From Lutimonas zeaxanthinifaciens (GTDB lineage Bacteria; Bacteroidota; Bacteroidia; Flavobacteriales; Flavobacteriaceae): a DNA stretch of 64,000 nt. Position numbers and translations under genes: made by a program. The notes beneath the pieces are model-generated. The model saw only the letters and a program-made list of their open reading frames with translations, ran no database searches and was not told where the DNA came from. The DNA lies in assembly GCF_030503675.1 (NCBI RefSeq), contig NZ_CP129964.1, forward strand, positions 3,410,001-3,474,000. Direction: 5' to 3'. The first letter of the stretch is position 1; each line of letters starts with the position of its first letter. This document shows positions 1 to 64,000 of this stretch, piece after piece.

Positions 1-1505
1 TCAACCACTTTCTGGTTGGTTGTAGACACTTCGCTTTCCCATCTTAGGATCTCGGCTTGACTCGCCGCTCCCGAGCTTACTCGAATTCGGGCCATTTCCA
101 GATTGGTTTTGAGGTTCTCGAGGTTTTCCGTTTCGATCAGAAGAGAAGCCTTGGCGACCAATACCGCGAAATATTCTTGAAAGGTGTTGAAGTAAATCTG
201 AAGAATTTCAGCCTGCGTTGCTGATTCTTGAGCCTTTTGTAGATAATAAGCAATTTTTATTCCAGCCAAGGCTTCCTCTGAATAGATCACCTGGTCCAGA
301 TTAACCTGGCCTGCTAGTAGTCTCTCAGGTCGATCGAGGAGTACAAAAGTGCTTCGCTCGTTCACTTGTCGCCCATTGATTCCCAAATCCAGGTAGGGCA
401 AGACGGCAGTCTTTGCAAGTTTGGCGTCCTGGATGGCTAGAGAAACATCCTGGTTGCTAATCTTGATTCCGAAGTTGTTCTCCAGGGCTCGCTCCATTAA
501 TGATTCCATGGAATAGACCGGAAGATCCTGCTCCTCATCCACGAAGCTGGCGGTAAAAAGAACCTCAAAGGACAAAGGCACTCCTATCTCCTTCACGGTG
601 CGGGCATTCAGGAAAAGATCTTCTTTGAAGTTGATGTTGACAACCATTTCCGACATGGGCTCTCCGTTAAGAGCCTCGTCTACCATTACCCCCATTTTTC
701 TGATGACTTGCTGGAAGTCATTTTGATCGGATATGCAAGCCATTATCCCGTTGTTCACGTGAAATTTCTGGCTTGAGAAAGAGGGCAATTCTCTTGCTTT
801 CAATTCATCTGCCAAAGAAACTAACTGATCGGCTGTTTTCCCCTGAAGATAGGATACGTAAACCGCATCTGTATTCGAATCCAGATCAGCAAGAGCACTG
901 TTATCATCATTTTTTATTTCGATAACCTGGATTTTGGCGCCAAGATTGCTTTCCAGAGAATCCAGGTACTGTTGACCTTTTTCCTGATTGAATGATGAAG
1001 CGGAAGAAGAGTTTACCAGTATTGCCATGTTCTCAAAGGGAACGATCTGTTGAAAGACTGAAAGTTCTTTATGAATGTCTTTTGCGGCCCAGATATAGGT
1101 GAAGTTTTGAATACCCGTGCGGCCGTTGTCATAAGGAAGATCCTGTAGACTGGGATCGATCACTCCGAGTCCTATGGTCGGAACAGGAAACTGATTGAGG
1201 TCCGAGCCTCCTTTTACGCTGATTGATCCAAAAAGTATGATCAGATCCTTGGATTCAGACAGTCTCTTATATTCTTTCTGTGCAACATCCAAATTTTCGA
1301 CTCCGTAGGACACCCCTTTATTGAAATCAAGTTGAACTTGCTTTGCCGGGCCCGTGGTTTTGGAGATTTCATCTGCAAAATTTTTCAGAATGGAATCTAT
1401 TTCTGTGGACTGTTTAAAATCCGTGATTATTCCTAGGTTAACTTCCTGAGCAATTGCTGCCAAATTGAACAGGACCGCAATTGTCGTGATAATGACTCTT
1501 TTCAT
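1..1505 (-). CDS. ABC-type substrate-binding domain fused to TolC-family outer membrane protein (3' end outside window)
   Basis: Read from an ATG at 1505 down to base 1 without a stop, so about 501 codons are visible and the C-terminus is cut off by the window edge. Residues 1-20 form a signal peptide ending in IAQ. Residues about 20-310 read like a periplasmic substrate-binding protein of the ABC_sub_bind (PF04392-like) type, with alternating beta/alpha Rossmann-like segments. From about residue 325 the sequence changes to TolC/OEP style: a segment beginning YSMESLMERALENNFGIKI, then long amphipathic helices rich in Ala, Gln and Glu. Such a fusion would couple a ligand-sensing periplasmic module to an outer-membrane efflux channel. 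This domain split is my reading of motifs; the missing C-terminus prevents a full check. Two inverted repeats lie in its upstream region. Confidence 0.75.
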   Translation of the reverse strand, partial: MKRVIITTIAVLFNLAAIAQEVNLGIITDFKQSTEIDSILKNFADEISKTTGPAKQVQLDFNKGVSYGVENLDVAQKEYKRLSESKDLIILFGSISVKGGSDLNQFPVPTIGLGVIDPSLQDLPYDNGRTGIQNFTYIWAAKDIHKELSVFQQIVPFENMAILVNSSSASSFNQEKGQQYLDSLESNLGAKIQVIEIKNDDNSALADLDSNTDAVYVSYLQGKTADQLVSLADELKARELPSFSSQKFHVNNGIMACISDQNDFQQVIRKMGVMVDEALNGEPMSEMVVNINFKEDLFLNARTVKEIGVPLSFEVLFTASFVDEEQDLPVYSMESLMERALENNFGIKISNQDVSLAIQDAKLAKTAVLPYLDLGINGRQVNERSTFVLLDRPERLLAGQVNLDQVIYSEEALAGIKIAYYLQKAQESATQAEILQIYFNTFQEYFAVLVAKASLLIETENLENLKTNLEMARIRVSSGAASQAEILRWESEVSTTNQKVV

Positions 1506-1572
1506 GGTTATCGTGTTTTGGTTTCTATTGGTTGAGATAGTCTTCATTTTTAATTATTTTGACTATTACAAA

Positions 1573-1596
1573 TCTAGATCAGGGCCAAGATCTAGA
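1573..1596. repeat. Perfect 8-bp inverted repeat upstream of the SBP-TolC gene
   Basis: TCTAGATC at 1573-1580 and GATCTAGA at 1589-1596 are perfect reverse complements separated by 8 bases. The element lies 68-91 bases upstream of the start at 1505, a position compatible with an operator or leader hairpin. No T-run follows, so it is not a typical terminator. Regulatory function is inferred from position only. Confidence 0.5.
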
Positions 1597-1688
1597 GGCC
1601 CGCAAAAGACTAAGTTTGAAAATTTGCGTGTTTCACTTAGACAGCTAAGTGTTTGGAATTCATGCTATAAGAAGTGCAAAATATGATC

Positions 1689-1732
1689 GAACCTCAATTG
1701 ATCGATGCCAATGATCGTTCCAATTGAGGTTC
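1689..1732. repeat. Perfect 12-bp inverted repeat between two minus-strand genes
   Basis: GAACCTCAATTG at 1689-1700 pairs perfectly with CAATTGAGGTTC at 1721-1732 across a 20-base loop. It starts 26 bases beyond the stop of the gene ending at 1758 and lies upstream of the gene starting at 1505. On the minus strand the hairpin is followed by ATATTTTG rather than a clean T-run, so it could be a terminator of the 1758-3302 gene, an mRNA-stabilising 3' hairpin, or an operator. Confidence 0.55.
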
Positions 1733-1757
1733 TGAGAAATTGAAAATCCGATTATGT

Positions 1758-3302
1758 TTAAAATCTGTATCCCAACATGGTGGTTATTGATGAACGTGGT
1801 CCGATTCCTACCTGAACCGATAATTCCCAGTGTTTTGCAAATCCCTTATAAACGCCTCCAAAGAAGTTCCATCTTTTGGGTTCAAAATCCACCATAAAAT
1901 CAAGATTGTTTCCATCACCAAGGTCGATAGAACCTCCCATACCCGACTCATAAAACTGTCCCTGGGTACCTGCCATGACATTCATTCCAAAAGGCAGCAT
2001 ATAGCCTGCCATGGCCGTTACTGTCATGACATTGGTAGTTACGTTAACCTCCGGAGTATGAGCCAGAATGTACTGACCGTTTAGTGTGAAGTTAAAGTCA
2101 GAAAGGCCTCCTGCCAATGTAAGTCCCGCACTATAAAGATTGGCACTTACATCTGTGTTGATATTGATTGCCTCCGGAGCATCAATCTGCAATATTTCTA
2201 AAAGAGCTTTAATATCATCGGTCAATACAAGATCACCATCTACTGAGTTTTCAGCTCTACCAACCATGCCGTTGATGTTCAAAAAAGGTAGTACCCAAAC
2301 ATCGGCTTTAGCTTTGTAGGCCATGGTATTTTCACGCAGTTTGGAATCTTCCATAAGAAATACATCCGACAGATCGATCATTTCCCCTCCATTAACTCCG
2401 ATCGACAAACCGGTGAACTGCATTTCCTGTTCCTGAAGATGAAGCATTGCGTTAATACCAACGGGTCGTGGAAGTCTGTATCCGAATTTAGTAGCCGGTT
2501 TGCCCATCAATGGCAGAGGGCCTCCGAGTTTTACAGACAGCGTATCCGGGTTTTTAATGATTTGGGTGTGGGAGTCATTGGAGTAAACCACATTCCCGTC
2601 CAAATTGGAGAATTCTTTGGTGAAGGATTCCACCTCCACCTTTACAGTTCCACCTTTCTCTTTCATGTCGTATGATTCGATGACATGGGTTACGATGTAA
2701 CCGCTGCCATCAATGGGTCGTTCGAAGTAAGCTTTCCTGCTGAAATTGTCCATACCTCCTTTTAAAGGTTTAACGTTAACGAGCTCAACATAGTCCAGGA
2801 TACCGTCTTTAAAATGTACGTATCCTTTAAGTCTTTTGATGTGCTTCATGCTGGGATCCACAGCTACGTTGCGATAGAAAAATTCCAGAACCACTTCTCC
2901 GTTTTCGTCCTTGACTGTTTTCAGGGTACTTTCGTCATAGAGGTATTGTTCCACGAGTCGGCTGAAGTGGTGAAGGTTTTTAATGGCCTCGGATAGCTTC
3001 TTGGCATCTTTTTTTGAGGTATTCTCCTGCTCAACCACGAAGCGGATATCGAGTCCAAACTCATAGGAAGGATCATAGATAGAATGAAGTTGAAAAATTT
3101 CTTTCTTTCCGTTGGATCGAACAGTCACACTAACGTCTTCCTTCATGCTGCCATCTTGTAGCGAGCTGTTGGCTGCAAAGTCCAGGACTCTGGGTGATAC
3201 ACCTTGATTGATCAGGTAGTTACTGTTTAGCGGATCTGTTGTCTGCGCTTTTGACACTAAGGTCATTGTTGTGATGATTAAGAATATTGCTATTTTTTTC
3301 AT
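1758..3302 (-). CDS. Secreted beta-barrel-like protein, DUF6588-like
   Basis: 514 residues with a signal peptide at 1-19 (MKKIAIF...VSKAQ). The C-terminal half shows the alternating pattern and Gly/aromatic turns of an outer-membrane barrel and ends in aromatic-X-Phe (GYRF), as outer-membrane proteins usually do. The middle contains a segment around FGYRLPRPVGINAML that resembles the DUF6588 family of Bacteroidota, a family without known function; the assignment is tentative. The N-terminal third (residues about 20-240) looks like a soluble domain rather than a barrel. Transcription probably starts at a TAATTTTG box just upstream. No operon partner is close: the next minus gene starts 250 bases further on. 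Confidence 0.65.
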   Translation of the reverse strand: MKKIAIFLIITTMTLVSKAQTTDPLNSNYLINQGVSPRVLDFAANSSLQDGSMKEDVSVTVRSNGKKEIFQLHSIYDPSYEFGLDIRFVVEQENTSKKDAKKLSEAIKNLHHFSRLVEQYLYDESTLKTVKDENGEVVLEFFYRNVAVDPSMKHIKRLKGYVHFKDGILDYVELVNVKPLKGGMDNFSRKAYFERPIDGSGYIVTHVIESYDMKEKGGTVKVEVESFTKEFSNLDGNVVYSNDSHTQIIKNPDTLSVKLGGPLPLMGKPATKFGYRLPRPVGINAMLHLQEQEMQFTGLSIGVNGGEMIDLSDVFLMEDSKLRENTMAYKAKADVWVLPFLNINGMVGRAENSVDGDLVLTDDIKALLEILQIDAPEAININTDVSANLYSAGLTLAGGLSDFNFTLNGQYILAHTPEVNVTTNVMTVTAMAGYMLPFGMNVMAGTQGQFYESGMGGSIDLGDGNNLDFMVDFEPKRWNFFGGVYKGFAKHWELSVQVGIGPRSSITTMLGYRF

Positions 3303-3340
3303 GGTTTTATGTCTTTAGGTTTTCAACAATTATTATGATT

Positions 3341-3348
3341 CAAAATTA
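3341..3348 (-). promoter_or_regulatory. Bacteroidota -7 box (TAATTTTG)
   Basis: On the minus strand this reads TAATTTTG, matching the TAnnTTTG -7 consensus of Bacteroidota, 39 bases upstream of the start at 3302. I see no clear -33 TTG, so this is a motif-only call. Confidence 0.4.
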
Positions 3349-3482
3349 CCCTCGACATACCATTGGTTTGATAGCGATCTCCTCAGTTTGGAAAATTACG
3401 TGATACACTTACTGGACTACGGGTTTACCGTTGAGCCGTTTTTTACTATCTCAAATGAAAGGTACATAGCCATACCTGGATT

Positions 3483-3716
3483 CTATTCGTCTATCGTTCC
3501 GGTTGCTAAATTGGTATAGTGCTCTGTATTATCTGAAGTAAGCATATCAATCACTCCGAGTAGTTCAACTATACAGCCTGTCCAGCCGGTTTGATGACTG
3601 GCACCCAGGCCTTCACCGTTATCACGGTTTAAATACTCGTAAGAAGAAAAAAACAAATCTAGGCTGTCATTGAAACTTATGAAAGTAGGTTCAACACAGG
3701 TATTAAAGGAGTACAA
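3483..3716 (-). pseudogene. C-terminal remnant of a GH63/MGH1-like glycoside hydrolase
   Basis: The minus-strand frame from about 3668 to the TAG at 3483 encodes [17 protein letters not shown] followed by [19 protein letters not shown]. This closely resembles the C-terminal signature of GH63/MGH1-like glycosidases (typically ...[19 protein letters not shown]...VAKLI), where the region lies at the very end of a much longer protein. Only about 60 residues remain; upstream the frame runs into a terminator hairpin and then the 5' end of an opposing gene, so there is no room for the catalytic domain. There is no signal peptide or plausible start. I read it as a relic of a deleted or rearranged glycosidase gene; a functional 77-residue protein is unlikely. 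Confidence 0.6.
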
Positions 3717-3732
3717 ATGTGCTCCTTTTTTT
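3705..3732 (+). terminator. Rho-independent terminator without an upstream plus-strand gene
   Basis: AAAGGAGTAC (3705-3714), loop AAAT, then GTGCTCCTTT (3719-3728) form a 10-bp stem with one T-G wobble, followed by a run of T to 3732. It is a textbook intrinsic terminator for plus-strand transcripts, yet the genes to its left all read leftward. It may be left over from a lost plus-strand gene. It also shows that the ATG at 3717, which falls in the loop, is not the start of the following gene. Confidence 0.7.
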
Positions 3733-3758
3733 ATATCTTAAACTCTCATAATCAATGC

Positions 3759-4607
3759 ATGCGCTTTATCAGGAAGATATTTAATAAATTTCGAAGGGTT
3801 ATACTGATGCTTCTAGGCATTGGTTTACCTCTTTTTATTTACCTGGGCTACATAAGACAGGACCCTTTATTTGAGCCCAAGTATGATATTCAGATCGGTC
3901 GGGAATCCGTAATTTCCATTCAAAATGACAGTTGAGAGAATCCCTTGTTGCCAGAGAGGGAATATCCTAGAGCCTATGCTTATATCCGTGAAATGGTTTC
4001 AGAAATCACCATGTCCGAATCCATTCAGTATGACAACTTATATAAATACGATAGTATCCGAATTATTCATCGGGATGATATTCTAAATGCTTTTTGTACA
4101 CCGGGAGGTTATATCTATGTATATACAGGATTAATTAAATACCTGGACCATCCGGATCATTTGGCCGGAGTTATAGGTCATGAAATTGCCCACGCTGAGC
4201 TCAGACACTCTGCCATTAGGCTTCAAAAAGAATTTGGACGCGATAAAATTTTAGATTTTATATTATTTAGTAGCGCTGGGGTCGGGGGTTATATTCAGGC
4301 ACGTATATTGTCTCAGATGCTGACACTCGACTATTCAAGGGATCAGGAAACCGAAGCAGATGAATTATCCGTAGTCTATCTCAGTGAAAGCCGATTCGCC
4401 TGTGACGGGGTTGGGGGATTTTTCAGGAAACTCGTTGAAAGAGGCGAAGATGATGCCATACCCGAATTCTTAAGTGATCATCCGGATTCCAAAAAAAGGA
4501 TTTCGAATATTGATGCAAAGGTTGCATCCCTGAGATGTAATTGTGATTTATCATCAACTGAGACCTGGGAGGCTCTTAAAAAATCTCTTCCTACAACTCC
4601 CCAATAA
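3759..4607 (+). pseudogene. M48-family metalloprotease interrupted by an in-frame TGA
   Basis: The frame from ATG 3759 to TAA 4607 encodes an M48-like zinc metalloprotease except for one TGA at 3933-3935. Before the stop there is an N-terminal membrane segment (RVILMLLGIGLPLFIYLGYI) and a DIQIG-like motif; after it the frame continues at once with ENPLLPEREYPRAYAYIREM, the usual next block of flavobacterial M48 proteases. The catalytic part is complete: GHEIAHAELRHS contains the HExxH zinc site and DQETEADELSV carries the third ligand Glu. So a single nonsense change splits an otherwise intact gene. If translation restarted, TTG codons at 3945 or 3948 could give a protease lacking its membrane anchor. 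Alternatives are stop readthrough or a base-calling error. Confidence 0.75.
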
Positions 4608-4695
4608 AACTAAAACCAAATGTTTATCTTTCATCATCAAATGAATGGAAGTTACAATATTATTCCTCTAAATAAAAAATGCACAACGAACTAAA

Positions 4696-5613
4696 ATGAC
4701 AATTGTCTGGTACTTATCTTCTGTTGAATTTTCGAATAAAACCTTGGTGTCCGGGGTACTATTGAGGAAAAAACCAAGTATTTCTAATCCTGGGAATTCT
4801 TCCTTTGGAAATGCGCTGATGATTATTGATTCCTATTTTAATACTGCCTACTCTAAAAGGAATATTGTGGTCAAATTAAAGGGTGAGCGTATCAAGATTC
4901 AAACAGACAGTCATGGAGGATTCCAGGTTAAATTCGAATTTTGTTCGGATGAGGAAGTAGCAATTTTTGAGGAAACGGGTTCCACTTCTCTGGAAGTGAT
5001 TCAAAATTATCCAATTCGATTTAAAAACTTTGAGAGCTCAATATCTATCATATCAGATATTGATGATTCCATTATGGTTTCTTATACCAGAACGAAGGTC
5101 AAGAGATTTCTAACGACTCTTTTAAAACCTTCACATCAAAGAAAAGTTATTCCGTTTACACAGGAACTCTATCAGAAATATAAACAGAATGGGGCTCGAT
5201 TTTTCTACGTTTCAAAAAGTGAATGCAATTTAATGCCTACCATTTCAAATTTCATCAGTCACAATGGTCTTCCTCAAGGTAATTTATTTCTGACTCCTTA
5301 TTTAAGTTTATGGCAATTAATAAGTACTTCAAAGGATAAAAACTTTAAATTTAAAGTGATAAGGGATATAATCGAAAATTCAACAAAACAAGATTTTGTC
5401 TTGATTGGAGATGATTCTCAACGGGATATGGAAATTTATACAAAAATAGTGCAGAATTACCCTTCAAAAATTAAAAAGGTATACATAAGACAAACCCAAA
5501 ACAAATTGAACAGAAAAAAAATGCGAAGCTGGGAATACTTGAAAGAAACCGGAATTGATGCTTACTACTTTAAACTTGAGGAAATTTTTTCAAAAACCAT
5601 TAAATCAGACTAA
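4696..5613 (+). CDS. App1-family phosphatidate phosphatase (DUF2183)
   Basis: 305 residues, no signal peptide. The HAD-like catalytic signature SDIDDSIMVS (Asp121 and Asp123 as the probable nucleophile and acid/base) is followed by FFYVSKSE...PTISNFI and LIGDDSQRDMEIY, all typical of the App1/DUF2183 family. Yeast App1 dephosphorylates phosphatidic acid to diacylglycerol; bacterial members are largely uncharacterised. Where this family usually has Ser-Ser-Pro-W the protein has Ser-Lys-Ser-E. The next gene starts only 2 bases downstream and encodes a diacylglycerol-kinase-type protein, so the two are almost certainly cotranscribed and may act on the same lipid pair in opposite directions; that pairing is inference. 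Confidence 0.85.
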   Translation: MTIVWYLSSVEFSNKTLVSGVLLRKKPSISNPGNSSFGNALMIIDSYFNTAYSKRNIVVKLKGERIKIQTDSHGGFQVKFEFCSDEEVAIFEETGSTSLEVIQNYPIRFKNFESSISIISDIDDSIMVSYTRTKVKRFLTTLLKPSHQRKVIPFTQELYQKYKQNGARFFYVSKSECNLMPTISNFISHNGLPQGNLFLTPYLSLWQLISTSKDKNFKFKVIRDIIENSTKQDFVLIGDDSQRDMEIYTKIVQNYPSKIKKVYIRQTQNKLNRKKMRSWEYLKETGIDAYYFKLEEIFSKTIKSD

Positions 5614-5615
5614 TC

Positions 5616-6518
5616 ATGAAACTATTATTCATTGTAAATCCGATCTCTGGAGGTGTTGATAAGGAACCCTTTTTAAAACAGGCCGAAACCTTATGTAAAA
5701 ATTACGGATTAGAATACGACATATTCAAGACAACGGGAGTGAACGATCACGAAGAGGCCTTAAAAATTCTTCATGAGTCAAAACCAACAAAAGTGATATC
5801 AGTGGGGGGAGACGGTACCACACTTTTTACCTCAATTTTACTCTTAGGTACTGGCTATCCCATGGGAATAATCCCATTAGGTTCAGCAAATGGAATGGCG
5901 ACTGAGTTATTTGTGAACCCTTCACCAATAGAGGCTTTTAAAGATATTATCATGTCAGATATAGTTGAAGGCTTAGATATTTTAAAGATCAATAATGAAT
6001 TTTACACCCTGCATATAGGAGATGTTGGAATCAATGCCAGTATCGTTGATTCATACGAAAAGGATGAAAACAGGGGCATGACCACCTATGCCAAATATTT
6101 TATCGAGGAATTAAAACAATTAAAGCCCTTTCCCATTAAAGTCGTTACAAATGAAGAAACCATTGAAACCCATGTCCTGATGTCTGCCATCTGCAATTCA
6201 CGTAAATACGGTACTGGAGTACCTTTGAATATAGTTGGAAATCCGATGGATGGCAAATTTGAGATTGTTTTAATAGAATCCATAAACCTTTCCTCGCTGC
6301 TGAAGGCAGGGCTTTCCGCTTTTGACGAAAAGTTTTACGATAATCAAACCAGCCAGGTGCTATCCACTTCCATGGCCGAATTCATTTTTGACTCCCCCAG
6401 ATTACTTCAACTGGATGGCGAAGTGATTGGGAAATTCAAAAATATCTCTATAGAATTGCTTGCTGGTGCCGTTAACCTTATTACCACCGGAAGAAACAAA
6501 TACATAAAAAATCATTGA
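5616..6518 (+). CDS. Diacylglycerol/lipid kinase family protein
   Basis: 300 residues. The N-terminus MKLLFIVNPISGG is the first glycine-rich block of the DAGK_cat fold, and GGDGT at residues 64-68 is the nucleotide-binding signature, followed by the PLGSANGMATEL block near residue 90. The length and the beta-rich C-terminal half fit the DgkB/YegS family of soluble lipid kinases, which phosphorylate diacylglycerol, sphingosine-like lipids or phosphatidylglycerol using ATP at the inner face of the membrane. The exact substrate cannot be read from sequence. It follows an App1-like phosphatidate phosphatase by 2 bases. Confidence 0.88.
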   Translation: MKLLFIVNPISGGVDKEPFLKQAETLCKNYGLEYDIFKTTGVNDHEEALKILHESKPTKVISVGGDGTTLFTSILLLGTGYPMGIIPLGSANGMATELFVNPSPIEAFKDIIMSDIVEGLDILKINNEFYTLHIGDVGINASIVDSYEKDENRGMTTYAKYFIEELKQLKPFPIKVVTNEETIETHVLMSAICNSRKYGTGVPLNIVGNPMDGKFEIVLIESINLSSLLKAGLSAFDEKFYDNQTSQVLSTSMAEFIFDSPRLLQLDGEVIGKFKNISIELLAGAVNLITTGRNKYIKNH

Positions 6519-6572
6519 TTACGGTCAATCGATTCATTGATCATCATCATGAAAATTCCATTTTAGACAAGG

Positions 6573-6580
6573 TAACTTTG
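6573..6580 (+). promoter_or_regulatory. Bacteroidota -7 box (TAACTTTG)
   Basis: TAACTTTG fits TAnnTTTG and lies 88 bases upstream of the ATG at 6669, within the 150-base gap after the lipid kinase gene. A -33 TTG is not evident at the right distance. It suggests a separate transcript for the propeller/phosphoesterase pair. Confidence 0.4.
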
Positions 6581-6668
6581 ATATTCTTGTTGTAGCAGGG
6601 TGGTAACTATTTTCAACCTTGACCTTTCAACAAGACAAACTTAATTCCATCAAGTTATATAACGAATT

Positions 6669-8564
6669 ATGATTCGGTTTTTAATCATTTACTTTAGTTT
6701 GTTCGCCTATTTTATGACAGGAGAACTCAGAGCCCAGTACTGCAACCCTTTTGAAATTGAAGAAACCGATTTTAAATCCGAGACCCGCATGGTCAAAGTT
6801 AATGCGGGCTGGTATCCCTCGTGGCTTGAACATAGAGAAGGGCAATTGAAATATCCCGAGCCCTTACCTCCCTTAAAGAAGTGGAATCATCCTTTTATGA
6901 AAGATAAATTACCCAGTGCCATGCACGAAGATTCTTACGCCTCGGACATTAGCAATATGCAAGGGCCGATTCCTGAGAACGCCACGGTGCAGTACTTCCA
7001 GGTGAGAGAAAAAGGAAAAGAATTTTCAGGGATGTGCCCTTCCTTTGCCTTTGTTGATGAAAACACCATGGTTACTTTGTCTTTTGGAAGGACGAATACT
7101 ACCCTACTCATACTGGATATAGAAAATAAAATTAAAGTTCTTGATGCCATAAAAATTCCCGGGCGAGGCCATACGGCCATGGAACTCGCAAGCAAAAAGG
7201 CAAGAATGGCGTTATTCCGTAATACCTCCGGCGGAGCATATTTCTTCCTGTCCAAAGAAAATGACGTCATCATTCCCGGGCCTGAATACAGTATTTTCTA
7301 TATCCCGATCAAGAACAGGAGATTTGAAAGAGACCGGATGCTCCAGTATGACATTCTGGAAGAAATTGAGAAAGGAGACTTACTTGTGGAGGGTTTAAAA
7401 GCTAAAGAGGGCCGAAATAAACTCACTGCAGTAATGCCGGATGGTGAGGGTAATATTTGGTATACTTCCAAAATGGGAGTTATTGGTGTTATTGATTTGA
7501 AAAACTTCAGGAGAGGAGACTATCAAAATAAAGGGCTCTGTCCTAAAACATATTCTTTTTACATTGGAGGGTTCGGCCTGCTGAGAAAAATTGAGCATTT
7601 CTTTGGTAAAAAGTATGACAAATTGGAAGATCTTGAATTTTATAAGGAAGGGATGTCTGACGTAGAATACAGAAGGCTGTTCAGGGAGTTTTTCATGCTG
7701 GACCCCGATACTCGTGAAGAGATTCAAAATTCTTTTGCAGTAGGTCCTGATGGAGTCTATATCGTTTCCAATATAGCACTCTACAAGTTGAGATTCAACG
7801 ATCAAACCAAAACCATTGAAATGGATCCAAAATGGGAAGAAACCTTCCGCACCCTTGGTGATCAGATCTACCCCAATGACGGAACTCAAAAAAGGGGGCA
7901 TCTTAATGATGGAAGCGGGACTACTCCCACCCTAATGGATAATCGATTCGTGATCATAGCAGATAATGACCAAGGCCAGATCAATCTAAACATATATTCT
8001 CAGGAAGACGGTCAACTTGTAAATCGACTGCCTTTGTTTGAAAAAGACAGCAGTGCCTGTGAGAACTCCGTTGTAGCTTATAGGAACAGTTTATTTATAG
8101 GCAACACCTACAATTATGTTGATCCTTTTGATTTCAATGATACCCCGGGCGGTATTGATCGTTACGACTTAAATCCTGAATCCGGAAAATTCGAAAAAGT
8201 TGAAAACTGGCCGGTGGAGCATGTCGACGCCAAAACAGCGACTCCTAAGATGTCTACAAAAACAGGTGTGATTTATGTATACAACCGGCACGAAGAATCA
8301 GACGATGGCCATTATGACTGGCAGTTGACAGCGCTCGATTACGAAACCGGAAGAAAGGTATTCTATATTCGGCCTGAATTTGGAAAAGGAGAGTTCAATG
8401 ATAATATCTTCTTCCTGATGAAGTCCTTTTCACTCGGCATGAAGAATTATGATAAAAAAGTATTTAACAACATTTGGGCGACCTACACCTTTGGCCCCAA
8501 TAACAGTATTTACATTGGTGCTTACAGGGGATTCCTGAAATTTTCTTCTGACACTAAGCCTTAA
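6669..8564 (+). CDS. Secreted propeller-like protein of unknown function
   Basis: 631 residues with an N-terminal signal peptide (residues 1-23, ending ELRAQ). The body contains repeated short blocks such as VMPDGEGNIWYTSK, FAVGPDGVYIVSN, NRFVIIADNDQGQ and FGPNNSIYIGAYRG; this recurring 'x-DG-x-xY' pattern of four-stranded blades is typical of PQQ/NHL-like beta-propellers. Several Cys residues fall in the mature part, consistent with an extracytoplasmic protein. I recognise no catalytic motif. A lipoprotein metallophosphoesterase begins 41 bases downstream on the same strand, so the two probably form a transcription unit. Confidence 0.7.
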   Translation: MIRFLIIYFSLFAYFMTGELRAQYCNPFEIEETDFKSETRMVKVNAGWYPSWLEHREGQLKYPEPLPPLKKWNHPFMKDKLPSAMHEDSYASDISNMQGPIPENATVQYFQVREKGKEFSGMCPSFAFVDENTMVTLSFGRTNTTLLILDIENKIKVLDAIKIPGRGHTAMELASKKARMALFRNTSGGAYFFLSKENDVIIPGPEYSIFYIPIKNRRFERDRMLQYDILEEIEKGDLLVEGLKAKEGRNKLTAVMPDGEGNIWYTSKMGVIGVIDLKNFRRGDYQNKGLCPKTYSFYIGGFGLLRKIEHFFGKKYDKLEDLEFYKEGMSDVEYRRLFREFFMLDPDTREEIQNSFAVGPDGVYIVSNIALYKLRFNDQTKTIEMDPKWEETFRTLGDQIYPNDGTQKRGHLNDGSGTTPTLMDNRFVIIADNDQGQINLNIYSQEDGQLVNRLPLFEKDSSACENSVVAYRNSLFIGNTYNYVDPFDFNDTPGGIDRYDLNPESGKFEKVENWPVEHVDAKTATPKMSTKTGVIYVYNRHEESDDGHYDWQLTALDYETGRKVFYIRPEFGKGEFNDNIFFLMKSFSLGMKNYDKKVFNNIWATYTFGPNNSIYIGAYRGFLKFSSDTKP

Positions 8565-8605
8565 TTATCAAAACCCTGTTGAATCAAAAAATAAAACAAT
8601 AAATT

Positions 8606-9676
8606 ATGAAAATTTCGAGACCTCTTACTATTGGGTTGACTACATTGGCATGGGTTCTTTTATTATTTGTTGGCTGCATCCAAGATCAGCAAAAATCAAA
8701 AGATAATGATACTCCCTTTCAATACAATCAAACTAAGTTCAGCCAGGCATTTCCCTGGACTGGCGAGAATTTTAAAAACAATCCCGCAAACTTTCAATTT
8801 GCAATCATCGGAGACCGAACAGGTGGTGCGAATGTTAAGGGAACCTATGCAGCAGCAATGGATCAACTAAACCTTCTTCAGCCTGAATTTGTGATCAATG
8901 TAGGGGATTTGATTGAAGGATACACGCGAGAAAAAGAAGAATTGCATTCTCAATGGAATGAAGTAGAAGGCTTAATTTCTAAACTCAAGATGCCTTTTTT
9001 TTATACCCCCGGCAATCATGACCTAAGTTATCCTGAGGCCAAAGAGGTTTGGAACGAACGTTTTGGCCAGGGCTATTACTCCTTTTTGTACCACAATGTT
9101 CTGTTTCTTGTACTGAACAGTGAAGATGCTCAGAGAATGGAGCCCCCTCCTGGGATGGAGGAAAGCATAAAACTATATAACAGGTTACAAACCGAGAACC
9201 CTCAAAAAGCAAAAGAAATGCTGGCCGAATTCATGAAAGACGAAGCCGTGGTAGCCGGACTGACCAAACCCGTGGAATTTCCTGAAGAACAGTTGAACTG
9301 GATCAAAAATACCTTACAGGAGCATTCAAATGTACGCTGGACCTTTCTTTTTATGCACGAACCTGCATGGGAAAACCCATCGGAGAGTTTTAGGGAAATT
9401 CAATTACTTCTTAAAGGAAGATCCTTTACCTGGTTTGCTGGTCATTTGCACTATTATGATTATGACAATATCGATGGTAGTGAATACATCACAATGGGCC
9501 CCGCCGGTGCTTCCTGGCATCATGACGGGCCAGGCAATGTGGATCATATTACCTGGGTGACCATGAAAGAAGAGGGCCCTGAAATTGGCAATATTGCACT
9601 AAAAGGAATATTTGATCGAAAAGGCCTGGATACAACCATGTTTGGAGCCTATGACAGGAAAGGGTTGCCAGAATAA
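8606..9676 (+). CDS. Lipoprotein calcineurin-like metallophosphoesterase
   Basis: 356 residues. A lipobox FVGC places the lipid-anchored Cys at residue 24, so the enzyme is extracytoplasmic. All five metallophosphatase blocks are present: GDRTGG near 69-74, NVGDLIEG with Asp101, TPGNHD near 134-139, FMHEPAW, and AGHLHYYDYD (GHxH). The family uses a two-metal centre to hydrolyse phosphomonoesters, phosphodiesters or nucleotides; the substrate is not determinable here. It probably shares a transcript with the preceding propeller-like gene. Confidence 0.88.
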   Translation: MKISRPLTIGLTTLAWVLLLFVGCIQDQQKSKDNDTPFQYNQTKFSQAFPWTGENFKNNPANFQFAIIGDRTGGANVKGTYAAAMDQLNLLQPEFVINVGDLIEGYTREKEELHSQWNEVEGLISKLKMPFFYTPGNHDLSYPEAKEVWNERFGQGYYSFLYHNVLFLVLNSEDAQRMEPPPGMEESIKLYNRLQTENPQKAKEMLAEFMKDEAVVAGLTKPVEFPEEQLNWIKNTLQEHSNVRWTFLFMHEPAWENPSESFREIQLLLKGRSFTWFAGHLHYYDYDNIDGSEYITMGPAGASWHHDGPGNVDHITWVTMKEEGPEIGNIALKGIFDRKGLDTTMFGAYDRKGLPE

Positions 9677-9708
9677 ATTCTTTTATTGTTTTAGGACTGA
9701 TTTAAAGA

Positions 9709-9915
9709 CTATTCATCTAAAATTCCGAAGGTCACTTTGGCATTAATACGATACTCACTTACCTTGTTGTCTTTAACCATAGCCTGCATATCCTGAATAT
9801 AAACGGATTTGATGTTTTTAATAGTTTTTGACGCTTCTTTAAGGACTTGATCTACTGCATCCTCCCAGCTCACGGTGGAATTTCCTAAAATCTCTACTAC
9901 TTTTAAAACTGACAT
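9709..9915 (-). CDS. Dodecin family flavin-binding protein
   Basis: 68 residues, the usual dodecin length. The sequence MSVLKVVEILGNSTVSWEDAVDQ carries the typical beta-strand, then the SWEDA motif at the start of the single helix that leads to the flavin site, followed by a second and third strand (VYIQDMQAMV and YRINAKVTFGILDE). Dodecins form hollow dodecamers that bind riboflavin, FMN or CoA and serve as flavin buffers or stores in the cytoplasm. It is a single-gene unit transcribed against its neighbour. Confidence 0.92.
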   Translation of the reverse strand: MSVLKVVEILGNSTVSWEDAVDQVLKEASKTIKNIKSVYIQDMQAMVKDNKVSEYRINAKVTFGILDE

Positions 9916-10269
9916 ATCATTGATTTTTAAATTAATGACAAAAGTTACGAATGATTCCTAATTTGATTAATGACCCTCATCAACCGGATTGATGATTTTC
10001 ATCATTGTAAACCTTTCCTGAATTTTCTGTTGCCTAGTGTTGTAGAAACTCATAATCTTGAACCATTTGCCTACTAACCTAGTTGGGTATGCCAAAAAAT
10101 AAGTGTATCTTTAAACAAAATCCTACCTTTTTTAAAAACTAAATCCTCTGACTTATGTTTGTCCAAACGTGGAAATTCTTGTCAACGCTAAAAGGTTTAG
10201 TGCCTTTTAGATAGACAAGTGAACACACAATCGACCGGGAAAAGGATTATCCCCTAATCAAAATAATAT
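9916..10269. other. 354-base intergenic region with a structured leader
   Basis: No gene fits here. Left part: upstream region of dodecin. Near 10112 there is TATCTTTA, one base from the TAnnTTTG -7 box. The most notable element is the long hairpin described separately at 10178-10219, about 50 bases before the amidohydrolase start. Confidence 0.6.
10178..10219 (+). promoter_or_regulatory. Two-part hairpin in the leader of the amidohydrolase gene
   Basis: CTTGTC (10178-10183) pairs with GACAAG (10214-10219), and inside it CTAAAAGG (10188-10195) pairs with CCTTTTAG (10203-10210) around a 7-base loop. The two perfect stems, 14 bp in all, are separated by a small internal loop (4 and 3 bases). 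No T-run follows, so this is not a simple terminator. It lies 51 bases before ATG 10270 and could be an RNA regulatory element or an operator. Confidence 0.55.
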
Positions 10270-12018
10270 ATGTTTAAAAAATCTATCAACATAATTTTAA
10301 TCTGTTTTACACTGTTACTTTTCCTAAAGTGTAAAGAATCAGGAAAAAGGCAAATCGAAGAAAAATCAACGTCATCAACCGCAAAGGCTAAGCAAACAGT
10401 CTATTATGGAGGTGATATCATCACCATGGCTGGAGATGAGCCTAGCTATGTGGAAGCAATAGTACAACGCGAAGGTCAAATTATATTTACCGGTACTAAG
10501 GCTGATGCGTTAGCACAATTTGAGGGAAAAGCGGAATTAGTTGACCTACAGGGAAAAACAATGCTTCCAGGTTTTATTGATGGTCACGCTCATTTTGGCG
10601 CCTTTTCAGCACAAGCTATTGGTGCTCAAATATTACCTCCGCCAGATGCCGGTGCGAATAACATTGCCGCACTGATTGATATTTTGAAAGATTGGAACAC
10701 CCCTGAAAACCGCGCATTAACGGGTTGGATCTTTGGAGCTGGATTTGACGACAGCGTTCTTGAGGAAAAGCGCTTCCCAACGAAACATGACCTGGATAAG
10801 GTGACTACTGAATTCCCGATCATGATCATTCATATTTCAGGCCATTTCGCCGCTGTAAACTCTAAAGGTTTAGAACAATTAAATATTACTGCAGAGACAA
10901 AAAATCCTGAAGGAGGGCTTATTCGAAGAGAAAACGGAAATGAACCCAATGGAGTTCTGGAAGAACTTGCTGCTATCCCATATTTTGCAAGGGCTTTAAC
11001 ACCAAAAACTTTAGAAGCAGCAGAATTATTTTTTGAGTCAGGACAAAATATGGCACTTTCTTACGGTTACACTACAGCTCAAGAAGGAAGAGCCATGTTA
11101 GAAAGTCATGCTCTTTTGTCTGGTAAAGCTAAGGAGGATAAGTTAAAGCTGGACGTGGTAAGTTATGTGGACTATATGTTTGTTGACTCCCTGATGGCAA
11201 CCAAATGGAATAGCAAAGAATATACGAAGGGTTATCGCATCGGTGGTATGAAACTTACATTAGATGGCTCACCTCAAGGAAGAACAGCCTGGAGAACGCA
11301 ACCCTATTTATTACTTCCTGATGGTGCAGAAGAGGGTTATTTAGGCTATCCGGCCATTCCTAAGGATGGTGATGTAGAAGCCATTTATAGAAAATCATTT
11401 GAAAATGACTGGCAAATCCTGACACATGCCAATGGAGATGCTGCCATGGATCAAATGATACGAACCATGTCTAAAGTTTCAAAGGATTATGATAGGAAGG
11501 ATCGGCGTAATGTTTTAATTCATGGACAGTATGTCAGAGAAGACCAATTAGATGCCTTTAAGGATCTCGATGTAATTGCCTCATTATTTCCGTTACACAC
11601 CTTTTACTGGGGTGACTGGCATAAACAGATCATTGGGGAAGAATTAGGAAATAAAATCAGCCCGACAAGATCGGCTTTAAACAAGGGTTTAAGATTAACA
11701 ATTCATACCGATGCTCCTGTTGCCTTACCTAACTTAATGCGCATGGTTGGTATTTCTGTAGAACGTAAATCCAGATCTGGACAGGTTATTGGTGAGGGTG
11801 AAAAATTAACAGCTTACGAAGCTTTAAAGAGCATAACAGAATGGTCTGCTTATCAACATTTTGAAGAAGACCATAAAGGAACGCTTGAAGAAGGGAAACT
11901 TGCAGATTTGGTTATCCTCGATAAGAATCCATTAAAGGTTGAAGAAGAAGACATTAAGGACATTGTTGTTTTAGAAACTATAAAAGCGGGAAGAACTGTA
12001 TATTCAGTTGATGATTGA
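10270..12018 (+). CDS. Lipoprotein amidohydrolase of the YtcJ/amidohydrolase_3 type
   Basis: 582 residues. The lipobox LFLKC puts the lipidated Cys at residue 21. After a small beta domain, the metal-binding HxH motif occurs in GFIDGHAHFG (His106, His108). Further probable metal or catalytic positions lie in LTHANGDAAMD (His), LIHGQYV (His) and TIHTDAPV (Asp). The C-terminal block KGTLEEGKLADLVILDKNPL is the standard closing beta-sandwich of this family. Members hydrolyse N-substituted formamides and other amides; the lipid anchor suggests periplasmic action. The gene has a long leader carrying a hairpin. Specific substrate unknown. Confidence 0.85.
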   Translation: MFKKSINIILICFTLLLFLKCKESGKRQIEEKSTSSTAKAKQTVYYGGDIITMAGDEPSYVEAIVQREGQIIFTGTKADALAQFEGKAELVDLQGKTMLPGFIDGHAHFGAFSAQAIGAQILPPPDAGANNIAALIDILKDWNTPENRALTGWIFGAGFDDSVLEEKRFPTKHDLDKVTTEFPIMIIHISGHFAAVNSKGLEQLNITAETKNPEGGLIRRENGNEPNGVLEELAAIPYFARALTPKTLEAAELFFESGQNMALSYGYTTAQEGRAMLESHALLSGKAKEDKLKLDVVSYVDYMFVDSLMATKWNSKEYTKGYRIGGMKLTLDGSPQGRTAWRTQPYLLLPDGAEEGYLGYPAIPKDGDVEAIYRKSFENDWQILTHANGDAAMDQMIRTMSKVSKDYDRKDRRNVLIHGQYVREDQLDAFKDLDVIASLFPLHTFYWGDWHKQIIGEELGNKISPTRSALNKGLRLTIHTDAPVALPNLMRMVGISVERKSRSGQVIGEGEKLTAYEALKSITEWSAYQHFEEDHKGTLEEGKLADLVILDKNPLKVEEEDIKDIVVLETIKAGRTVYSVDD

Positions 12019-12053
12019 TTGCTCTAAGCAAATGATAAATTAAAATTATACAA

Positions 12054-12782
12054 ATGATGCGATTAAATAAATGGCTTTGTAGTGCTCTAAATATTAGTTT
12101 GCTCAAAAATTTTTGTGTCGGCATGAATGCATGTATAGTTATAATCCTTATTTCATTTATGTCTTGTGAATCGGATCAGGGCGCACAAACGCTTTGGGTA
12201 AATAGTGCAAAAGTTGATTGTGTTGGGGTTGGCCCCATGCAATGCTTTCAAATTAAAAGTAGCGAGAATGAGGACTGGACCAACCTGTATCAGGAAATTT
12301 CAGGGTTCGATTTTGAACCAGGCTATATCTACAAGCTTCAAGTTGTCATTGACACTTTGGATAAAAGCACCTTACCTGCTGATAAATCGTATTTGGAATA
12401 CCGGCTTCTTGAAGTTTTATCAAAAGAAAGAGATCCTTTTTTATCGCTTCATGATATTTGGGTCGTCACCGATATATCGGGTTTAGAGACAGGAGTCGCT
12501 GGATCAGGGCCTCGCCCATATCTGGAAATTGATATTCGAAGCATGAGCATAATGGGATCGGATGGTTGTAATCAATACAAAGCAAAAATAGAGTCCTTAT
12601 CTGAAAACAAAATAAGGTTTGGTCCCATCATGGGAACCAAAAAGGCTTGTCTGCATATGAGTATCCCGAACAGTTACAACGCGGCTCTGGCCAAAGTGAG
12701 TTATTTTAAACGAGAAGGACTGTCTTTAGAATTTTACAATGAAAATAATGTAAAACTCCTAACCTTTAAAAAAGTGGACTGA
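12054..12782 (+). CDS. Lipoprotein with DUF4377 and META domains
   Basis: 242 residues from ATG 12054; an internal ATG at 12123 would give a more typical short lipoprotein signal peptide (MNACIVIILISFMSC), and I cannot decide between them. Downstream of the lipobox Cys comes a DUF4377-like module (LWVNSAKVDCVGVGPMQC...Y.LQV...LEYRLLEV), then a META-like domain (...GSDGCNQYKAKIESLSENKIRFGP..GTKKAC), as in HslJ-type stress lipoproteins. It lies 35 bases after the amidohydrolase gene and may be cotranscribed. META lipoproteins are linked to stress or antibiotic tolerance in other bacteria; the role here is unknown. Confidence 0.8.
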   Translation: MMRLNKWLCSALNISLLKNFCVGMNACIVIILISFMSCESDQGAQTLWVNSAKVDCVGVGPMQCFQIKSSENEDWTNLYQEISGFDFEPGYIYKLQVVIDTLDKSTLPADKSYLEYRLLEVLSKERDPFLSLHDIWVVTDISGLETGVAGSGPRPYLEIDIRSMSIMGSDGCNQYKAKIESLSENKIRFGPIMGTKKACLHMSIPNSYNAALAKVSYFKREGLSLEFYNENNVKLLTFKKVD

Positions 12783-12950
12783 AATTAAGAACCTCTAAAG
12801 ATAAGAAGAGAGTATCTTAATAATATGTACTACGATTACAAATATTGTAGTTATCATTGACTTCAAAACTTTGATTTAGAAAATATTACAGATAAAATTG
12901 TTCTGCATCAAACGGATGCAATATGCACTATAAAAAGATATTGACATTGC

Positions 12951-12967
12951 AGGCTAATTAGCCTTTT
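12951..12967. terminator. Small hairpin with short T-run between convergent genes
   Basis: AGGCT, loop AATT, AGCCT followed by TTT, located just before the stop of the minus-strand gene ending at 12973. The stem is only 5 bp and the T-run short, so terminator function is weakly supported. Confidence 0.3.
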
Positions 12968-12972
12968 AGTGG

Positions 12973-13428
12973 TTATATGACCTTACCTTCTTTCTCGGCC
13001 TCGGCGTCTTTGGACCTACCGATAAGTATTCCAATCAACATACCCATACAAATACCGAGGGATATTCCCATTGATTTATCAGAAGCTTCTCCAATAAGGA
13101 TTCCAAAGGTTACTCCGAAAACCATTCCCACAATTAAATACAGATTTTGATAATGATTTTTAGTGGTCAGAGAAAATGATTCATTCAAAAATTCCTTAAA
13201 ACTATGGAGCTGTTTCTTAAAATACCTTTTTCTGTTTTTAGGTTCTGATTCCAAATTCAGGTCCTGCAATTTCTCTTCTACAGACTCTATTTCTTCTTTA
13301 GAAAGACCTCTTTCGTCTAATCGTTTCAAAATATGAATAAACTCTTTGTACACTCTTATTTCGGATTCCTTTGTTGATTCATTTTTCAAACTTGTAAGTA
13401 AGCTAATTGCCTTATCTATTGTCATCAT
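12973..13428 (-). CDS. Membrane protein of unknown function with two C-terminal helices
   Basis: 151 residues if translation begins at ATG 13428 (a second ATG follows at 13425); a TTG at 13464 is possible but less likely. The N-terminal about 100 residues are charged and helical, with a segment ERGLSKEEIESVEEKLQDLNL suggesting a coiled coil. Two Gly-rich hydrophobic segments follow (LIVGMVFGVTFGILIGEA and MGISLGICMGMLIGILIG), ending in a charged tail. I do not recognise the family. It lies about 100 bases downstream of the membrane protein/ECF sigma pair on the same strand and may belong to that unit. Confidence 0.65.
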   Translation of the reverse strand: MMTIDKAISLLTSLKNESTKESEIRVYKEFIHILKRLDERGLSKEEIESVEEKLQDLNLESEPKNRKRYFKKQLHSFKEFLNESFSLTTKNHYQNLYLIVGMVFGVTFGILIGEASDKSMGISLGICMGMLIGILIGRSKDAEAEKEGKVI

Positions 13429-13534
13429 GTTCACTGTTTTTTCTTGGTTAGTGGCCAATAACAATATTTATTACAGGTAAAAGGTGGTTTTTTTAATTTC
13501 ATTCATATAACACTCGTTGTCAGACTATTATAAA

Positions 13535-14194
13535 TTAATTATTTTTCAGTTCCTCCATATCAGCCATTAATTCATCCAACTTTTTGAATACTCTGCCATA
13601 AACAATATTCAAATCCCATCTGTATATTATTCCCCCCAGCAATGTTAGGATAATTACAATAACAAGAACCGCGATGATTCCAATCAGAGGAACTCCCTGA
13701 ACAAGATACATCTCAGGATAGCTATTCAATAGTTTATCAACCAGCCTTTCACCCAATAACTCTCCTCGAACATCTTTAAACCAAAATCCAATGATAAAAG
13801 ACATAAAAATAATTGGATACAAAAATCGAGACCCGCGCTCATTGATGTTTATCTGATCTTTGATCCATTCATTGAAAGCTTTTAAGTATTGATAACTGCT
13901 GGCGCCCTTATCAATTTTCTCCAACTCATTAAGCAATCGCTTATTGACTGCCACAAGAATGCTCAGCGTTACAAAAAATATGATCCCCATAAGTGGGATG
14001 CCTATAAAAAATGAGACGATCAAAAAAACGGATGAAAACACCACGATGGCAATCAGGTTTATTTTAAACATTCTTTTGAACTTGTCAATGATATGAATTG
14101 ACTTTCTATTGTAGAGGTCCATTATTTTTGGAGCCACTAAGGCATCTTTTTTCAGAAATCCTTCTTTCCAAATACTTTCAATTGATTTTTCCAT
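13535..14194 (-). CDS. Membrane protein coupled to an ECF sigma factor (possible regulator)
   Basis: 219 residues. Four hydrophobic stretches are visible: INLIAIVVFSSVFLIVSFFIG and IPLMGIIFFVTLSILVAV near 45-85, FLYPIIFMSFIIGFWF near 123-138, and PLIGIIAVLVIVIILTLLGGII near 170-190. The N-terminus (about 40 residues) is charged and cytoplasmic. The ATG lies inside the end of the sigma factor gene (17-base overlap), so the two are translationally linked. By position it is a candidate anti-sigma factor or sensor, but there is no recognisable ASD/zinc motif, so this is inference only. Confidence 0.7.
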   Translation of the reverse strand: MEKSIESIWKEGFLKKDALVAPKIMDLYNRKSIHIIDKFKRMFKINLIAIVVFSSVFLIVSFFIGIPLMGIIFFVTLSILVAVNKRLLNELEKIDKGASSYQYLKAFNEWIKDQININERGSRFLYPIIFMSFIIGFWFKDVRGELLGERLVDKLLNSYPEMYLVQGVPLIGIIAVLVIVIILTLLGGIIYRWDLNIVYGRVFKKLDELMADMEELKNN

Positions 14195-14669
14195 CCAGGA
14201 TCTTTTTTAATCGTTCTTTAATTCTTTTAATTCTAACTCCTATATTATTCTTGTTCGTACCTAAAATATCTGCTATTTCCTGGTAGGACTTTTCATCGAG
14301 GTATAATAATATGACACCCCTGTCAACTTCGGACAGCTGTTTGATACCGTCGTAAAGTATATTCAGATTTTCATCATCAAAGACGCCGCTTTCCTCACCA
14401 ACTTCCTCAGGGACATAATCAGACGCAAAATGCTGAACATTCCTTTTTTTCTTTTTCAACAAGGTCATACACACATTCAGGGTAATTCTGTACACCCAGG
14501 TAGACCATTCAGATTCAGCCCTGAAATTATCTCTGCTCCGCCAGATCTGCAGGCATACCTCCTGGTAGTAATCATCAAAATCTTGCTGAGAGTTCGTATA
14601 GGCTCTGCATAATTTTATGATGATACCGGCGTATGGTAAAATGGATACTTTGTAAAAATCTTCACTCAC
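14178..14669 (-). CDS. ECF-type RNA polymerase sigma factor
   Basis: 163 residues. Region 2 is visible as DFDDYYQEVCLQIWRS (core-binding 2.1/2.2) and WVYRITLNVCMTLLKKKKRN (2.4), and region 4 as LSEVDRGVILLYLDEKSYQEI followed by ADILGTNKNNIGVRIKRIKERL, a helix-turn-helix for -35 recognition. There is no C-terminal extension, as expected for ECF factors. The downstream gene overlaps it by 17 bases and encodes a multi-pass membrane protein, the usual layout of a sigma factor with its membrane-bound regulator. The signal and regulon are unknown. Confidence 0.9.
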   Translation of the reverse strand: MSEDFYKVSILPYAGIIIKLCRAYTNSQQDFDDYYQEVCLQIWRSRDNFRAESEWSTWVYRITLNVCMTLLKKKKRNVQHFASDYVPEEVGEESGVFDDENLNILYDGIKQLSEVDRGVILLYLDEKSYQEIADILGTNKNNIGVRIKRIKERLKKILDGKIN

Positions 14670-14775
14670 TTAATGGAATTAGTGGCTGGAAAAGGGAATT
14701 ATTACACCCTGTGTCAACTTTTTTTAAAAATAAATAAATAACTGCAGTGAATTTAATTTTTCTTTTTCGGGGTTT

Positions 14776-15144
14776 CTATCGAGAAAGTAACCACGATATT
14801 CGATCAAAAGAGAAAATATAATGAAAGATCACGAGTACTCCGTAAATGATACAAAGTCTTTGGTATCCCAGATCATAGAAGAACCATAAGGCAAACCCAA
14901 AAATACTGAATTCAATAAATAATCTAAGAATCCCGGGAACCGGAACTGGAGCCTTGCCCGAACGGCTTGGATCATCTGGAACATTGAAAATACCCCAAAC
15001 CAGCATCACTACTCCCGGCATGAATATAGCGAGGACCACTGAGGGCCATCCCTCAATCTGCTTATATCCCCATAGAGAGAAAATAACCAAAAAAACTAGT
15101 TCGAGTATAAACCTAAAAAAAAGATTGACAGGGTGAGATCCCAT
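14776..15144 (-). CDS. YrdB-family (DUF2568) membrane protein
   Basis: 122 residues with four hydrophobic segments. The signature WGIFNVPDDPSRSGKAPVPVPG between helices two and three is diagnostic of the YrdB/DUF2568 family (small integral membrane proteins of unknown function). Family length matches. It appears to be transcribed alone or with the small secreted protein gene upstream. Confidence 0.88.
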   Translation of the reverse strand: MGSHPVNLFFRFILELVFLVIFSLWGYKQIEGWPSVVLAIFMPGVVMLVWGIFNVPDDPSRSGKAPVPVPGILRLFIEFSIFGFALWFFYDLGYQRLCIIYGVLVIFHYIFSFDRISWLLSR

Positions 15145-15192
15145 AAAAATTATTTCAAAATCTACGTTGATGAAACAATGTGTTTGACTCTT

Positions 15193-15576
15193 TTACTCTA
15201 ATTTATAAACCACTGATACACCATCCTCCTGAACGGCTAAAACACATTTATCACGATATCCTACATCTCCGTAATAACCCCGAAACTGAACAAACAAATC
15301 TGCTCCTATCACCTCATATAATTCTCCAGGGCCATCAGAAATTTCAATTTCATATTGGCCCGATTCAAACTTTACTTCTGATTTAGCGTAAATAATACTT
15401 ATGTGATTACCATATTCATCAAGGGTGCCATAATCAAGTTCAATCTTCTTGTAAAAAGAATCAACTGAAAAAGATTCATAGTCCTGTAAACTGGCCCCGT
15501 TATATTCTTTTAGTTCCTGTCCAATGGATAATTGGCTTACTAAAAACAACCCCAAAATCAAATGTTTATATTTCAT
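15193..15576 (-). CDS. Small secreted protein of unknown function
   Basis: 127 residues with a signal peptide (MKYKHLILGLFLVSQLSIGQ). The mature part is short, acidic and beta-rich (KSEVKFESGQYEIEISDGPG, LFVQFRGYYGDV), with a single Cys near the end. I do not recognise a family. It sits between an M1 peptidase gene and a YrdB-type gene on the same strand, with gaps of about 50-100 bases. Confidence 0.6.
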   Translation of the reverse strand: MKYKHLILGLFLVSQLSIGQELKEYNGASLQDYESFSVDSFYKKIELDYGTLDEYGNHISIIYAKSEVKFESGQYEIEISDGPGELYEVIGADLFVQFRGYYGDVGYRDKCVLAVQEDGVSVVYKLE

Positions 15577-15673
15577 GATCGATTATTTATGCCTAAATAT
15601 AATATCAAAGCGTCTTATTTTCAAGTATATAACTGATAAATTACAGATCAATTTTCTGAAAAACCTTTTTTTA

Positions 15674-17257
15674 TCACTCATCAAACAACAGCCAGACTTC
15701 CGGATCTATGATGACTTCATCAGGTTTGTTCTCTACTATGGCTTCAAATGATTCCGAAGAATTACTTATTTCAAATTTAATCGTATCGATTTTGTCTCCA
15801 GATCTTATACCAAACTCAATGGGAAAGTGAAAAACATGATGCTCTTGAAGCTGCTCTATATTGATGATCAGTTTTCCTTTTTTGTACTTCCATGACCATT
15901 TGATTTCAGGATATCCTTTCACATAGAGCCACTGATCAAAGAAAATCCCAAGGTCCTCTCCAGAAACCTCTTCCATGACTTCCTTAAAATCAGAACTCAA
16001 TGCGTTACCATCCTTAAATTTTTGATAATAGGACTGGATTCCTTTCCAAAAAACTTCTTCTCCAAGCCGGTAACGTAACATATTCAGTACCCAGCCTCCT
16101 TTTTGATAGGAATTTCTGTTCAAGACCTTCATAGGATCAGAAATTGTCAAGTCAACAATAGGAGCAGGCTTTTTTTCGTAGTATTCAATAACCTCTTTCC
16201 TGTCTTGAATCAGCTCCTCTTTTCTCTTTATATTCCCGCTAACTGATTCCTGATATAAAATGGCAAAATAGGTTGCAAATCCTTCACTGAGCCATACGTG
16301 ATTCCAATTACTTTCTGATGCGGAATCTCCAAACCATTGATGGGCTATTTCATGTGCCATCAATCGCTGTAACTCTTTTTTCCCGTTTATTGCATTCTCT
16401 GCGTAGGCAATGGTTCCTGCATTTTCAAGGCCACCCCATTGTGTTTTGGCTTGCATATTTGCAAGTTTGGAATAAGAATATGGCCCTATATTTTGAATGA
16501 AATAATTCAGAATTTTTGGAGCTTCCTCAAAGTCCTCAAATCCTTCTTTTCTGTTTTCGGGATATACCCATGCACTGACTTCAATATCACCAACTTTTCC
16601 CAGGTTTTTATAGGCAAATTTTGTAACTCCTATGGTCATTACCTTGGTTGCTACGGAGGCATCTTCAAAGTAATGTGTTAGTTTCTCTCCATTCCCTAAA
16701 TTACTTTCCTCAATTTTAATTCCGGTGGCTACAACATCATAATGCTCCGGGGCATAAATTTCAAATTCAACAGAAGCCTTGTCATAAGGGTGATCAACCG
16801 TCGGTAGCCAATGTCGAGCCAGATTAGGCCAGTTATCTCCAAAAAAAGATCGCTGCCCGTATTTAGTAGTATCTATAACAAGTCCACGCTCAGGAATTCC
16901 CTTGTACTTGATTTCATAAATTCTTGTACCAGTTCCTTTTCTGTCGGGAGAAATTAAGAGTTTATTTTTGGAATATTCATATTTAACTTCTTTCTGATCT
17001 TCCAAAACATGTATCAGTTCCATCCCGTATTTTCCTGATTTTCCAACGAGGTCCAGGCTGAACTCCTCAACATCCTTTGCAAAATTAACTTTAATCTCTG
17101 CCTTTCCCAGGATAACATTCGATTCATCATTTAGTGAAAGTTGAAAACAATAGTGTAACACATCTGCCGACTTGTTTTTTTGATACGCGTCCTGCGCAAG
17201 AACAAAATTGAAAACAAAGAGAAATAAAAATGTTGCTATGTAGTATCTGAAAATCAT
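15674..17257 (-). CDS. M1-family metallopeptidase (aminopeptidase N-like)
   Basis: 527 residues, with a signal peptide (residues 1-21, FNFVLAQ). The gluzincin site is complete: HEIAHQW with His302, Glu303, His306, and the third zinc ligand Glu325 in NHVWLSEGFATYF. The exopeptidase motif of M1 enzymes appears as GGLENAGTIAY (usual GAMEN). The protein lacks the long C-terminal helical domain of E. coli PepN, as is common for secreted short M1 proteins in Bacteroidota. It should cleave N-terminal residues from peptides in the periplasm or outside, for peptide feeding. Confidence 0.9.
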   Translation of the reverse strand: MIFRYYIATFLFLFVFNFVLAQDAYQKNKSADVLHYCFQLSLNDESNVILGKAEIKVNFAKDVEEFSLDLVGKSGKYGMELIHVLEDQKEVKYEYSKNKLLISPDRKGTGTRIYEIKYKGIPERGLVIDTTKYGQRSFFGDNWPNLARHWLPTVDHPYDKASVEFEIYAPEHYDVVATGIKIEESNLGNGEKLTHYFEDASVATKVMTIGVTKFAYKNLGKVGDIEVSAWVYPENRKEGFEDFEEAPKILNYFIQNIGPYSYSKLANMQAKTQWGGLENAGTIAYAENAINGKKELQRLMAHEIAHQWFGDSASESNWNHVWLSEGFATYFAILYQESVSGNIKRKEELIQDRKEVIEYYEKKPAPIVDLTISDPMKVLNRNSYQKGGWVLNMLRYRLGEEVFWKGIQSYYQKFKDGNALSSDFKEVMEEVSGEDLGIFFDQWLYVKGYPEIKWSWKYKKGKLIINIEQLQEHHVFHFPIEFGIRSGDKIDTIKFEISNSSESFEAIVENKPDEVIIDPEVWLLFDE

Positions 17258-17450
17258 TTAAAAAGCGTTAGGATTATTTCAAGAAAATCGGCCATATTTA
17301 TTTTATGCCCGGAAATTTCTCAATTTCCGGGGAAATTACAAAATAATCGGATTCACTGAGTTTTTTCTCTCGATTCGGTAACTGACATTAATCACTTGCT
17401 CTTTACAGGATTTGATTATATTGCGCATTAATTTCAGTTGAACTTGAAAT

Positions 17451-18830
17451 ATGCCGAAAAAAATTGCCAACAGATATTTATTAATATGCTCACTCCTGTT
17501 CTGGGTTGTATTTTCCTGTGGTGGGGATGAACCCATGGAAATTCCAAATCCTGATCCCGGTCCTGGGATTCCTGAACCTGATCTGACTGAAGAGGAACTG
17601 CTCGACCTGACTCAGGAATCAACTTTTAAGTATTTCTGGGATTATGCGGAACCAAATTCAGGAGCTGCAAGAGAACGATTTCATCCCGGTAGCTCAACAC
17701 AAGATCAAGTAGTGACCTCAGGAGGTACAGGCTTTGGCCTTATGGCCATACTTACCGGAATTGAAAGAAATTTTATTTCAAGACAAGAGGCGGTAGACAG
17801 GTTTGAAAAGATCTTTGCGTTTTTAGAAAATGCAGATCGTTTTCATGGGGCATGGCCACATTGGATGAATGGCCAAACTGGAAAAGTTATTCCTTTTAGC
17901 CCTCAGGACGATGGTGGAGATTTGGTGGAAACAGCCTTCCTGTGTCAAGGACTAATTTGTGTAAAGGAATATTTTAAAGAAGGGAATGAACGAGAAAAGC
18001 TTCTAGCTGAGCAAGCAGATCATTTGTGGAAAGGCGTTGAGTGGGATTGGTATACGCAGGGACAGGATGCACTTTACTGGCACTGGAGCCCAAATCATGA
18101 TTTTGCCATGAATTTTAAATTATCAGGGTATAACGAGGTATTGATCACCTACGTAATGGCTGCTTCATCTCCTGACTTTTCTATAAGGAAAGAGGCTTAT
18201 ACCTCCGGATGGGCTTCTGATGGAGGCATCAAAAGTGACCGTGTTGCATATGGTAATCCTTTGCTGGTAAAACACAATGGGGCGGAAACATATGGAGGTC
18301 CTTTATTCTGGGCGCATTATTCGTATTTAGGGTTAAATCCAAAGGGACTACAGGATGAATTTGTAAACTACTGGGATGTCAATGTAAATCACTCAAAAAT
18401 TAATTATGAGTATTGTGTTCAGAACCCAAAGAACTTTATGGATTACGGAAAAGATTGCTGGGGATTAACAGCGAGTTACACAAGAAATCCTGATGGAAGT
18501 ATTGGTTACGCTGCACATGCTCCGGGGAATGATCTTGGAATCATATCTCCTACAGCTGCTTTGTCATCAATGCCATACACTCCGCAGGAGTCCTTGCGTG
18601 CCTTACGCTATTTTTACCATCACAGAGAAAAGCTGTTAGGGTCTGCAGGTTTTTATGATGCGTTCAAACCAGGAAGTTCCTGGGTAGCTGATGCGTATCT
18701 TGCCATTGACCAGGGCCCGATTGTAGTCATGATTGAAAATTACAGATCAGGTTTATTCTGGAATCTGTTTATGCAGAATGAAGATGTTCAAATGGGTCTG
18801 GATAAATTGGGATTCTCCTATTCTCAATAA
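17451..18830 (+). CDS. Glucoamylase-like lipoprotein glycosidase (GH144-like)
   Basis: 459 residues. The lipobox VFSC marks the lipidated Cys23, followed by a Pro/Gly/Asp-rich linker (EIPNPDPGPGIPEPD). The body reads as an (alpha/alpha)6 barrel: ESTFKYFWDYAEPNSG at the start, TSGGTGFGLMAIL, HGAWPHWMNGQTGK, DDGGDLVETAFLCQGL, KDCWGLTASY and a closing block near NYRSGLFWNLFMQNEDV. These are the hallmarks of the 'glucoamylase family' group that includes GH144 endo-beta-1,2-glucanases. It probably acts on beta-glucans at the cell surface; no SusC/SusD genes adjoin it. Confidence 0.82.
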   Translation: MPKKIANRYLLICSLLFWVVFSCGGDEPMEIPNPDPGPGIPEPDLTEEELLDLTQESTFKYFWDYAEPNSGAARERFHPGSSTQDQVVTSGGTGFGLMAILTGIERNFISRQEAVDRFEKIFAFLENADRFHGAWPHWMNGQTGKVIPFSPQDDGGDLVETAFLCQGLICVKEYFKEGNEREKLLAEQADHLWKGVEWDWYTQGQDALYWHWSPNHDFAMNFKLSGYNEVLITYVMAASSPDFSIRKEAYTSGWASDGGIKSDRVAYGNPLLVKHNGAETYGGPLFWAHYSYLGLNPKGLQDEFVNYWDVNVNHSKINYEYCVQNPKNFMDYGKDCWGLTASYTRNPDGSIGYAAHAPGNDLGIISPTAALSSMPYTPQESLRALRYFYHHREKLLGSAGFYDAFKPGSSWVADAYLAIDQGPIVVMIENYRSGLFWNLFMQNEDVQMGLDKLGFSYSQ

Positions 18831-18837
18831 ACGAACT

Positions 18838-20040
18838 TTAAGGAGTAGCCGCCTTAAACAAAGAAGCTCCTTTTTTTGATCTCAATGTAAAACCGGCTCC
18901 GGAAATAGTTAAAAAACTTTCGCCTTTCTGATACTTTTTGATTACTTCGTCTTCATCAACCTCAACCTCTCCTTCCATTACGAGAAATAATTCAAGCGTG
19001 TTTGACCTAAGGCTAAGGGAATCATTCTCCCCAAGAGATATTTGGCTTAATTTAAAATCCTTTACCTCACATTCATAAATCGTTTCTTTTGCATGATCGG
19101 CCAGGGTGCCTTTAATAATCTTGGGTATCGTTTCTTTATACTGAATATGTTTTAACAGCTCTTCAACATCAACGTGTTTTTCCGTGAGCCCCCCCCGAAG
19201 TACATTATCCGAATTTGCCATGAGTTCCATGGTCTGGCCTTCAAGATAGGCATGAGGAATACCCGCCTCCTGAAATACCGCATCTCCTTTTTGAACCTTC
19301 ACAATATTAAAAAGGTAAATAGAAAAAATCCCTTTGTCCAAAGCTGCTTCTGTACTCTTACCAATACAACTTTTTGCCGCCCAAAAATCCGGAGAAGATT
19401 TTAGAAGTTTATTCTCTTTGTACAGCGGAACGACCCTCTCCATTAATGGCCTTAGAATGTTGTCAGCTTCTTTTTGTGATAATTCCATAACAAACCTATA
19501 CATTCCTTTGTATCCTTTTTCTTTAAAAATAGGAGACAGAAAAGCCAGTTCAGGAATCTCTTTTAATTGGGATACAAGTGCTTCTTTGTTTCGAAACCCA
19601 TGCAGCAACCAGAACTCTCCAAGGGCCACCATGATCTCTGGCTTGTGGTTGTCGTCTTTGTAGTTCCTGTGAGCAGCAGTCAAAGGAATACCTCTTTCAT
19701 TTTCTCTTAAATAACCTTTCTGTGCTTCCTGTTTGGTAGGATGTACCTGAATGGAAAGCATGTCTTTCACATCCAGAACCTTGAACAGGTAAGGTAACCT
19801 GCCAAATTCTAAATTAACCTTTGAGCCAAGCACCTTTTCAGGATCTCTTTGAATAAACCTATTCAATTTAATTTCCCCCTTCCGGGTAGTAACAATTGAC
19901 GGTGCCTTTTCATGTGCGCCCATCCAGTATTCTGCAAATGGTTCCCCATCAGGCTTTATACCCAAAAATTCAGGAATAAAACTGCTTCCACCCCAGGCAT
20001 AATGTTGAATCTGACCCTTAAAAGGAAAAACCTTTTTCAT
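18838..20040 (-). CDS. manA: Mannose-6-phosphate isomerase, class I
   Basis: 400 residues. Class I phosphomannose isomerase motifs are visible: YAWGGSSFIPEFLG at the N-terminus, AEYWMGAHEKAPS, the zinc-site block SIQVHPTKQEAQKGY and YKDDNHKPEIMVAL (Gln/His/Glu ligands), and GIPHAYLEGQTMELMANSDNVLRGGLTEK. It interconverts mannose-6-phosphate and fructose-6-phosphate in the cytoplasm, linking mannose use and GDP-mannose synthesis to glycolysis. It converges on the preceding GH144-like gene with only 7 bases between stops. Confidence 0.92.
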   Translation of the reverse strand: MKKVFPFKGQIQHYAWGGSSFIPEFLGIKPDGEPFAEYWMGAHEKAPSIVTTRKGEIKLNRFIQRDPEKVLGSKVNLEFGRLPYLFKVLDVKDMLSIQVHPTKQEAQKGYLRENERGIPLTAAHRNYKDDNHKPEIMVALGEFWLLHGFRNKEALVSQLKEIPELAFLSPIFKEKGYKGMYRFVMELSQKEADNILRPLMERVVPLYKENKLLKSSPDFWAAKSCIGKSTEAALDKGIFSIYLFNIVKVQKGDAVFQEAGIPHAYLEGQTMELMANSDNVLRGGLTEKHVDVEELLKHIQYKETIPKIIKGTLADHAKETIYECEVKDFKLSQISLGENDSLSLRSNTLELFLVMEGEVEVDEDEVIKKYQKGESFLTISGAGFTLRSKKGASLFKAATP

Positions 20041-20275
20041 AGATTTATTTTGAAGTTTCGAAGATACAAACTTGTCATTGGTTTCTAAAGTAAGTTCTAT
20101 TTAAAAATTTTTTGACCTTAATATTAACCTGTTTTTTTCATGGACGTTCCTTACCACCAGAATGGTTATTCATTCAATTTTCTTGGTAAAGGGTCCTAGT
20201 TTTACATAAGAAATAGAGATCCTTCAGGATATAGAAATTATTTGATTATAAATCTTTTTACCATCTTTGCTAACC

Positions 20276-20839
20276 ATGAATCCGGAACCGAAAAATATCA
20301 TTGAACTCATTAAACAAGGTGATAAAATCACTCTTGAAAAGATATATCTTGAGAACCGAGAAGGATTTATAAACTTCGCAAGGAAATACAATGTTAGTGA
20401 AGAGGATGCCATTGATATTTATCAGGATGCCATCATAATTTTAAGGGAAAATGCGGTAAATGGCAGAATTGACGAATTGCAGAGTAATATTTCAACTTAC
20501 TTATTTGCCATCGGAAAATATAGAATTTATCAAAATTTCAGGGTTCAGTCCAGAACTGAACTGACCAGTGATTTTAATCTTGTTGAAGAAAATTTCGATT
20601 TTGATGTTAACCTTTATGGTCAAATTCTCACTAAAGAGCAACAGTTATTAAAAAAATACTATGCAGAATTAGGTGATAGATGCAAAAGTATCTTAAATTT
20701 GTTCTATTATCAAGGTTACAGTCTCGATGAAATAAGAGATATACTGAATTATAGTAGTAAAACTGTCTTAAAGAGTCAAAAATCACGTTGTATAAAGCAA
20801 TTAAAGGATTTGATAAATAAGCACAATGGAAAATATTGA
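20276..20839 (+). CDS. ECF-type RNA polymerase sigma factor
   Basis: 187 residues from ATG 20276 (TTG 20267 is possible but less likely). Region 2: EEDAIDIYQDAIIILRENA and ISTYLFAIGKYRIYQNFR; region 4: LLKKYYAELGDRCKSILNLFYYQ and YSLDEIRDILNYSSKTVLKSQKSRC, with a helix-turn-helix. The downstream gene overlaps by 14 bases and encodes a single-pass TPR protein, then a CHAT protease gene converges from the other side. The upstream 230 bases contain CATCTTTG close to the start, one base off the TAnnTTTG box. Confidence 0.9.
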   Translation: MNPEPKNIIELIKQGDKITLEKIYLENREGFINFARKYNVSEEDAIDIYQDAIIILRENAVNGRIDELQSNISTYLFAIGKYRIYQNFRVQSRTELTSDFNLVEENFDFDVNLYGQILTKEQQLLKKYYAELGDRCKSILNLFYYQGYSLDEIRDILNYSSKTVLKSQKSRCIKQLKDLINKHNGKY

Positions 20840-21572
20840 ATTAATCGATCGTTATTTTAAGAATTCACTCTCTCCTGAGGATCAGAAATTATTCAATGAA
20901 TTACTTCAAAATAATTCGGAATTTAAAGAGGAATTTGTGTTCCAGAGAGACTTGAAAAAAGTTCTTTCTTCCATCCAACAAGATGAGTTAAAATCGACCT
21001 TAAGCAATTTTGAAGAAGAAACTGATAAGCATTCTTATTTTTCAGCAATTCCGAAAAGATGGTTAGTTGCTGCTTCAATAATTCTTATTTTCTCCCTTGG
21101 CTTATGGGGTGTAAAATCTACGTTTTACCCTTCAAATGAAGCCCTCTTTGCGGAGTATTATCAGGCAGATGAAAACACGGTTGTTCCGATTGTAAGAGGT
21201 GAGGAAATTAACAGCATAGAATACAGGGCTTTTGTGGCTTATGAAGAGAAGAATTACCATAAAGCTATAAATCTTTTTAATTCGGTCAGCGATCCCGAAC
21301 AAACACATATTCTTTACTACAAGGCTCTTTGCTACCTGTCGCTTGACAAATATGAAGAAGCTTTGAATCTGATGAATCAGGTTCTTGAGAGTCCATCAGC
21401 GGAAAATGAATTTTCTGATTTTAGAACTCGTGCCCACTGGTACAAGGCCCTTGCCAATATTCAAATGGGTAATAATTCAGAAGCAATTTCAGAGCTCAAT
21501 CTAATTATTGATCAGCAAAATTCTGTTTTCAAGAAAAAAGAAGCTCAAAAATTAAAAAATTATCTGGAGTAG
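20826..21572 (+). CDS. Single-pass membrane TPR protein, candidate anti-sigma factor
   Basis: 248 residues. The N-terminal about 78 residues are charged and helical (MENIELIDRYFKNSLSPEDQ, like the start of many Bacteroidota anti-sigma factors); one membrane helix follows (WLVAASIILIFSLGLWGV, about 79-96); the C-terminal part holds two or three TPR-like units (FVAYEEKNYHKAINLFNSV, ILYYKALCYLSLDKYEEAL, HWYKALANIQMGNNSEAI). Predicted topology puts the TPRs in the periplasm. The 14-base overlap with the sigma gene argues that it binds and controls that sigma factor; this is inference from layout. Confidence 0.75.
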   Translation: MENIELIDRYFKNSLSPEDQKLFNELLQNNSEFKEEFVFQRDLKKVLSSIQQDELKSTLSNFEEETDKHSYFSAIPKRWLVAASIILIFSLGLWGVKSTFYPSNEALFAEYYQADENTVVPIVRGEEINSIEYRAFVAYEEKNYHKAINLFNSVSDPEQTHILYYKALCYLSLDKYEEALNLMNQVLESPSAENEFSDFRTRAHWYKALANIQMGNNSEAISELNLIIDQQNSVFKKKEAQKLKNYLE

Positions 21573-21578
21573 AATTTT

Positions 21579-24446
21579 CTATTCGTTTTTCTTTCGTTTT
21601 TTTAGTCCGAAGATACCTAACCCAATAACGACTAAACTTAAGAAGGTCCATATTACTGGATGAGTTGATTGTTGAAGGTCTATTTCCTCAATATTCCCAT
21701 TAATTACAAAGCCGGACCAGTAATAAGGATGAGCCAATGCAGAATTTGCATTTTTATTAAGATAATTGATTTTTGCCCGTCTTAAGGCATGATTTTTTTT
21801 CTCCCCTTTATTTAAATATTTGTAAAAGTCAATCATAACTGATTTTGTCTGTTTGTCAGGGATCTTCCATAGACTCATAACAATTGAGGGCACACCAGAA
21901 AAATGAAAAGCCCGAGCCATGCTCATAACCCCTTCACCTTTTTCTATTTTGCCAAATCCTGTATTGCAAGCACTAAGGACAGCCAAATTTGCATTTGATT
22001 TCATCGTATAGATTTCAGAGGCTCTTAAAGGTCCGTCATCAAATAACAAACTGTTGTGCATTGGGTTATCATTATCGATTTCTGCGTGCATCGCCAGGTG
22101 TAAAATCGAAAATTCCTGACTATGGGCAGAAAAATTACTCTTAATAGCATTGCCGTCTGTAAATTTTGTCCCTCCCGTGATGTCCGAAATTTCTTCAATT
22201 TCACTCTTTGTATATGCCAAAGTTTCACTTTCCTGGTATTTTGGAGCAAAACCTGCCCAATTTTGAGGTGTCTCATAATTGAAAAACTCATTCTGTAATT
22301 CCATGTATAAACTTACTGACCCGTTGTAACTAACTGAATAATTTTCAATCAAATACGATCCTTTGGGTGTTTTTAGAGCCTCAAAAGGAATATAATTCAA
22401 CACATTATCAGGAATTATTATTAAATCACGTTTATCTTTAAACAGTTGCTGACCCATCAAATACATGTAGAGATCATAACTAAGCTCATCAATCTCCTCC
22501 CTTTTGGATAAGTGACTCTTAAAGTCATGGGTCACTTCGGTTATTTTAGAGGCTATATCCGCTCTTAAAAGACTAACCGTATCCTTTGTTATTGTAAATG
22601 AGAATAAACTTTCATCTCCTAAAAAATAGGTCAATACCTGATCATTAGCGTCCAGAACATCCTGAACTTCCTTAATTTTAACAATGGAATTACTACTTAC
22701 GCTGCTGTTGAATTTTGGGTAATTCGTCTTAAAATCGTTATAAATGCTATCCAATTTGTAGGTAAGATCAATTCTAAGATCCAGCAATGATTGATAATAC
22801 TCCTTATCCGGATTGCTGGCAGTTTTTTCAAAAAAAAGATCCATTTTAACCTTCTCAAGTTCCTTTTTGACGGATCTTTCCAATTCTTGTTTGTCTTGGG
22901 GAATATCACTAAATGCCATATATTTAATTCCCTGTAATCCTTTCAACAAAGTGGTGTTTCTGTTGGTTTCCGAAAGTTCAAATGCCTTTTCCAGGTATTT
23001 ATCATCTCTTGTTTCATGATATAGAAGCCAACAAATACCTAAGTCCTTCTCAAACACCTTTCGATATTTATTCGCAAAGTCAATTCTTGATCGGTCCGAA
23101 GAAAAGTTGCTTTGAGTAAACCTTATCAATTCGATTTTTTTATCGACTTGCGTATATGAATTTTTAAGAGACTCGATGTTTCTATTTCTTTCAAATTCAT
23201 CTGAATAGAAGTCGGTCAGAAGCATCAAGGCTCCAATCGCCTGAAGTGGGCCTATTACTTCAGTTGGACTGTCAGGGTCGTAATTTGCCGCTGTTAAACA
23301 ATGATCGATATATTTTAAAAATTCAGTTTTATCTCCCTTTACTTTGTACAACTTCGCCAATTGTAAATAATTCTCGGCCACCAGATCACTTATGTCACCA
23401 TAAATTTCCCTATTTGTATCCAGGGCCAGGTGTAATAAATTTTGTGCCTTGTTAAGATGAATTTTACGATCCAGATAAAGCTGTCCAAGAAAATTTCTTG
23501 CATTCGCAAGGTACTGTCTGCTGTTGATCTTCTTTCCTATCTCAATTGCCTTAAGATAATGTTCCTCGGCCTTATCATAATTTTTTATCAATACATATGA
23601 ATTCGCCAGATCGTAATTCGTTTCGCAAGTCCATCGATGCCATTCACCATAACTTTGCCTTCTAATCTTTAAATTCTTTTTTAGAAGATCAATAGCAGCT
23701 TCATATTCCTTTTTTGCTTCCAAAATATTCGCATACGTCGTGTAAACGAAGGTCATATTCGGGTTGAATTCACCATAAGAAGACAATCCTTTTTCAATAG
23801 CTTTTTCCACATAGATCTCAGCTTGTGCCAAATCCCCGGAATAAAAATGGATGAGTGCGATTCCCACGTATACATCAGAGAGAAAGTTTCTTTTCTCCTT
23901 ACTTTCTAAAAGACGCTTTTCAGATTGATAGTACAACTCAAGAGCCTTATCATTTTGACCCAGATCGTCATAAACCAATGCCAGGTTATAAGTGGACACA
24001 GCAAGTGCGTATGGATTGGTTTTAATTTTCCTTTTTATATCAAGGGACTTCTCATAGTAATAAGTAGTACTGTCATAGTCAGATTGAAAATAATGATTGA
24101 TGCCAATTGTATTCAAATTATCGGCAATTTTAACACTATCAAAAAGCTTCATACTAATTTGAAGCGATTTTCTGGCCAAAGCATTTGATTCTTCATAGTT
24201 TCCTAGATTCTGGACAATCTTGGCTTTAGTCTGATAGGTTACCGAAAAAAAGTTTTCATTTGAATTTTCTTCCTCCAGTTTTGATAATAAGGACTCCAGA
24301 ATCGCATTGGCTTCGACAAACTTACCGTCTCTGTTCAAGCCTAATGCTTCTCTGTTTTTTTCTAACACGTAAGCATCATCTATGTTCTGTCCCCAGCCAT
24401 ACTGAAACAATAGAATTACAACAAAACACAATCGTTTTACAACCAT
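21579..24446 (-). CDS. Membrane-anchored TPR-CHAT protease (caspase-like)
   Basis: 955 residues. A signal peptide (1-20, ending YGWGQ) is followed by at least seven TPR units to about residue 400 (for example ALAVSTYNLALVYDDLGQND, TNYDLANSYVLIKNYDKAEE). After a helical linker comes a CHAT peptidase domain with a probable catalytic His787 in LHLAMHAEIDN and Cys827 in AVLSACNTGFG, then GEGVMSMARAF and VPSIVMSLWKIPD. A hydrophobic helix near 930-948 followed by KKRKK anchors the C-terminus, so the CHAT domain should be periplasmic. It converges on the sigma/TPR pair with 6 bases between stops. Both catalytic residues are intact, so I expect an active protease. Confidence 0.88.
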   Translation of the reverse strand: MVVKRLCFVVILLFQYGWGQNIDDAYVLEKNREALGLNRDGKFVEANAILESLLSKLEEENSNENFFSVTYQTKAKIVQNLGNYEESNALARKSLQISMKLFDSVKIADNLNTIGINHYFQSDYDSTTYYYEKSLDIKRKIKTNPYALAVSTYNLALVYDDLGQNDKALELYYQSEKRLLESKEKRNFLSDVYVGIALIHFYSGDLAQAEIYVEKAIEKGLSSYGEFNPNMTFVYTTYANILEAKKEYEAAIDLLKKNLKIRRQSYGEWHRWTCETNYDLANSYVLIKNYDKAEEHYLKAIEIGKKINSRQYLANARNFLGQLYLDRKIHLNKAQNLLHLALDTNREIYGDISDLVAENYLQLAKLYKVKGDKTEFLKYIDHCLTAANYDPDSPTEVIGPLQAIGALMLLTDFYSDEFERNRNIESLKNSYTQVDKKIELIRFTQSNFSSDRSRIDFANKYRKVFEKDLGICWLLYHETRDDKYLEKAFELSETNRNTTLLKGLQGIKYMAFSDIPQDKQELERSVKKELEKVKMDLFFEKTASNPDKEYYQSLLDLRIDLTYKLDSIYNDFKTNYPKFNSSVSSNSIVKIKEVQDVLDANDQVLTYFLGDESLFSFTITKDTVSLLRADIASKITEVTHDFKSHLSKREEIDELSYDLYMYLMGQQLFKDKRDLIIIPDNVLNYIPFEALKTPKGSYLIENYSVSYNGSVSLYMELQNEFFNYETPQNWAGFAPKYQESETLAYTKSEIEEISDITGGTKFTDGNAIKSNFSAHSQEFSILHLAMHAEIDNDNPMHNSLLFDDGPLRASEIYTMKSNANLAVLSACNTGFGKIEKGEGVMSMARAFHFSGVPSIVMSLWKIPDKQTKSVMIDFYKYLNKGEKKNHALRRAKINYLNKNANSALAHPYYWSGFVINGNIEEIDLQQSTHPVIWTFLSLVVIGLGIFGLKKRKKNE

Positions 24447-24515
24447 TTACATAAAGGGGATATAATAAAAACGTAAATATAATCTTAAGTTATCAAATTC
24501 ACCCTATGGTTTTCC

Positions 24516-25094
24516 CTACACTTTTCTATCATTTCTTTCTTTGGCTACTCGATCCAGTTCATCATACCATTGCTCACCAAATTTTCTAATTAACCCTTGC
24601 TTTACGAATTTGTATACCGGAACCTGTAATTCTTTCCCCAAACTGCAAGCATCATCACAAATTTCCCATTTATCGTAGTTCACAGCCGCAAACTCACTGT
24701 ATTGCTTTATTCGGACAGGATATAAATGGCAGGAAACTGGTTTTTTAAACTGAATATCCCCCTGATTATAGGCCTCTTCAATCCCACAAAGGGCTACTCC
24801 CTGATCGTCATAAATAACGTAGGCGCAATCGGCACCTTCAATCAATGTTGTTTCGTGCTCTCCGAATTCATTGGTAGTGTAAGGACCCTGATTTTCAATT
24901 GCTTCGAGCCCCTCTTTTCTGAGGTATCTTTTAACCTTGGGTAAAATCTCTTTCAATATCGACAATTCCTCCTGCTCCAGTGGAGCCCCGGCATCACCAT
25001 CCACACAACAGGCACCTTTACATGCACCCAGGTTACAGACAAATTCCTTATCCAGAATATCCTCGGAAATAACTGTCTTTTTAAGTTGAAACAT
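24516..25094 (-). CDS. DUF3109 family protein (Cys-rich)
   Basis: 192 residues, cytoplasmic. Cysteines cluster as CNLGACKGACCVDGDAG near residues 20-35, then CAYVIYDDQGVALCGIEEAY and SCHLYPVRI, and ICDDACSLG. This layout is that of the DUF3109/YkgJ-like group, thought to bind a metal or Fe-S cluster. The biochemical role is unknown. It is divergent from the MarC gene, and a TAnnTTTG box lies 21 bases upstream of its start. Confidence 0.88.
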   Translation of the reverse strand: MFQLKKTVISEDILDKEFVCNLGACKGACCVDGDAGAPLEQEELSILKEILPKVKRYLRKEGLEAIENQGPYTTNEFGEHETTLIEGADCAYVIYDDQGVALCGIEEAYNQGDIQFKKPVSCHLYPVRIKQYSEFAAVNYDKWEICDDACSLGKELQVPVYKFVKQGLIRKFGEQWYDELDRVAKERNDRKV

Positions 25095-25114
25095 AAGGAA
25101 CCAATTTTGAACAG

Positions 25115-25122
25115 CAAAAATA
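25115..25122 (-). promoter_or_regulatory. Bacteroidota -7 box (TATTTTTG) for the DUF3109 gene
   Basis: Minus-strand TATTTTTG, 21 bases upstream of the start at 25094, with a TTG 22 bases further upstream (25145-25147 on the plus strand as CAA). Position and motif fit a housekeeping promoter divergent from the one at 25154. Confidence 0.5.
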
Positions 25123-25153
25123 CACTCTTTTTAGCTAATTCATTCAATTTTTC

Positions 25154-25161
25154 TACCTTTG
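25154..25161 (+). promoter_or_regulatory. Bacteroidota -7 box (TACCTTTG) for marC
   Basis: TACCTTTG fits TAnnTTTG and lies 22 bases before ATG 25184. A -33 element is not clear. The distance implies a very short leader. Confidence 0.5.
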
Positions 25162-25183
25162 ACAACTTGAAAATCAAAAGGAA

Positions 25184-25759
25184 ATGGGATTAAATTTTAA
25201 GGAAATTGTGACTGCAACCATGGTGCTTTTTGCGGTTATTGATATAATAGGGAGTATTCCTATAATCATAGATTTAAGGAAGAAAGTAGGTCATATCCAA
25301 TCTGAGAAGGCATCAATTGTGGCAATGCTATTGATGATCTTATTCCTTTTTGTCGGGGTTCAGATCCTGAATCTGATCGGTATTGATGTCTATTCTTTTG
25401 CTGTGGCAGGTTCGTTCGTTATATTTTTCCTCGCTATTGAAATGATTCTTGGCATTCAGCTTTACAAGGAAGATTCCCCGAAAACAGCCAGTGTTGTTCC
25501 CCTGGCCTTTCCACTGATAGCCGGAGCAGGTACCATGACCACTATTTTATCACTAAAAGCCGAGTTTCACACCATCAATATTGTCATTGCTATCATTCTA
25601 AACATGATTTTCGTTTACGCTATACTTAAATCTTCCTCAAAAATAGAGAGAGTGATTGGAGAGGGAGGAATCAGTGTCGTAAGAAAAATATTCGGAGTTA
25701 TTCTTCTGGCAATTGCCGTCAAATTATTTGCTTCAAATATTCAGGGACTGCTAAATTAA
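25184..25759 (+). CDS. MarC family integral membrane protein
   Basis: 191 residues with six hydrophobic helices. Family features: the opening FKEIVTATMVLFAVIDIIGSIPI, PLAFPLIAGAGTMTTIL between helices, and VVRKIFGVILLAIAVKLF at the end. MarC (UPF0056) proteins were once linked to multiple antibiotic resistance, but their transport role is not established. The next gene starts 6 bases downstream, so the two are cotranscribed. Confidence 0.9.
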   Translation: MGLNFKEIVTATMVLFAVIDIIGSIPIIIDLRKKVGHIQSEKASIVAMLLMILFLFVGVQILNLIGIDVYSFAVAGSFVIFFLAIEMILGIQLYKEDSPKTASVVPLAFPLIAGAGTMTTILSLKAEFHTINIVIAIILNMIFVYAILKSSSKIERVIGEGGISVVRKIFGVILLAIAVKLFASNIQGLLN

Positions 25760-25765
25760 AAATAT

Positions 25766-26377
25766 ATGGATTTTGATGTATTAATTGTAGGGGGAGGCGT
25801 TGCCGGTATGTCAGCGGCACTGGTTTTGGGTTCAGCAAAGAACAAACCCTTTGCCAGGGACAAAAATATTGGCATTATCATGCACCAGAGAACCTCTGCT
25901 TTAAATGGTGCCTTATTCAACAATGTCTTAGGAATTCCTCCCGGTACTACCGGAAATGAGATTTTAGAAAACGGTAGAAAACAGTTGTCCCAAACCTATC
26001 CTCATGTCATTCAGATCGAAAAAGAAAAGGTCAATGCAATAGAGTCATTAGGACAGCATTTCAATGTTGTGACGAACAAAGGTTCTTATTCAAGTAAAAT
26101 CGTAATTATAGCAGTTGGGCCGTCAAATTTATTTAATATTAAAGGCCTGGAACAATTTATTGAGCCACACCAAAATTTACCTGCTAAAAAAGAGCGTATT
26201 CAGCTAAAAAACAGCAATCACAAAATTCAGGAAAATCTTTTTGTGGCAGGTGTACTTGCCGGATGGCGCAGTCAATTTGCCACGGCTGCCGGAAGCGGAG
26301 CCCATGTTGCTACAGATATCCTAACCATTTGGAATGGTGGGCAAACTGCCATGGTTCACGATTCGGAACCCAAATAG
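25766..26377 (+). CDS. Short FAD-dependent oxidoreductase, thioredoxin-reductase-like
   Basis: 203 residues. The N-terminus MDFDVLIVGGGVAGMSAALVLGSA is a GxGxxG dinucleotide-binding fold for FAD, VIIAVGPSN matches the ATG-like motif, and the end (ENLFVAGVLAGWRSQFATAAGSGAHVA) matches the closing FAD-binding GD-like block. Typical thioredoxin reductases are about 310 residues and contain a central NADPH domain with a CxxC pair; both are absent here. It is therefore a single-domain flavoprotein whose electron donor is unclear. It is coupled to the MarC gene. Confidence 0.78.
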   Translation: MDFDVLIVGGGVAGMSAALVLGSAKNKPFARDKNIGIIMHQRTSALNGALFNNVLGIPPGTTGNEILENGRKQLSQTYPHVIQIEKEKVNAIESLGQHFNVVTNKGSYSSKIVIIAVGPSNLFNIKGLEQFIEPHQNLPAKKERIQLKNSNHKIQENLFVAGVLAGWRSQFATAAGSGAHVATDILTIWNGGQTAMVHDSEPK

Positions 26378-26398
26378 AATTAGATAAAAACTCAGTAT

Positions 26399-27991
26399 TC
26401 AGGGTTCAAGCGGATAACCGTTATTATCCAATTCGATGACTTTTTTAATCATCAGGTCCTGATCATTGATAATCCGGAAATACGCATTCACATCAAAAAT
26501 CTGTTGGGCAAAAAGCGCTTTTAAATAAAGTCTGAAATTGGTCTTTTCTTCGTCAGTAAAATACTGAAAACTACTTGGCACAGAGGCCATGTATTCTTCA
26601 AAAATATGATCATCCCCGTCAAACTCTCTGTTAAACCTGTCAAAACTCCATCCTTCGAATTCATCTACATGATTGTCACAATACTGAAAAACAAACTGAC
26701 GGGATTTCTGATAATGAAAATCGGGAAAAAACATCGTTGTATCAATAGATACAAAGACATCGGGAATTATTCCTCCTCCCCCATAGACGATTTTTCCTTT
26801 TGGGGTTTCAAACTTCAGGGAATCATTCACCTTAATGCTATCCGCACTCATCAATTCCCCATTATGGTACCTTGTTTCAAAATCATTAAAATATTCTCCC
26901 CCATTTTTATTTTCATAGGGTTTTTGAATTGACCTTCCGGTTGGGGTATAATATCTGGAGACGGTTAAACGGACAGCAGATCCGTCTCCTAACTGCATTT
27001 CCTGCTGTACCAGTCCTTTTCCAAAACTCCTTCTTCCTACAATGGTTCCTTTGTCATTATCCTGAAGTGCGCCGGCAACAATTTCACTCGCAGAGGCGGA
27101 AGCCCCATTAATCAAAACAAATACATGACCCTTTTCAAAATCGCCTTTACCGGTGGCAAAAGTTTCATCAATTCTATCTTTCTTATTCTTCGTAAAAACA
27201 ATTAGCTTTCCATCTTCGAGAAACTCATCGATGATCTTGGTCGCCACCTGTAGATATCCCCCGGGGTTGTGCCTAAGATCAAGAACCAGTTTTTCCATTC
27301 CCTGTTCGATAAGATAATCCAGGGCTTCTTTAAACTCTTCATAGGTAGTGGCCGCAAATTTATTGACCTTAATATAGCCGAGATGTTCATTCAGCATATA
27401 ATAGGCATCCACGCTTGCAATGGGAACCTCGCCTCTTGTAATGGTAAAAGGCAGTTCTTTGTTTTCAGACTTTCTGTAAACAACAAGGTTCACATCAGTA
27501 TTTGGCTTGCCTTTTAATGTCTTAAGAATATAATCGCTGCCTATTTTTTTTCCAAATAAGGTATCATTATCAGCAATCAAAATTCGGTCGCCAGCTTTCA
27601 ATCCGGCTCTTTCGCTTGGTCCGTTATCTAAAACCTTAACAACCGTTAGTGAGTCTTTGTACATTCTGAATTGAATCCCTATTCCGACGAACTTTCCATT
27701 CATTGATTCCGAAACTCCTTCCAGTTCCTTGGCCGAAATGTAGACAGAATGCGGATCAAGTTTATCCAGCATGTTCTTAATGGTTCCATCCAGTAAACTG
27801 TCGGTATCCACATCGTCAACATATTCGTACTGGATATAGTCAATAAGCCTTTTAATTTTTCGTTCCTGGGGTGTACCTCCAAAAAAAGTAATGGTCTTTT
27901 TTTGATAGTTCAAAGAGGTACCCAAAAAGATCCCCACAGCGATTGAGATCGCGATGATCAATGGAAGGAATATTCTTGTCTTTCTATTCAT
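26399..27991 (-). CDS. S41 carboxy-terminal processing protease
   Basis: 530 residues. One N-terminal membrane helix (about 7-24) anchors the protein facing the periplasm. A PDZ domain spans about 95-180 (MNGKFVGIGIQFRM, NGPSERAGLKAGDRILIADND). The S41 catalytic core includes LDLRHNPGGYLQVA, GASASASEIVAGALQ with Ser300 as the likely nucleophile, and GRRSFGKGLVQ with Lys325 as general base. It should trim C-termini of periplasmic proteins. Its start overlaps the stop of the upstream deaminase gene by 8 bases. Confidence 0.93.
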   Translation of the reverse strand: MNRKTRIFLPLIIAISIAVGIFLGTSLNYQKKTITFFGGTPQERKIKRLIDYIQYEYVDDVDTDSLLDGTIKNMLDKLDPHSVYISAKELEGVSESMNGKFVGIGIQFRMYKDSLTVVKVLDNGPSERAGLKAGDRILIADNDTLFGKKIGSDYILKTLKGKPNTDVNLVVYRKSENKELPFTITRGEVPIASVDAYYMLNEHLGYIKVNKFAATTYEEFKEALDYLIEQGMEKLVLDLRHNPGGYLQVATKIIDEFLEDGKLIVFTKNKKDRIDETFATGKGDFEKGHVFVLINGASASASEIVAGALQDNDKGTIVGRRSFGKGLVQQEMQLGDGSAVRLTVSRYYTPTGRSIQKPYENKNGGEYFNDFETRYHNGELMSADSIKVNDSLKFETPKGKIVYGGGGIIPDVFVSIDTTMFFPDFHYQKSRQFVFQYCDNHVDEFEGWSFDRFNREFDGDDHIFEEYMASVPSSFQYFTDEEKTNFRLYLKALFAQQIFDVNAYFRIINDQDLMIKKVIELDNNGYPLEP

Positions 27992-28412
27992 CTATGGGTA
28001 AATATAAAATTTCAACATTGGCTTTTTTCAAAAATTCGATACCGGAGTCATCTTTGTAAGAATTTGCATAGACCATCCTTCGAATACCTGATTGATGGAT
28101 CAATTTACTGCACTCCTTACACGGAGACAACGTGATGTAAAGTGTTGCACCCTGACATCCTTGAGTAGACGAGGCTACTTTTAAAATAGCATTCGCTTCG
28201 GCATGCAAAACATGCCATTTTGTATTTCCTTCCTCATCTTCACAACAATTATCAAATCCTGTGGGTGTTCCGTTATATCCGTCAGAGATGATCATTTTAT
28301 CCTTTACGATCAGGGCTCCGACCTGTTTCCTCTTACAGTGTGAAAGTTTCGACCATTCCATCGCCATTTTCAAATAGGCCCGATCATACCTTCTCTGTTT
28401 CTTTTCCGTCAT
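27984..28412 (-). CDS. dCMP/cytidine deaminase family protein
   Basis: 142 residues, the usual size of bacterial dCMP-type deaminases. The zinc site is complete: HAEANAILKVA supplies His and the catalytic Glu, and LSPCKECSKLIHQSG supplies the two Cys ligands. N-terminal RAYLKMAMEWSKLSHCKRKQVGALIV is family-typical. It converts deoxycytidylate to dUMP or acts in a related nucleotide salvage step. Overlap with the following protease gene indicates an operon. Confidence 0.9.
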   Translation of the reverse strand: MTEKKQRRYDRAYLKMAMEWSKLSHCKRKQVGALIVKDKMIISDGYNGTPTGFDNCCEDEEGNTKWHVLHAEANAILKVASSTQGCQGATLYITLSPCKECSKLIHQSGIRRMVYANSYKDDSGIEFLKKANVEILYLPIDE

Positions 28413-28506
28413 ACTTCTTGACTATGGTATATGATTCCTTGATAGCGAAAATATAAAACTTTGAAGTGAAAGCTGTTAAAAAATTATCAAAATTTAAAAT
28501 GAAAGC

Positions 28507-29046
28507 TTATCCGTGTGAAAAATTCAACTTGGAAAACAGATCCCAGAGAACAATACCACAACTCACTGAAATATTCAGTGAGTGTTTTGTTCCGTATTGC
28601 GGGATCTCCAGACAAAGCTCTGAGGCATCCACGACCCCCTGACTCACCCCTTTCACTTCATTTCCAAAAACGACAGCATATTTCTGGTTTTTTTTTGGAA
28701 TGAAATTTTCAAGGGAAGTACTTTTGTCCGCCTGTTCGACTGAAATTATGGTTACTCCTTCATTTTGGAGCCGTTTTACCAGTTCTTCTGTGTTTTCCTC
28801 GTATTCCCAATCAACTGATTCAGTTGCTCCCAGAGCCGTTTTTTGAATTTCTTTATGTGGAGGCCGAGCCGTGATCCCACAGAGATATACCTTTTCTATC
28901 AAAAACGCATCAGCAGTTCGGAACACTGAACCAATATTATTAAGGCTTCTGATGTTATCAAGAATAACGAGCAAGTTTACTTTTTCAGACTTTTTAAAAT
29001 CTGCTATGTTAAGCCTGTTTAATTCACTGTTCTTAAGTTTTCGCAT
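28507..29046 (-). CDS. SpoU/TrmH-family RNA 2'-O-methyltransferase
   Basis: 179 residues. SPOUT-knot motifs: motif 1 NIRSLNNIGSVFRTADAF, motif 2 YAVVFGNEVKGVSQGV, motif 3 LEIPQYGTKHSLNISVSCGIVLWD. The protein has no N-terminal substrate-binding extension, like the short TrmH/TrmL subgroup that methylates the ribose of a tRNA or rRNA nucleotide using SAM. The exact RNA target cannot be told. Confidence 0.9.
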   Translation of the reverse strand: MRKLKNSELNRLNIADFKKSEKVNLLVILDNIRSLNNIGSVFRTADAFLIEKVYLCGITARPPHKEIQKTALGATESVDWEYEENTEELVKRLQNEGVTIISVEQADKSTSLENFIPKKNQKYAVVFGNEVKGVSQGVVDASELCLEIPQYGTKHSLNISVSCGIVLWDLFSKLNFSHG

Positions 29047-29069
29047 AAGTTTAAACGATTTCCAGTGGC

Positions 29070-29077
29070 CAAAATTA
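29070..29077 (-). promoter_or_regulatory. Bacteroidota -7 box (TAATTTTG) for the SpoU gene
   Basis: Minus-strand TAATTTTG, 24 bases upstream of the start at 29046. No clear -33 partner. Confidence 0.4.
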
Positions 29078-29224
29078 ATTAATTCGTGTCAGATGGTTGA
29101 AATCTGACATAGAATTGTCATCAAAAATGGCTCTTTTTTATCAAAACATGACTTTTATCATAGTTTTCCTATAGGATTATATCTTTTTTAACAGTTTTTA
29201 TGATGGGTTACCCAAGTATATTAT

Positions 29225-29232
29225 TATTTTTG
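29225..29232 (+). promoter_or_regulatory. Bacteroidota -7 box (TATTTTTG) for the reductase gene
   Basis: TATTTTTG lies 24 bases before ATG 29257. A -33 TTG is not obvious at the expected spacing. Confidence 0.45.
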
Positions 29233-29256
29233 ACCCTAATTCTTGATATCTGAGAA

Positions 29257-29928
29257 ATGATTGAAACACTAAAACCGGAAATTAGTAAACTGAATGAAAG
29301 GTATGACAAACTGACCGTTTACAAAAGGGTAGAACAGCTTTATGTTGATTTTAATGCAGAGGATATTATGATTACTTCTGCTTTTGCTGCCACTTCAGCT
29401 TTTTTGCTAAAGGTGTTCTCGGATATAAATAAGGATCAGGTAATCTATTTTATTGACACGGGATATCATTTTAATGAAACACTTATTTACAAAGATTATC
29501 TTACAAAATTGTATGACCTGAATGTTGTGAGCATCAAAGCGGAACCCAATGAGTTCAAGTTCAGCCAGGAAAAACAGTTATGGAAGAATAGTCCGAACAG
29601 ATGCTGTTATATCAACAAAGTGAAGCCTCTTGACCTGATTAAAAAGGATTATAAAATCTGGGTATCAGGACTGATGAAATGGCAAAGCGACCACCGTAAG
29701 GGGTTAAATATTTTTGAACAAAAAGAAAGTCTTCTTAAATTTTATCCCTTACTGGATATCAATTATGCCCAACGTGATCAGTTCATTATTGATCATCACC
29801 TTCCTTTCCATCCACTCAAATCTAAGGGGTATGCATCCATAGGATGTTCACATTGTACGGTTCCCGGTGAAGACCGAAATGGAAGGTGGAACAATTCTCC
29901 GAAAACCGAGTGTGGACTGCATCTTTAA
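29257..29928 (+). CDS. cysH: Phosphoadenylyl/adenylyl-sulfate reductase
   Basis: 223 residues with the PP-loop-like core of the CysH family (ITSAFAATSAFLLKV, FIDTGYHFNETL). The cysteines Cys116-Cys117 (NRCCYINKVKPL) and Cys197/Cys200 (GCSHCTVPG) match the four ligands of the [4Fe-4S] cluster found in APS-type reductases, and Cys219 in TECGLH is the catalytic residue. It reduces activated sulfate to sulfite with thioredoxin in assimilatory sulfur metabolism. No other sulfur genes are adjacent, so it stands alone here. The first motif reads SAFAATSA where SGGKDS-like sequence is common in relatives. Confidence 0.85.
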   Translation: MIETLKPEISKLNERYDKLTVYKRVEQLYVDFNAEDIMITSAFAATSAFLLKVFSDINKDQVIYFIDTGYHFNETLIYKDYLTKLYDLNVVSIKAEPNEFKFSQEKQLWKNSPNRCCYINKVKPLDLIKKDYKIWVSGLMKWQSDHRKGLNIFEQKESLLKFYPLLDINYAQRDQFIIDHHLPFHPLKSKGYASIGCSHCTVPGEDRNGRWNNSPKTECGLHL

Positions 29929-30021
29929 GTAAGAATCTCTCAGCATTTCTAAGGATTTGATTAGTCTTTAATAGGTTCCTTTTTTTAATCCATCAAAAGA
30001 CTGGATTTAGTCAACAGAGCA

Positions 30022-30052
30022 TTTTTGTATTCTCATTAATATTATATCTTTG
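30022..30052 (+). promoter_or_regulatory. Bacteroidota promoter upstream of mutS
   Basis: TTTTTG at 30022-30027, a 17-base spacer, then TATCTTTG at 30045-30052: a good match to the -33 TTG / -7 TAnnTTTG pair. The predicted start region lies about 50 bases before the mutS start. Confidence 0.65.
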
Positions 30053-30106
30053 CTCATCTTACCTGAAGACTAAGGTAAATCAGAGACAATCTAAATATTT
30101 CAGGCA

Positions 30107-32710
30107 TTGGCTAAAACTAAAAAAGTAACTCCCTTGATGTTGCAGTACAACAACATCAAAACCAAGTATCCGGATGCCATGCTGCTCTTCAGAGTGGGTG
30201 ATTTCTATGAAACTTTTGGTGAGGACGCAAAAGTGGCCGCAAAGGTGCTCGGAATCATCTTAACGAAAAGAGGTGCAGGGTCTGAAAGTGAAACTGCCTT
30301 GGCGGGATTTCCACATCACTCCCTTAATACCTACCTTCCAAAATTGGTCAAAGCGGGACTTAGAGTTGCGATTTGTGATCAGCTCGAAGATCCCAAAATG
30401 ACCAAAAAAATCGTTAAAAGAGGGGTAACTGAACTGGTAACTCCCGGGGTAGCATTAAATGATGAAGTACTTAACGCAAAAAATAATAATTTTCTGGCCT
30501 CTGTACATTTCGGAAGAAAAATGATCGGAATCTCGTTTCTGGATGTCTCTACAGGAGAGTTTATTACCTCTCAGGGAAACGCTGAATATGTTGATAAACT
30601 ATTACAGAATTTTCGTCCAAGCGAAATATTAGTTCAGAAAGATTTTAAGCTTCGTTTCAGGGAATTATTCGGTAACCAATTCTATACTTTTTATCTGGAT
30701 GACTGGATTTTTAAAGAGGATGCCTCTTACGAAATTCTTACCGGTCATTTTAAAGTTGCCTCGTTAAAAGGGTTCGGAATCGAGGATCTGAATGAAGGTA
30801 TTATCTCATCCGGGGTAATCATGCATTATCTATCCGAGACCCAACATCATCAACTGGAGCATATTTCGAATATCCAAAGACTTTATGAAAATGATTTTGT
30901 CTGGATGGATAAATTTACGGTAAGAAATCTTGAGTTATACCAAAGAAATACTCCTGAGGCCGTAACCCTTCTGGATGTGATCGATGCTACGATTTCTCCA
31001 ATGGGTGGTAGAATGTTGAAAAGATGGCTCGCCCTTCCCTTAAAAAATATTGAAGAAATTCGAACAAGACAGGAAGTTGTTCGTTATTTTATTCAAAAGG
31101 AGGAAGATCTTGAATTTCTGGATCATCAGTTAGATCAAATTAGTGATCTTGAAAGACTGATCTCAAAACTCGCAACGGGAAAAATCAACCCAAGAGAAGT
31201 TGTCCTATTAAAAAATTCTCTTGAAGCGATACTTCCCATACGAGAACGAGCCATAAACAGCAAACATAAAACCCTGGCTTCTTTAGCGCAGGGAATTGAC
31301 CCAAATCTGGAGCTGATAAAAAAGATCGGCTCCACTCTGGAAGAAAATGCACCAATTCTGATTAGCAAAGGAAACGTTATAAGAACAGGTGTAAACGCAG
31401 AACTGGATGAATTGAGAAATATCTCATCTTCGGGTAAAGCCTATTTAGATCATATTGTAGAAAGGGAAATTGAACGGACTCAGATCTCAAGTCTTAAAAT
31501 AGCTTTCAACAACGTATTTGGCTACTACATCGAGGTTCGAAATACGCATAAAGATAAGGTCCCTGAAAACTGGATCAGAAAACAGACTCTGGTATCTGCA
31601 GAAAGATACATCACCGAAGAATTGAAAGAATACGAATCGAAAATTCTTGGTGCTCAGGAAAAAATAGGACATCTTGAAAATACGATCTATCAGGATTTGC
31701 TTCAAAACCTGCATCCACATATTCTAAGCATTCAAAATACCGCTAAAATGATCGCTCAATTAGATTGTTTGGGCTCTTTTGCAAAAGTGGCGGTACGGAA
31801 CAATTATGTCCGGCCTGTACTTGACAATTCCACCGTGATAGAAATCAATAACGGAAGACATCCTGTGATCGAAAAACAATTGCCTTCAGGGGAACACTAT
31901 GTGGCCAACGATGTTGTACTGAACAGGGATCAACAGCAGATCATCATGATCACCGGTCCGAATATGAGTGGAAAATCAGCCCTATTAAGGCAAACCGCCC
32001 TCATCGTATTATTAGGACAAATAGGTTCGTATGTGCCGGCCCAAAATGCAAAACTGGGCATTGTTGATAAAATTTTTACCCGAGTAGGTGCGAGCGATAA
32101 CATCTCTATGGGAGAATCAACTTTTATGGTGGAAATGAATGAAACTGCCAATATCCTAAATAACCTTTCTGAAAGAAGCCTGATCCTTCTGGACGAGATC
32201 GGAAGGGGCACGAGCACGTATGACGGGATTTCAATTGCCTGGGCCATAGCAGAATACCTTCATGAGCATCCAACAAGGGCAAAGACCCTGTTTGCCACCC
32301 ATTATCATGAGCTCAATGATATGAGTGAAACTTTTGAAAGAATCAAAAATTTTAATGTTTCTGTAAAGGAGCTGAAAGATAAGGTTATTTTCATTCGTAA
32401 ACTGGTTCCTGGAGGGAGTAAACACAGTTTTGGTATTCATGTGGCCAAATTAGCAGGAATGCCGAGCCCTGTACTTCACAGAGCCAATAAAATGCTAAGT
32501 CATCTGGAAAAAAATCATGCCTCAGAGGAAATACAGGAAAAACTGAAGAGTGCCTCTGACAAAGATATTCAACTGAGCTTTATCAATCTTGATGACCCTT
32601 TACTCGAGGAAATCAAAGATGAAATTTTAAGCACAAACATAGATTCACTTACTCCAATAGAAGCATTAATGAAGCTGAACGAAATCAAAAGAATGCTTAC
32701 CAAAAAATAA
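30107..32710 (+). CDS. mutS: DNA mismatch repair ATPase MutS
   Basis: 867 residues from a TTG start at 30107 (AKTKKVTPLMLQYNNIK follows, as in other flavobacterial MutS). The mismatch-binding domain contains GDFYETFGEDA (Phe-x-Glu motif), and the ATPase domain has Walker A GPNMSGKSALLRQ, GESTFMVEMNE, Walker B LILLDEIGRGTSTYDG and the ATHYHEL signature. It recognises base mismatches in the cytoplasm and starts repair with MutL. No mutL lies in this window. The next gene's ATG overlaps the mutS stop by one base. Confidence 0.95.
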   Translation: MAKTKKVTPLMLQYNNIKTKYPDAMLLFRVGDFYETFGEDAKVAAKVLGIILTKRGAGSESETALAGFPHHSLNTYLPKLVKAGLRVAICDQLEDPKMTKKIVKRGVTELVTPGVALNDEVLNAKNNNFLASVHFGRKMIGISFLDVSTGEFITSQGNAEYVDKLLQNFRPSEILVQKDFKLRFRELFGNQFYTFYLDDWIFKEDASYEILTGHFKVASLKGFGIEDLNEGIISSGVIMHYLSETQHHQLEHISNIQRLYENDFVWMDKFTVRNLELYQRNTPEAVTLLDVIDATISPMGGRMLKRWLALPLKNIEEIRTRQEVVRYFIQKEEDLEFLDHQLDQISDLERLISKLATGKINPREVVLLKNSLEAILPIRERAINSKHKTLASLAQGIDPNLELIKKIGSTLEENAPILISKGNVIRTGVNAELDELRNISSSGKAYLDHIVEREIERTQISSLKIAFNNVFGYYIEVRNTHKDKVPENWIRKQTLVSAERYITEELKEYESKILGAQEKIGHLENTIYQDLLQNLHPHILSIQNTAKMIAQLDCLGSFAKVAVRNNYVRPVLDNSTVIEINNGRHPVIEKQLPSGEHYVANDVVLNRDQQQIIMITGPNMSGKSALLRQTALIVLLGQIGSYVPAQNAKLGIVDKIFTRVGASDNISMGESTFMVEMNETANILNNLSERSLILLDEIGRGTSTYDGISIAWAIAEYLHEHPTRAKTLFATHYHELNDMSETFERIKNFNVSVKELKDKVIFIRKLVPGGSKHSFGIHVAKLAGMPSPVLHRANKMLSHLEKNHASEEIQEKLKSASDKDIQLSFINLDDPLLEEIKDEILSTNIDSLTPIEALMKLNEIKRMLTKK

Positions 32711-34452
32711 TGAACATGAAACCTTACCTTAACTTCTTTTTCTTCCTTCTGATTCTTTCATCTTCGTGCACGCAGAGAACAAATGAAAAGAAAACGGAAA
32801 CAAACATTGTAATCACAACACCAGAGGATCAGTCTGTTAAAAACGGGCGTTTGCTTTTGATTTTTGCAAAAAACAATGACAAAGAACCTAGGTTCCAAAT
32901 CAATGGCGGTCTTAATACACAAGTGCTTTACGGAATGAACATTGAAAACCACAGTCCGGGCGAAAAAATTCATTTTGATTCTGAAGCGATGGGTTTTCCT
33001 GTTGAATCCCTCAGCGATCTCGAGCCAGGTGAATACTATGTTCAGGCCCTTTTTCATGTATACGAAACTTTTGACCTGTCAACCGGACATACGGTAAAAC
33101 TGCCCATGGACAACGGGGAAGGACAGCAATGGAATCGTTCCCCGGGTAACTTTTACAGTACCCCGATAAAGATCGATATCGGACAAAATGGTATGCCCGA
33201 TTTTGCATTGAAACTCGATCAGGTAATCCCTGAAATAGAAGAGCCGAAGGATACAGAATGGGTAAAACACATTAAAATAAAATCTGAAAAACTATCGACG
33301 TTTTGGGGTCGGGATATTTACCTTGGTGCCCACGTATTGCTTCCTAAAAATTTCGACAAACATCCTGAGGCCCGCTATCCACTTATGATATTTCATGGTC
33401 ACTTCCCTTCTGATTTTGGAGGGTTCAGAACTACTCCTCCGGATAAAGACCTTGAACCGGATTATTCTGAACGATTTAAGGTTAAAGGGTACAACATCAT
33501 TCAGCAACAGGAAGCCTATGATTTCTATCAACGATGGAACAGCCCGGATTTTCCACGATTTCTGATTATAGAGATTCAGCACCCTACCCCGTATTACGAT
33601 GATTCTTATGCTGTGAATTCTGCAAGTCAAGGCCCTTACGGAGACGCAATTACCTATGAACTTATACCTCATATTGAAAAAGAGTTCAGAGGAATTGGCA
33701 AGGGATGGTCAAGATTTTTGTACGGAGGTTCCACGGGCGGATGGGAAGCCCTGGCCGTTCAGGTGAAATATCCGGATGAATACAATGGTTGTTTTGCCGC
33801 TTGTCCAGACCCTATTGATTTCACAAGTTATTGTCTTACAAATATTTATGAAGATCAAAACGCATATTATTACAAGAGCGACTTTAAAACTCTTGAAGTC
33901 CCTTCCCGAAGAGATTTTCTGGGCCAGATCTCTTCTACCGTAAAACAAGACAACCACCTGGAACTGGTTCTTGGAGATAAATCCCGGTCGGGCCAGCAAT
34001 TTGATATCTGGGAGGCTACTTATTCCCCTCAGGGTGAAGATGGTTATCCCCAAAGGATCTGGGACAAATATACAGGTGAGATAGATCATGTTGTGGCCAA
34101 TTACTGGAAGGAAAACTATGACCTGCGATATATTTTGGAGAGAGACTGGGACAAGCTGGGAGAAAAATTAAGAGGAAAAATACATATCTATTGTGGAGAC
34201 ATGGATAATTACTACCTCAATAATGCGGTCTATTCCATGGAGGCTTTTTTAGAAAGTACTACCGATCCCTATTACGAAGGGGAGGTGGATTATGGTGATC
34301 GGGCAGAACATTGCTGGAACGGGGATCAGGAAAATCCCAATCACATCTCAAGACTGAGGTACAACTCCATGTATGTTCCCAAAATCATGAAGCGTATAGC
34401 AGAATCAGCTCCTCCCGGGGCCGATCTGACAAGCTGGAGGTATAAGGAATGA
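32710..34452 (+). CDS. Lipoprotein esterase-like protein (alpha/beta hydrolase fold)
   Basis: 580 residues. The lipobox LSSSC gives a lipidated Cys near residue 20 (the exact Met may be 32710 or 32716). An N-terminal beta domain (to about 170) precedes an esterase domain with GGSTGGWEALAVQVKYP, whose Ser at about residue 340 is the expected nucleophile in GxSxGG. Later blocks (YCGDMDNYYLNN, DRAEHCWNG) may hold the Asp and His. The nearest recognisable type is the putative-esterase (Esterase D-like) group; substrate unknown. The TAATG overlap with mutS is odd for a surface lipoprotein. Confidence 0.7.
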   Translation: MNMKPYLNFFFFLLILSSSCTQRTNEKKTETNIVITTPEDQSVKNGRLLLIFAKNNDKEPRFQINGGLNTQVLYGMNIENHSPGEKIHFDSEAMGFPVESLSDLEPGEYYVQALFHVYETFDLSTGHTVKLPMDNGEGQQWNRSPGNFYSTPIKIDIGQNGMPDFALKLDQVIPEIEEPKDTEWVKHIKIKSEKLSTFWGRDIYLGAHVLLPKNFDKHPEARYPLMIFHGHFPSDFGGFRTTPPDKDLEPDYSERFKVKGYNIIQQQEAYDFYQRWNSPDFPRFLIIEIQHPTPYYDDSYAVNSASQGPYGDAITYELIPHIEKEFRGIGKGWSRFLYGGSTGGWEALAVQVKYPDEYNGCFAACPDPIDFTSYCLTNIYEDQNAYYYKSDFKTLEVPSRRDFLGQISSTVKQDNHLELVLGDKSRSGQQFDIWEATYSPQGEDGYPQRIWDKYTGEIDHVVANYWKENYDLRYILERDWDKLGEKLRGKIHIYCGDMDNYYLNNAVYSMEAFLESTTDPYYEGEVDYGDRAEHCWNGDQENPNHISRLRYNSMYVPKIMKRIAESAPPGADLTSWRYKE

Positions 34453-34515
34453 GGCGCTTCAGAAATAAAATAGGCACGGACCCTGAAAAGGATGATATGC
34501 ATTGACGAATTATAT

Positions 34516-34523
34516 TATCTTTG
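34516..34523 (+). promoter_or_regulatory. Bacteroidota -7 box (TATCTTTG) for tatA
   Basis: TATCTTTG lies 18 bases before the tatA ATG, giving a near-leaderless transcript. A TTG at 34502 is too close to be a good -33. Confidence 0.5.
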
Positions 34524-34541
34524 TAAGGTAATTTTAGGAAT

Positions 34542-34826
34542 ATGTTTTTATTTATTAGCGGAGCTGAGATATTTATAATCCTTGTCATCGTAGTGATGCT
34601 TTTTGGAGCAGACAAACTCCCTGAGCTGGCAAGAGGCCTGGGAAAAGGAATGCAGCAACTTAAAAATGCCACTAATGAAGTAAAAAAGGAAATCTCTGAT
34701 GGAGCCAAAAAGCAGGGAATAGATACGGATCTTACTAAAGATATTCAGAAAGACATCAAGAATATTAAGAATAAGGTCCAGGACAATATAGATGACCTTA
34801 CCGGTCCGATCAAACGAAACTTTTAA
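34542..34826 (+). CDS. tatA: Sec-independent (twin-arginine) translocase subunit TatA/TatB type
   Basis: 94 residues. A short membrane helix (FLFISGAEIFIILVIVVMLFG) is followed by the FGADKLPELARGLGKGM hinge and amphipathic helix of TatA/TatE, then a charged tail. Note that the usual Phe-Gly hinge is present, as is the polar Glu at residue 8 in the helix. TatA subunits form the pore of the Tat export system for folded proteins. tatC is not in the window. The PAP2 phosphatase gene starts 6 bases after its stop. Confidence 0.9.
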   Translation: MFLFISGAEIFIILVIVVMLFGADKLPELARGLGKGMQQLKNATNEVKKEISDGAKKQGIDTDLTKDIQKDIKNIKNKVQDNIDDLTGPIKRNF

Positions 34827-34832
34827 TTCAAT

Positions 34833-35414
34833 TTGAGTCTTTTAGATAAAATTATTCATTACGATAAAGAACTCTTGATCTTTATCAATACAATGGGCTC
34901 TGAAAACTGGGATGGTTTCTGGCTGCTTATTACCAATCAGCTAAGCTGGATTCCTTTGTATCTGTTGTTTTTTTATTTGATCTTCAAATCCTTTGGGTGG
35001 AAAAAAGGAATCGCCATGATTCTACTCACCGCTTTATTGATAACATTCTCCGATCAGTTTACTGTGTTTTTGAAAAATTATTTTGAACGACTGAGGCCCA
35101 ACAGAGACCCTTCAATTAATGAAATCATCAGAATTGTTAAAAATAATTCCAGTTACAGTTTTGTGTCAGGTCATGCCACAACTTCTACTGCTGTTACCCT
35201 TTTGATGCATCTGACCTTGAAGAAAAATTACAAATACACCCTTTTCTTCTTCATCTGGCCTCTTCTATTCAGTTACAGCAGAATGTATCTGGGGGTTCAC
35301 TTTCCGGCTGATGTTATTACTGGAGCACTTCTCGGTTTGCTTATTGGTTATTTGTTCTATAAATTGAGTCTGTTGCTGCTTAAAAAAATAGATACAAGGC
35401 TTAAACAACCATAA
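34833..35414 (+). CDS. PAP2-family membrane phosphatase
   Basis: 193 residues from a TTG start at 34833. The PAP2 signature is complete: KNYFERLRP (KxxxxxxRP), FVSGHATTS (xSGH, where Pro is commonly first) and SRMYLGVHFPADV (SRxxxxxHxxxD), placed between hydrophobic helices in the usual order. Such enzymes dephosphorylate phosphatidic acid, undecaprenyl diphosphate or phosphatidylglycerophosphate at the membrane. Its 3' end overlaps the end of the opposing LuxE-like gene by 14 bases. Confidence 0.9.
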   Translation: MSLLDKIIHYDKELLIFINTMGSENWDGFWLLITNQLSWIPLYLLFFYLIFKSFGWKKGIAMILLTALLITFSDQFTVFLKNYFERLRPNRDPSINEIIRIVKNNSSYSFVSGHATTSTAVTLLMHLTLKKNYKYTLFFFIWPLLFSYSRMYLGVHFPADVITGALLGLLIGYLFYKLSLLLLKKIDTRLKQP

Positions 35415-36369
35415 GATTGCATCCGCGAATATCAGAGTGATCAAACCGACCCAGAATTTCAAACTGGCCGGGACCGATTTCACGTCCAAGATCCTGAGTG
35501 GCAATGAAAGAAATTGAGTTTACATTTGCCAGATCTATAATGTTTACTCCTCCTGTTCTCCCCTGCTGTAAGAGCGTCATCGGATCTTCTGTATCTCTGA
35601 TTAAAATTTTCATCCAGGGAGGTGTTTTAAATAGTCCGTCCCCTTTTGAATAGGCCTGGGAAAGCAATTCTGTCATTCCGTATTCCGAGTGAATCTTATT
35701 AACACCGAATCCCTTACAAAGTGTTTTATGAAGTTCATTTCTTACAATTTCCTTTCGTTTGCCTTTCATACCTCCGGTTTCCATTACAATGGTATTTTTC
35801 AACTTAAATTGTCGGTGCTCAATCAGGTCAAGCAAGGCATAGGTAACTCCAATCAAGATCACTTTTTCTCCATTAGTATTCAATTTGATCAAGAGCTCGC
35901 TTAACTCATCCATTTGATCCAGATAGAAACCGCTATAACTCGATTGGCTGCTCAGAATAAGCTGATTTACCATGTAAATCAGTGAGGAGCCCTTTCTTTC
36001 CAAATAGCCCGGCAAAAGAGCAAGAATCGTATATTTTTCAGGTTGCCCGTAAAAAAGGTTAAACCCTTTCAAAAAGCTTTGTTCATAAAGATTCAAATCG
36101 GTCACCAGATGGCGGCTTTGAACCACCCCTGTAGTGCCACTGCTCGTGAATATCTCCTTCACCTCTTCTTTAGAACTGAGAAGGTCATAGAATTTAAAAA
36201 ACTCCACAGGCAAAAATGGTATTTTATCAATTTTTGACAGAGAAAATGGGTCAATCTTAAGGAGCTCGATAAACTTTTTGTAGACCTGGTTATATCGAGC
36301 CTGATATCTAAAAATGTCCAGGGCTTTCTTTTCAAAATCCTGATCATTACGAATATCAAAAATGTCCAT
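35401..36369 (-). CDS. LuxE-type acyl-protein synthetase / AMP-forming ligase-like protein
   Basis: 322 residues from ATG 36369 (MDIFDIRNDQDFEKKALDIF); an upstream ATG at 36414 would add 15 poorly matching residues. The TSSGTTGVVQSRH block is the nucleotide-binding P-loop-like motif of adenylating enzymes, and the LuxE family match includes EYGMTELLSQAYS and the late IATQDLGREIGPG segment. LuxE activates fatty acids for aldehyde synthesis in luminous bacteria; non-luminous Bacteroidota carry this stand-alone form whose substrate is unknown. No luxC or luxAB genes are near. Confidence 0.82.
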   Translation of the reverse strand: MDIFDIRNDQDFEKKALDIFRYQARYNQVYKKFIELLKIDPFSLSKIDKIPFLPVEFFKFYDLLSSKEEVKEIFTSSGTTGVVQSRHLVTDLNLYEQSFLKGFNLFYGQPEKYTILALLPGYLERKGSSLIYMVNQLILSSQSSYSGFYLDQMDELSELLIKLNTNGEKVILIGVTYALLDLIEHRQFKLKNTIVMETGGMKGKRKEIVRNELHKTLCKGFGVNKIHSEYGMTELLSQAYSKGDGLFKTPPWMKILIRDTEDPMTLLQQGRTGGVNIIDLANVNSISFIATQDLGREIGPGQFEILGRFDHSDIRGCNLMVV

Positions 36370-36470
36370 TATGGGAAGTATTGTTTTTGACAAAAGTACC
36401 CCTTTTTTACGCAACCATATGTCAATTGAGTATCTTTAAAAAGACAAACAATTGCTTTTTTTGTGAAAAA

Positions 36471-36929
36471 ATGGGAGTAAAAAAGATTTTTTTCGTAATT
36501 TTTGCCGTTATAATCATGGTATCCTGTTCTGATGATGACAGTTATGAATATCATTATGAATTGCTTCCTGTTGAGGATGCACAGGTGCCCGAGGTATTTG
36601 AATATGGACAGGTATATGACCTGACAGTAACATATATCCTGCCGGATGATTGTTATGTTAACAATGATGTTCTGTATAAGTACGAAGGTACCTCGAGAAA
36701 TGTAGCAGTAGTTTCGCTGGTTATAGAGAGTAATGATTGTGAAGACCTTGAATTGGAACAAGAGTTGACTTTTAGGGTACAAGCCCTTCAGAAGAACCCT
36801 TACATCTTCAATTTTTGGCAAGGTGACGATGAAAATGGAGAGCCCATTTATCTGACGGTAGAGGTACCGGTAATTAATATAAGCAATGTAAGTGCCAATG
36901 AGTTTGAAGAGACTCATACAGAATTGTAA
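36471..36929 (+). CDS. Small lipoprotein of unknown function upstream of an ECF sigma factor
   Basis: 152 residues from ATG 36471: the preceding in-frame codons, including an ATG at 36381, lie before a poor start context, whereas MGVKKIFFVIFAVIIMVSC is a clean lipoprotein signal with Cys19. The mature part is acidic (DDDSYEYHYELLPVEDAQV) and beta-rich, with a Cys pair (DDCYVNNDV and SNDCEDLE) that could form a disulfide. Its end overlaps the sigma factor gene by 32 bases, so it is in the same operon. Not a family I can name. Confidence 0.7.
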   Translation: MGVKKIFFVIFAVIIMVSCSDDDSYEYHYELLPVEDAQVPEVFEYGQVYDLTVTYILPDDCYVNNDVLYKYEGTSRNVAVVSLVIESNDCEDLELEQELTFRVQALQKNPYIFNFWQGDDENGEPIYLTVEVPVINISNVSANEFEETHTEL

Positions 36930-37440
36930 AAACGGAGATATTATCTCCCAGTCAGAGATTTATCATCTCTTTGCTGGGAAGCTTTTTGTTATTTGTCTGA
37001 AATATTCAAAGACGCAACAGGAGGCTGAGGACAATTTGCAGGAATCGTTCATTACAATATTTAAAAAGATTGACCAGTTCAAATTTAAAGGATCTTTTGA
37101 AGGCTGGATGAAAAGGATTGTTATCAATACGGCCCTTCAAACCTACCGACAAAAAAATATTATGAACCTGGTTGAAGAAAATTATCCCGAGGAGGTTGAA
37201 GTTGAAATAGACGAAAACAATATTTCTCTGGATTTTTTATTAAAAATTATTCAGGAATTACCTGAGCGATACAGAATGGTATTTAACCTTTATGTTCTCG
37301 ATGGTTTTTCTCATAAAGAAATTGCCTCCATGTTGAATATAGCAGTGGGCACATCCAAATCAAACTTGTCCAGGGCGAGGCTGATTTTGAAGGAAAAAAT
37401 AGAATTAAGTCAACAGCAAAAAAATGCAGGTCTGATTTAA
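36898..37440 (+). CDS. ECF-type RNA polymerase sigma factor
   Basis: 180 residues from ATG 36898 (a GTG two codons upstream is possible). Region 2: EAEDNLQESFITIFKKIDQF and FEGWMKRIVINTALQTYRQK; region 4: LPERYRMVFNLYVLDGFSHKEI followed by ASMLNIAVGTSKSNLSRARLIL, a clear helix-turn-helix. It overlaps the small lipoprotein gene and precedes a membrane-anchored barrel-type protein by 16 bases, making a three-gene unit. Confidence 0.92.
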   Translation: MSLKRLIQNCKNGDIISQSEIYHLFAGKLFVICLKYSKTQQEAEDNLQESFITIFKKIDQFKFKGSFEGWMKRIVINTALQTYRQKNIMNLVEENYPEEVEVEIDENNISLDFLLKIIQELPERYRMVFNLYVLDGFSHKEIASMLNIAVGTSKSNLSRARLILKEKIELSQQQKNAGLI

Positions 37441-37456
37441 TTGACCAAACTTGAAA

Positions 37457-38704
37457 ATGTTAGAAAGAAAAAACATAGACAGGGTTTTTCAAGAGAACTT
37501 GAAGGATTTGGAAATTTATCCAAATAAGAGGGTTTGGTCTAATATTGAAGGCCGTCTAAATAATCGTCAGAAGCCTGCGGTTGCACTTTGGAAAAAATTG
37601 AGTGCTGCAGCAATTTTGACAGGTATAATTGTTACTGCCGGTTTATTCTATCAAAACAATTCCGTGTCGGCCGACATCCAGGTAGTGGAAGTTGACGGAA
37701 CAAGTATCGACAATTCAACAACTCCTGACCTTAACCCGGTAGCAATCATAAATGAGGATACGGAACTCGCTGCTGAAATTAAGCCTAAGGAGAATAAAAT
37801 CAGAGTTTCAGAAAAACCGATTTTTGTTAAACAACCTAATAATCAGGTTATTGTAACTGACAATGAAATTACAACGATTTATTCCAGCATTGAAGACAAG
37901 TATATTGTTGATAAAGAGGATTTCCTGGACGAATTAAACAATACGGAGTCCATCACAGCTCGTATGGCGGCTATTCCTGAGAAAAATCAAAAGGAAAAAA
38001 TTGACAAAAAATGGTCTGTCGGCCCTACGGTGGCACCTGTTTTTTATAATTCACTGCAGGATGGATCTCCAATCAATGAAGCGCTGTCCAATAACTCAAG
38101 GTCTTCTGACAATGCCCTCTCTGTGGGTGTAAAAATCAATTATCAGTTAACAAGCAAATTTTTTATTCAATCCGGGGTAAACAAAGTTGAACTTGCATAC
38201 AATACGAAGGATGTCAACGCGTTAATTTCTTCTTCGAAAAATGCCGTAAGTAATATCAATACGGACAAATACGGCGTAATCCTGACTCCCTCTAGAAACG
38301 GACAAATTCAAAATTCCGGTAATGAGCTTTATAAATCAAGTTTGAGTGGCGATCTGAATCAGTCGATTGAATATTATGAATTGCCGATTGAAATGAAATA
38401 TAATCTTTATGATAAAAGGCTTGGTTTAAATCTGGTAGGTGGTTTTAGTACCCTTATTTTATCCGATAATTCGGTTTCGATTGTAAATCAGAACAGCGTT
38501 GTCGAGCTCGGAAATGCCAATAATTTAAATGACTTTAATTTTAGCGGAAATGTTGGTGTGGACCTCGATTACAAATTAAGTAAAAGTTGGTTTTTAAATG
38601 TAGCTCCGATGTTTAAATACCAGTTTAATACCTACTCCGGTAATTCAGGTAATTTCAGGCCCTACTACTTTGGTCTTTATTCTGGTCTGAATTACAAATT
38701 CTAG
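37457..38704 (+). CDS. Anti-sigma-like N-terminus joined to an outer-membrane-barrel-like C-terminus
   Basis: 415 residues from ATG 37457. The first about 40 residues (LERKNIDRVFQENLKDLEIY...NIEGRLNNRQ) resemble the cytoplasmic part of Bacteroidota anti-sigma proteins. A membrane helix follows (AVALWKKLSAAAILTGIIVTAGLF). After a long polar linker, residues about 175-415 alternate like a porin-type barrel (SVGVKINYQLTSKFFIQSGVNKV, YELPIEMKYNLYDKRLGLNL) and end in GLNYKF. An inner-membrane helix and an outer-membrane barrel in one chain would span the periplasm, which is unusual. It is probably the partner of the sigma factor 16 bases upstream. Confidence 0.78.
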   Translation: MLERKNIDRVFQENLKDLEIYPNKRVWSNIEGRLNNRQKPAVALWKKLSAAAILTGIIVTAGLFYQNNSVSADIQVVEVDGTSIDNSTTPDLNPVAIINEDTELAAEIKPKENKIRVSEKPIFVKQPNNQVIVTDNEITTIYSSIEDKYIVDKEDFLDELNNTESITARMAAIPEKNQKEKIDKKWSVGPTVAPVFYNSLQDGSPINEALSNNSRSSDNALSVGVKINYQLTSKFFIQSGVNKVELAYNTKDVNALISSSKNAVSNINTDKYGVILTPSRNGQIQNSGNELYKSSLSGDLNQSIEYYELPIEMKYNLYDKRLGLNLVGGFSTLILSDNSVSIVNQNSVVELGNANNLNDFNFSGNVGVDLDYKLSKSWFLNVAPMFKYQFNTYSGNSGNFRPYYFGLYSGLNYKF

Positions 38705-38885
38705 TAATCAGAATTGTTGATTTCGTCTTCCTTTTTTTTGTTTTTTTGAGAATATCCCAATTTGACGGGTCGGATTTATAAAGTTTTTTCAATATTCAGT
38801 AATTCTTACACCAAATCCTATTAATTTTACAATTCATCTGCAATTTGAGTATTACGTAAGAACTAACTATAAAAAAATTAAATAT

Positions 38886-40439
38886 ATGGGCTTAGTCGCA
38901 ACCGATTTTGGAATTAAAGAAGCTTTGGATCAACTGGGTATTAAAGAGGTGAATGCCGGAAGTTCAACGGGATCAGATTTCTTTGCTTCCGGAGAAATGC
39001 TGGATTCTTATTCTCCTGTTGATGGTAAACTTATTGCCTCTGTACAATCAAGTACTATGGATGATTATGAAAAAGTCATTCAAACCGCATCTGAAGCATT
39101 TAAATCCTGGAGAAAAATTCCTGCTCCTCAACGAGGAGAAATTGTAAGACAGTTCGGAGAGAGGTTAAGAGAACTTAAAGAGCCTTTAGGAAAGCTTGTT
39201 TCCTATGAAATGGGTAAAAGCTTTCAGGAAGGACTTGGAGAGGTTCAGGAAATGATCGATATCTGTGACTTTGCTGTTGGTCTTTCAAGACAATTGCACG
39301 GGCTTACCATGCACAGTGAAAGGCCCGGGCACAGAATGTATGAACAATATCATTCCCTCGGAATTGTCGGTATTATTTCCGCATTTAACTTTCCGGTTGC
39401 TGTTTGGGCATGGAACACTGCACTTGCATGGATTTGCGGAGATGTCTGTGTTTGGAAACCATCAGAAAAAACACCTCTTTGCGGAATTGCATGCCAGCAT
39501 ATTGCAGCGAGCGTTTTCAAGGAAAATAATCTGCCCGAAGGAATTTCCTGCTTAATCAACGGAAATTATACTGTTGGTGAAATGATGACCACGGATCGAA
39601 GAATTCCTCTTGTTTCTGCAACAGGTTCAATCAGGATGGGAAAAATAGTTGCGCAAAAAGTAGCTGCAAGGCTGGGCAAATCTCTTCTGGAATTAGGGGG
39701 AAATAACGCGATTATTGTCAGTCCTGATGCGGATATTAAGATGACGGTAATTGGAGCTGTTTTCGGTGCGGTCGGAACTGCCGGTCAAAGATGTACCTCC
39801 ACGAGAAGGCTAATTATTCATGAGCAAATATATGATAAGGTAAAAGATGCTTTAGTCTCAGCCTACAGTCAGCTTAGAATCGGTAATCCATTGGATCAAA
39901 ACAACCATGTGGGGCCATTAATTGATAAGGATGCCGTAAGGATGTATGAAGAGGCATTGGCAAAAGTTGTTCAGGAAGGAGGAAAGCTATTACTTGAAGG
40001 AGGAAAGTTATCCGGAGAAGGATATGAAAGCGGATGCTATGTTAAGCCGGCTATCGCAGAGGCTAATAATGATTTTGAAATCGTACAGCATGAAACTTTT
40101 GCTCCTATTTTGTATTTATTAAAATATTCGGGTGAGATTCAAAATGCGATCGATATTCAGAATGGTGTGGTCCAAGGACTTAGCTCTGCAATTATGACCA
40201 ATAATTTAAGAGAAGCTGAACAATTTTTGTCAGTTTCAGGATCAGATTGTGGAATAGCCAATGTCAATATTGGTACATCAGGAGCCGAAATCGGAGGAGC
40301 CTTTGGTGGAGAAAAAGAAACCGGAGGAGGCAGAGAATCTGGTTCAGATGCCTGGAAAATATATATGAGGCGTCAAACAAACACGATAAATTATACTACT
40401 GAACTGCCATTGGCTCAGGGGATCAAATTTGATCTATAG
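38886..40439 (+). CDS. Aldehyde dehydrogenase, ALDH7 (aminoadipate semialdehyde/piperideine-6-carboxylate) type
   Basis: 517 residues, cytoplasmic. Key motifs: GIISAFNFPVAVWAWN and CVWKPSEKTPL (NAD site), LELGGNNAIIVSPDAD with the general-base Glu, and GTAGQRCTSTRRLI with the catalytic Cys. The long N-terminus (MGLVATDFGIKEALDQLGI) and the ending ...YTTELPLAQGIKFDL are typical of the ALDH7/antiquitin group, which oxidises alpha-aminoadipate semialdehyde in lysine breakdown. It stands alone with a strong terminator hairpin 17 bases after the stop. Confidence 0.88.
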   Translation: MGLVATDFGIKEALDQLGIKEVNAGSSTGSDFFASGEMLDSYSPVDGKLIASVQSSTMDDYEKVIQTASEAFKSWRKIPAPQRGEIVRQFGERLRELKEPLGKLVSYEMGKSFQEGLGEVQEMIDICDFAVGLSRQLHGLTMHSERPGHRMYEQYHSLGIVGIISAFNFPVAVWAWNTALAWICGDVCVWKPSEKTPLCGIACQHIAASVFKENNLPEGISCLINGNYTVGEMMTTDRRIPLVSATGSIRMGKIVAQKVAARLGKSLLELGGNNAIIVSPDADIKMTVIGAVFGAVGTAGQRCTSTRRLIIHEQIYDKVKDALVSAYSQLRIGNPLDQNNHVGPLIDKDAVRMYEEALAKVVQEGGKLLLEGGKLSGEGYESGCYVKPAIAEANNDFEIVQHETFAPILYLLKYSGEIQNAIDIQNGVVQGLSSAIMTNNLREAEQFLSVSGSDCGIANVNIGTSGAEIGGAFGGEKETGGGRESGSDAWKIYMRRQTNTINYTTELPLAQGIKFDL

Positions 40440-40455
40440 AACGGGTAAAAAAAAA

Positions 40456-40477
40456 TCGCCCCGATCTCTCGGGGCGA
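40456..40477. terminator. GC-rich hairpin terminator after the aldehyde dehydrogenase
   Basis: TCGCCCCGA (40456-40464), loop TCTC, TCGGGGCGA (40469-40477): a 9-bp GC-rich stem. It is preceded by nine A residues (40447-40455), so on the minus strand it has a T-run; on the plus strand the tail is weaker. Likely bidirectional. Confidence 0.7.
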
Positions 40478-40479
40478 CA

Positions 40480-40503
40480 TTTGGTTGAAATAAATCAACC
40501 AAA
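40480..40503. repeat. Second hairpin directly after the terminator
   Basis: TTTGGTTGA (40480-40488), loop AATAAA, TCAACCAAA (40495-40503): a perfect 9-bp stem beginning 2 bases after the first hairpin. No T-run follows. Function unknown. Confidence 0.55.
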
Positions 40504-41109
40504 ATCAACTAACCAAACCTTATCTTAGATATTTTTAAACGTTTTGTCTATTTTAAACTTAAACGTCAACTTTTCTTTATTGTTGTTCCTCTTCAAAACA
40601 TTAACATTTTTAAACAAGAACCTAAGTTTTTCTTCTCCTTTCTTCCCCTTTAACTTAGAACGTACAAAATAAATGTATCTTTCGTAATTTTTTCATAATC
40701 TATTGTTAAAGTTTCTTTTGATAACTAAATAGATTAATTGGGCTATTTTCCGATAAGGATAAATCAATTTCCGTGCCAACTTATACCTTTAAATGGTCTT
40801 CAGTGTTAAGGTATTCCTAAATTCTACAAAGTATCACAACCCCGATATAAACACATAACTCATTGATTTATAAATTTTTAAATGTTACAAGTTTGAGTTA
40901 TGAGCCCCATTCTCTGAGATTCAAACACAGAGAAACACTCTGTTGATTCGGTAATTTTCTCATTTTAGACCTGAAAAAATGACATGTTTTTAAACAGAAT
41001 TTCCTGATCATCAAATCAATCGGAAACGAGAAATTTTAAATGCAGATTTCTATACTAAAACTATGGTCTCATTCGTTATAAGTAAGGTATTATATATTTA
41101 AAAATTGCT
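40504..41109. other. 606-base AT-rich gene-free region
   Basis: I see no plausible protein gene on either strand. The stretch is strongly AT-rich, with T-rich patches. TGTATCTTTCG near 40672 resembles a -7 box with one mismatch. A non-coding RNA cannot be excluded, but I recognise none. Confidence 0.5.
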
Positions 41110-41538
41110 ATGAAAAATATATTCTTCACTTTGGGTTTTGTTCTGCTATCATTTACAGGGTTTTCACAATCATATGATGGTAAATCAGACAGCAAAATAA
41201 GTATTGGTTATGAGGCCTATGGTTTCGGGAACGGGATTAAAGCTGCTTACGACTATGGACTAAGCGATATGTTCTCTATAGGTGGTGGTGGAATCGTTTA
41301 TTTTGACGGAGATGAAAATGATTATCTGATCTTTATAAGAAGTCACGTCCACCTGGGTATTCCATTGGATCTTCCTCGAAAATTCGATATGTATCCCGGC
41401 CTTCAAATGGGGTATTTATCGAGTGAAAAAATTGGTGTTGCAGGTTACCTGGGTTTAAGGTATTTCATTTCGAAAAAAGTAGGTATCTATGCTGAAATTG
41501 GAAATACAGGTTCAATTGGCCTAAGCTTCAACGTCTGA
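41110..41538 (+). CDS. Small outer-membrane beta-barrel protein, DUF6646-like
   Basis: 142 residues with a signal peptide ending FTGFSQ (about 20 residues). The mature part alternates in beta strands with Gly/aromatic turns (ISIGYEAYGFGNGIKAAYDYGL, FIRSHVHLGIP, MYPGLQMGYL, VAGYLGLRYFISKKVGIYAEIG) and ends GLSFNV, fitting a small eight-stranded barrel. The pattern resembles DUF6646 proteins of Flavobacteriia; function unknown. It lies alone after the long gene-free region. Confidence 0.72.
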   Translation: MKNIFFTLGFVLLSFTGFSQSYDGKSDSKISIGYEAYGFGNGIKAAYDYGLSDMFSIGGGGIVYFDGDENDYLIFIRSHVHLGIPLDLPRKFDMYPGLQMGYLSSEKIGVAGYLGLRYFISKKVGIYAEIGNTGSIGLSFNV

Positions 41539-41604
41539 TCCGGCTCAGCGGTACAAAAACTAAGTTTTAATTTAATTGATTCTGATGCTTAAAGGGCAGA
41601 CTTT

Positions 41605-42087
41605 CTAAGGTTTATAAACCTGATCGAGTTTAACAATGTCTGAAATTTTATAAAACCCTTCAAGTCCGTTCACGGTATAAAGAAGTACAGCCTCATCGTC
41701 TTTCAGATCAAAAGGAATTTTCTTCTTTGGAAGGCTCGGTTGATTACCATATTCGTCGGCCGGATCCGAAGACAGGATCAATTCTCTGTTTCTGAATTCT
41801 GAGGATGTTCCCTCAACAACAAAAACATTGTCGCTAAACTGAGGAACAACATCGTATTCGTGATTCTGAAAATACAGTTTTGAAAAAGATACATTCAAGG
41901 ACTTTACACGACCTTCAACTCTTATGGTAGTACCTTTTGTACCCTGTTTCCCGCTAATCCATTGAAAATAGCTTTTTTCGCTAATCTCAAAAGGAGCTGA
42001 AGTTGCCACATTTTGTGATTTACAACTCAACAGGCATGCAGAAATCACAACAGTCATTAGGAGCGCGAAAGTTTTCATTTTTCTCAT
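41605..42087 (-). CDS. Lipoprotein of unknown function, 13 bases after the PurF-type gene
   Basis: 160 residues from ATG 42087 (MKTF at 42078 is equally possible). The signal ends in the lipobox LLSC. The mature part is beta-rich (KGTTIRVEGRVKSLNVSFSKLYF) and lacks recognisable catalytic motifs. It begins 13 bases downstream of the PurF-like gene stop and is likely cotranscribed with it, though a surface lipoprotein and a purine enzyme have no obvious link. Confidence 0.65.
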   Translation of the reverse strand: MRKMKTFALLMTVVISACLLSCKSQNVATSAPFEISEKSYFQWISGKQGTKGTTIRVEGRVKSLNVSFSKLYFQNHEYDVVPQFSDNVFVVEGTSSEFRNRELILSSDPADEYGNQPSLPKKKIPFDLKDDEAVLLYTVNGLEGFYKISDIVKLDQVYKP

Positions 42088-42099
42088 TTCTTCAAAATT

Positions 42100-43992
42100 C
42101 TAATAAGCCCTTTCCTTTTTTCCTTCATAAAAATTCATAAAGGCCTTGTTAACAACCTTCATGCCTCCAGGAGTAGGAAAATCTCCTGTAAAATACCAGT
42201 CACCCTTGTCATTCGGACATGCGCGATGAAGATTTTCTATAGACTGGAATATGATTTTTACTTCAGCATCAATGCTTTCTGTTTTTAAGAGATCCGCGAT
42301 TTTATCTGAAATTTGTTCAGGAGTAAATAGGGAATAGATTTCCTTAACATGGTTCTGAGGATACTCCTCGTTTAAACTCGCCTTGCATTTCTCATACACC
42401 TCGTCAATAATATGGTATTTGCCACTCTCCTTCAACAGTTCCAAGGTTGCCTTAAATGCTATGAATTCATCAATTCGGGCCATATCGATACCGTAACAAT
42501 CCGGATACCTGATTTGAGGAGCAGAAGAAACGACAATTATTTTTTTCGGATTTAAACGATCAAGGATTTTAATAATACTTTTCTTCAGCGTAGTTCCTCT
42601 CACGATACTGTCGTCAATAATCACGAGATTATCCGATTCTTTGACAACCCCATAAGTAACATCATATACGTGTGCAACAAGATCATCCCTGCTGTTATCG
42701 TCCGTTATAAAGGTTCTGAGTTTAGCGTCTTTTATGGCTATTTTTTCAATCCTTGGCCTTTCGGATAAGATTTCTGTCAGCTTTTGGGCCGAGATGTTCT
42801 TATTACCCCTAAGAATGGTCTGTAATTTATGCTCATTCAAATACTCCTCAGCAGCTTCAGTCATTCCATAAAAGGAGGTTTCAGCTGTATTCGGTATATA
42901 AGAAAATACCGTATTTGAAATATCGTTGTTTATCGCCTCCAGGACTTTTGGAAAGATATATTTACCAAGCATTTTTCTCTCCTGATAGATAGCGGCATCG
43001 CTTCCCCTTGAAAAGTAAATTCTTTCGAAGGAACAAGACTTTTTAGGAAGCTGCTCCATGATCTGCTGCGTACTGACGTCTCCATCCTTTTTAATGATCA
43101 AGGCATGGGCTCTTTCTATCTCTTTGACATCTTCAAATTCGACATTGAAAACGGTCTGTATCACGGGCCTTTCCGAAGCTACAACCACAACCTCATCATC
43201 CTTGTAATAATACGCCGGACGAATCCCGGCAGGATCTCTTAACACAAAAGCGTCGCCATGGCCAATCATACCTGCCATTGCATAACCTCCGTCCCAGTTT
43301 TTTGAAGCTCTTCTAAGTATTTTCTGTATGTTTAATTCTTTGGCAATTAGAGGAGAGGCCTCTTTCTTGCTAATACCCTGTTGCTTAAAATTGTAATACA
43401 GTTCGAGTACTTCATCATCAAGAAAATGTCCGATTTTCTCCATAACAGTTACCGTGTCGGTATTCTCCTTAGGATGTTGCCCCAATTCGATCAATTCCTT
43501 TAAAAGATCACCTGAGTTGGTCATATTAAAATTTCCCGCAACGATCAGATTCTTATGCTTCCAGTTATTTTGTCTTAAAAAGGGATGCACGCTTTCGATA
43601 CTGTTCTTTCCAAAGGTTCCATACCTGACATGTCCCAGATAAACATTTCCAAGATAAGGCATGTTGGAAAGCTGCCATTCCAGGTCATTCGTTTTATCCG
43701 GGTGCTCCTTTATCACTCCATTGAGACGTTCGTTGATTCTTGCAAAGACGTCCTGAATAGGCTGTTGCTCATTTGACCTTACCCTGCTGATATATCTGGT
43801 CCCGGGCTCAACATCGAACTTAATACTTGCAAAACCGGCACCATCCTGCCCTCTGTTATGTTGCTTTTCCATCAACAGGTACATTTTGTTGATACCGTAA
43901 AAAGCCGTACCGTACTTATCCTTGTAATACTGAAGCGGCTTTAGAAGCCTGACCATTGCAATTCCACACTCATGTTTGATCGCGTCGCTCAT
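42100..43992 (-). CDS. purF: Amidophosphoribosyltransferase (PurF-type), long form
   Basis: 630 residues, longer than the usual 450-520 of PurF. The class II glutaminase nucleophile Cys9 lies in HECGIAMVRL (exposed after removal of the leading residues), followed by EKQHNRGQDGAGFASI and GNVYLGHVRYGT. The phosphoribosyltransferase P-loop reads LVIIDDSIVRGTTL. Insertions account for the extra length, and the C-terminus (ACPNDKGDWYFTGDFPTPGG) is unlike standard PurF. The canonical enzyme makes phosphoribosylamine from PRPP and glutamine. Bacteroidota often have such a long paralogue; which copy serves purine synthesis is not known here. Confidence 0.8.
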   Translation of the reverse strand: MSDAIKHECGIAMVRLLKPLQYYKDKYGTAFYGINKMYLLMEKQHNRGQDGAGFASIKFDVEPGTRYISRVRSNEQQPIQDVFARINERLNGVIKEHPDKTNDLEWQLSNMPYLGNVYLGHVRYGTFGKNSIESVHPFLRQNNWKHKNLIVAGNFNMTNSGDLLKELIELGQHPKENTDTVTVMEKIGHFLDDEVLELYYNFKQQGISKKEASPLIAKELNIQKILRRASKNWDGGYAMAGMIGHGDAFVLRDPAGIRPAYYYKDDEVVVVASERPVIQTVFNVEFEDVKEIERAHALIIKKDGDVSTQQIMEQLPKKSCSFERIYFSRGSDAAIYQERKMLGKYIFPKVLEAINNDISNTVFSYIPNTAETSFYGMTEAAEEYLNEHKLQTILRGNKNISAQKLTEILSERPRIEKIAIKDAKLRTFITDDNSRDDLVAHVYDVTYGVVKESDNLVIIDDSIVRGTTLKKSIIKILDRLNPKKIIVVSSAPQIRYPDCYGIDMARIDEFIAFKATLELLKESGKYHIIDEVYEKCKASLNEEYPQNHVKEIYSLFTPEQISDKIADLLKTESIDAEVKIIFQSIENLHRACPNDKGDWYFTGDFPTPGGMKVVNKAFMNFYEGKKERAY

Positions 43993-44003
43993 TACCTAAA
44001 TAG

Positions 44004-44933
44004 TTAATGCGTTAATTCTATTTCAAATTGTGTCAGTTGCTTAAACTGTCCAAGTCTCTTTCGTATTTCTTCCTGGTCAAGATCGACCATTCGTTCTGTC
44101 CCAAATCGCTCTACGCAAAAAGAAGCAAAATTTGATCCATAGATCACAGCTCTTTTCATATTTTCAAAGGATACATCATGGGTGCTGGCTAAGTAACCGA
44201 TAAAACCACCTGCAAAAGTATCTCCCGCACCAGTCGGGTCAAAAATCTCTTCCAAAGGGAGTGCCGGGGCAAAAAACACGTCTCCGTTATTAAAAAGAAG
44301 CGCTCCGTTTTCCCCTTTCTTGATCACCACGTACTCTGGCCCCATTTTATGAATCTTCTGTGCTGCTTTCACCAATGAATACTCACCGCTCAATTGTCTC
44401 GCCTCTTCATCATTTATAGTGATAACATCAATTTTCGGCAAAACTTCCATCAATTCATCCAGCGTATTATCCATCCAGAAATTCATTGTATCCAATACCA
44501 CAAGCTTCGGCCTGTTCGGGATCTGATTAATAACCGACATTTGGACGGAGGGATGAAGGTTTCCTAACATCAGAAAATCGCAATCTGCATAATGATCAGG
44601 TACGACGGGATTAAAGTCGGCCAGAACATTAAGATCTGTAGCCAAAGTCTCTCTTGTATTCAGGTTGTAATCATACTTTCCACTCCAGAAAAATGTTTTA
44701 CCTTCTTTGATGACTTCTACGCCTGAAATATCTATATTTCGGTCAGAAAGCATTTGAAGATATTCCTGGGGAAAATCACCACCTACAACCGAGATCAAAC
44801 CCGAATCAAGTTTAAATTGGGACGCTGCAAGACCAATAAAAGTAGCTGCACCGCCTAATATTTTATCCGTCTTTCCAAAAGGGGTTTCAATGGCATCAAA
44901 TGCAACTGTACCAACGATTAAAAGTTTTCCCAT
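44004..44933 (-). CDS. PfkB-family sugar/nucleoside kinase
   Basis: 309 residues. N-terminal LGGAATFIGLAASQF and the second PfkB signature DPTGAGDTFAGGF (catalytic Asp238) are both clear, with an ATP-site block VVIKKGENGALLF. It is a ribokinase-type enzyme that phosphorylates a sugar, nucleoside or sugar phosphate; specificity is not readable. It ends 11 bases before the PurF-type gene, so both belong to one operon, suggesting a shared phosphoribosyl substrate pathway (inference). Confidence 0.88.
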   Translation of the reverse strand: MGKLLIVGTVAFDAIETPFGKTDKILGGAATFIGLAASQFKLDSGLISVVGGDFPQEYLQMLSDRNIDISGVEVIKEGKTFFWSGKYDYNLNTRETLATDLNVLADFNPVVPDHYADCDFLMLGNLHPSVQMSVINQIPNRPKLVVLDTMNFWMDNTLDELMEVLPKIDVITINDEEARQLSGEYSLVKAAQKIHKMGPEYVVIKKGENGALLFNNGDVFFAPALPLEEIFDPTGAGDTFAGGFIGYLASTHDVSFENMKRAVIYGSNFASFCVERFGTERMVDLDQEEIRKRLGQFKQLTQFEIELTH

Positions 44934-44949
44934 GTCTATTCAAATTACT

Positions 44950-44957
44950 TATTTTTG
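44950..44957 (+). promoter_or_regulatory. Bacteroidota -7 box (TATTTTTG) for sufE
   Basis: TATTTTTG, 18 bases before ATG 44976, between divergent genes. Exact fit to TAnnTTTG; -33 not clear. Confidence 0.5.
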
Positions 44958-44975
44958 CAAAAATAAGTTTAAAAA

Positions 44976-45395
44976 ATGACTATTAAAGAAATACAGGAAG
45001 AAATTATTGAAGACTTCGATATGTTTGATGACTGGATGCAGCGTTATGAGTTTATCATTGAAAATGGTAAAGAACTTCCTAAAATTGAAGAGAATAAGAA
45101 GTCAGAAGATAATTTGATCAAAGGATGTCAGTCAAAAGTATGGTTGCATGCAGATTACGAAAACGGAAAACTCAGGTTTTCAGCTGACAGTGATGCGATT
45201 CTAACAAAAGGAATCATCTCTTTGTTATTAAAGGTTTACAACGAGCAGACCCCGGATGATATTCTTCAAACTGATCCGTTTTTTATCGATGAAATAGGTT
45301 TAAAGGAACATCTTTCTCCTACTCGTGCCAATGGGCTGCTTTCAATGGTCAAGCAGATTAAACTTCTCGCCCTTGCCTACAAGTCAAAAAACTGA
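44976..45395 (+). CDS. sufE: SufE-family cysteine desulfuration protein
   Basis: 139 residues. EDNLIKGCQSKVWLHADY holds the sulfur-accepting Cys51 in the conserved G-C-Q/x-S-x-V-W motif, with LSPTRANGLLSM near the end. SufE takes persulfide sulfur from SufS and passes it to the Suf scaffold for iron-sulfur cluster assembly in the cytoplasm. The next gene encodes a DUF59 Fe-S assembly protein, in line with this role; sufBCDS are not in the window. Confidence 0.93.
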   Translation: MTIKEIQEEIIEDFDMFDDWMQRYEFIIENGKELPKIEENKKSEDNLIKGCQSKVWLHADYENGKLRFSADSDAILTKGIISLLLKVYNEQTPDDILQTDPFFIDEIGLKEHLSPTRANGLLSMVKQIKLLALAYKSKN

Positions 45396-45408
45396 TACAG
45401 TCTGAATA

Positions 45409-45440
45409 TTTTGCGGAAACACGGCATTAATGTATCTTTG
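45409..45440 (+). promoter_or_regulatory. Bacteroidota promoter upstream of the DUF59 gene
   Basis: TTTTG (45409-45413), 19-base spacer, TATCTTTG (45433-45440): both elements present. It lies 30 bases before ATG 45471, so the DUF59 gene can be transcribed separately from sufE. Confidence 0.6.
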
Positions 45441-45470
45441 CCTTATTTAGAATGATTTTAAAGAGCTGTA

Positions 45471-45791
45471 ATGAACGATAAAACAAAGGTAGATCTGGGA
45501 GAAAAGATCGTTGAAATGGTCAAAACTATCTATGACCCGGAGATTCCTGTAGATATTTACGAATTGGGTCTTATTTATGATGTCTTTGTAAATGAAGACA
45601 TGGATGTAAAAGTTTTGATGACACTAACCTCCCCGAATTGTCCCGTGGCCGAAACCCTTCCAATGGAGGTTGAAGAGAAAATTCGCTCCATTGAAGAGGT
45701 GCGTAATGCGGAGGTCGAAATAACTTTTGATCCAACCTGGACCCAGGATATGATGAGTGAAGAGGCCAAATTAGAACTTGGTTTTTTATAA
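45471..45791 (+). CDS. DUF59/MIP18-family Fe-S assembly protein (SufT-like)
   Basis: 106 residues. IYDPEIPVDIYELGLIYDV and TLTSPNCPVAETLPMEVEEKI are the two hallmark blocks of the DUF59 domain, with the conserved Cys in the second. Such proteins help mature Fe-S proteins; stand-alone forms next to suf genes are called SufT. It follows sufE by 75 bases and precedes a DUF2480 gene by 39. Confidence 0.92.
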   Translation: MNDKTKVDLGEKIVEMVKTIYDPEIPVDIYELGLIYDVFVNEDMDVKVLMTLTSPNCPVAETLPMEVEEKIRSIEEVRNAEVEITFDPTWTQDMMSEEAKLELGFL

Positions 45792-45830
45792 TCTGACTTT
45801 ATACTTAATTTTCAAACATGCTCATAACTT

Positions 45831-46340
45831 ATGTCTGGAGAAATAGTCAATAGAGTTGCTAAAAGCAAACTGATCACCATTGATCTTGAAGATCTTTATC
45901 CTGAAGGTAGACGCGTTCGACTTGATATTAGCGAATGGTTATTTGAAGGATTGATCCTGCGTGAAAAAGATTTTCGAGAATCTGTAAAGCAGCATAACTG
46001 GGATCAGTACCACAACTGTTATGTGGCTTTACATTGCTCAACAGATGCCATTATACCGTCTTGGGCGTATTTCTTGATCAGCGTAAGCCTGAGCAACGTA
46101 GCAAAAAAATGTGTGGTGGGCGACCTGGAACTTCTGGAGAGTATTTTATTTAATGATATTATCAAGAATTTTTCAGTTGAGCAATTTAAAGATCGCCCTG
46201 TTATTGTAAAAGGGTGTTCTGACAAGCGAATTCCTGAATCGGCTTATGTAGGTCTTTGTCAAAAACTTGTTCCTGTCGTCAGTTCTCTGATGTTTGGAGA
46301 AGCCTGTTCGAGCGTTCCTCTTTTTAAAAAGAAAAAGTAA
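45831..46340 (+). CDS. DUF2480 family protein
   Basis: 169 residues. The opening EIVNRVAKSKLITIDLEDLYP and LDISEWLFEGLILREKDFRE, then the NCYVALHCSTDAIIPSWAYFL block and PVIVKGCSDKRIPESAYV, match the DUF2480 family restricted to Bacteroidota. Function unknown; frequent proximity to suf genes, as here, hints at a role in Fe-S cluster metabolism. Confidence 0.88.
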   Translation: MSGEIVNRVAKSKLITIDLEDLYPEGRRVRLDISEWLFEGLILREKDFRESVKQHNWDQYHNCYVALHCSTDAIIPSWAYFLISVSLSNVAKKCVVGDLELLESILFNDIIKNFSVEQFKDRPVIVKGCSDKRIPESAYVGLCQKLVPVVSSLMFGEACSSVPLFKKKK

Positions 46341-46346
46341 ATCCCC

Positions 46347-46374
46347 TTTGATTTACGGTTTTTCCCTATTTTTG
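46347..46374 (+). promoter_or_regulatory. Bacteroidota promoter upstream of the DUF3078 gene
   Basis: TTTG (46347-46350), 16-base spacer, TATTTTTG (46367-46374), 27 bases before ATG 46402. Both promoter boxes are present. Confidence 0.6.
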
Positions 46375-46401
46375 TGAAATATTAACTTAATCATTTTCCC
46401 C

Positions 46402-47325
46402 ATGAAAAAAGTCATTTTGGCTTTATTCCTAATTGTTGGAGTGAGCAGTCTTCAGGCTCAAACCAAAGAAGAGCTTAAAGCATTAAAAAAAGAGAAAACA
46501 GATTCAATAGCTGCCCTTAAGGCCAAAGAGGATGCCATTCAAGCCGAGATAGATGCATTGCCTGGATGGCGACTAAAAGCCACAGGAACAATTGGTGGAA
46601 GTATTTCCGGATTCAACAACTGGTATGGTAAGTCCTCTCCTAACTCCTCTGTGGGAAATTTCGGAATTAATATAAATGCCTTCGCTGATCTCATAGAAGA
46701 AAAATATTTTTGGAAAAATGCAATGAATATAAATATTGGCTGGGTTAAGTTTGATGATGAAGATGATCCAACGGACAGCGATGCTTATGAAGTTGCAACT
46801 GACGTTTTCAACATAAGTTCATTATACGGTTATAAAGTATCAAAGAATTTCGCCGTTTCTGCCTTGATGGAGTACAGATCTACACTGGTCGATAATTTTA
46901 ACAACCCCGGATTTCTTGACCTGGGTGTTGGTGGTACCTGGACCCCTTTGTCGGAATTAACTGTGGTGATTCACCCTGCCAACTACAATTTTGTGTTCAG
47001 TAGCGGAGATGCTGTTTATGATTCGACGTTTGGTGCAAAAGTAGTAGCTGATTATACAAATAGTTTTGGTGGTTTGAATGTAAAATCAAATTTATCAATA
47101 TTTTTGAGTTACGAAGGATCGAACTTCTCAAATTATACCTGGACCAATTCATTCAGTTACACAGTTTGGAAATCGCTTGGTGTCGGATTTGATTTCGGAT
47201 TAAGGAAAAACCATCAGGAAGCACTTAATTATGCGCTGATCGATGATCCTGATGCTTCTTTTGATACCGTGGATAACGATTTACAGTCCTTTTGGCTGAT
47301 CGGTCTTAACATCACACTTGATTAA
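46402..47325 (+). CDS. DUF3078 family outer-membrane protein
   Basis: 307 residues: signal peptide to about 20 (SSLQAQ), then a Lys/Glu/Ala-rich helical stretch (KEELKALKKEKTDSIAALKAK, coiled-coil-like), then a beta-barrel-type body that begins LPGWRLKATGTIGGSISGFNNW and ends LIGLNITLD. These match the DUF3078 family of Bacteroidota, of unknown function. It has its own promoter. Confidence 0.85.
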   Translation: MKKVILALFLIVGVSSLQAQTKEELKALKKEKTDSIAALKAKEDAIQAEIDALPGWRLKATGTIGGSISGFNNWYGKSSPNSSVGNFGININAFADLIEEKYFWKNAMNINIGWVKFDDEDDPTDSDAYEVATDVFNISSLYGYKVSKNFAVSALMEYRSTLVDNFNNPGFLDLGVGGTWTPLSELTVVIHPANYNFVFSSGDAVYDSTFGAKVVADYTNSFGGLNVKSNLSIFLSYEGSNFSNYTWTNSFSYTVWKSLGVGFDFGLRKNHQEALNYALIDDPDASFDTVDNDLQSFWLIGLNITLD

Positions 47326-47421
47326 TTATTGATTCAGTTTTATAAGTACATCGAAGACAAAGATTTGATTAAAGTTTTAGTTGTAAATGTAAATTTTATA
47401 CATTAGCCTAAACTAAGATTT

Positions 47422-48504
47422 ATGACCCTATTAATAGTTTACGGAGCTCTTTCGATCTGTTTTTCATTTCTCTGCTCTATTCTTGAAGCTGTGTTACTCA
47501 GTGTCACACCGACATATATCACGGTAAAAATCAATGAAAAGAAGGGTTATGCAAAAACGCTTAAGAAATTAAAGGATAATATAGATCAGCCTTTAATAAC
47601 TATATTGACCATCAACACAATTGCGCATACTGTTGGTGCTATCTTAGTTGGGGTTCAGGCAGAAAAAACCTTTGGTTCAGGAAATAATGCAGTTGGGATA
47701 GTCTCGGCCATCATGACCTTTCTTATTCTGGTATTATCAGAAATAATCCCTAAATCAATTGGTGCCAACTACTGGAAAAGCCTGGCTAATTTTTCTACAA
47801 AGGCTATTATCATAATGATGTTCCCTCTAAAGTATACCGGAATTTTATGGCTACTGGAATTTACTACTAAAATAGTAGGAAAGAATGTTCACAGCATCAA
47901 CGTGAGTCGTGAAGATTTTCATGCAATGGCCGATATCGCAAAAGAAGAAGGTGTTTTTCAGGAGTCTGAAAGCGTGGTTATTCAGAATCTCATCGATTTT
48001 AGCAATATTTTTGTGAAGGATATTATGACACCGAGAATTGTTTTAAAAACGGCTCCGGAAAACATGAAGATAAAGGAATTTTATGATAATAATCCAAAAT
48101 TGAAGTTTTCAAGAATCCCTATTTACAAGGATTCGTCTGATGATATTTCAGGTTATTTCCTTAAAGATGAACTGTTGGAATCAATTATTGATGGTAAAGG
48201 TGATGAGGAGTTAAAAACAATTTCACGTGAAATTTTTATTACTAAAAGGGAGACCCCCATAAAGTTACTTTTTGATCAGCTGATTGAAAAACAAGAACAT
48301 ATTGCCTTGGTTGTTGATGAATATGGAGCAGTCAGCGGTATCGTTTCGCAGGAAGACATCCTAGAAACCCTCCTTGGTTTTGAAATTGTAGATGAAAGCG
48401 ACAGTGATGAGGATCTTCAGGTTCTTGCGAGAAAACTGTGGCAACTCAGGGCAAAAAGACATGGAATCATCGAGGATGAAGACGATTTGAAAGAGCAGCC
48501 TTAA
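47422..48504 (+). CDS. CNNM/CBS-domain membrane protein (hemolysin-family), short form
   Basis: 360 residues. An N-terminal CNNM (DUF21) module with four hydrophobic helices (GALSICFSFLCSILEAVLLSV at the start) reaches about residue 165, followed by two CBS repeats (VKDIMTPRIVLKTAP... and HIALVVDEYGAVSGIVSQEDILETLLGFEI). The C-terminal CorC_HlyC domain common in this family is missing; the chain ends soon after the second CBS. Relatives are linked to divalent cation export. Its stop overlaps the end of hflX by 4 bases, convergently. Confidence 0.88.
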   Translation: MTLLIVYGALSICFSFLCSILEAVLLSVTPTYITVKINEKKGYAKTLKKLKDNIDQPLITILTINTIAHTVGAILVGVQAEKTFGSGNNAVGIVSAIMTFLILVLSEIIPKSIGANYWKSLANFSTKAIIIMMFPLKYTGILWLLEFTTKIVGKNVHSINVSREDFHAMADIAKEEGVFQESESVVIQNLIDFSNIFVKDIMTPRIVLKTAPENMKIKEFYDNNPKLKFSRIPIYKDSSDDISGYFLKDELLESIIDGKGDEELKTISREIFITKRETPIKLLFDQLIEKQEHIALVVDEYGAVSGIVSQEDILETLLGFEIVDESDSDEDLQVLARKLWQLRAKRHGIIEDEDDLKEQP

Positions 48505-49724
48505 CCCTTTTCTTCATATTCCTGATATAGAAAATCGTTGTATGGAAATCTTGTAACATGAATTTTTTTCACCTCCTCGAAAACGAGCTTTTTAAATTCC
48601 TCGAGGTTTTGCTTGTTTAAGGCCGAAATAAATACACATTGATTGTTCATCCTGGCATACCATGACTTCTTCCAATCTTCCAGCGTATAATGTTCTTTGG
48701 TCCTTTCAGTTGTCAGGTCATCTTCATCAATCGTTTCATGTCTGTAGGCATCGATCTTATTAAAAACCATGATCGTTGGTTTATTGCCGTTGTCAGAGTC
48801 AGGAGAAATTTCACTGATGATCTTATTCACTGAATCAATATGATCCTCAAAGTTTGAATGCGAGATGTCAACTACATGGAGCAACAGGTCCGCTTCCCTG
48901 ACCTCATCTAAAGTCGATTTAAAGGACTCTACCAATTGTGTTGGCAATTTCCTAATGAACCCCACCGTGTCAGTAAGTAAGAACGGAATGTTCCTGATTA
49001 CAACCTTCCTCACCGTGGTGTCCAGGGTGGCAAACAATTTATTCTCTGCAAAAACGTCACTTTTACTTATTACATTCATAAGTGTAGACTTACCTACATT
49101 AGTATAACCCACCAATGCCACGCGTACCATCTTTCCTCTATTTTTGCGTTGCACAGCCATTTGGCGATCTATCTTTTTTAGCTTTGTTTTCAGCAAAGAG
49201 ATCTTGTCCCTGATAATACGTCTATCCGTTTCTATTTCAGTCTCTCCCGGACCTCTCATACCAATACCCCCTTTTTGTCTTTCCAGGTGGGTCCACATTC
49301 TGGTAAGCCGCGGCAGTAAATACTGACATTGAGCCAATTCAACCTGAGTTCTGGCATAAGAAGTTTGGGCCCTTTGGGCAAAAATATCAAGAATCAAATT
49401 TGTCCTGTCCAAAACTTTTGTATCCAGAAATTTTTCAATATTCCTTAATTGAGCCGGATTCAACTCATCGTCAAAAATTACAGTTTTTACATCATTTTCC
49501 TTCAAAAAACCTTTAACTTCTTCCAGTTTCCCTGAGCCGATAAATGTCTTTGGATTAGGAAATTCCAGTTTTTGAACGAATCTTTTTATGACCTCTCCCC
49601 CGGCTGTAAAGGTCAGAAACTCCAGTTCATCCAGATACTCTTTACTCTTTTCTTCATCCTGCTCCTTTGTAATGACCCCAATCAAAACAACACTTTCGAT
49701 ATTTGAATCCCGTTTTTCTATCAT
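48501..49724 (-). CDS. hflX: GTPase HflX
   Basis: 407 residues. The HflX N-domain (TFIGSGKLEEVKGFL, QTSYARTQVELAQCQYLLPRL) includes the family motif GGIGMRGPGETEIETDRR. GTPase motifs: G1 GYTNVGKST, G3 DTVGF, G4 NKID. HflX binds the 50S ribosome and splits stalled ribosomes under stress. A TAAATTTG box lies 5 bases upstream of the start on the minus strand, suggesting a leaderless transcript. Confidence 0.95.
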   Translation of the reverse strand: MIEKRDSNIESVVLIGVITKEQDEEKSKEYLDELEFLTFTAGGEVIKRFVQKLEFPNPKTFIGSGKLEEVKGFLKENDVKTVIFDDELNPAQLRNIEKFLDTKVLDRTNLILDIFAQRAQTSYARTQVELAQCQYLLPRLTRMWTHLERQKGGIGMRGPGETEIETDRRIIRDKISLLKTKLKKIDRQMAVQRKNRGKMVRVALVGYTNVGKSTLMNVISKSDVFAENKLFATLDTTVRKVVIRNIPFLLTDTVGFIRKLPTQLVESFKSTLDEVREADLLLHVVDISHSNFEDHIDSVNKIISEISPDSDNGNKPTIMVFNKIDAYRHETIDEDDLTTERTKEHYTLEDWKKSWYARMNNQCVFISALNKQNLEEFKKLVFEEVKKIHVTRFPYNDFLYQEYEEKG

Positions 49725-49798
49725 GCTGCAAATTTACAATCCTTTTTACACTAATTTAACTGAATTTCCCTATTTTGGACAATACTTGCAAATATTCC

Positions 49799-50725
49799 AT
49801 GTCTGAATTTTATTCCATTGCGTTTTATAATCTCGAAAACCTGATTGATCCCAGAGAAAGCAGTAAAATCATGGACCCTGATTATTCAGCGAATGGAAAA
49901 CTAGAGTGGTCAATAGAAAAATACCTTCAAAAAATTGATAATCTTTCCAAGGTAATTTCCAGAATCGGCAAAAATCATTCTCTGCGGCCACCTATACTGG
50001 CAGGTGTTTGTGAGATTGGACATGAATCCTGTATGAAGGACCTTATCGCATCGGATCATTTAAAGCCCTATAATTACGACTATGTATTTCATCAGTCACA
50101 GGACGCAAGAGGAATGAACGTGGCCCTTCTTTTTCAGAAATCCTACTTTAAAGTAATCGAAATAAGTGCCTTTTCTTTACCTGATACCAACGACGAAAAA
50201 GAAAAGTCCAGAGATATTTTGAAAGTAAGCGGATCTTTGTTTGGTAATAGAATTCATGTATTGATAAATCATTGGCCCTCAAGGACAAAAGGAACTCGAA
50301 AAACAAATTCAAAAAGACTTAAGGCCAGTGCTGTGGCAAAAACCATACTCCAGCAGATTTCGAAAAATGAATCATCCCAAAATACAATAATCATGGGTGA
50401 TTTTAATGATGGTCCTAATTGTCAAAGTATAAATAATATCGTTGAAAATGATTTCGTAAATCCTATATCACAATCACTACCATCAAAATCAGGAACAGTT
50501 CGTTTTAAAGGGAAATGGATGATTTTTGATCAGATTCTATTTTCCCGATCCTTTGAGAATGAAAACTGGATTCAGTTTGAAAGTGCTCATGTTTTCATTG
50601 AACCCTATTTAATTCAAAAATCCGGAAAGCACAGAGGTTCCCCAAAAAGAACATATAACGGCAGTTACTATCAAAAAGGATATAGCGATCATTTTCCTGT
50701 ATTTTTATATTTCCGGAGAACCTAA
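49799..50725 (+). CDS. Cytoplasmic endonuclease/exonuclease/phosphatase (EEP) family protein
   Basis: 308 residues from ATG 49799 (MSEFYSIAFYNLENL); no signal peptide, unlike its paralogue at 54810. EEP motifs: FYNLENLIDP, AGVCEIGHE (metal-binding Glu), INHWPSR (His), MGDFNDGP (Asp/Asn) and the closing YSDHFPV (Asp-His pair). Family members hydrolyse phosphodiester bonds in DNA, RNA or other substrates. It sits at the left end of a nuclease-receptor block and converges on the DUF5689 gene with 26 bases between. Confidence 0.85.
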   Translation: MSEFYSIAFYNLENLIDPRESSKIMDPDYSANGKLEWSIEKYLQKIDNLSKVISRIGKNHSLRPPILAGVCEIGHESCMKDLIASDHLKPYNYDYVFHQSQDARGMNVALLFQKSYFKVIEISAFSLPDTNDEKEKSRDILKVSGSLFGNRIHVLINHWPSRTKGTRKTNSKRLKASAVAKTILQQISKNESSQNTIIMGDFNDGPNCQSINNIVENDFVNPISQSLPSKSGTVRFKGKWMIFDQILFSRSFENENWIQFESAHVFIEPYLIQKSGKHRGSPKRTYNGSYYQKGYSDHFPVFLYFRRT

Positions 50726-50751
50726 ATCCCAAACTTAATGTCTTTCAACTG

Positions 50752-52137
50752 TCATATATTTTTCTTTCCAAGGATACGAATGTTATCCAGATCATAGGTT
50801 GTAGAGGCTCCGGGATCAAATCCAATATAGCGAAAACCCAAATGAATTGACCCCTCCACACAATTCAATAAAATATTCCCTGAACCGGTAAAGGTTCGGT
50901 TACTGCCATCCAGGGACCCTGTTGAAATTTTTGCGTTAAGAAGTTTCCAATCAGAAGCATTCAGGTCTTCCTTCAGGTTCCCGGTATACCATACGGACAA
51001 AAGGGTTCCCTCTTCAAAGGTTGCTCGCGAATCGAAATGTAAAAACTCTTCGGTAGATTTGTCAAGATCAATTAATGGACTTATCAGCCAAACCTCGCTT
51101 ACGGATTCCAAGGTATTATAAGATGATATCTGAACAAAGGTGTTTTCATTTGAAGTTCTTTTTTTAAATCTGTTGTTTAGAAAGTTTATATTCACATTCT
51201 TCCATCCCTGCTGTTCTATATCCTTAGAGTTTTTTAATTGATTAAAATCCGCGTAAAAGATAATGTCCTCTTCAGAGGTCTCACCAATTTGAGGGCAATT
51301 AAATACCTCCTCGTCACAACGGTCTTTACTTGTTTCCTGAAGGTCATCCGGATTATTCAAAATATATACATATTCTCCTGAATAGTCGTCTACGGTTAGA
51401 ATAGCTTTCATCGAAAAGGATCCGTGAGGAGTTAAATAAGCGCTGAAATCCGCATACTCACTTGTCAACAATTTCCCTGAGACACCATTGGCACATTGCT
51501 GAATTATTCTTTCCCCGTTATATTGATCATAGACTTCAGATGAAAATGATTTTCCGAGATCCTCTCTTGAAATCTGGATGTCCTCCAAATAAACATAGGT
51601 ATTTGTTCTTTCGATTGTTACATCCTCAAATCGAATTGGGTTAGGTAGAATCTCAACTGTTTCATCCGTGCGAATGAGGTGTCTGTTGATCAAACTCTCC
51701 GGAATTTCCCTGACCCTGTTTCCTGATAAGAAACCTATGATGAACTTTCCCTTTACCCTTGCCATACTCAGGCCATTCAAGTTAAGGTATATTTTCCTAC
51801 CGAGATTATACCTTGAAAAGTAGGCTCGTAAATCAATTTTGACCTCGAGAGCAACCTCCGGATTTATCGGTTTGTCCTGAAGAATCAGTGTCTTATAAAA
51901 ATTACCCGACTCGTCACTGGACACTACAATACCCGAAATGATATAATCAGAATCAAATGACAGATATTCTGATTCTTCCTGTTTGAAATCGGAAATGATT
52001 GATTTCATATCTGTGTTTTCACTTATTTCAGAAGTTCTGAAATCCTCATCAAAACTTATAATCTGTTTCTCCGGATCACATTGAACAAGAAACAGAATAC
52101 AGACGAGAGCCAAGAAATAGGTTAGAGAATTTTTCAT
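50752..52137 (-). CDS. DUF5689-domain lipoprotein
   Basis: 461 residues with a lipoprotein signal (lipobox LVQC). The N-terminal part (ISDFKQEESEYLSFDSDYIISGIVVSSDESGNFYKTLILQD) matches DUF5689, an OB-fold-like module; the C-terminal half (from about 270) resembles a jelly-roll carbohydrate/ligand-binding domain (EDIIFYADFNQLKNSKD, then VWLISPLIDLDKS). It starts inside the end of the TonB-receptor gene (4-base ATGA overlap), so the two are one operon; it probably works at the cell surface with that receptor. Confidence 0.82.
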   Translation of the reverse strand: MKNSLTYFLALVCILFLVQCDPEKQIISFDEDFRTSEISENTDMKSIISDFKQEESEYLSFDSDYIISGIVVSSDESGNFYKTLILQDKPINPEVALEVKIDLRAYFSRYNLGRKIYLNLNGLSMARVKGKFIIGFLSGNRVREIPESLINRHLIRTDETVEILPNPIRFEDVTIERTNTYVYLEDIQISREDLGKSFSSEVYDQYNGERIIQQCANGVSGKLLTSEYADFSAYLTPHGSFSMKAILTVDDYSGEYVYILNNPDDLQETSKDRCDEEVFNCPQIGETSEEDIIFYADFNQLKNSKDIEQQGWKNVNINFLNNRFKKRTSNENTFVQISSYNTLESVSEVWLISPLIDLDKSTEEFLHFDSRATFEEGTLLSVWYTGNLKEDLNASDWKLLNAKISTGSLDGSNRTFTGSGNILLNCVEGSIHLGFRYIGFDPGASTTYDLDNIRILGKKNI

Positions 52138-54686
52138 ATTCGTAAGTAAAGCGAGGTAAAAAATGTGGCTCCGTTAGAATACCAGTATTTTGGCCCGAAA
52201 AGAGGTTTTGGCCTTTTAAGTTCCTCTCTCATTTGGGTGTAGTTCGAAACTCTCGATTGTTCAAAACCTCCTGTTCTGTAAATCGTATTCAAAATGTTGT
52301 TCAGAGATACAAAAAAACCTACATACCATTTTTCAATTTTCCATGATTTTCCACCTACAACATTTAAATTCATATACGATTCGAGCTGCTCCTGTTCCAA
52401 AGACTCATTTACTTTCTTCATGTCCAGATTATTCAACAACAGCCCGTCAGAATCAAGAACAAAGTTTTTCGATCTTTTTATCGGCGCAACATTCACGTAT
52501 GATCCATCAAAATGATTTAAACTTCCGCTAATCCACCAATAATCCGGACTTGAATATTCAAAGCCCAAGGAATAAACATTTTGAGGGCTTCCGCTTGAGA
52601 TATATCCTTTTAAATATGACTTTCCGAGATCGAGCGGTTTCTTAAAGGCCGTTGAAGTTAGATAAATATCCGGATTTGAACTGTAGTTTGACCTACCAAA
52701 AGATGCAGCTCCTTTCAAATTCCATCCACCTCCAAGAGGTACCTCCAGACTGGCTTCAAGACCCATGTGGTTCATATCAATGCCCCTTAATACTTCCTGA
52801 ACAAAAGCGCCTTCACCCACAATTTCTGCGTTTGAAATGCCCTCGCTGAAATAATAGGAAATCTTAGTGTGATCCTTTAAGAAAAGTCTATAGCCGGCTA
52901 TCCTTAAATTAAAAAAACGGCTCCTCCAAAAATAACTCAGGTCGAATCCATAATTGATATCCGGTCGAAGTTCCCGGACGTACTCATTACTTATTCTTAC
53001 ATTCGAATAGGCCTTATTCAAAAACGGAGGCCTTTCCAGATAATTAACATTAAAAGACAATAAATGCCGACCATTAAATTTATACAGTCCTCCAGATTTA
53101 AATGCCTTGGTCAAAAAAGATTTTTTGATGCTTTTACCAAATGACAATGATCCTTTATAGTTTCCGTTTTCGTATAATCCATCTCTTTGATATGATCTAA
53201 ATTCCAGCTGGAATGAAGAATAAAGATCAAATTTTTTCATGCTGTATTTGGCTCTGAAAAAGGTTTCGATGCTTTTGTGTTCCAATTCATAATTATACTT
53301 GAACTTGTCTCCTTGTTTTACAATTCTATTGTAATTTCTAAGATCATTTTGAGACCGGTTGATGTCTTTTTCAAAACCGTCAACATCCAAAAACCCCTTG
53401 CCACCCAAAAGGTCCTTGATCTGAGCAAAATTCTGAAACTTTCCTCCCTTAAAACTAGTCACATTTTCTAAATGAAAATTCTTTCCTTTCAGAAACGAAA
53501 TTCCGTTTTGAAATGACCAACTGTAGCTTTCCGAAACATCTTCATATAGTGCGTAAATGGAATAATTATCCAATGTATTCCTGTTTTCCATGAAAATCTC
53601 ATCCCATCTGATTTGCCCGTGTTTAAGTAAATCCTTCTCGGCTAAATAAGCCCCTTTCAAATCCGGGTTTTCATTCATTCTTAAATGATAGCTGGGAAGC
53701 TTTTGATAATAGACCGGATCAGGGTTTTTTCCTCCACCCACAACTACATTAAAGCCATCAATAAATCTTCCTCCACCATAATCCAACCTGCTGGAAGCAG
53801 TGCGTCCAAATTGATATGTAAAATGACTTTCAATCTTTAGATTTCCCTTTGGATAAAACTGGTAATTGAACTGAAAAATTGGCTCACATATCAATTTTTC
53901 TCTTGAATTCAATTTTTTTTGACCTAAAAAACCCCAATAAGAGTTGTATCTGGCTTTTTTTAGTTCATAAACTTCCGCTGTCAAAGGGGAGGATTTCCCT
54001 CTCTTATTCCAGGCGTAAATAAACGTTGCATTAAATAGATGATTCTTTCCAAAACTTCTGTCGACCGCCGCAATAAATGAATGAGCCGAATAATCAGTAC
54101 CCTCTCTAAAACCCTCTTCTCCTTCTCTAAGAGAAGCTGAAATCATATAGGCCCATCCATTTTTTGAAACCTGACTTGAATAAGTCGCCATAAGTCGATA
54201 TCGATAGTTTTTACTCGCGGCTGCCAGAGATAATTTTAAACCTTTTCTTTGTTTATTCGCTTCGGTTAGGAAATTGAGCGAGCCTGACAAACCTCCTATG
54301 CCATATGGAGTATCATTCATCATGGGATAATTTACCTGCTGACGCAAGGCATCGTTCAAACCTCCAAGGTTAGCCCATGAAGGACGGCCCGTATCTTCCT
54401 TATTCAACGATACTCCATTAAGCATCAAATTGAAATGGTCATTCTCTAAAAACCTTCGTTTGAAAAAATTAGAACTCCATTCATAGGCCATGGTGCGATC
54501 AAATAAATTTTTTCGTGAGGTTAGAACGCCTGATATGTTTTGAACCTCAAATTGAAAATCATCCATAGCCCTGCCTTCAACATCTTGTGGAGTGGAATCC
54601 TCCTGGATCAAACTCGATTGTTGAGCATTTAAGCTGAAAAAAGAAGAAAGAAGGACTGACATTACAAATTTTGATCTTGAATCCAT
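52134..54686 (-). CDS. TonB-dependent receptor-like outer-membrane protein
   Basis: 850 residues with a signal peptide ending SLNAQ. A degenerate plug region (to about 150) contains MLNGVSLNKEDTGRPSWANLGG, and the rest alternates in long beta strands (SLAAASKNYRYRLMATYSS..., ASFGRSNYSSNPD) as in 22-stranded receptors, ending FFTSLYLRI. There is no N-terminal carboxypeptidase-regulatory domain and no evident TonB box, so energy coupling is uncertain. It lies between two EEP nuclease genes and is coupled to a DUF5689 lipoprotein; ligand unknown, nucleic acid fragments being a reasonable guess. Confidence 0.85.
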   Translation of the reverse strand: MDSRSKFVMSVLLSSFFSLNAQQSSLIQEDSTPQDVEGRAMDDFQFEVQNISGVLTSRKNLFDRTMAYEWSSNFFKRRFLENDHFNLMLNGVSLNKEDTGRPSWANLGGLNDALRQQVNYPMMNDTPYGIGGLSGSLNFLTEANKQRKGLKLSLAAASKNYRYRLMATYSSQVSKNGWAYMISASLREGEEGFREGTDYSAHSFIAAVDRSFGKNHLFNATFIYAWNKRGKSSPLTAEVYELKKARYNSYWGFLGQKKLNSREKLICEPIFQFNYQFYPKGNLKIESHFTYQFGRTASSRLDYGGGRFIDGFNVVVGGGKNPDPVYYQKLPSYHLRMNENPDLKGAYLAEKDLLKHGQIRWDEIFMENRNTLDNYSIYALYEDVSESYSWSFQNGISFLKGKNFHLENVTSFKGGKFQNFAQIKDLLGGKGFLDVDGFEKDINRSQNDLRNYNRIVKQGDKFKYNYELEHKSIETFFRAKYSMKKFDLYSSFQLEFRSYQRDGLYENGNYKGSLSFGKSIKKSFLTKAFKSGGLYKFNGRHLLSFNVNYLERPPFLNKAYSNVRISNEYVRELRPDINYGFDLSYFWRSRFFNLRIAGYRLFLKDHTKISYYFSEGISNAEIVGEGAFVQEVLRGIDMNHMGLEASLEVPLGGGWNLKGAASFGRSNYSSNPDIYLTSTAFKKPLDLGKSYLKGYISSGSPQNVYSLGFEYSSPDYWWISGSLNHFDGSYVNVAPIKRSKNFVLDSDGLLLNNLDMKKVNESLEQEQLESYMNLNVVGGKSWKIEKWYVGFFVSLNNILNTIYRTGGFEQSRVSNYTQMREELKRPKPLFGPKYWYSNGATFFTSLYLRI

Positions 54687-54809
54687 TTTTCAGGATATTG
54701 TTTCTTCTTTATGACTCCGAAATTGCCAAAGTCAACAGCAAAAAATATTCTGATGCTTTTGTTGACCAGGTAACTTTTTAAGCACCAAATTAATTAAAGG
54801 GACAGAATC

Positions 54810-55868
54810 ATGAGAAAAAGGAATATTCTTGTATTTATTTGGACTTGGCTTTTGATTTCCTTCAATAATTACGGGCAAATCGAAAATTCCAACAATGAAA
54901 TAATCGCTTTTTACAACGTAGAAAATCTATTTGATACCATTGATGACCCTGATACCTTTGACGAAGATTACACCTTAGAAGGTCGGTACAAATATTCGAG
55001 AGAAAACTATCGGGAAAAAATAGATAAAACAGCTCGGGTAATTTCTGAAATAGGATCTTCCGAAACCAAGAATAAACCTGTTCTTGTGGGTCTTGCAGAA
55101 ATTGAGAATAGCAGGGTTCTTAATGACCTTTTAGAGTCCGATAAATTCGAAAATAATAAATATGAGATCATACATAAGGACTCTCCGGATCACAGAGGAA
55201 TAGATGTTGCTTTAATTTATAAACCGCTAAATTTCTTTCCGATACATTACGAATTTCTAGAACTAAAATTGTGGAATGAACAAGGTGAAAGAATCTACAC
55301 GAGGGATGTACTTTATGTTCATGGAATTCTGGATTCAGAAGAGATCCATCTGTTTGTGAATCACTGGCCCTCAAGGAGAGGAGGAAAATTAAAAAGTGAA
55401 CCCAAAAGACTAAAAGCCGCCTACCTGGTCAATCAAAAAACAAATGAGATCCTTGTTCAAAACCCGAAAGCCAAAATTTTAGTTCTCGGAGATTTTAATG
55501 ATGACCCTTTTGACCAAAGTATCAAAGATGTACTTTCCCGGAACAAATCCACTTCGAAAAAAACAGGACCTATCTTTTTCAATCCAATGGAGAAAATGTT
55601 TAGAAAAGGAATGAATACGCTTGCCTATCGTGACGGAATCAATCTTTTCGATCAAATCTTAGTATCAAAAAGTTTTATGAAAAATTCCAATTTAATCGAT
55701 GGCTATTATTTTCTAAAGGCGGGAATTTACAACCCAGCTTATCTCATCAACATGAAAGGACGCTTTGCAGGTTACCCAAAAAGAAGTTTTAACAGGCAAA
55801 AATACGATGGTGGATACAGTGACCACTTTCCAGTATTTATTGAGCTCGCAAAAGAAGGAGGCAAATGA
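54810..55868 (+). CDS. Secreted EEP-family nuclease
   Basis: 352 residues with a signal peptide (MRKRNILVFIWTWLLISFNNYGQ). EEP motifs: FYNVENLFDT, GLAEIENSRV, VNHWPSRRGGK, VLGDFNDDP, and YSDHFPVFIE near the C-terminus; metal-binding Glu, His and Asp residues are all present. It is paralogous to the signal-less protein at 49799 and divergent from the TonB-receptor gene, as if duplicated around it. Likely exported nuclease or phosphodiesterase that breaks down extracellular nucleic acids. Confidence 0.87.
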   Translation: MRKRNILVFIWTWLLISFNNYGQIENSNNEIIAFYNVENLFDTIDDPDTFDEDYTLEGRYKYSRENYREKIDKTARVISEIGSSETKNKPVLVGLAEIENSRVLNDLLESDKFENNKYEIIHKDSPDHRGIDVALIYKPLNFFPIHYEFLELKLWNEQGERIYTRDVLYVHGILDSEEIHLFVNHWPSRRGGKLKSEPKRLKAAYLVNQKTNEILVQNPKAKILVLGDFNDDPFDQSIKDVLSRNKSTSKKTGPIFFNPMEKMFRKGMNTLAYRDGINLFDQILVSKSFMKNSNLIDGYYFLKAGIYNPAYLINMKGRFAGYPKRSFNRQKYDGGYSDHFPVFIELAKEGGK

Positions 55869-55875
55869 TTTACAA

Positions 55876-56211
55876 CTACTCCAGGCTCATTTCCTCTACC
55901 TCAACAATTTTATTGTTTTCATAAACCACTTTGGTCTTTTTATCCATAAACCAATAATACCAGGTGCCTACCTTTTTTCCGTTATCATATATGGCAACAC
56001 ATTTTCTGTTACCATTTTGATAGTAACTTTCCCAGGAAGCATGGAGTTTTTTATCTTTAGTCATAAATCCATGTTGCATAATAGTGCCGTCATCATAGTA
56101 CACTGTTACTTCAAACAAATCCCCTATTGGTTCAATTTTTTGATTGCTTTTTTCCTGTGAAAAAGATACTGCGGCACTTAAAACAAATAATAAAATCATT
56201 ATCTTTCTCAT
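55876..56211 (-). CDS. Small secreted protein with MORN-like repeats
   Basis: 111 residues from ATG 56211 (MRKIMILLFVLSAAVSFSQ is a clear signal peptide; farther upstream starts would hide it). The mature part carries MORN/YwqK-like repeats of 22-24 residues (YYDDGTIMQHGFMTKDKKLHASWESYYQNGNRKCVAIYDNGKKVGTWYYW, in two to three units). Such repeats occur in YwqK-type antitoxins and in surface proteins; here the secreted location argues against a toxin partner. Convergent with the nuclease gene. Confidence 0.72.
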   Translation of the reverse strand: MRKIMILLFVLSAAVSFSQEKSNQKIEPIGDLFEVTVYYDDGTIMQHGFMTKDKKLHASWESYYQNGNRKCVAIYDNGKKVGTWYYWFMDKKTKVVYENNKIVEVEEMSLE

Positions 56212-56266
56212 AATTATCATCTTTAAAAACATATAATAAATTTCGCAATTATATGATATTTTACCT

Positions 56267-57124
56267 ATGACAAATATCATTTCAACAAATTTAATACTGA
56301 GGCATTCAATTAACAAGAGATTAATTAAGACAATAATCGTTTTTATTATGTCTTTTTTTTACGCCTCTTCCTTTGGTCAAAATGACTGGGCTGAGTACGT
56401 AAGCATGAAGAAAGATGGTGTTATGTCTATTTCGATCGACTTGAGCCTGGAACTGTACAAACCCAACTACAAAAATCTTCTCGTTGTGGGGTCAAAATTC
56501 AATAATTGCATGAAAAATGGCTTTCCGGAGGAAAACGGATTGGAAGAGATTTTTACTTTTTCAGATTCAATTGCCCAGTCCATAGAAAAAATTACAGCAA
56601 ATCGCTTAGCAGGATTTTTAACTTACCAGTGTATGGCTTTTGACGTATTCTATGTCAAGGATACCAACAACCTTAGAGAAAACCTGAATAAAATGATAGA
56701 AAGAAATTTTAACCGCAATGAAATTTATCTCGATATAAAAAAGGACAAAAACTGGAAATACTATGCTGACTATCTATACCCAAGGAACTTTTCATCTGAA
56801 TATTTGATTGATCAGGACTATTTAAATGATCTGGTACTTCAGGGCGATGATCTTCAGGGCTTAAGACAGGTTAAGCATTGGATGTATTTTAAGAATCTGG
56901 AAAAGAGGAAACAATTTGGTGATAAAATTAAAAAATTAGCGTTTTCACTGGAATCCATTTCCTATAACCGGGATGATCCGTATCCTTACCAACTCAGGGC
57001 ATCGAGAAAGGATTCCATCACCCCGGAATCAATTTATAAGTTAACCTCAATGCTGAGGGCCTTGTCCGGATCTTTGGGAGGGGTTTATGACGGATGGTCA
57101 ACTGATGTGAAAAAAAAGGAATGA
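56267..57124 (+). CDS. Secreted DUF695/RraB-like protein
   Basis: 285 residues; a signal-like segment ends at about residue 38 (YASSFGQ), and ATG 56348 may be the true start. The first part of the mature chain (WAEYVSMKKDGVMSISIDLSLE...NYKNLLVVGSKF) resembles DUF695, the second (NRDDPYPYQLRASRKDSITPESIYKLTSML) resembles RraB-like domains, which end, as here, in a conserved YDGWST(D) motif. RraB itself inhibits RNase E in the cytoplasm, so an exported member must do something else. Its stop overlaps the next ATG (ATGA). Confidence 0.72.
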   Translation: MTNIISTNLILRHSINKRLIKTIIVFIMSFFYASSFGQNDWAEYVSMKKDGVMSISIDLSLELYKPNYKNLLVVGSKFNNCMKNGFPEENGLEEIFTFSDSIAQSIEKITANRLAGFLTYQCMAFDVFYVKDTNNLRENLNKMIERNFNRNEIYLDIKKDKNWKYYADYLYPRNFSSEYLIDQDYLNDLVLQGDDLQGLRQVKHWMYFKNLEKRKQFGDKIKKLAFSLESISYNRDDPYPYQLRASRKDSITPESIYKLTSMLRALSGSLGGVYDGWSTDVKKKE

Positions 57125-58035
57125 AATCTCAGGAAAACATAAAATATCCATTGATTCTGGATGGGGGTATGTCTAACGTTTTGGAAAGTTTAGGTTGCAA
57201 TCTTGACCATCCCCTTTGGTCAGCCTATCTGATTGTCGAGGATCCTGATATGATCGTAAAGGCCCATTTAGCTTATCTGAATGCGGGTGCGAAATGCATA
57301 ACTACTTCTAGTTATCAGGCGACTCTTGAGGGCTTTGAAAGGATTGGATTGACAAGAACTGAATCAAAAGCAATGATGTTACGATCCGTAGAACTCGCAC
57401 TCAAGGCCAGAAATATTTTCCTTGATGGAAGTTCACAGAACAAAACGATCTATTTGGCAGCGAGTATTGGGCCTTATGGTGCATTCCTCGCTGATGGATC
57501 AGAATACAAAGGCCGGTATGATGTAACAGATGAAAAACTTAAGGAATTTCACACTGAAAAGATGAGAATTCTGGAAGAAACAGCTGTAGATTTCATGGCA
57601 TTTGAAACCATTCCGAGTTTAAGGGAAGTTAAAATTCTGAATCAAATCATCGCTGATTGTAAAAAGCCCTGCTGGATTTCATTCTCATGCAGTAACGAGC
57701 ATTCTCTAAATGACGGAAATTCAATTATTGATGCCGTTAAATCAATATCATCTAATAAAAAATTATTTGCTCTTGGCATTAATTGTACCGCCCCACGTTA
57801 TATAAGTGATATCATTAAGAATATTCTTCCTTTTATTCAGGATAAAAAACTGATTATCTATCCGAATTCAGGAGAGATTTATCTTCCGGAAACAAAATCC
57901 TGGAAAGGGATATCGGATCCTGTTACTTTTCAGAAAATGGCTTCAGAATGGCTCAGTTCCGGAGTTGATATTATAGGTGGTTGTTGCAGGATAGGACCGG
58001 AGCATATAAGTCGACTCAACTTTTTGACCAGTTAA
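57121..58035 (+). CDS. mmuM: Homocysteine S-methyltransferase
   Basis: 304 residues. ILDGGMSNVLESLG opens the TIM barrel, AASIGPYGAFLADGSEY follows, and the zinc cysteines lie in GINCTAP (about 221) and GGCCRIGP (288, 289). These are typical of the MmuM/Mht type, which methylates homocysteine to methionine using S-methylmethionine or SAM. It is translationally coupled to the DUF695-like gene by a 4-base overlap, an unexplained pairing. Confidence 0.88.
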   Translation: MKSQENIKYPLILDGGMSNVLESLGCNLDHPLWSAYLIVEDPDMIVKAHLAYLNAGAKCITTSSYQATLEGFERIGLTRTESKAMMLRSVELALKARNIFLDGSSQNKTIYLAASIGPYGAFLADGSEYKGRYDVTDEKLKEFHTEKMRILEETAVDFMAFETIPSLREVKILNQIIADCKKPCWISFSCSNEHSLNDGNSIIDAVKSISSNKKLFALGINCTAPRYISDIIKNILPFIQDKKLIIYPNSGEIYLPETKSWKGISDPVTFQKMASEWLSSGVDIIGGCCRIGPEHISRLNFLTS

Positions 58036-58044
58036 GATCATACT

Positions 58045-59409
58045 TTAGTGCCCATCAAATAAAACCCTCAAAACTTCTTCTATTTTACTTACTTTGATGA
58101 TCTCAATGCCTGACGGATTTTTCATCAATTTATTAAATTTTGACAGTACAATTCTTTCAAAACCCAATTTCTCAGCTTCCTGAATTCTTTGCTCAACCCT
58201 ACTGATTGCTCTTATCTCGCCAGCCAGTCCAACCTCAGCGGAAAAACAAATGTTTTGAGGAATTGATATCTCAGCATTCGAAGAAAGAACGGCACATACT
58301 ACAGCCAAATCTATGGATGGGTCCTCGACACGTAATCCACCGGCAATATTCAGGAAAACATCCTTGGCTCCTAATCTAAAGCCCGCCCTTTTTTCCAAAA
58401 CGGCCAGGAGCATATTCAATCGTTTTATATTAAAACCCGTACAGGATCTTTGAGGTGTTCCATATACTGCTGAACTTACCAGGGCCTGAACCTCAATCAT
58501 TAACGGCCTCATTCCTTCCAAAGTAGCGGCTATAGCGGTTCCGGTTAGTTCCTCGTCCTTTTCCGAGATAAGGATTTCTGATGGGTTTTCCACCTCTCTT
58601 AATCCGGTATGCAACATTTCATAAATTCCCAGTTCAGCGGTCGAACCAAATCGGTTTTTCTGGGCTCTTAAGATTCTATAGGTATGATTTCTATCTCCTT
58701 CAAACTGTAGAACCACATCTACCATATGTTCCAGAATCTTGGGCCCCGCAATATTTCCCTCTTTTGTAATGTGCCCAATCAAAATGACCGGGGTATTGGT
58801 CTCTTTGGCATATTTGATGAGTTCTGAAGTTGTTTCTCGAATTTGTGAAATACTCCCCGGAGACGCTTCGATCATTTCTGTATGCAAAGTTTGAATGGAA
58901 TCTATAACAATGACTTCAGGAAGGTTTTCCTCGGCAGACTTGAAAATTGAGTGCGTCTTGGTTTCAGTAAGAATCAGACAATTATCATTGGCCTTTTTCA
59001 ATCGATCCGCACGCAACTTGATCTGGGTCATGCTCTCTTCACCCGAAACATACAGCACTTTGTTGTCCATCATAAGTGCTATCTGTAACAATAACGTTGA
59101 CTTGCCAATTCCCGGTTCTCCTCCTAGTAAAACCACAGATCCTTTCACCAGGCCACCCCCCAGAACCCTGTTTAATTCATGATTGCATGTATTTATTCTC
59201 TCTTCATTTACAGCGGTTATTTCTTTCAGTTTAACCGCTTTCGAACCTCTTTTAATCGTTGACGCTGACTTCCAGCTGGTCTTCTCTTCGCGCTGTATCA
59301 CCTCCTCGACTATGGTATTCCATTCGTTGCAGGAATTACATTTTCCTACCCATTTAGGAAACTGGGCTCCGCAATTCTGACAGAAAAAAGTGGTTTTGGT
59401 CTTGGCCAT
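58045..59409 (-). CDS. radA: DNA repair protein RadA
   Basis: 454 residues. Zinc finger CQNCGAQFPKWVGKCNSC at the N-terminus, Walker A GGEPGIGKSTLLLQ, and the RadA-specific KNRFGSTAELG motif, followed by the Lon-like C-terminal domain (GMRPLMIEVQALV). RadA promotes branch migration in recombinational repair. It is the last gene of a run kbl-queD-lpxH-radA with gaps of 17-33 bases. Confidence 0.95.
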   Translation of the reverse strand: MAKTKTTFFCQNCGAQFPKWVGKCNSCNEWNTIVEEVIQREEKTSWKSASTIKRGSKAVKLKEITAVNEERINTCNHELNRVLGGGLVKGSVVLLGGEPGIGKSTLLLQIALMMDNKVLYVSGEESMTQIKLRADRLKKANDNCLILTETKTHSIFKSAEENLPEVIVIDSIQTLHTEMIEASPGSISQIRETTSELIKYAKETNTPVILIGHITKEGNIAGPKILEHMVDVVLQFEGDRNHTYRILRAQKNRFGSTAELGIYEMLHTGLREVENPSEILISEKDEELTGTAIAATLEGMRPLMIEVQALVSSAVYGTPQRSCTGFNIKRLNMLLAVLEKRAGFRLGAKDVFLNIAGGLRVEDPSIDLAVVCAVLSSNAEISIPQNICFSAEVGLAGEIRAISRVEQRIQEAEKLGFERIVLSKFNKLMKNPSGIEIIKVSKIEEVLRVLFDGH

Positions 59410-59426
59410 TGATCCTTCTTTTGGAT

Positions 59427-60179
59427 TTACCTGTATTTCTTTAAACTCAATTCTGAACCATCAAAAACCGCATAGGTATAATGCGAGATCCAGTCGCCTG
59501 TATTGATATATATACTGTCCTTGCCAACTTCTATTTCCATGGGAAGGTGCCTGTGGCCAAAAAGAAAATAATCGTAATGTTTTTTCTCTAGTTTCCTTTT
59601 GGCATATTGAGCAAGCCATTCGTTTTCTTCCCCTAAAAACTTAATATCCTCCTGGCCTGAAATGAGTTTATTCTTTGTTGAAAGGTACTGTGCGATTTTC
59701 ACACCGATATCAGGATGCAGCCAGCGATAAAACCATTTTGACAAAGGGTGAGAAAACACTTTTTTCATTCTTTTATAACCTTTATCCCCTGGCCCCAGTC
59801 CATCTCCATGGCCTATTAAAAATTTCTTTCCTCCAAATTCAAATTCTTTCGGTTGATGATAGACAGGGATATCAAGTTCTTTTTCAAAATAGTCCATCAT
59901 CCACAGGTCGTGATTCCCGACAAAAAAATAGATTGGAATACCGCTGTCTCTGAGTTCAGCGATCTTTCCTAAAACTCTTACAAATCCTCGTGGTACAACG
60001 GTCTTATATTCAAACCAAAAATCAAACAGGTCACCCAGCAAAAAAATAGCCTCGGCGTCAGCCTTTATTTCATCGAGCCATGAAATAAATTTTTTTTCCC
60101 TTAACTTACTCCGATTTGCATCCGGAATTCCAAAATGCTGGTCAGAGGCAAAATATATTTTCTTCTGGGGATCATTCAT
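59427..60179 (-). CDS. lpxH: UDP-2,3-diacylglucosamine diphosphatase
   Basis: 250 residues. Metallophosphatase blocks in LpxH order: SDQHFGI, LLGDLFDFW, FVGNHDLWMMDYF, GHGDGLGPG and FGHRHLPMEIE. LpxH cleaves UDP-2,3-diacylglucosamine to lipid X in lipid A synthesis at the inner membrane. It follows queD by 32 bases and precedes radA by 17. Confidence 0.9.
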   Translation of the reverse strand: MNDPQKKIYFASDQHFGIPDANRSKLREKKFISWLDEIKADAEAIFLLGDLFDFWFEYKTVVPRGFVRVLGKIAELRDSGIPIYFFVGNHDLWMMDYFEKELDIPVYHQPKEFEFGGKKFLIGHGDGLGPGDKGYKRMKKVFSHPLSKWFYRWLHPDIGVKIAQYLSTKNKLISGQEDIKFLGEENEWLAQYAKRKLEKKHYDYFLFGHRHLPMEIEVGKDSIYINTGDWISHYTYAVFDGSELSLKKYR

Positions 60180-60211
60180 TCTCAGGAAATTTATTCCAAT
60201 CCAAGCTTATT

Positions 60212-60664
60212 TCAGTTTTGATCGCTTGCGAACCATTCTGCATAAGAATTAGCTGTTTCGTATAATTTTAACGAATGTAATAAAACATTTTGAGGTAATT
60301 GTACTTGTATTCGTTCAGCAAAATCAATAAGCATATTTTCACTCGTCGGCTGGTAAGGAACAAGTACTACTTTATGAGAATGATCTGAAATCGTGCCGGC
60401 AAGTTCTTTGTGAGGCGAATTGCTGTTTAAAACCACAGCATGATCAAATTTTGTAACAATCTCTTTTTTGACTATCGTTTTTAAATCACCAAAATCCATG
60501 ACCATACCGTTCTTGGTGTGGGATTTGTCTTCGATAGGGCTCCCTATTACCGTTACATACAAATGATAGCTGTGTCCGTGTATATTTTTACATTTTCCGT
60601 CGTATCCATACAAAGCGTGTGCCGATTCGAAATCAAAATGCTTTGTTATTCTAATTTTCTTCAT
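60212..60664 (-). CDS. queD: 6-carboxytetrahydropterin synthase
   Basis: 150 residues from ATG 60664, which has a good AAAGGA ribosome-binding site, so it is chosen over TTG 60679. HFDFESAHALYGYDGKCKNIHGHSYHLYVTVIG supplies the zinc histidines and the catalytic Cys of the QueD/PTPS fold, and MVMDFGDLKTIVKKEI follows. It makes 6-carboxytetrahydropterin for queuosine biosynthesis. No queC or queE is present in the window. Confidence 0.9.
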   Translation of the reverse strand: MKKIRITKHFDFESAHALYGYDGKCKNIHGHSYHLYVTVIGSPIEDKSHTKNGMVMDFGDLKTIVKKEIVTKFDHAVVLNSNSPHKELAGTISDHSHKVVLVPYQPTSENMLIDFAERIQVQLPQNVLLHSLKLYETANSYAEWFASDQN

Positions 60665-60696
60665 ATCCTTTTTGATCAAGCTTGTCAGCTCAATGT

Positions 60697-61890
60697 TTAT
60701 ATTACTTTCATTGCTTTTCCCACCTTGATAAATGCAGCTATGGCTTTATCAAGATGCTCTTTGGTATGTGCAGCACTTAACTGCACCCTTATCCTCGCCT
60801 TTTCCCTTGGAACGACAGGGAAAAAGAATCCGATCACATAAATTCCCTCTTCAAGTAATGCATTGGCCATATCCTGAGATAACTTCGCATCATAAAGCAT
60901 TACCGGGACGATAGCGGCATCCGCTCCAACAAGATCAAAACCGGCTTTTTCCATTTCTGATCGAAAGTAATTTGTGTTCTCTTCCAATTTATCTCTTAGG
61001 CTGGTATCTGATTCAATCATATCAAATACTTTCAGCGACGCCCCCACAATAGAGGGTGCGAGAGAATTCGAAAAAAGATAGGGCCTTGACCGTTGTCTCA
61101 ATATTTCGATAATTTCCTTTGGCCCTGTTGTATATCCTCCCATGGCACCACCCAGAGCTTTCCCTAAAGTTCCCGTTATAATATCCACTCTACCCATGAC
61201 ATTCTTGAGTTCAACCGTGCCTCTTCCTGTCTTTCCTATAAATCCGGCGGCGTGGCATTCGTCAACCATAACCAGGGCATCATACTTGTCGGCGAGGTCG
61301 CAGATAAGATCCAATTGTGCCACTATTCCATCCATTGAAAATACACCATCAGTGACAATAATTTTAAACCTGTGTTGCTGTTTGTTCGCCTCGATCAACT
61401 GCTTTTCAAGATCCTCCATGTTATTATTCTCATAACGATATCGAGCGGCCTTACACAATCTAACTCCGTCAATAATAGAGGCATGGTTGAGTGAGTCGGA
61501 AATAATCGCGTCCTCCTTTTGCAATAAGGGCTCAAAAACACCCCCATTGGCATCAAATGCGGCGGCATACAAAATAGTATCTTCTGTTTGATAGAAACCA
61601 GCAATTCTCTTCTCAAGCTGTTTGTGAATATCCTGCGTTCCACAGATAAACCTAACAGATGACATGCCGTAACCATGATTGTCCAAAGTGTCCTTTGCAG
61701 CCTGTATAACCTCAGGATTATTGGAAAGCCCTAAATAATTGTTCGCACAAAAGTTAATTACTTCTTCTCCTGTAGAGATTTTAATAACAGCATCCTGCGA
61801 ACTTGTGATGATTCTCTCTTTTTTATACAAACCTGCTTCCTCAATGGATTTAAGTTCTTCTGTTAAATGATCCTTTATTTTACCGTACAT
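60697..61890 (-). CDS. kbl: Glycine C-acetyltransferase (2-amino-3-ketobutyrate CoA ligase)
   Basis: 397 residues. A PLP-dependent alpha-oxoamine synthase: [15 protein letters not shown] near the N-terminus, [30 protein letters not shown] and [18 protein letters not shown] with the PLP-binding Lys. It joins glycine and acetyl-CoA to aminoketobutyrate, or runs in reverse in threonine breakdown. Threonine dehydrogenase is not adjacent. First gene of the kbl-queD-lpxH-radA run; a TACTTTTG box lies about 80 bases upstream. Confidence 0.92.
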
Positions 61891-61968
61891 GGAAAAGTAG
61901 TTTTAATGGGTATATGTTCTTTTTCAAAAGTTCAGACAGAAACCTTTGTAAGCTCCTGACAGATATGG

Positions 61969-61976
61969 CAAAAGTA
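61969..61976 (-). promoter_or_regulatory. Bacteroidota -7 box (TACTTTTG) for kbl
   Basis: Minus-strand TACTTTTG matches TAnnTTTG, 78 bases upstream of the kbl start; no clear -33. It may serve the whole kbl-radA run. Confidence 0.4.
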
Positions 61977-62009
61977 AGAAATTATAAGGTATTTGTATTT
62001 CCTAATTAG

Positions 62010-62017
62010 TATTTTTG
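62010..62017 (+). promoter_or_regulatory. Bacteroidota -7 box (TATTTTTG) for the 62037 gene
   Basis: TATTTTTG, 19 bases before ATG 62037, with a TTTG at 61992-61995 (14-base spacer, shorter than usual). Confidence 0.5.
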
Positions 62018-62036
62018 GCTCCTAAAATTAAGTTGT

Positions 62037-62393
62037 ATGGCCAGGGACGAAAAGATCAAAATTCAATGGGAAGCGATCCAAAATAACATCTCTAAAAAAT
62101 TTGGAGGAGGTGAAAAAATGGATCTGGATGCGATCGTTTTCCTCATAGGAATTCAGGAACTGGGTAAGGGATATCAAAAATTCGGCAAGGATGAAAAGCT
62201 CAATATCATACATATTGCCATCTGTAAATTACTCGAACCCTTCGGGTACTATGAATTTGATTATTTTGATGATGAGGGATGGCCTCACTATAAGGCTATT
62301 GAAGAACTTCCCAACCTGAAAAGCGGTGAGCAAACTATTCTTATGAAGGAGGCCGTTGTGCTCTATTTTGAGCAAAATGAATCACTGATTTAA
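62037..62393 (+). CDS. Conserved small cytoplasmic protein of unknown function
   Basis: 118 residues, no signal peptide or membrane helix. Notable segments: MDLDAIVFLIGIQELGKGYQKFG, IHIAICKLLEPFGYYEFDYFDDEGWPHY. Acidic and aromatic. I recall similar proteins in flavobacteria, but no function. Its own promoter box is present, and it ends overlapping the stop of dprA by 4 bases on the other strand. Confidence 0.72.
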   Translation: MARDEKIKIQWEAIQNNISKKFGGGEKMDLDAIVFLIGIQELGKGYQKFGKDEKLNIIHIAICKLLEPFGYYEFDYFDDEGWPHYKAIEELPNLKSGEQTILMKEAVVLYFEQNESLI

Positions 62394-63523
62394 TTTATCC
62401 TTCCAACGGCTTCAAATACTTTTCCGGGATGACAAAGAACAAAACCTTTTAATTCCATTTGAAGTAATTTGGCAAGTACCTTTTTTATGTCCAATCCGCT
62501 TTCAATTGAAAGGTCTTCCGTGTCCATTCGCTCTGATCTCAGTAAAACCGAATAGATCCGTTTTTCATCAGCATCCATTAAATAGGGCTCCCTATCGTTC
62601 AGAGTCTGAATTTGATCAACTTCAGGTTCCCAGCCAAGGCTAAAGGCCAAATCCTCCGCATTGCTAAGCAGGGCAGCCTTATTATCCGTGATGAGTTTAT
62701 TACAACCAACACTTTGAATATCTTTTGGCCTGCCGGGTACGGCAAACACTTCTCGGTCATATGAAAATGCCATATCAGCAGTAATCAACGACCCTCCTTT
62801 TTCGGCCGATTCCACTACCAGTGTAGCCTCAGATAATCCGGCAATAATCCGGTTCCTTTTGATAAAATTTGCCTTTTCCGGTTTATTTCCAGAAGTAAAT
62901 TCTGTATATAAATCTCCTTTATTCAGCATCTCCAAGGCTGTATCATAATGATTTTTTGGGTAAATCCTGTCAAATCCATGTGCCAGGATACCAATAGTAG
63001 AGAGATCGTTCTTAATTGCCTCCCTGTGTGCACAGATATCAACCCCATAGGCCAGGCCACTTATTATGACAGGATTGTATTTTTTAAGTTCCTTAATTAG
63101 GTTCATCAAAAAATGTTTTCCTGAAAGTGTCATGTTTCTGGTTCCCACGATACTGAGAATCTTTTTATTATTTAAGTTTAATTTTCTTTTGCAAAAAAGT
63201 AAAAATGGAGCATCATGGCAATTTTTAAGCCTGTTTGGAAAAACTTCGTCCGTATATCTGACCGCCATAATTTTACGGGACTCAAGATATTTCATTTCCT
63301 TTTCGGCTTTTCTCAAATTATCTGGAAGTTTTAAGGAACTGATTAACTTCTTACTCACCCCTAATTGACGAAGTTTATTGTTTTTGGCGATACATAACTC
63401 TTTAGAGGACCCAAAATAACTGAGTAATTTACGAGTGTTTACCGGACCTATTCCTTTTGCAAAACTCAGGACCAGATCATAAAATAAAGTTTCATTATAC
63501 ATTATAAGATATTGATTTTCCAT
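62390..63523 (-). CDS. dprA: DNA-processing protein DprA
   Basis: 377 residues. The Rossmann-like DprA core is clear: LSIVGTRNMTLSGKHFL, VISGLAYGVDICAHREAI, GFDRIYPKNH, FIKRNRIIAGLSEATLVVESAEKGGSLITADMAF and VFAVPGRPKDIQSVGCNKLI. A C-terminal winged-helix-like region follows. DprA loads RecA onto incoming single-stranded DNA in natural transformation. The true start may be ATG 63502 (MYNETLFYDLV). Confidence 0.93.
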   Translation of the reverse strand: MENQYLIMYNETLFYDLVLSFAKGIGPVNTRKLLSYFGSSKELCIAKNNKLRQLGVSKKLISSLKLPDNLRKAEKEMKYLESRKIMAVRYTDEVFPNRLKNCHDAPFLLFCKRKLNLNNKKILSIVGTRNMTLSGKHFLMNLIKELKKYNPVIISGLAYGVDICAHREAIKNDLSTIGILAHGFDRIYPKNHYDTALEMLNKGDLYTEFTSGNKPEKANFIKRNRIIAGLSEATLVVESAEKGGSLITADMAFSYDREVFAVPGRPKDIQSVGCNKLITDNKAALLSNAEDLAFSLGWEPEVDQIQTLNDREPYLMDADEKRIYSVLLRSERMDTEDLSIESGLDIKKVLAKLLQMELKGFVLCHPGKVFEAVGRIN

Positions 63524-63557
63524 TGTGTATGTTTTTGTTAATAAAAATGATGCGCTG

Positions 63558-63590
63558 TTGGTAAACCCTGATTGTTTTTTTTTAGTTTTG
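63558..63590 (+). promoter_or_regulatory. Bacteroidota promoter for the HU-CCDC81 gene
   Basis: TTG (63558-63560), 22-base spacer, TAGTTTTG (63583-63590), 26 bases before the TTG start at 63617. The spacer is at the long end of the accepted range. Confidence 0.5.
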
Positions 63591-63616
63591 TTTAAGTCAA
63601 ATCAAACTCCCTGTCA

Positions 63617-64000
63617 TTGAATTTAGCGAATTACATCAGTGATTTATTATATCGGTATGAATGCGTAATAGTGCCCAAATTCGGAGGTTTTATTACAAAT
63701 AATAAATCTGCCCGAATTGATACTTCCAGCAACACCCTGTATCCTCCTTATAAGCAAATTACCTTTAATTCTCATTTAACGAACAATGACGGTTTGCTAG
63801 CTAATTACATCGCTTCCGTAGATAACATTTCCTATGAATGCGCAGTCAATTATATTAAGTTTGAAATTGATGCATGGAGAGAAAAATTAAAAGATCAGGA
63901 ACTGATTTTGACTGGATTAGGGTCTTTTACCGTATCTGGTGGCAAATTGCATTTTGAACCACAGCAGAAAGTGAATTACCTCACTTCGTCTTTCGGTCTG
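63617..64000 (+). CDS. HU-CCDC81/SPOR-type division protein (3' end outside window)
   Basis: 128 codons visible from a TTG start at 63617, no stop before the window edge. LNLANYISDLLYRYECVIVPKFGGF and, later, LTGLGSFTVSGGKLHFEPQ match the N-terminal HU-like CCDC81 domain of Bacteroidota proteins that end in a SPOR domain and take part in cell division. The C-terminal membrane and SPOR parts would lie outside the window. Confidence 0.78.
   Translation, partial: MNLANYISDLLYRYECVIVPKFGGFITNNKSARIDTSSNTLYPPYKQITFNSHLTNNDGLLANYIASVDNISYECAVNYIKFEIDAWREKLKDQELILTGLGSFTVSGGKLHFEPQQKVNYLTSSFGL

Follow-up and report, generated by a model that had tools for sequence, protein, structure and literature searches.

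A conserved ECF sigma factor, membrane partner and TPR-CHAT protease locus in Bacteroidota with a candidate site-1 cleavage bond

The ECF-type sigma factor, the anti-sigma-like membrane protein (here called the partner) and the TPR-CHAT protease encoded side by side in Lutimonas zeaxanthinifaciens form a conserved trio of genes. Covariation between the protease and its partner suggests that the CHAT protein is probably the site-1 protease of a transmembrane sigma switch, engaging the anti-sigma partner and cutting it after Arg124. Below, the window refers to the whole 64,000-nucleotide stretch of DNA that was analysed.

Layout, topology and conservation of the locus

The three genes lie in the window as follows.

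20276..20839, + strand: ECF-type sigma factor gene, 187 aa (ATG at 20276, TGA at 20837-20839)
20826..21572, + strand: partner gene, anti-sigma-like TPR protein of 248 aa with a single membrane pass, with TPR hits in Pfam and a presumed anti-sigma function
21579..24446, - strand: TPR-CHAT protease gene, 955 aa, product predicted to be exported and C-terminally anchored

When coordinates and frames were rechecked, the gene arrangement described in the original prediction was reproduced: the sigma and partner genes overlap by 14 bases, with the partner ATG at 20826, and the CHAT gene converges on the partner gene, leaving 6 bases (AATTTT) between the partner TAG at 21570-21572 and position 21579. 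An alternative in-frame TTG start for the sigma gene is found at 20267. The sigma protein matched sigma70-ECF in NCBIfam (2.2e-16), and in Pfam its Sigma70_r4 match lay just above the cut-off and its r2 match just below. The third protein matched CHAT (6.7e-55) and TPR_12 (6.4e-31) in Pfam; it belongs to the CHAT family (PF12770), scoring 187 bits where the cut-off is 24, and this protease, at 21579-24446, is the one CHAT match in the window's genome. The partner gave only a weak match to an NCBIfam anti-sigma family (E 0.054, residues 74-123). A role in a defence system was considered and set aside, as PADLOC matched the TPRs of the CHAT protein only. Among PHROGs, one family of unknown function matched the CHAT protein at residues 280-389 (E 5e-11).

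The original prediction hinged on linkage of the three families across genomes. Indeed, among 199 genomes of the family, a CHAT gene lies within 10 kb of 96 of the 108 partner relatives, whereas about 1 in 108 would be expected by chance from simple arithmetic on CHAT numbers and genome size; the linkage is therefore not due to chance. The triad also turns up in additional families of the same class and of the phylum, and 12 of 20 further CHAT loci that the single query had missed carry both the sigma and the partner genes. From 182 chosen loci we assembled 159 triads; in 157 of these a sigma homologue neighbours the partner gene, and in the other 2 none was detected.

The membrane segments and domains of the two larger proteins are listed here.

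20826..21053, + strand: partner N-terminal region, residues 1-76, predicted to be cytoplasmic by its position before the TM helix and presumed to bind sigma
21060..21113, + strand: partner TM helix, residues 79-96 (hydropathy)
21234..21569, + strand: predicted periplasmic TPR region of the partner, residues ~137-248 (Pfam TPR, best stretches at residues 129-228)
24390..24446, - strand: CHAT protein signal peptide, residues ~1-19, sequence MVVKRLCFVVILLFQYGWG
21603..21659, - strand: CHAT protein C-terminal membrane helix, residues ~930-948, with a KKRKK tail after it (hydropathy)
21693..22439, - strand: CHAT protease domain, residues 670-918 (Pfam)
22086..22088, - strand: catalytic His787 (His in 54/54 rows, in 139/140 with one gap, and in 19/19 more)
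21966..21968, - strand: catalytic Cys827 (Cys in 54/54 rows, in 138/140 with two gaps, and in 19/19 more)

Hydropathy recovered the signal peptide and the C-terminal hydrophobic helix with KKRKK that had been proposed for the CHAT protein, as well as the hydrophobic run at 79-96 of the partner. Across the triads, an N-terminal hydrophobic signal and a C-terminal helix were found by hydropathy in 155/158 and 146/158 CHAT proteins, respectively, while a partner TM helix is predicted in 157/158 and the stretch before it is the richer in Lys and Arg in 149/158. TPR regions on opposite sides of the membrane would have spoken against a direct encounter; for most triads, the hydropathy prediction instead places both outside the inner membrane. 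The His787/Cys827 pair, reported as intact in the window, is indeed present there and is kept in every triad with aligned letters at these positions; the gapped rows, L254 (CHAT truncated by the stretch taken) and L255 (CHAT gene fragmented), were excluded.

Partner residue 124 and the proposed S1 pocket

The partner has one conserved residue, Arg124, and three residues of the CHAT domain vary with it.

21195..21200, + strand: Arg124-Gly125 of the partner, candidate site-1 cleavage bond (P1-P1'), from conservation and covariation with CHAT 749, 825 and 864
22200..22202, - strand: Glu749, proposed S1 pocket residue, at the helix start after the first strand as judged by sequence
21972..21974, - strand: Ser825, two residues before the catalytic Cys, in the proposed S1 pocket, from covariation with partner 124
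21855..21857, - strand: Asp864, 37 residues after the catalytic Cys, in the proposed S1 pocket, from covariation with partner 124

In 157 triads, partner residue 124 is R in 122, M in 23, K in 9 and Q in 3; five of these rows (L144, L146, L149, L170 and L237) were assigned Arg on visual inspection, the aligner being 1-2 columns off. CHAT 749 is E with 122/122 Arg partners and L, V, I or A with 23/23 Met partners, CHAT 825 is S with 118/122 Arg partners, T with 21/23 Met partners and D with 7/12 Lys or Gln partners, and CHAT 864 is D with 122/122 Arg partners and E with 23/23 Met partners. Written out in full, the 124-864 pairs of the 157 triads are R-D 122, M-E 23, K-E 6, K-D 2, K-N 1, Q-E 2 and Q-Q 1. 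The rule of Arg with D and non-Arg without D was fitted by 102 of the 103 triads gathered after it had first been noticed, the exception being L172 (Lys with D). Among 377 CHAT columns, the best single-residue predictors of Arg124 are 864, 749 and 825, with correlations of 0.963, 0.907 and 0.793, respectively. The contact between protease and partner, which the original prediction had put forward from topology, thereby gains residue-level support, and these data support the view that the CHAT active site engages partner residue 124. The pocket triplets also differ in 19 of the 20 genomes that hold both Arg and non-Arg triads (the exception is G036; G105, with Met and Lys triads, was not counted among them).

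We propose that CHAT 749, 825 and 864 match, by sequence order, the P1-reading positions of other clan CD proteases. In this order they fall on MALT1 Asp365, Asp462 and Glu500, which are given as responsible for P1 specificity in the relevant section of PMC4357240. In separase, MALT1 and gingipain R, clan CD proteases with P1 Arg specificity, acidic residues at comparable positions read P1 Arg, as far as the parts of PMC4626109 and PMC4357240 drawn on here describe it; these are other families, however, and the equivalence of positions is taken from sequence order.

Covariation of P1 with S1 would show active-site engagement equally well if the partner were an inhibitor, its Arg124 segment sitting as a pseudosubstrate in the CHAT active site, with the protease acting elsewhere upon partner release. 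Securin is such a pseudosubstrate in the active site of separase. A further precedent is gingipain R, whose S1 pocket takes up a prodomain Arg according to the pertinent section of PMC4357240. Nevertheless, the sigma gene present in 157/159 triads asks for a release route, the G or S that follows residue 124 in 135/152 rows counted suits cleavage, and the steady distance of residue 124 from the membrane (a median of 25 residues to the predicted TM end, quartiles 23 and 26) suits a site-1 cut. Although none of these points is decisive, we consider inhibition by the partner unlikely and favour cleavage after Arg124.

Shared ancestry, promoter elements and the role of the protease

Linked genes share their ancestry, and the covariation might be a by-product of this, with residue 124 being merely structural. 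Independent switches are indeed few. On trees, the Arg/non-Arg switch requires 4-5 changes, 2 or 3 of them forced by well-supported branches. Independent pairs number 3 or 2 when starred branches alone are counted and 4 when all are, which leaves a sign test unable to reach significance; none goes against 864, and about 0.5 of 3 goes against 825. A single origin of all non-Arg rows was not rejected (AU p 0.064; 154 rows, with L244, L273 and L274 left out as long). Other clade-marking columns score high too, and by APC-corrected mutual information the rank of the pair 124-864 is 2 or 3 when every row is used but 14 or 15 once the Met rows are removed. Moreover, Arg is kept by most partners without a nearby CHAT: of the 14 in stretches without a qualifying CHAT, residue 124 is clearly lost in only 2. 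Most genomes of these 14 partners have a CHAT elsewhere, but in genome G473, for which a separate short locus was used, no CHAT is seen and Arg is retained by the partner. D864 is kept with 2/9 Lys partners. It is also not special to triads by itself, since Asp occupies 864 in another solved CHAT chain, 8rot, together with Ala at 825.

Against shared ancestry, the sigma gene is also inherited alongside this partner, but the highest correlation of any sigma column with Arg124 is 0.524 (0.508 without the Met rows) compared to 0.963 (0.905) for CHAT 864; the best other partner column reaches 0.599. The top 3 of 377 CHAT columns coincide with known specificity residues by sequence order, and Glu749 is replaced alongside every Met partner. 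We regard descent as a most improbable source of the signal at residue 124. The same comparison with sigma narrowed what we rely on. The juxtamembrane segment (98-136) supplies 13 of the top 20 pairs with CHAT (3.1 expected) and 84 of the top 200, and against sigma 11 of the top 20 (3.1 expected) and 61 of the top 200; because the enrichment is as strong with sigma, covariation of the whole segment was dropped as evidence and only residue 124 counts. Between the partner N-terminal region and sigma there was no excess of covariation but fewer top pairs than expected (41 of the top 200, 62.6 expected), which lends sigma binding by this region no support.

The CHAT protein could instead lie chiefly downstream of the sigma factor, as a regulated periplasmic protease with its substrate elsewhere and linked as a regulon member. 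In keeping with this, of 63 divergent (type C) loci, 17 have a GGGTAAC-N14-20-TATA element that points away from sigma, in the direction of cargo/CHAT, and 0 have one pointing to sigma; other upstream regions hold it in 26/577 cases, all at type C loci, and many of these are the elements just mentioned, scored again from the cargo side. In the convergent arrangement of the window, however, none of the 53 sigma or 56 CHAT upstream regions contains it, and a role as output leaves the covariation with the partner unexplained; as the main account of the linkage, we hold it to be very doubtful. The strict GGGTAAC-TATA element is absent from types A and B. In ~10 type A relatives a TGTTAACCTT element lies ~27 bases upstream of the sigma start codon as called, and none is found at the corresponding place in the window. 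Sigma feedback on CHAT and CHAT cleavage of the partner can both be possible together.

A candidate sigma switch and its known relatives

In the switch that we propose, the partner would use its cytoplasmic N-terminal region to keep the sigma factor at the inner membrane. The TPR-CHAT protease, predicted to be exported and anchored by its C-terminal helix, would face the same periplasm as the partner TPR domain, and its own TPR array may sense a periplasmic signal. The CHAT active site would then take the juxtamembrane segment of the partner, with Arg124 in the Glu749/Ser825/Asp864 pocket as the covariation suggests, and cleavage of Arg124-Gly125 by CHAT would constitute the site-1 cut. A stub of ~25 residues outside the helix would then become the substrate of a single M50 site-2 protease and of cytosolic proteases, and its proteolysis would free the sigma factor, as in RseA-type pathways. 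The genome holds one match to an M50 site-2 protease (G000:C1:2883812-2885062), which is weak evidence because the same search gives matches in 14/14 control genomes. Paralogous triads in one genome may be kept apart by the fit of each protease pocket to its own partner.

The nearest known system is Craspase. CHAT domain or TPR-CHAT chains 7zoq, 7x8a and 8d9f-h, which we take to be Craspase, match the CHAT domain of the window with E values from 6.5e-6 to 1.2e-3. The aligned Craspase-type chains are without the 749/825/864 triplet; the three 8d9 alignments show Gly at 825, Ser at 864 and a gap at 749. Craspase, or CASP, of type III-E CRISPR comprises Cas7-11, the TPR-CHAT protein Csx29, its substrate Csx30 and CASP-sigma in the portion of PMC10028731 that covers it. 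The likeness to Craspase drawn in the original prediction is apt in that both have a TPR-CHAT protease and an ECF sigma factor, with the partner as the presumed counterpart of the sigma inhibitor that is the Craspase substrate, but it does not extend to guidance by CRISPR. Craspase is activated by RNA-guided Cas7-11, whereas the triad CHAT is predicted to be exported and anchored and its partner to span the membrane; rather than a non-exported protease with Cas7-11/gRAMP, the window encodes a CHAT protein with a signal peptide and an anchor. Craspase cleavage sites vary, falling between A and S, L and D, or M and K in the passages of PMC11106740 concerned. A literature search of partial coverage found no chromosomal counterpart of Craspase.

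The RseA-DegS-RseP-sigma-E (RIP) pathway resembles the proposed switch in its membrane anti-sigma factor, periplasmic site-1 cut, M50 site-2 protease and ECF sigma factor, as laid out in the relevant part of PMC7593790. In the window, too, the ECF sigma gene adjoins that of a single-pass protein with a predicted cytoplasmic N-terminus. The periplasmic part of the triad partner, however, is a TPR domain, and the linked protease is a CHAT protein rather than a DegS-like serine protease with PDZ. Among the site-1 proteases listed in that part of PMC7593790 (DegS, DegP, SipS, SipT and Prc), none is caspase-like. In Myxococcus and others, a caspase-like gene lies in a predicted operon with a sigma-70 gene, although these are Peptidase C14 metacaspases and not CHAT, and the corresponding section of PMC3501461 describes no anti-sigma partner or cleavage site.

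Taken more broadly, the triads may represent a widespread Bacteroidota ECF class with an exported caspase-like site-1 protease, in which a 749/825/864-versus-124 code separates paralogous switches and of which the Craspase sigma arm would be an RNA-guided offshoot or cousin; we judge the case for this wider picture to be evenly balanced. If true, the few site-1 proteases that set off anti-sigma breakdown would come to include a caspase-like cysteine protease, and chromosomal TPR-CHAT proteins would gain a defined substrate and bond. The Craspase sigma arm would then have a likely relative outside CRISPR.

Genomic organisation and linkage of the triad

The window corresponds to bases 3410001-3474000 of a single-contig genome of 3.53 Mb, and the locus of interest is a triad of three genes:

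20276-20839, plus strand, ECF-type sigma factor gene
20826-21572, plus strand, gene of a single-pass membrane TPR protein (the partner, a presumed anti-sigma factor)
21579-24446, minus strand, TPR-CHAT protease gene

The sigma and TPR genes overlap by 14 bases, and six bases separate the stop of the TPR gene from that of the CHAT gene. Profile matches bore out the domains originally assigned to all three proteins, and the CHAT match at 21579-24446 is the sole one across the genome. The closest named relative in our sample, Lutimonas saemankumensis (locus L062), has an identical local gene order and a partner of 83% identity. The window contains at least three ECF-type sigma genes, including two more (14178-14669, minus strand; 36892-37440, plus strand) with Sigma70_r2 and r4_2 matches.

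Co-occurrence of the three families across Bacteroidota, the check suggested with the original prediction, was indeed found. Among 199 genomes from the same family as the source, the partner protein used as query found 108 relatives in 73 genomes, and the CHAT family was matched in 88 genomes. Set against the 150 CHAT places among the matches listed, at least 96 of the 108 partner relatives lie within 10 kb of CHAT; 11 are on contigs without CHAT among the matches listed, and one is 592 kb away. Forty partner relatives share the window's convergent layout, with CHAT no more than 500 bases away (type A); CHAT is downstream on the same strand for 21 (type B), upstream and divergent, mostly with intervening genes, for 30 (type C), and placed otherwise for 5. 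The reverse test took 20 CHAT places at which the partner query had found nothing: profiles detected sigma and partner genes at 12 and neither gene at 8.

Further loci were drawn from a phylum-wide sample of 395 genomes, bringing those examined to 182. Partner and CHAT genes were both recovered at 159 of the 182, which is not a linkage rate because most loci were picked for a partner or CHAT hit; nine lacked a partner, 13 lacked a qualifying CHAT and one was incomplete. The sigma gene adjoins the partner in 157 of the 159 triads (exceptions L258 and L262), and the catalytic residues, His787 and Cys827 in the window protein, are present in all triads whose rows have letters aligned at those columns.

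Other configurations were also seen. One sigma/partner pair is flanked by three consecutive CHAT genes (L261, 3413-14108), and two CHAT genes stand by the pair in L259. In the distant family f24 (L247-L251) CHAT is on the same strand as the pair, with a tandem pair in L247-L249. The CHAT gene beside the pair in L255 (6258-10896) seems fragmented, with a 250-aa CHAT piece, and was excluded from the counts. L105 and L110 represent another CHAT group: their CHAT-profile genes (~1100 and ~690 aa) lie close together, and neither a sigma nor a partner gene accompanies them.

Covariation of partner residue 124 with the CHAT domain

Alignment of 54 partners revealed a strongly conserved Arg124 (window numbering) between the helix and the TPRs (44/54), mostly followed by Gly or Ser; the others have Met (7, in type B triads), Lys (2) or Gln (1). 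Position 124 sits beyond the predicted helix at a median distance of 25 residues (range 15-33; quartiles 23 and 26), and the bond after it is a candidate cleavage site. In these first triads, each of the 44 Arg partners is paired with a CHAT that has Asp864 and Ser825, and each of the 7 Met partners with one that has Glu864 and Thr825. Over 157 triads, Asp864 accompanies 122/122 Arg and Glu864 23/23 Met partners; position 864 is Glu in 6, Asp in 2 and Asn in 1 of the nine Lys cases, and Glu in 2 and Gln in 1 of the three Gln cases. Triads fetched after the pattern was first seen fit it in 102 of 103 cases, with L172 as the exception. Position 749 is Glu with 122/122 Arg partners, and Leu, Val, Ile or Ala with 23/23 Met partners, as would be expected of a pocket losing its charge.

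When columns were scored by how well one residue predicts partner Arg, the top three of 377 CHAT columns were 864 (0.963), 749 (0.907) and 825 (0.793), against 0.524 for the best sigma column and 0.599 for the best other partner column. With Met partners removed, the three scored 0.905, 0.749 and 0.573, versus 0.508 for sigma and 0.349 for the other partner column. Of 60,762-64,308 column pairs, 124-864 has the highest normalised mutual information, with or without Met rows; in APC-corrected mutual information its rank was 2 or 3 with all rows and 14 or 15 once the Met rows were removed. Enrichment across the whole juxtamembrane segment was discarded as evidence for CHAT contact, since it was likewise found against sigma.

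Triads differing at residue 124 coexist in 21 of 96 genomes. In genomes with both Arg and non-Arg triads, the protease triplets differ in 19 of 20, and the pattern is therefore not a species effect. The triads share ancestry: trees call for 4 or 5 changes between the Arg and non-Arg states, 2 or 3 of them forced by well-supported branches, and the test of a single origin for the non-Arg rows gave p 0.064, short of rejection. Among 14 partners in stretches without a qualifying CHAT, residue 124 is clearly lost only in L238 and L242 and ambiguous in L229, the others keeping Arg, Lys or Met; most of their genomes carry CHAT at another place. In genomes without any CHAT match whose partner was examined, the residue is lost in G356 (L242), kept as Arg in G473 (L195) and ambiguous in G437 (L229, L210).

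Judged from sequence, CHAT 749 falls within the helix that follows the domain's first strand; 825 precedes the catalytic Cys by two residues and 864 follows it by 37. MALT1 Asp462 likewise precedes the MALT1 catalytic Cys by two residues. By sequence order, 749, 825 and 864 may be equated with residues that read P1 in MALT1 (Asp365 in helix alpha-1, Asp462 in loop L4 and Glu500 in loop L5, said to set P1 specificity in PMC4357240) and in separase, where P1 Arg is modelled as surrounded by Glu917, Asp1082 and Met1038 (PMC4626109). Sequence comparison with solved structures gave the best matches (E 6.5e-6 to 1.2e-3) to chains with the names CHAT domain protein and TPR-CHAT. Presumably these are Craspase; three alignments of such chains among the matches listed show Gly at 825 and Ser at 864, with 749 opposite a gap. 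In 8rot, another solved chain matched at 7.9e-6, position 864 is Asp and 825 Ala. Craspase cleavage sites are given as A|S, L|D and M|K in PMC11106740.

Predicted topology, possible cargo and proposed mechanism

Topology was assessed by simple hydropathy over 158 triads, one short CHAT row being skipped. CHAT has an N-terminal signal in 155/158, a C-terminal helix in 146/158 and both in 144/158; five CHAT proteins of f24 (L247-L251) have no helix at the C-terminal end. The partner helix was found in 157/158; its N-terminal flank is richer in Lys/Arg than the other flank in 149, equal to it in 7 and poorer in 2. For most triads, both TPR regions are therefore predicted to lie outside the inner membrane, in agreement with the periplasmic placement first proposed.

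Genes between sigma and CHAT in sampled type C loci, which the triad may control, encode secreted or surface-type proteins (ten scanned, one beyond CHAT); the window locus has no cargo of this kind. The cargo, seen across L084-L103, is varied and comprises:

putative lipoproteins
L087, T9SS-sorted protein
L088, protein with a subtilase match (similar-looking proteins adjoin CHAT in L086 and L102)
L089, YadA-head repeat protein
L100, DUF7849/DUF7619 protein

Of 63 type C loci, 17 (e.g. L095, L096, L100, L121) have a GGGTAAC-N14-20-TATA element that points away from sigma to the cargo, and none has one pointing towards sigma. It occurs in 26 of 577 other upstream regions, all type C, many being the same elements from the cargo side. 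The element could serve the cargo operon as a sigma-dependent promoter.

Our literature search on this theme, in a collection of open-access papers, brought up work on Craspase and an account of metacaspase operons that include sigma-70 genes (PMC3501461); among the titles listed none concerns a chromosomal sigma/anti-sigma/CHAT triad, and the text of PMC7159879 has neither CHAT nor sigma. PMC10028731 describes Csx30, the protein that CHAT cleaves in Craspase, as inhibiting an ECF-like sigma factor. The components of the triad fit regulated proteolysis, with a membrane-held sigma inhibitor, an outside site-1 protease and an M50 site-2 protease. One M50 protease is present in the source genome, and the family was matched in 14/14 control genomes. 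Site-1 proteases given in PMC7593790 include DegS, DegP, SipS, SipT and Prc. The linkage, the catalytic residues and the covariation are observed and the topology is predicted; we infer that the partner would bind sigma and that, on a signal, CHAT would cut the partner, with later steps to follow. The triads would merge Craspase and regulated proteolysis, with a caspase-like protease serving as the site-1 protease.
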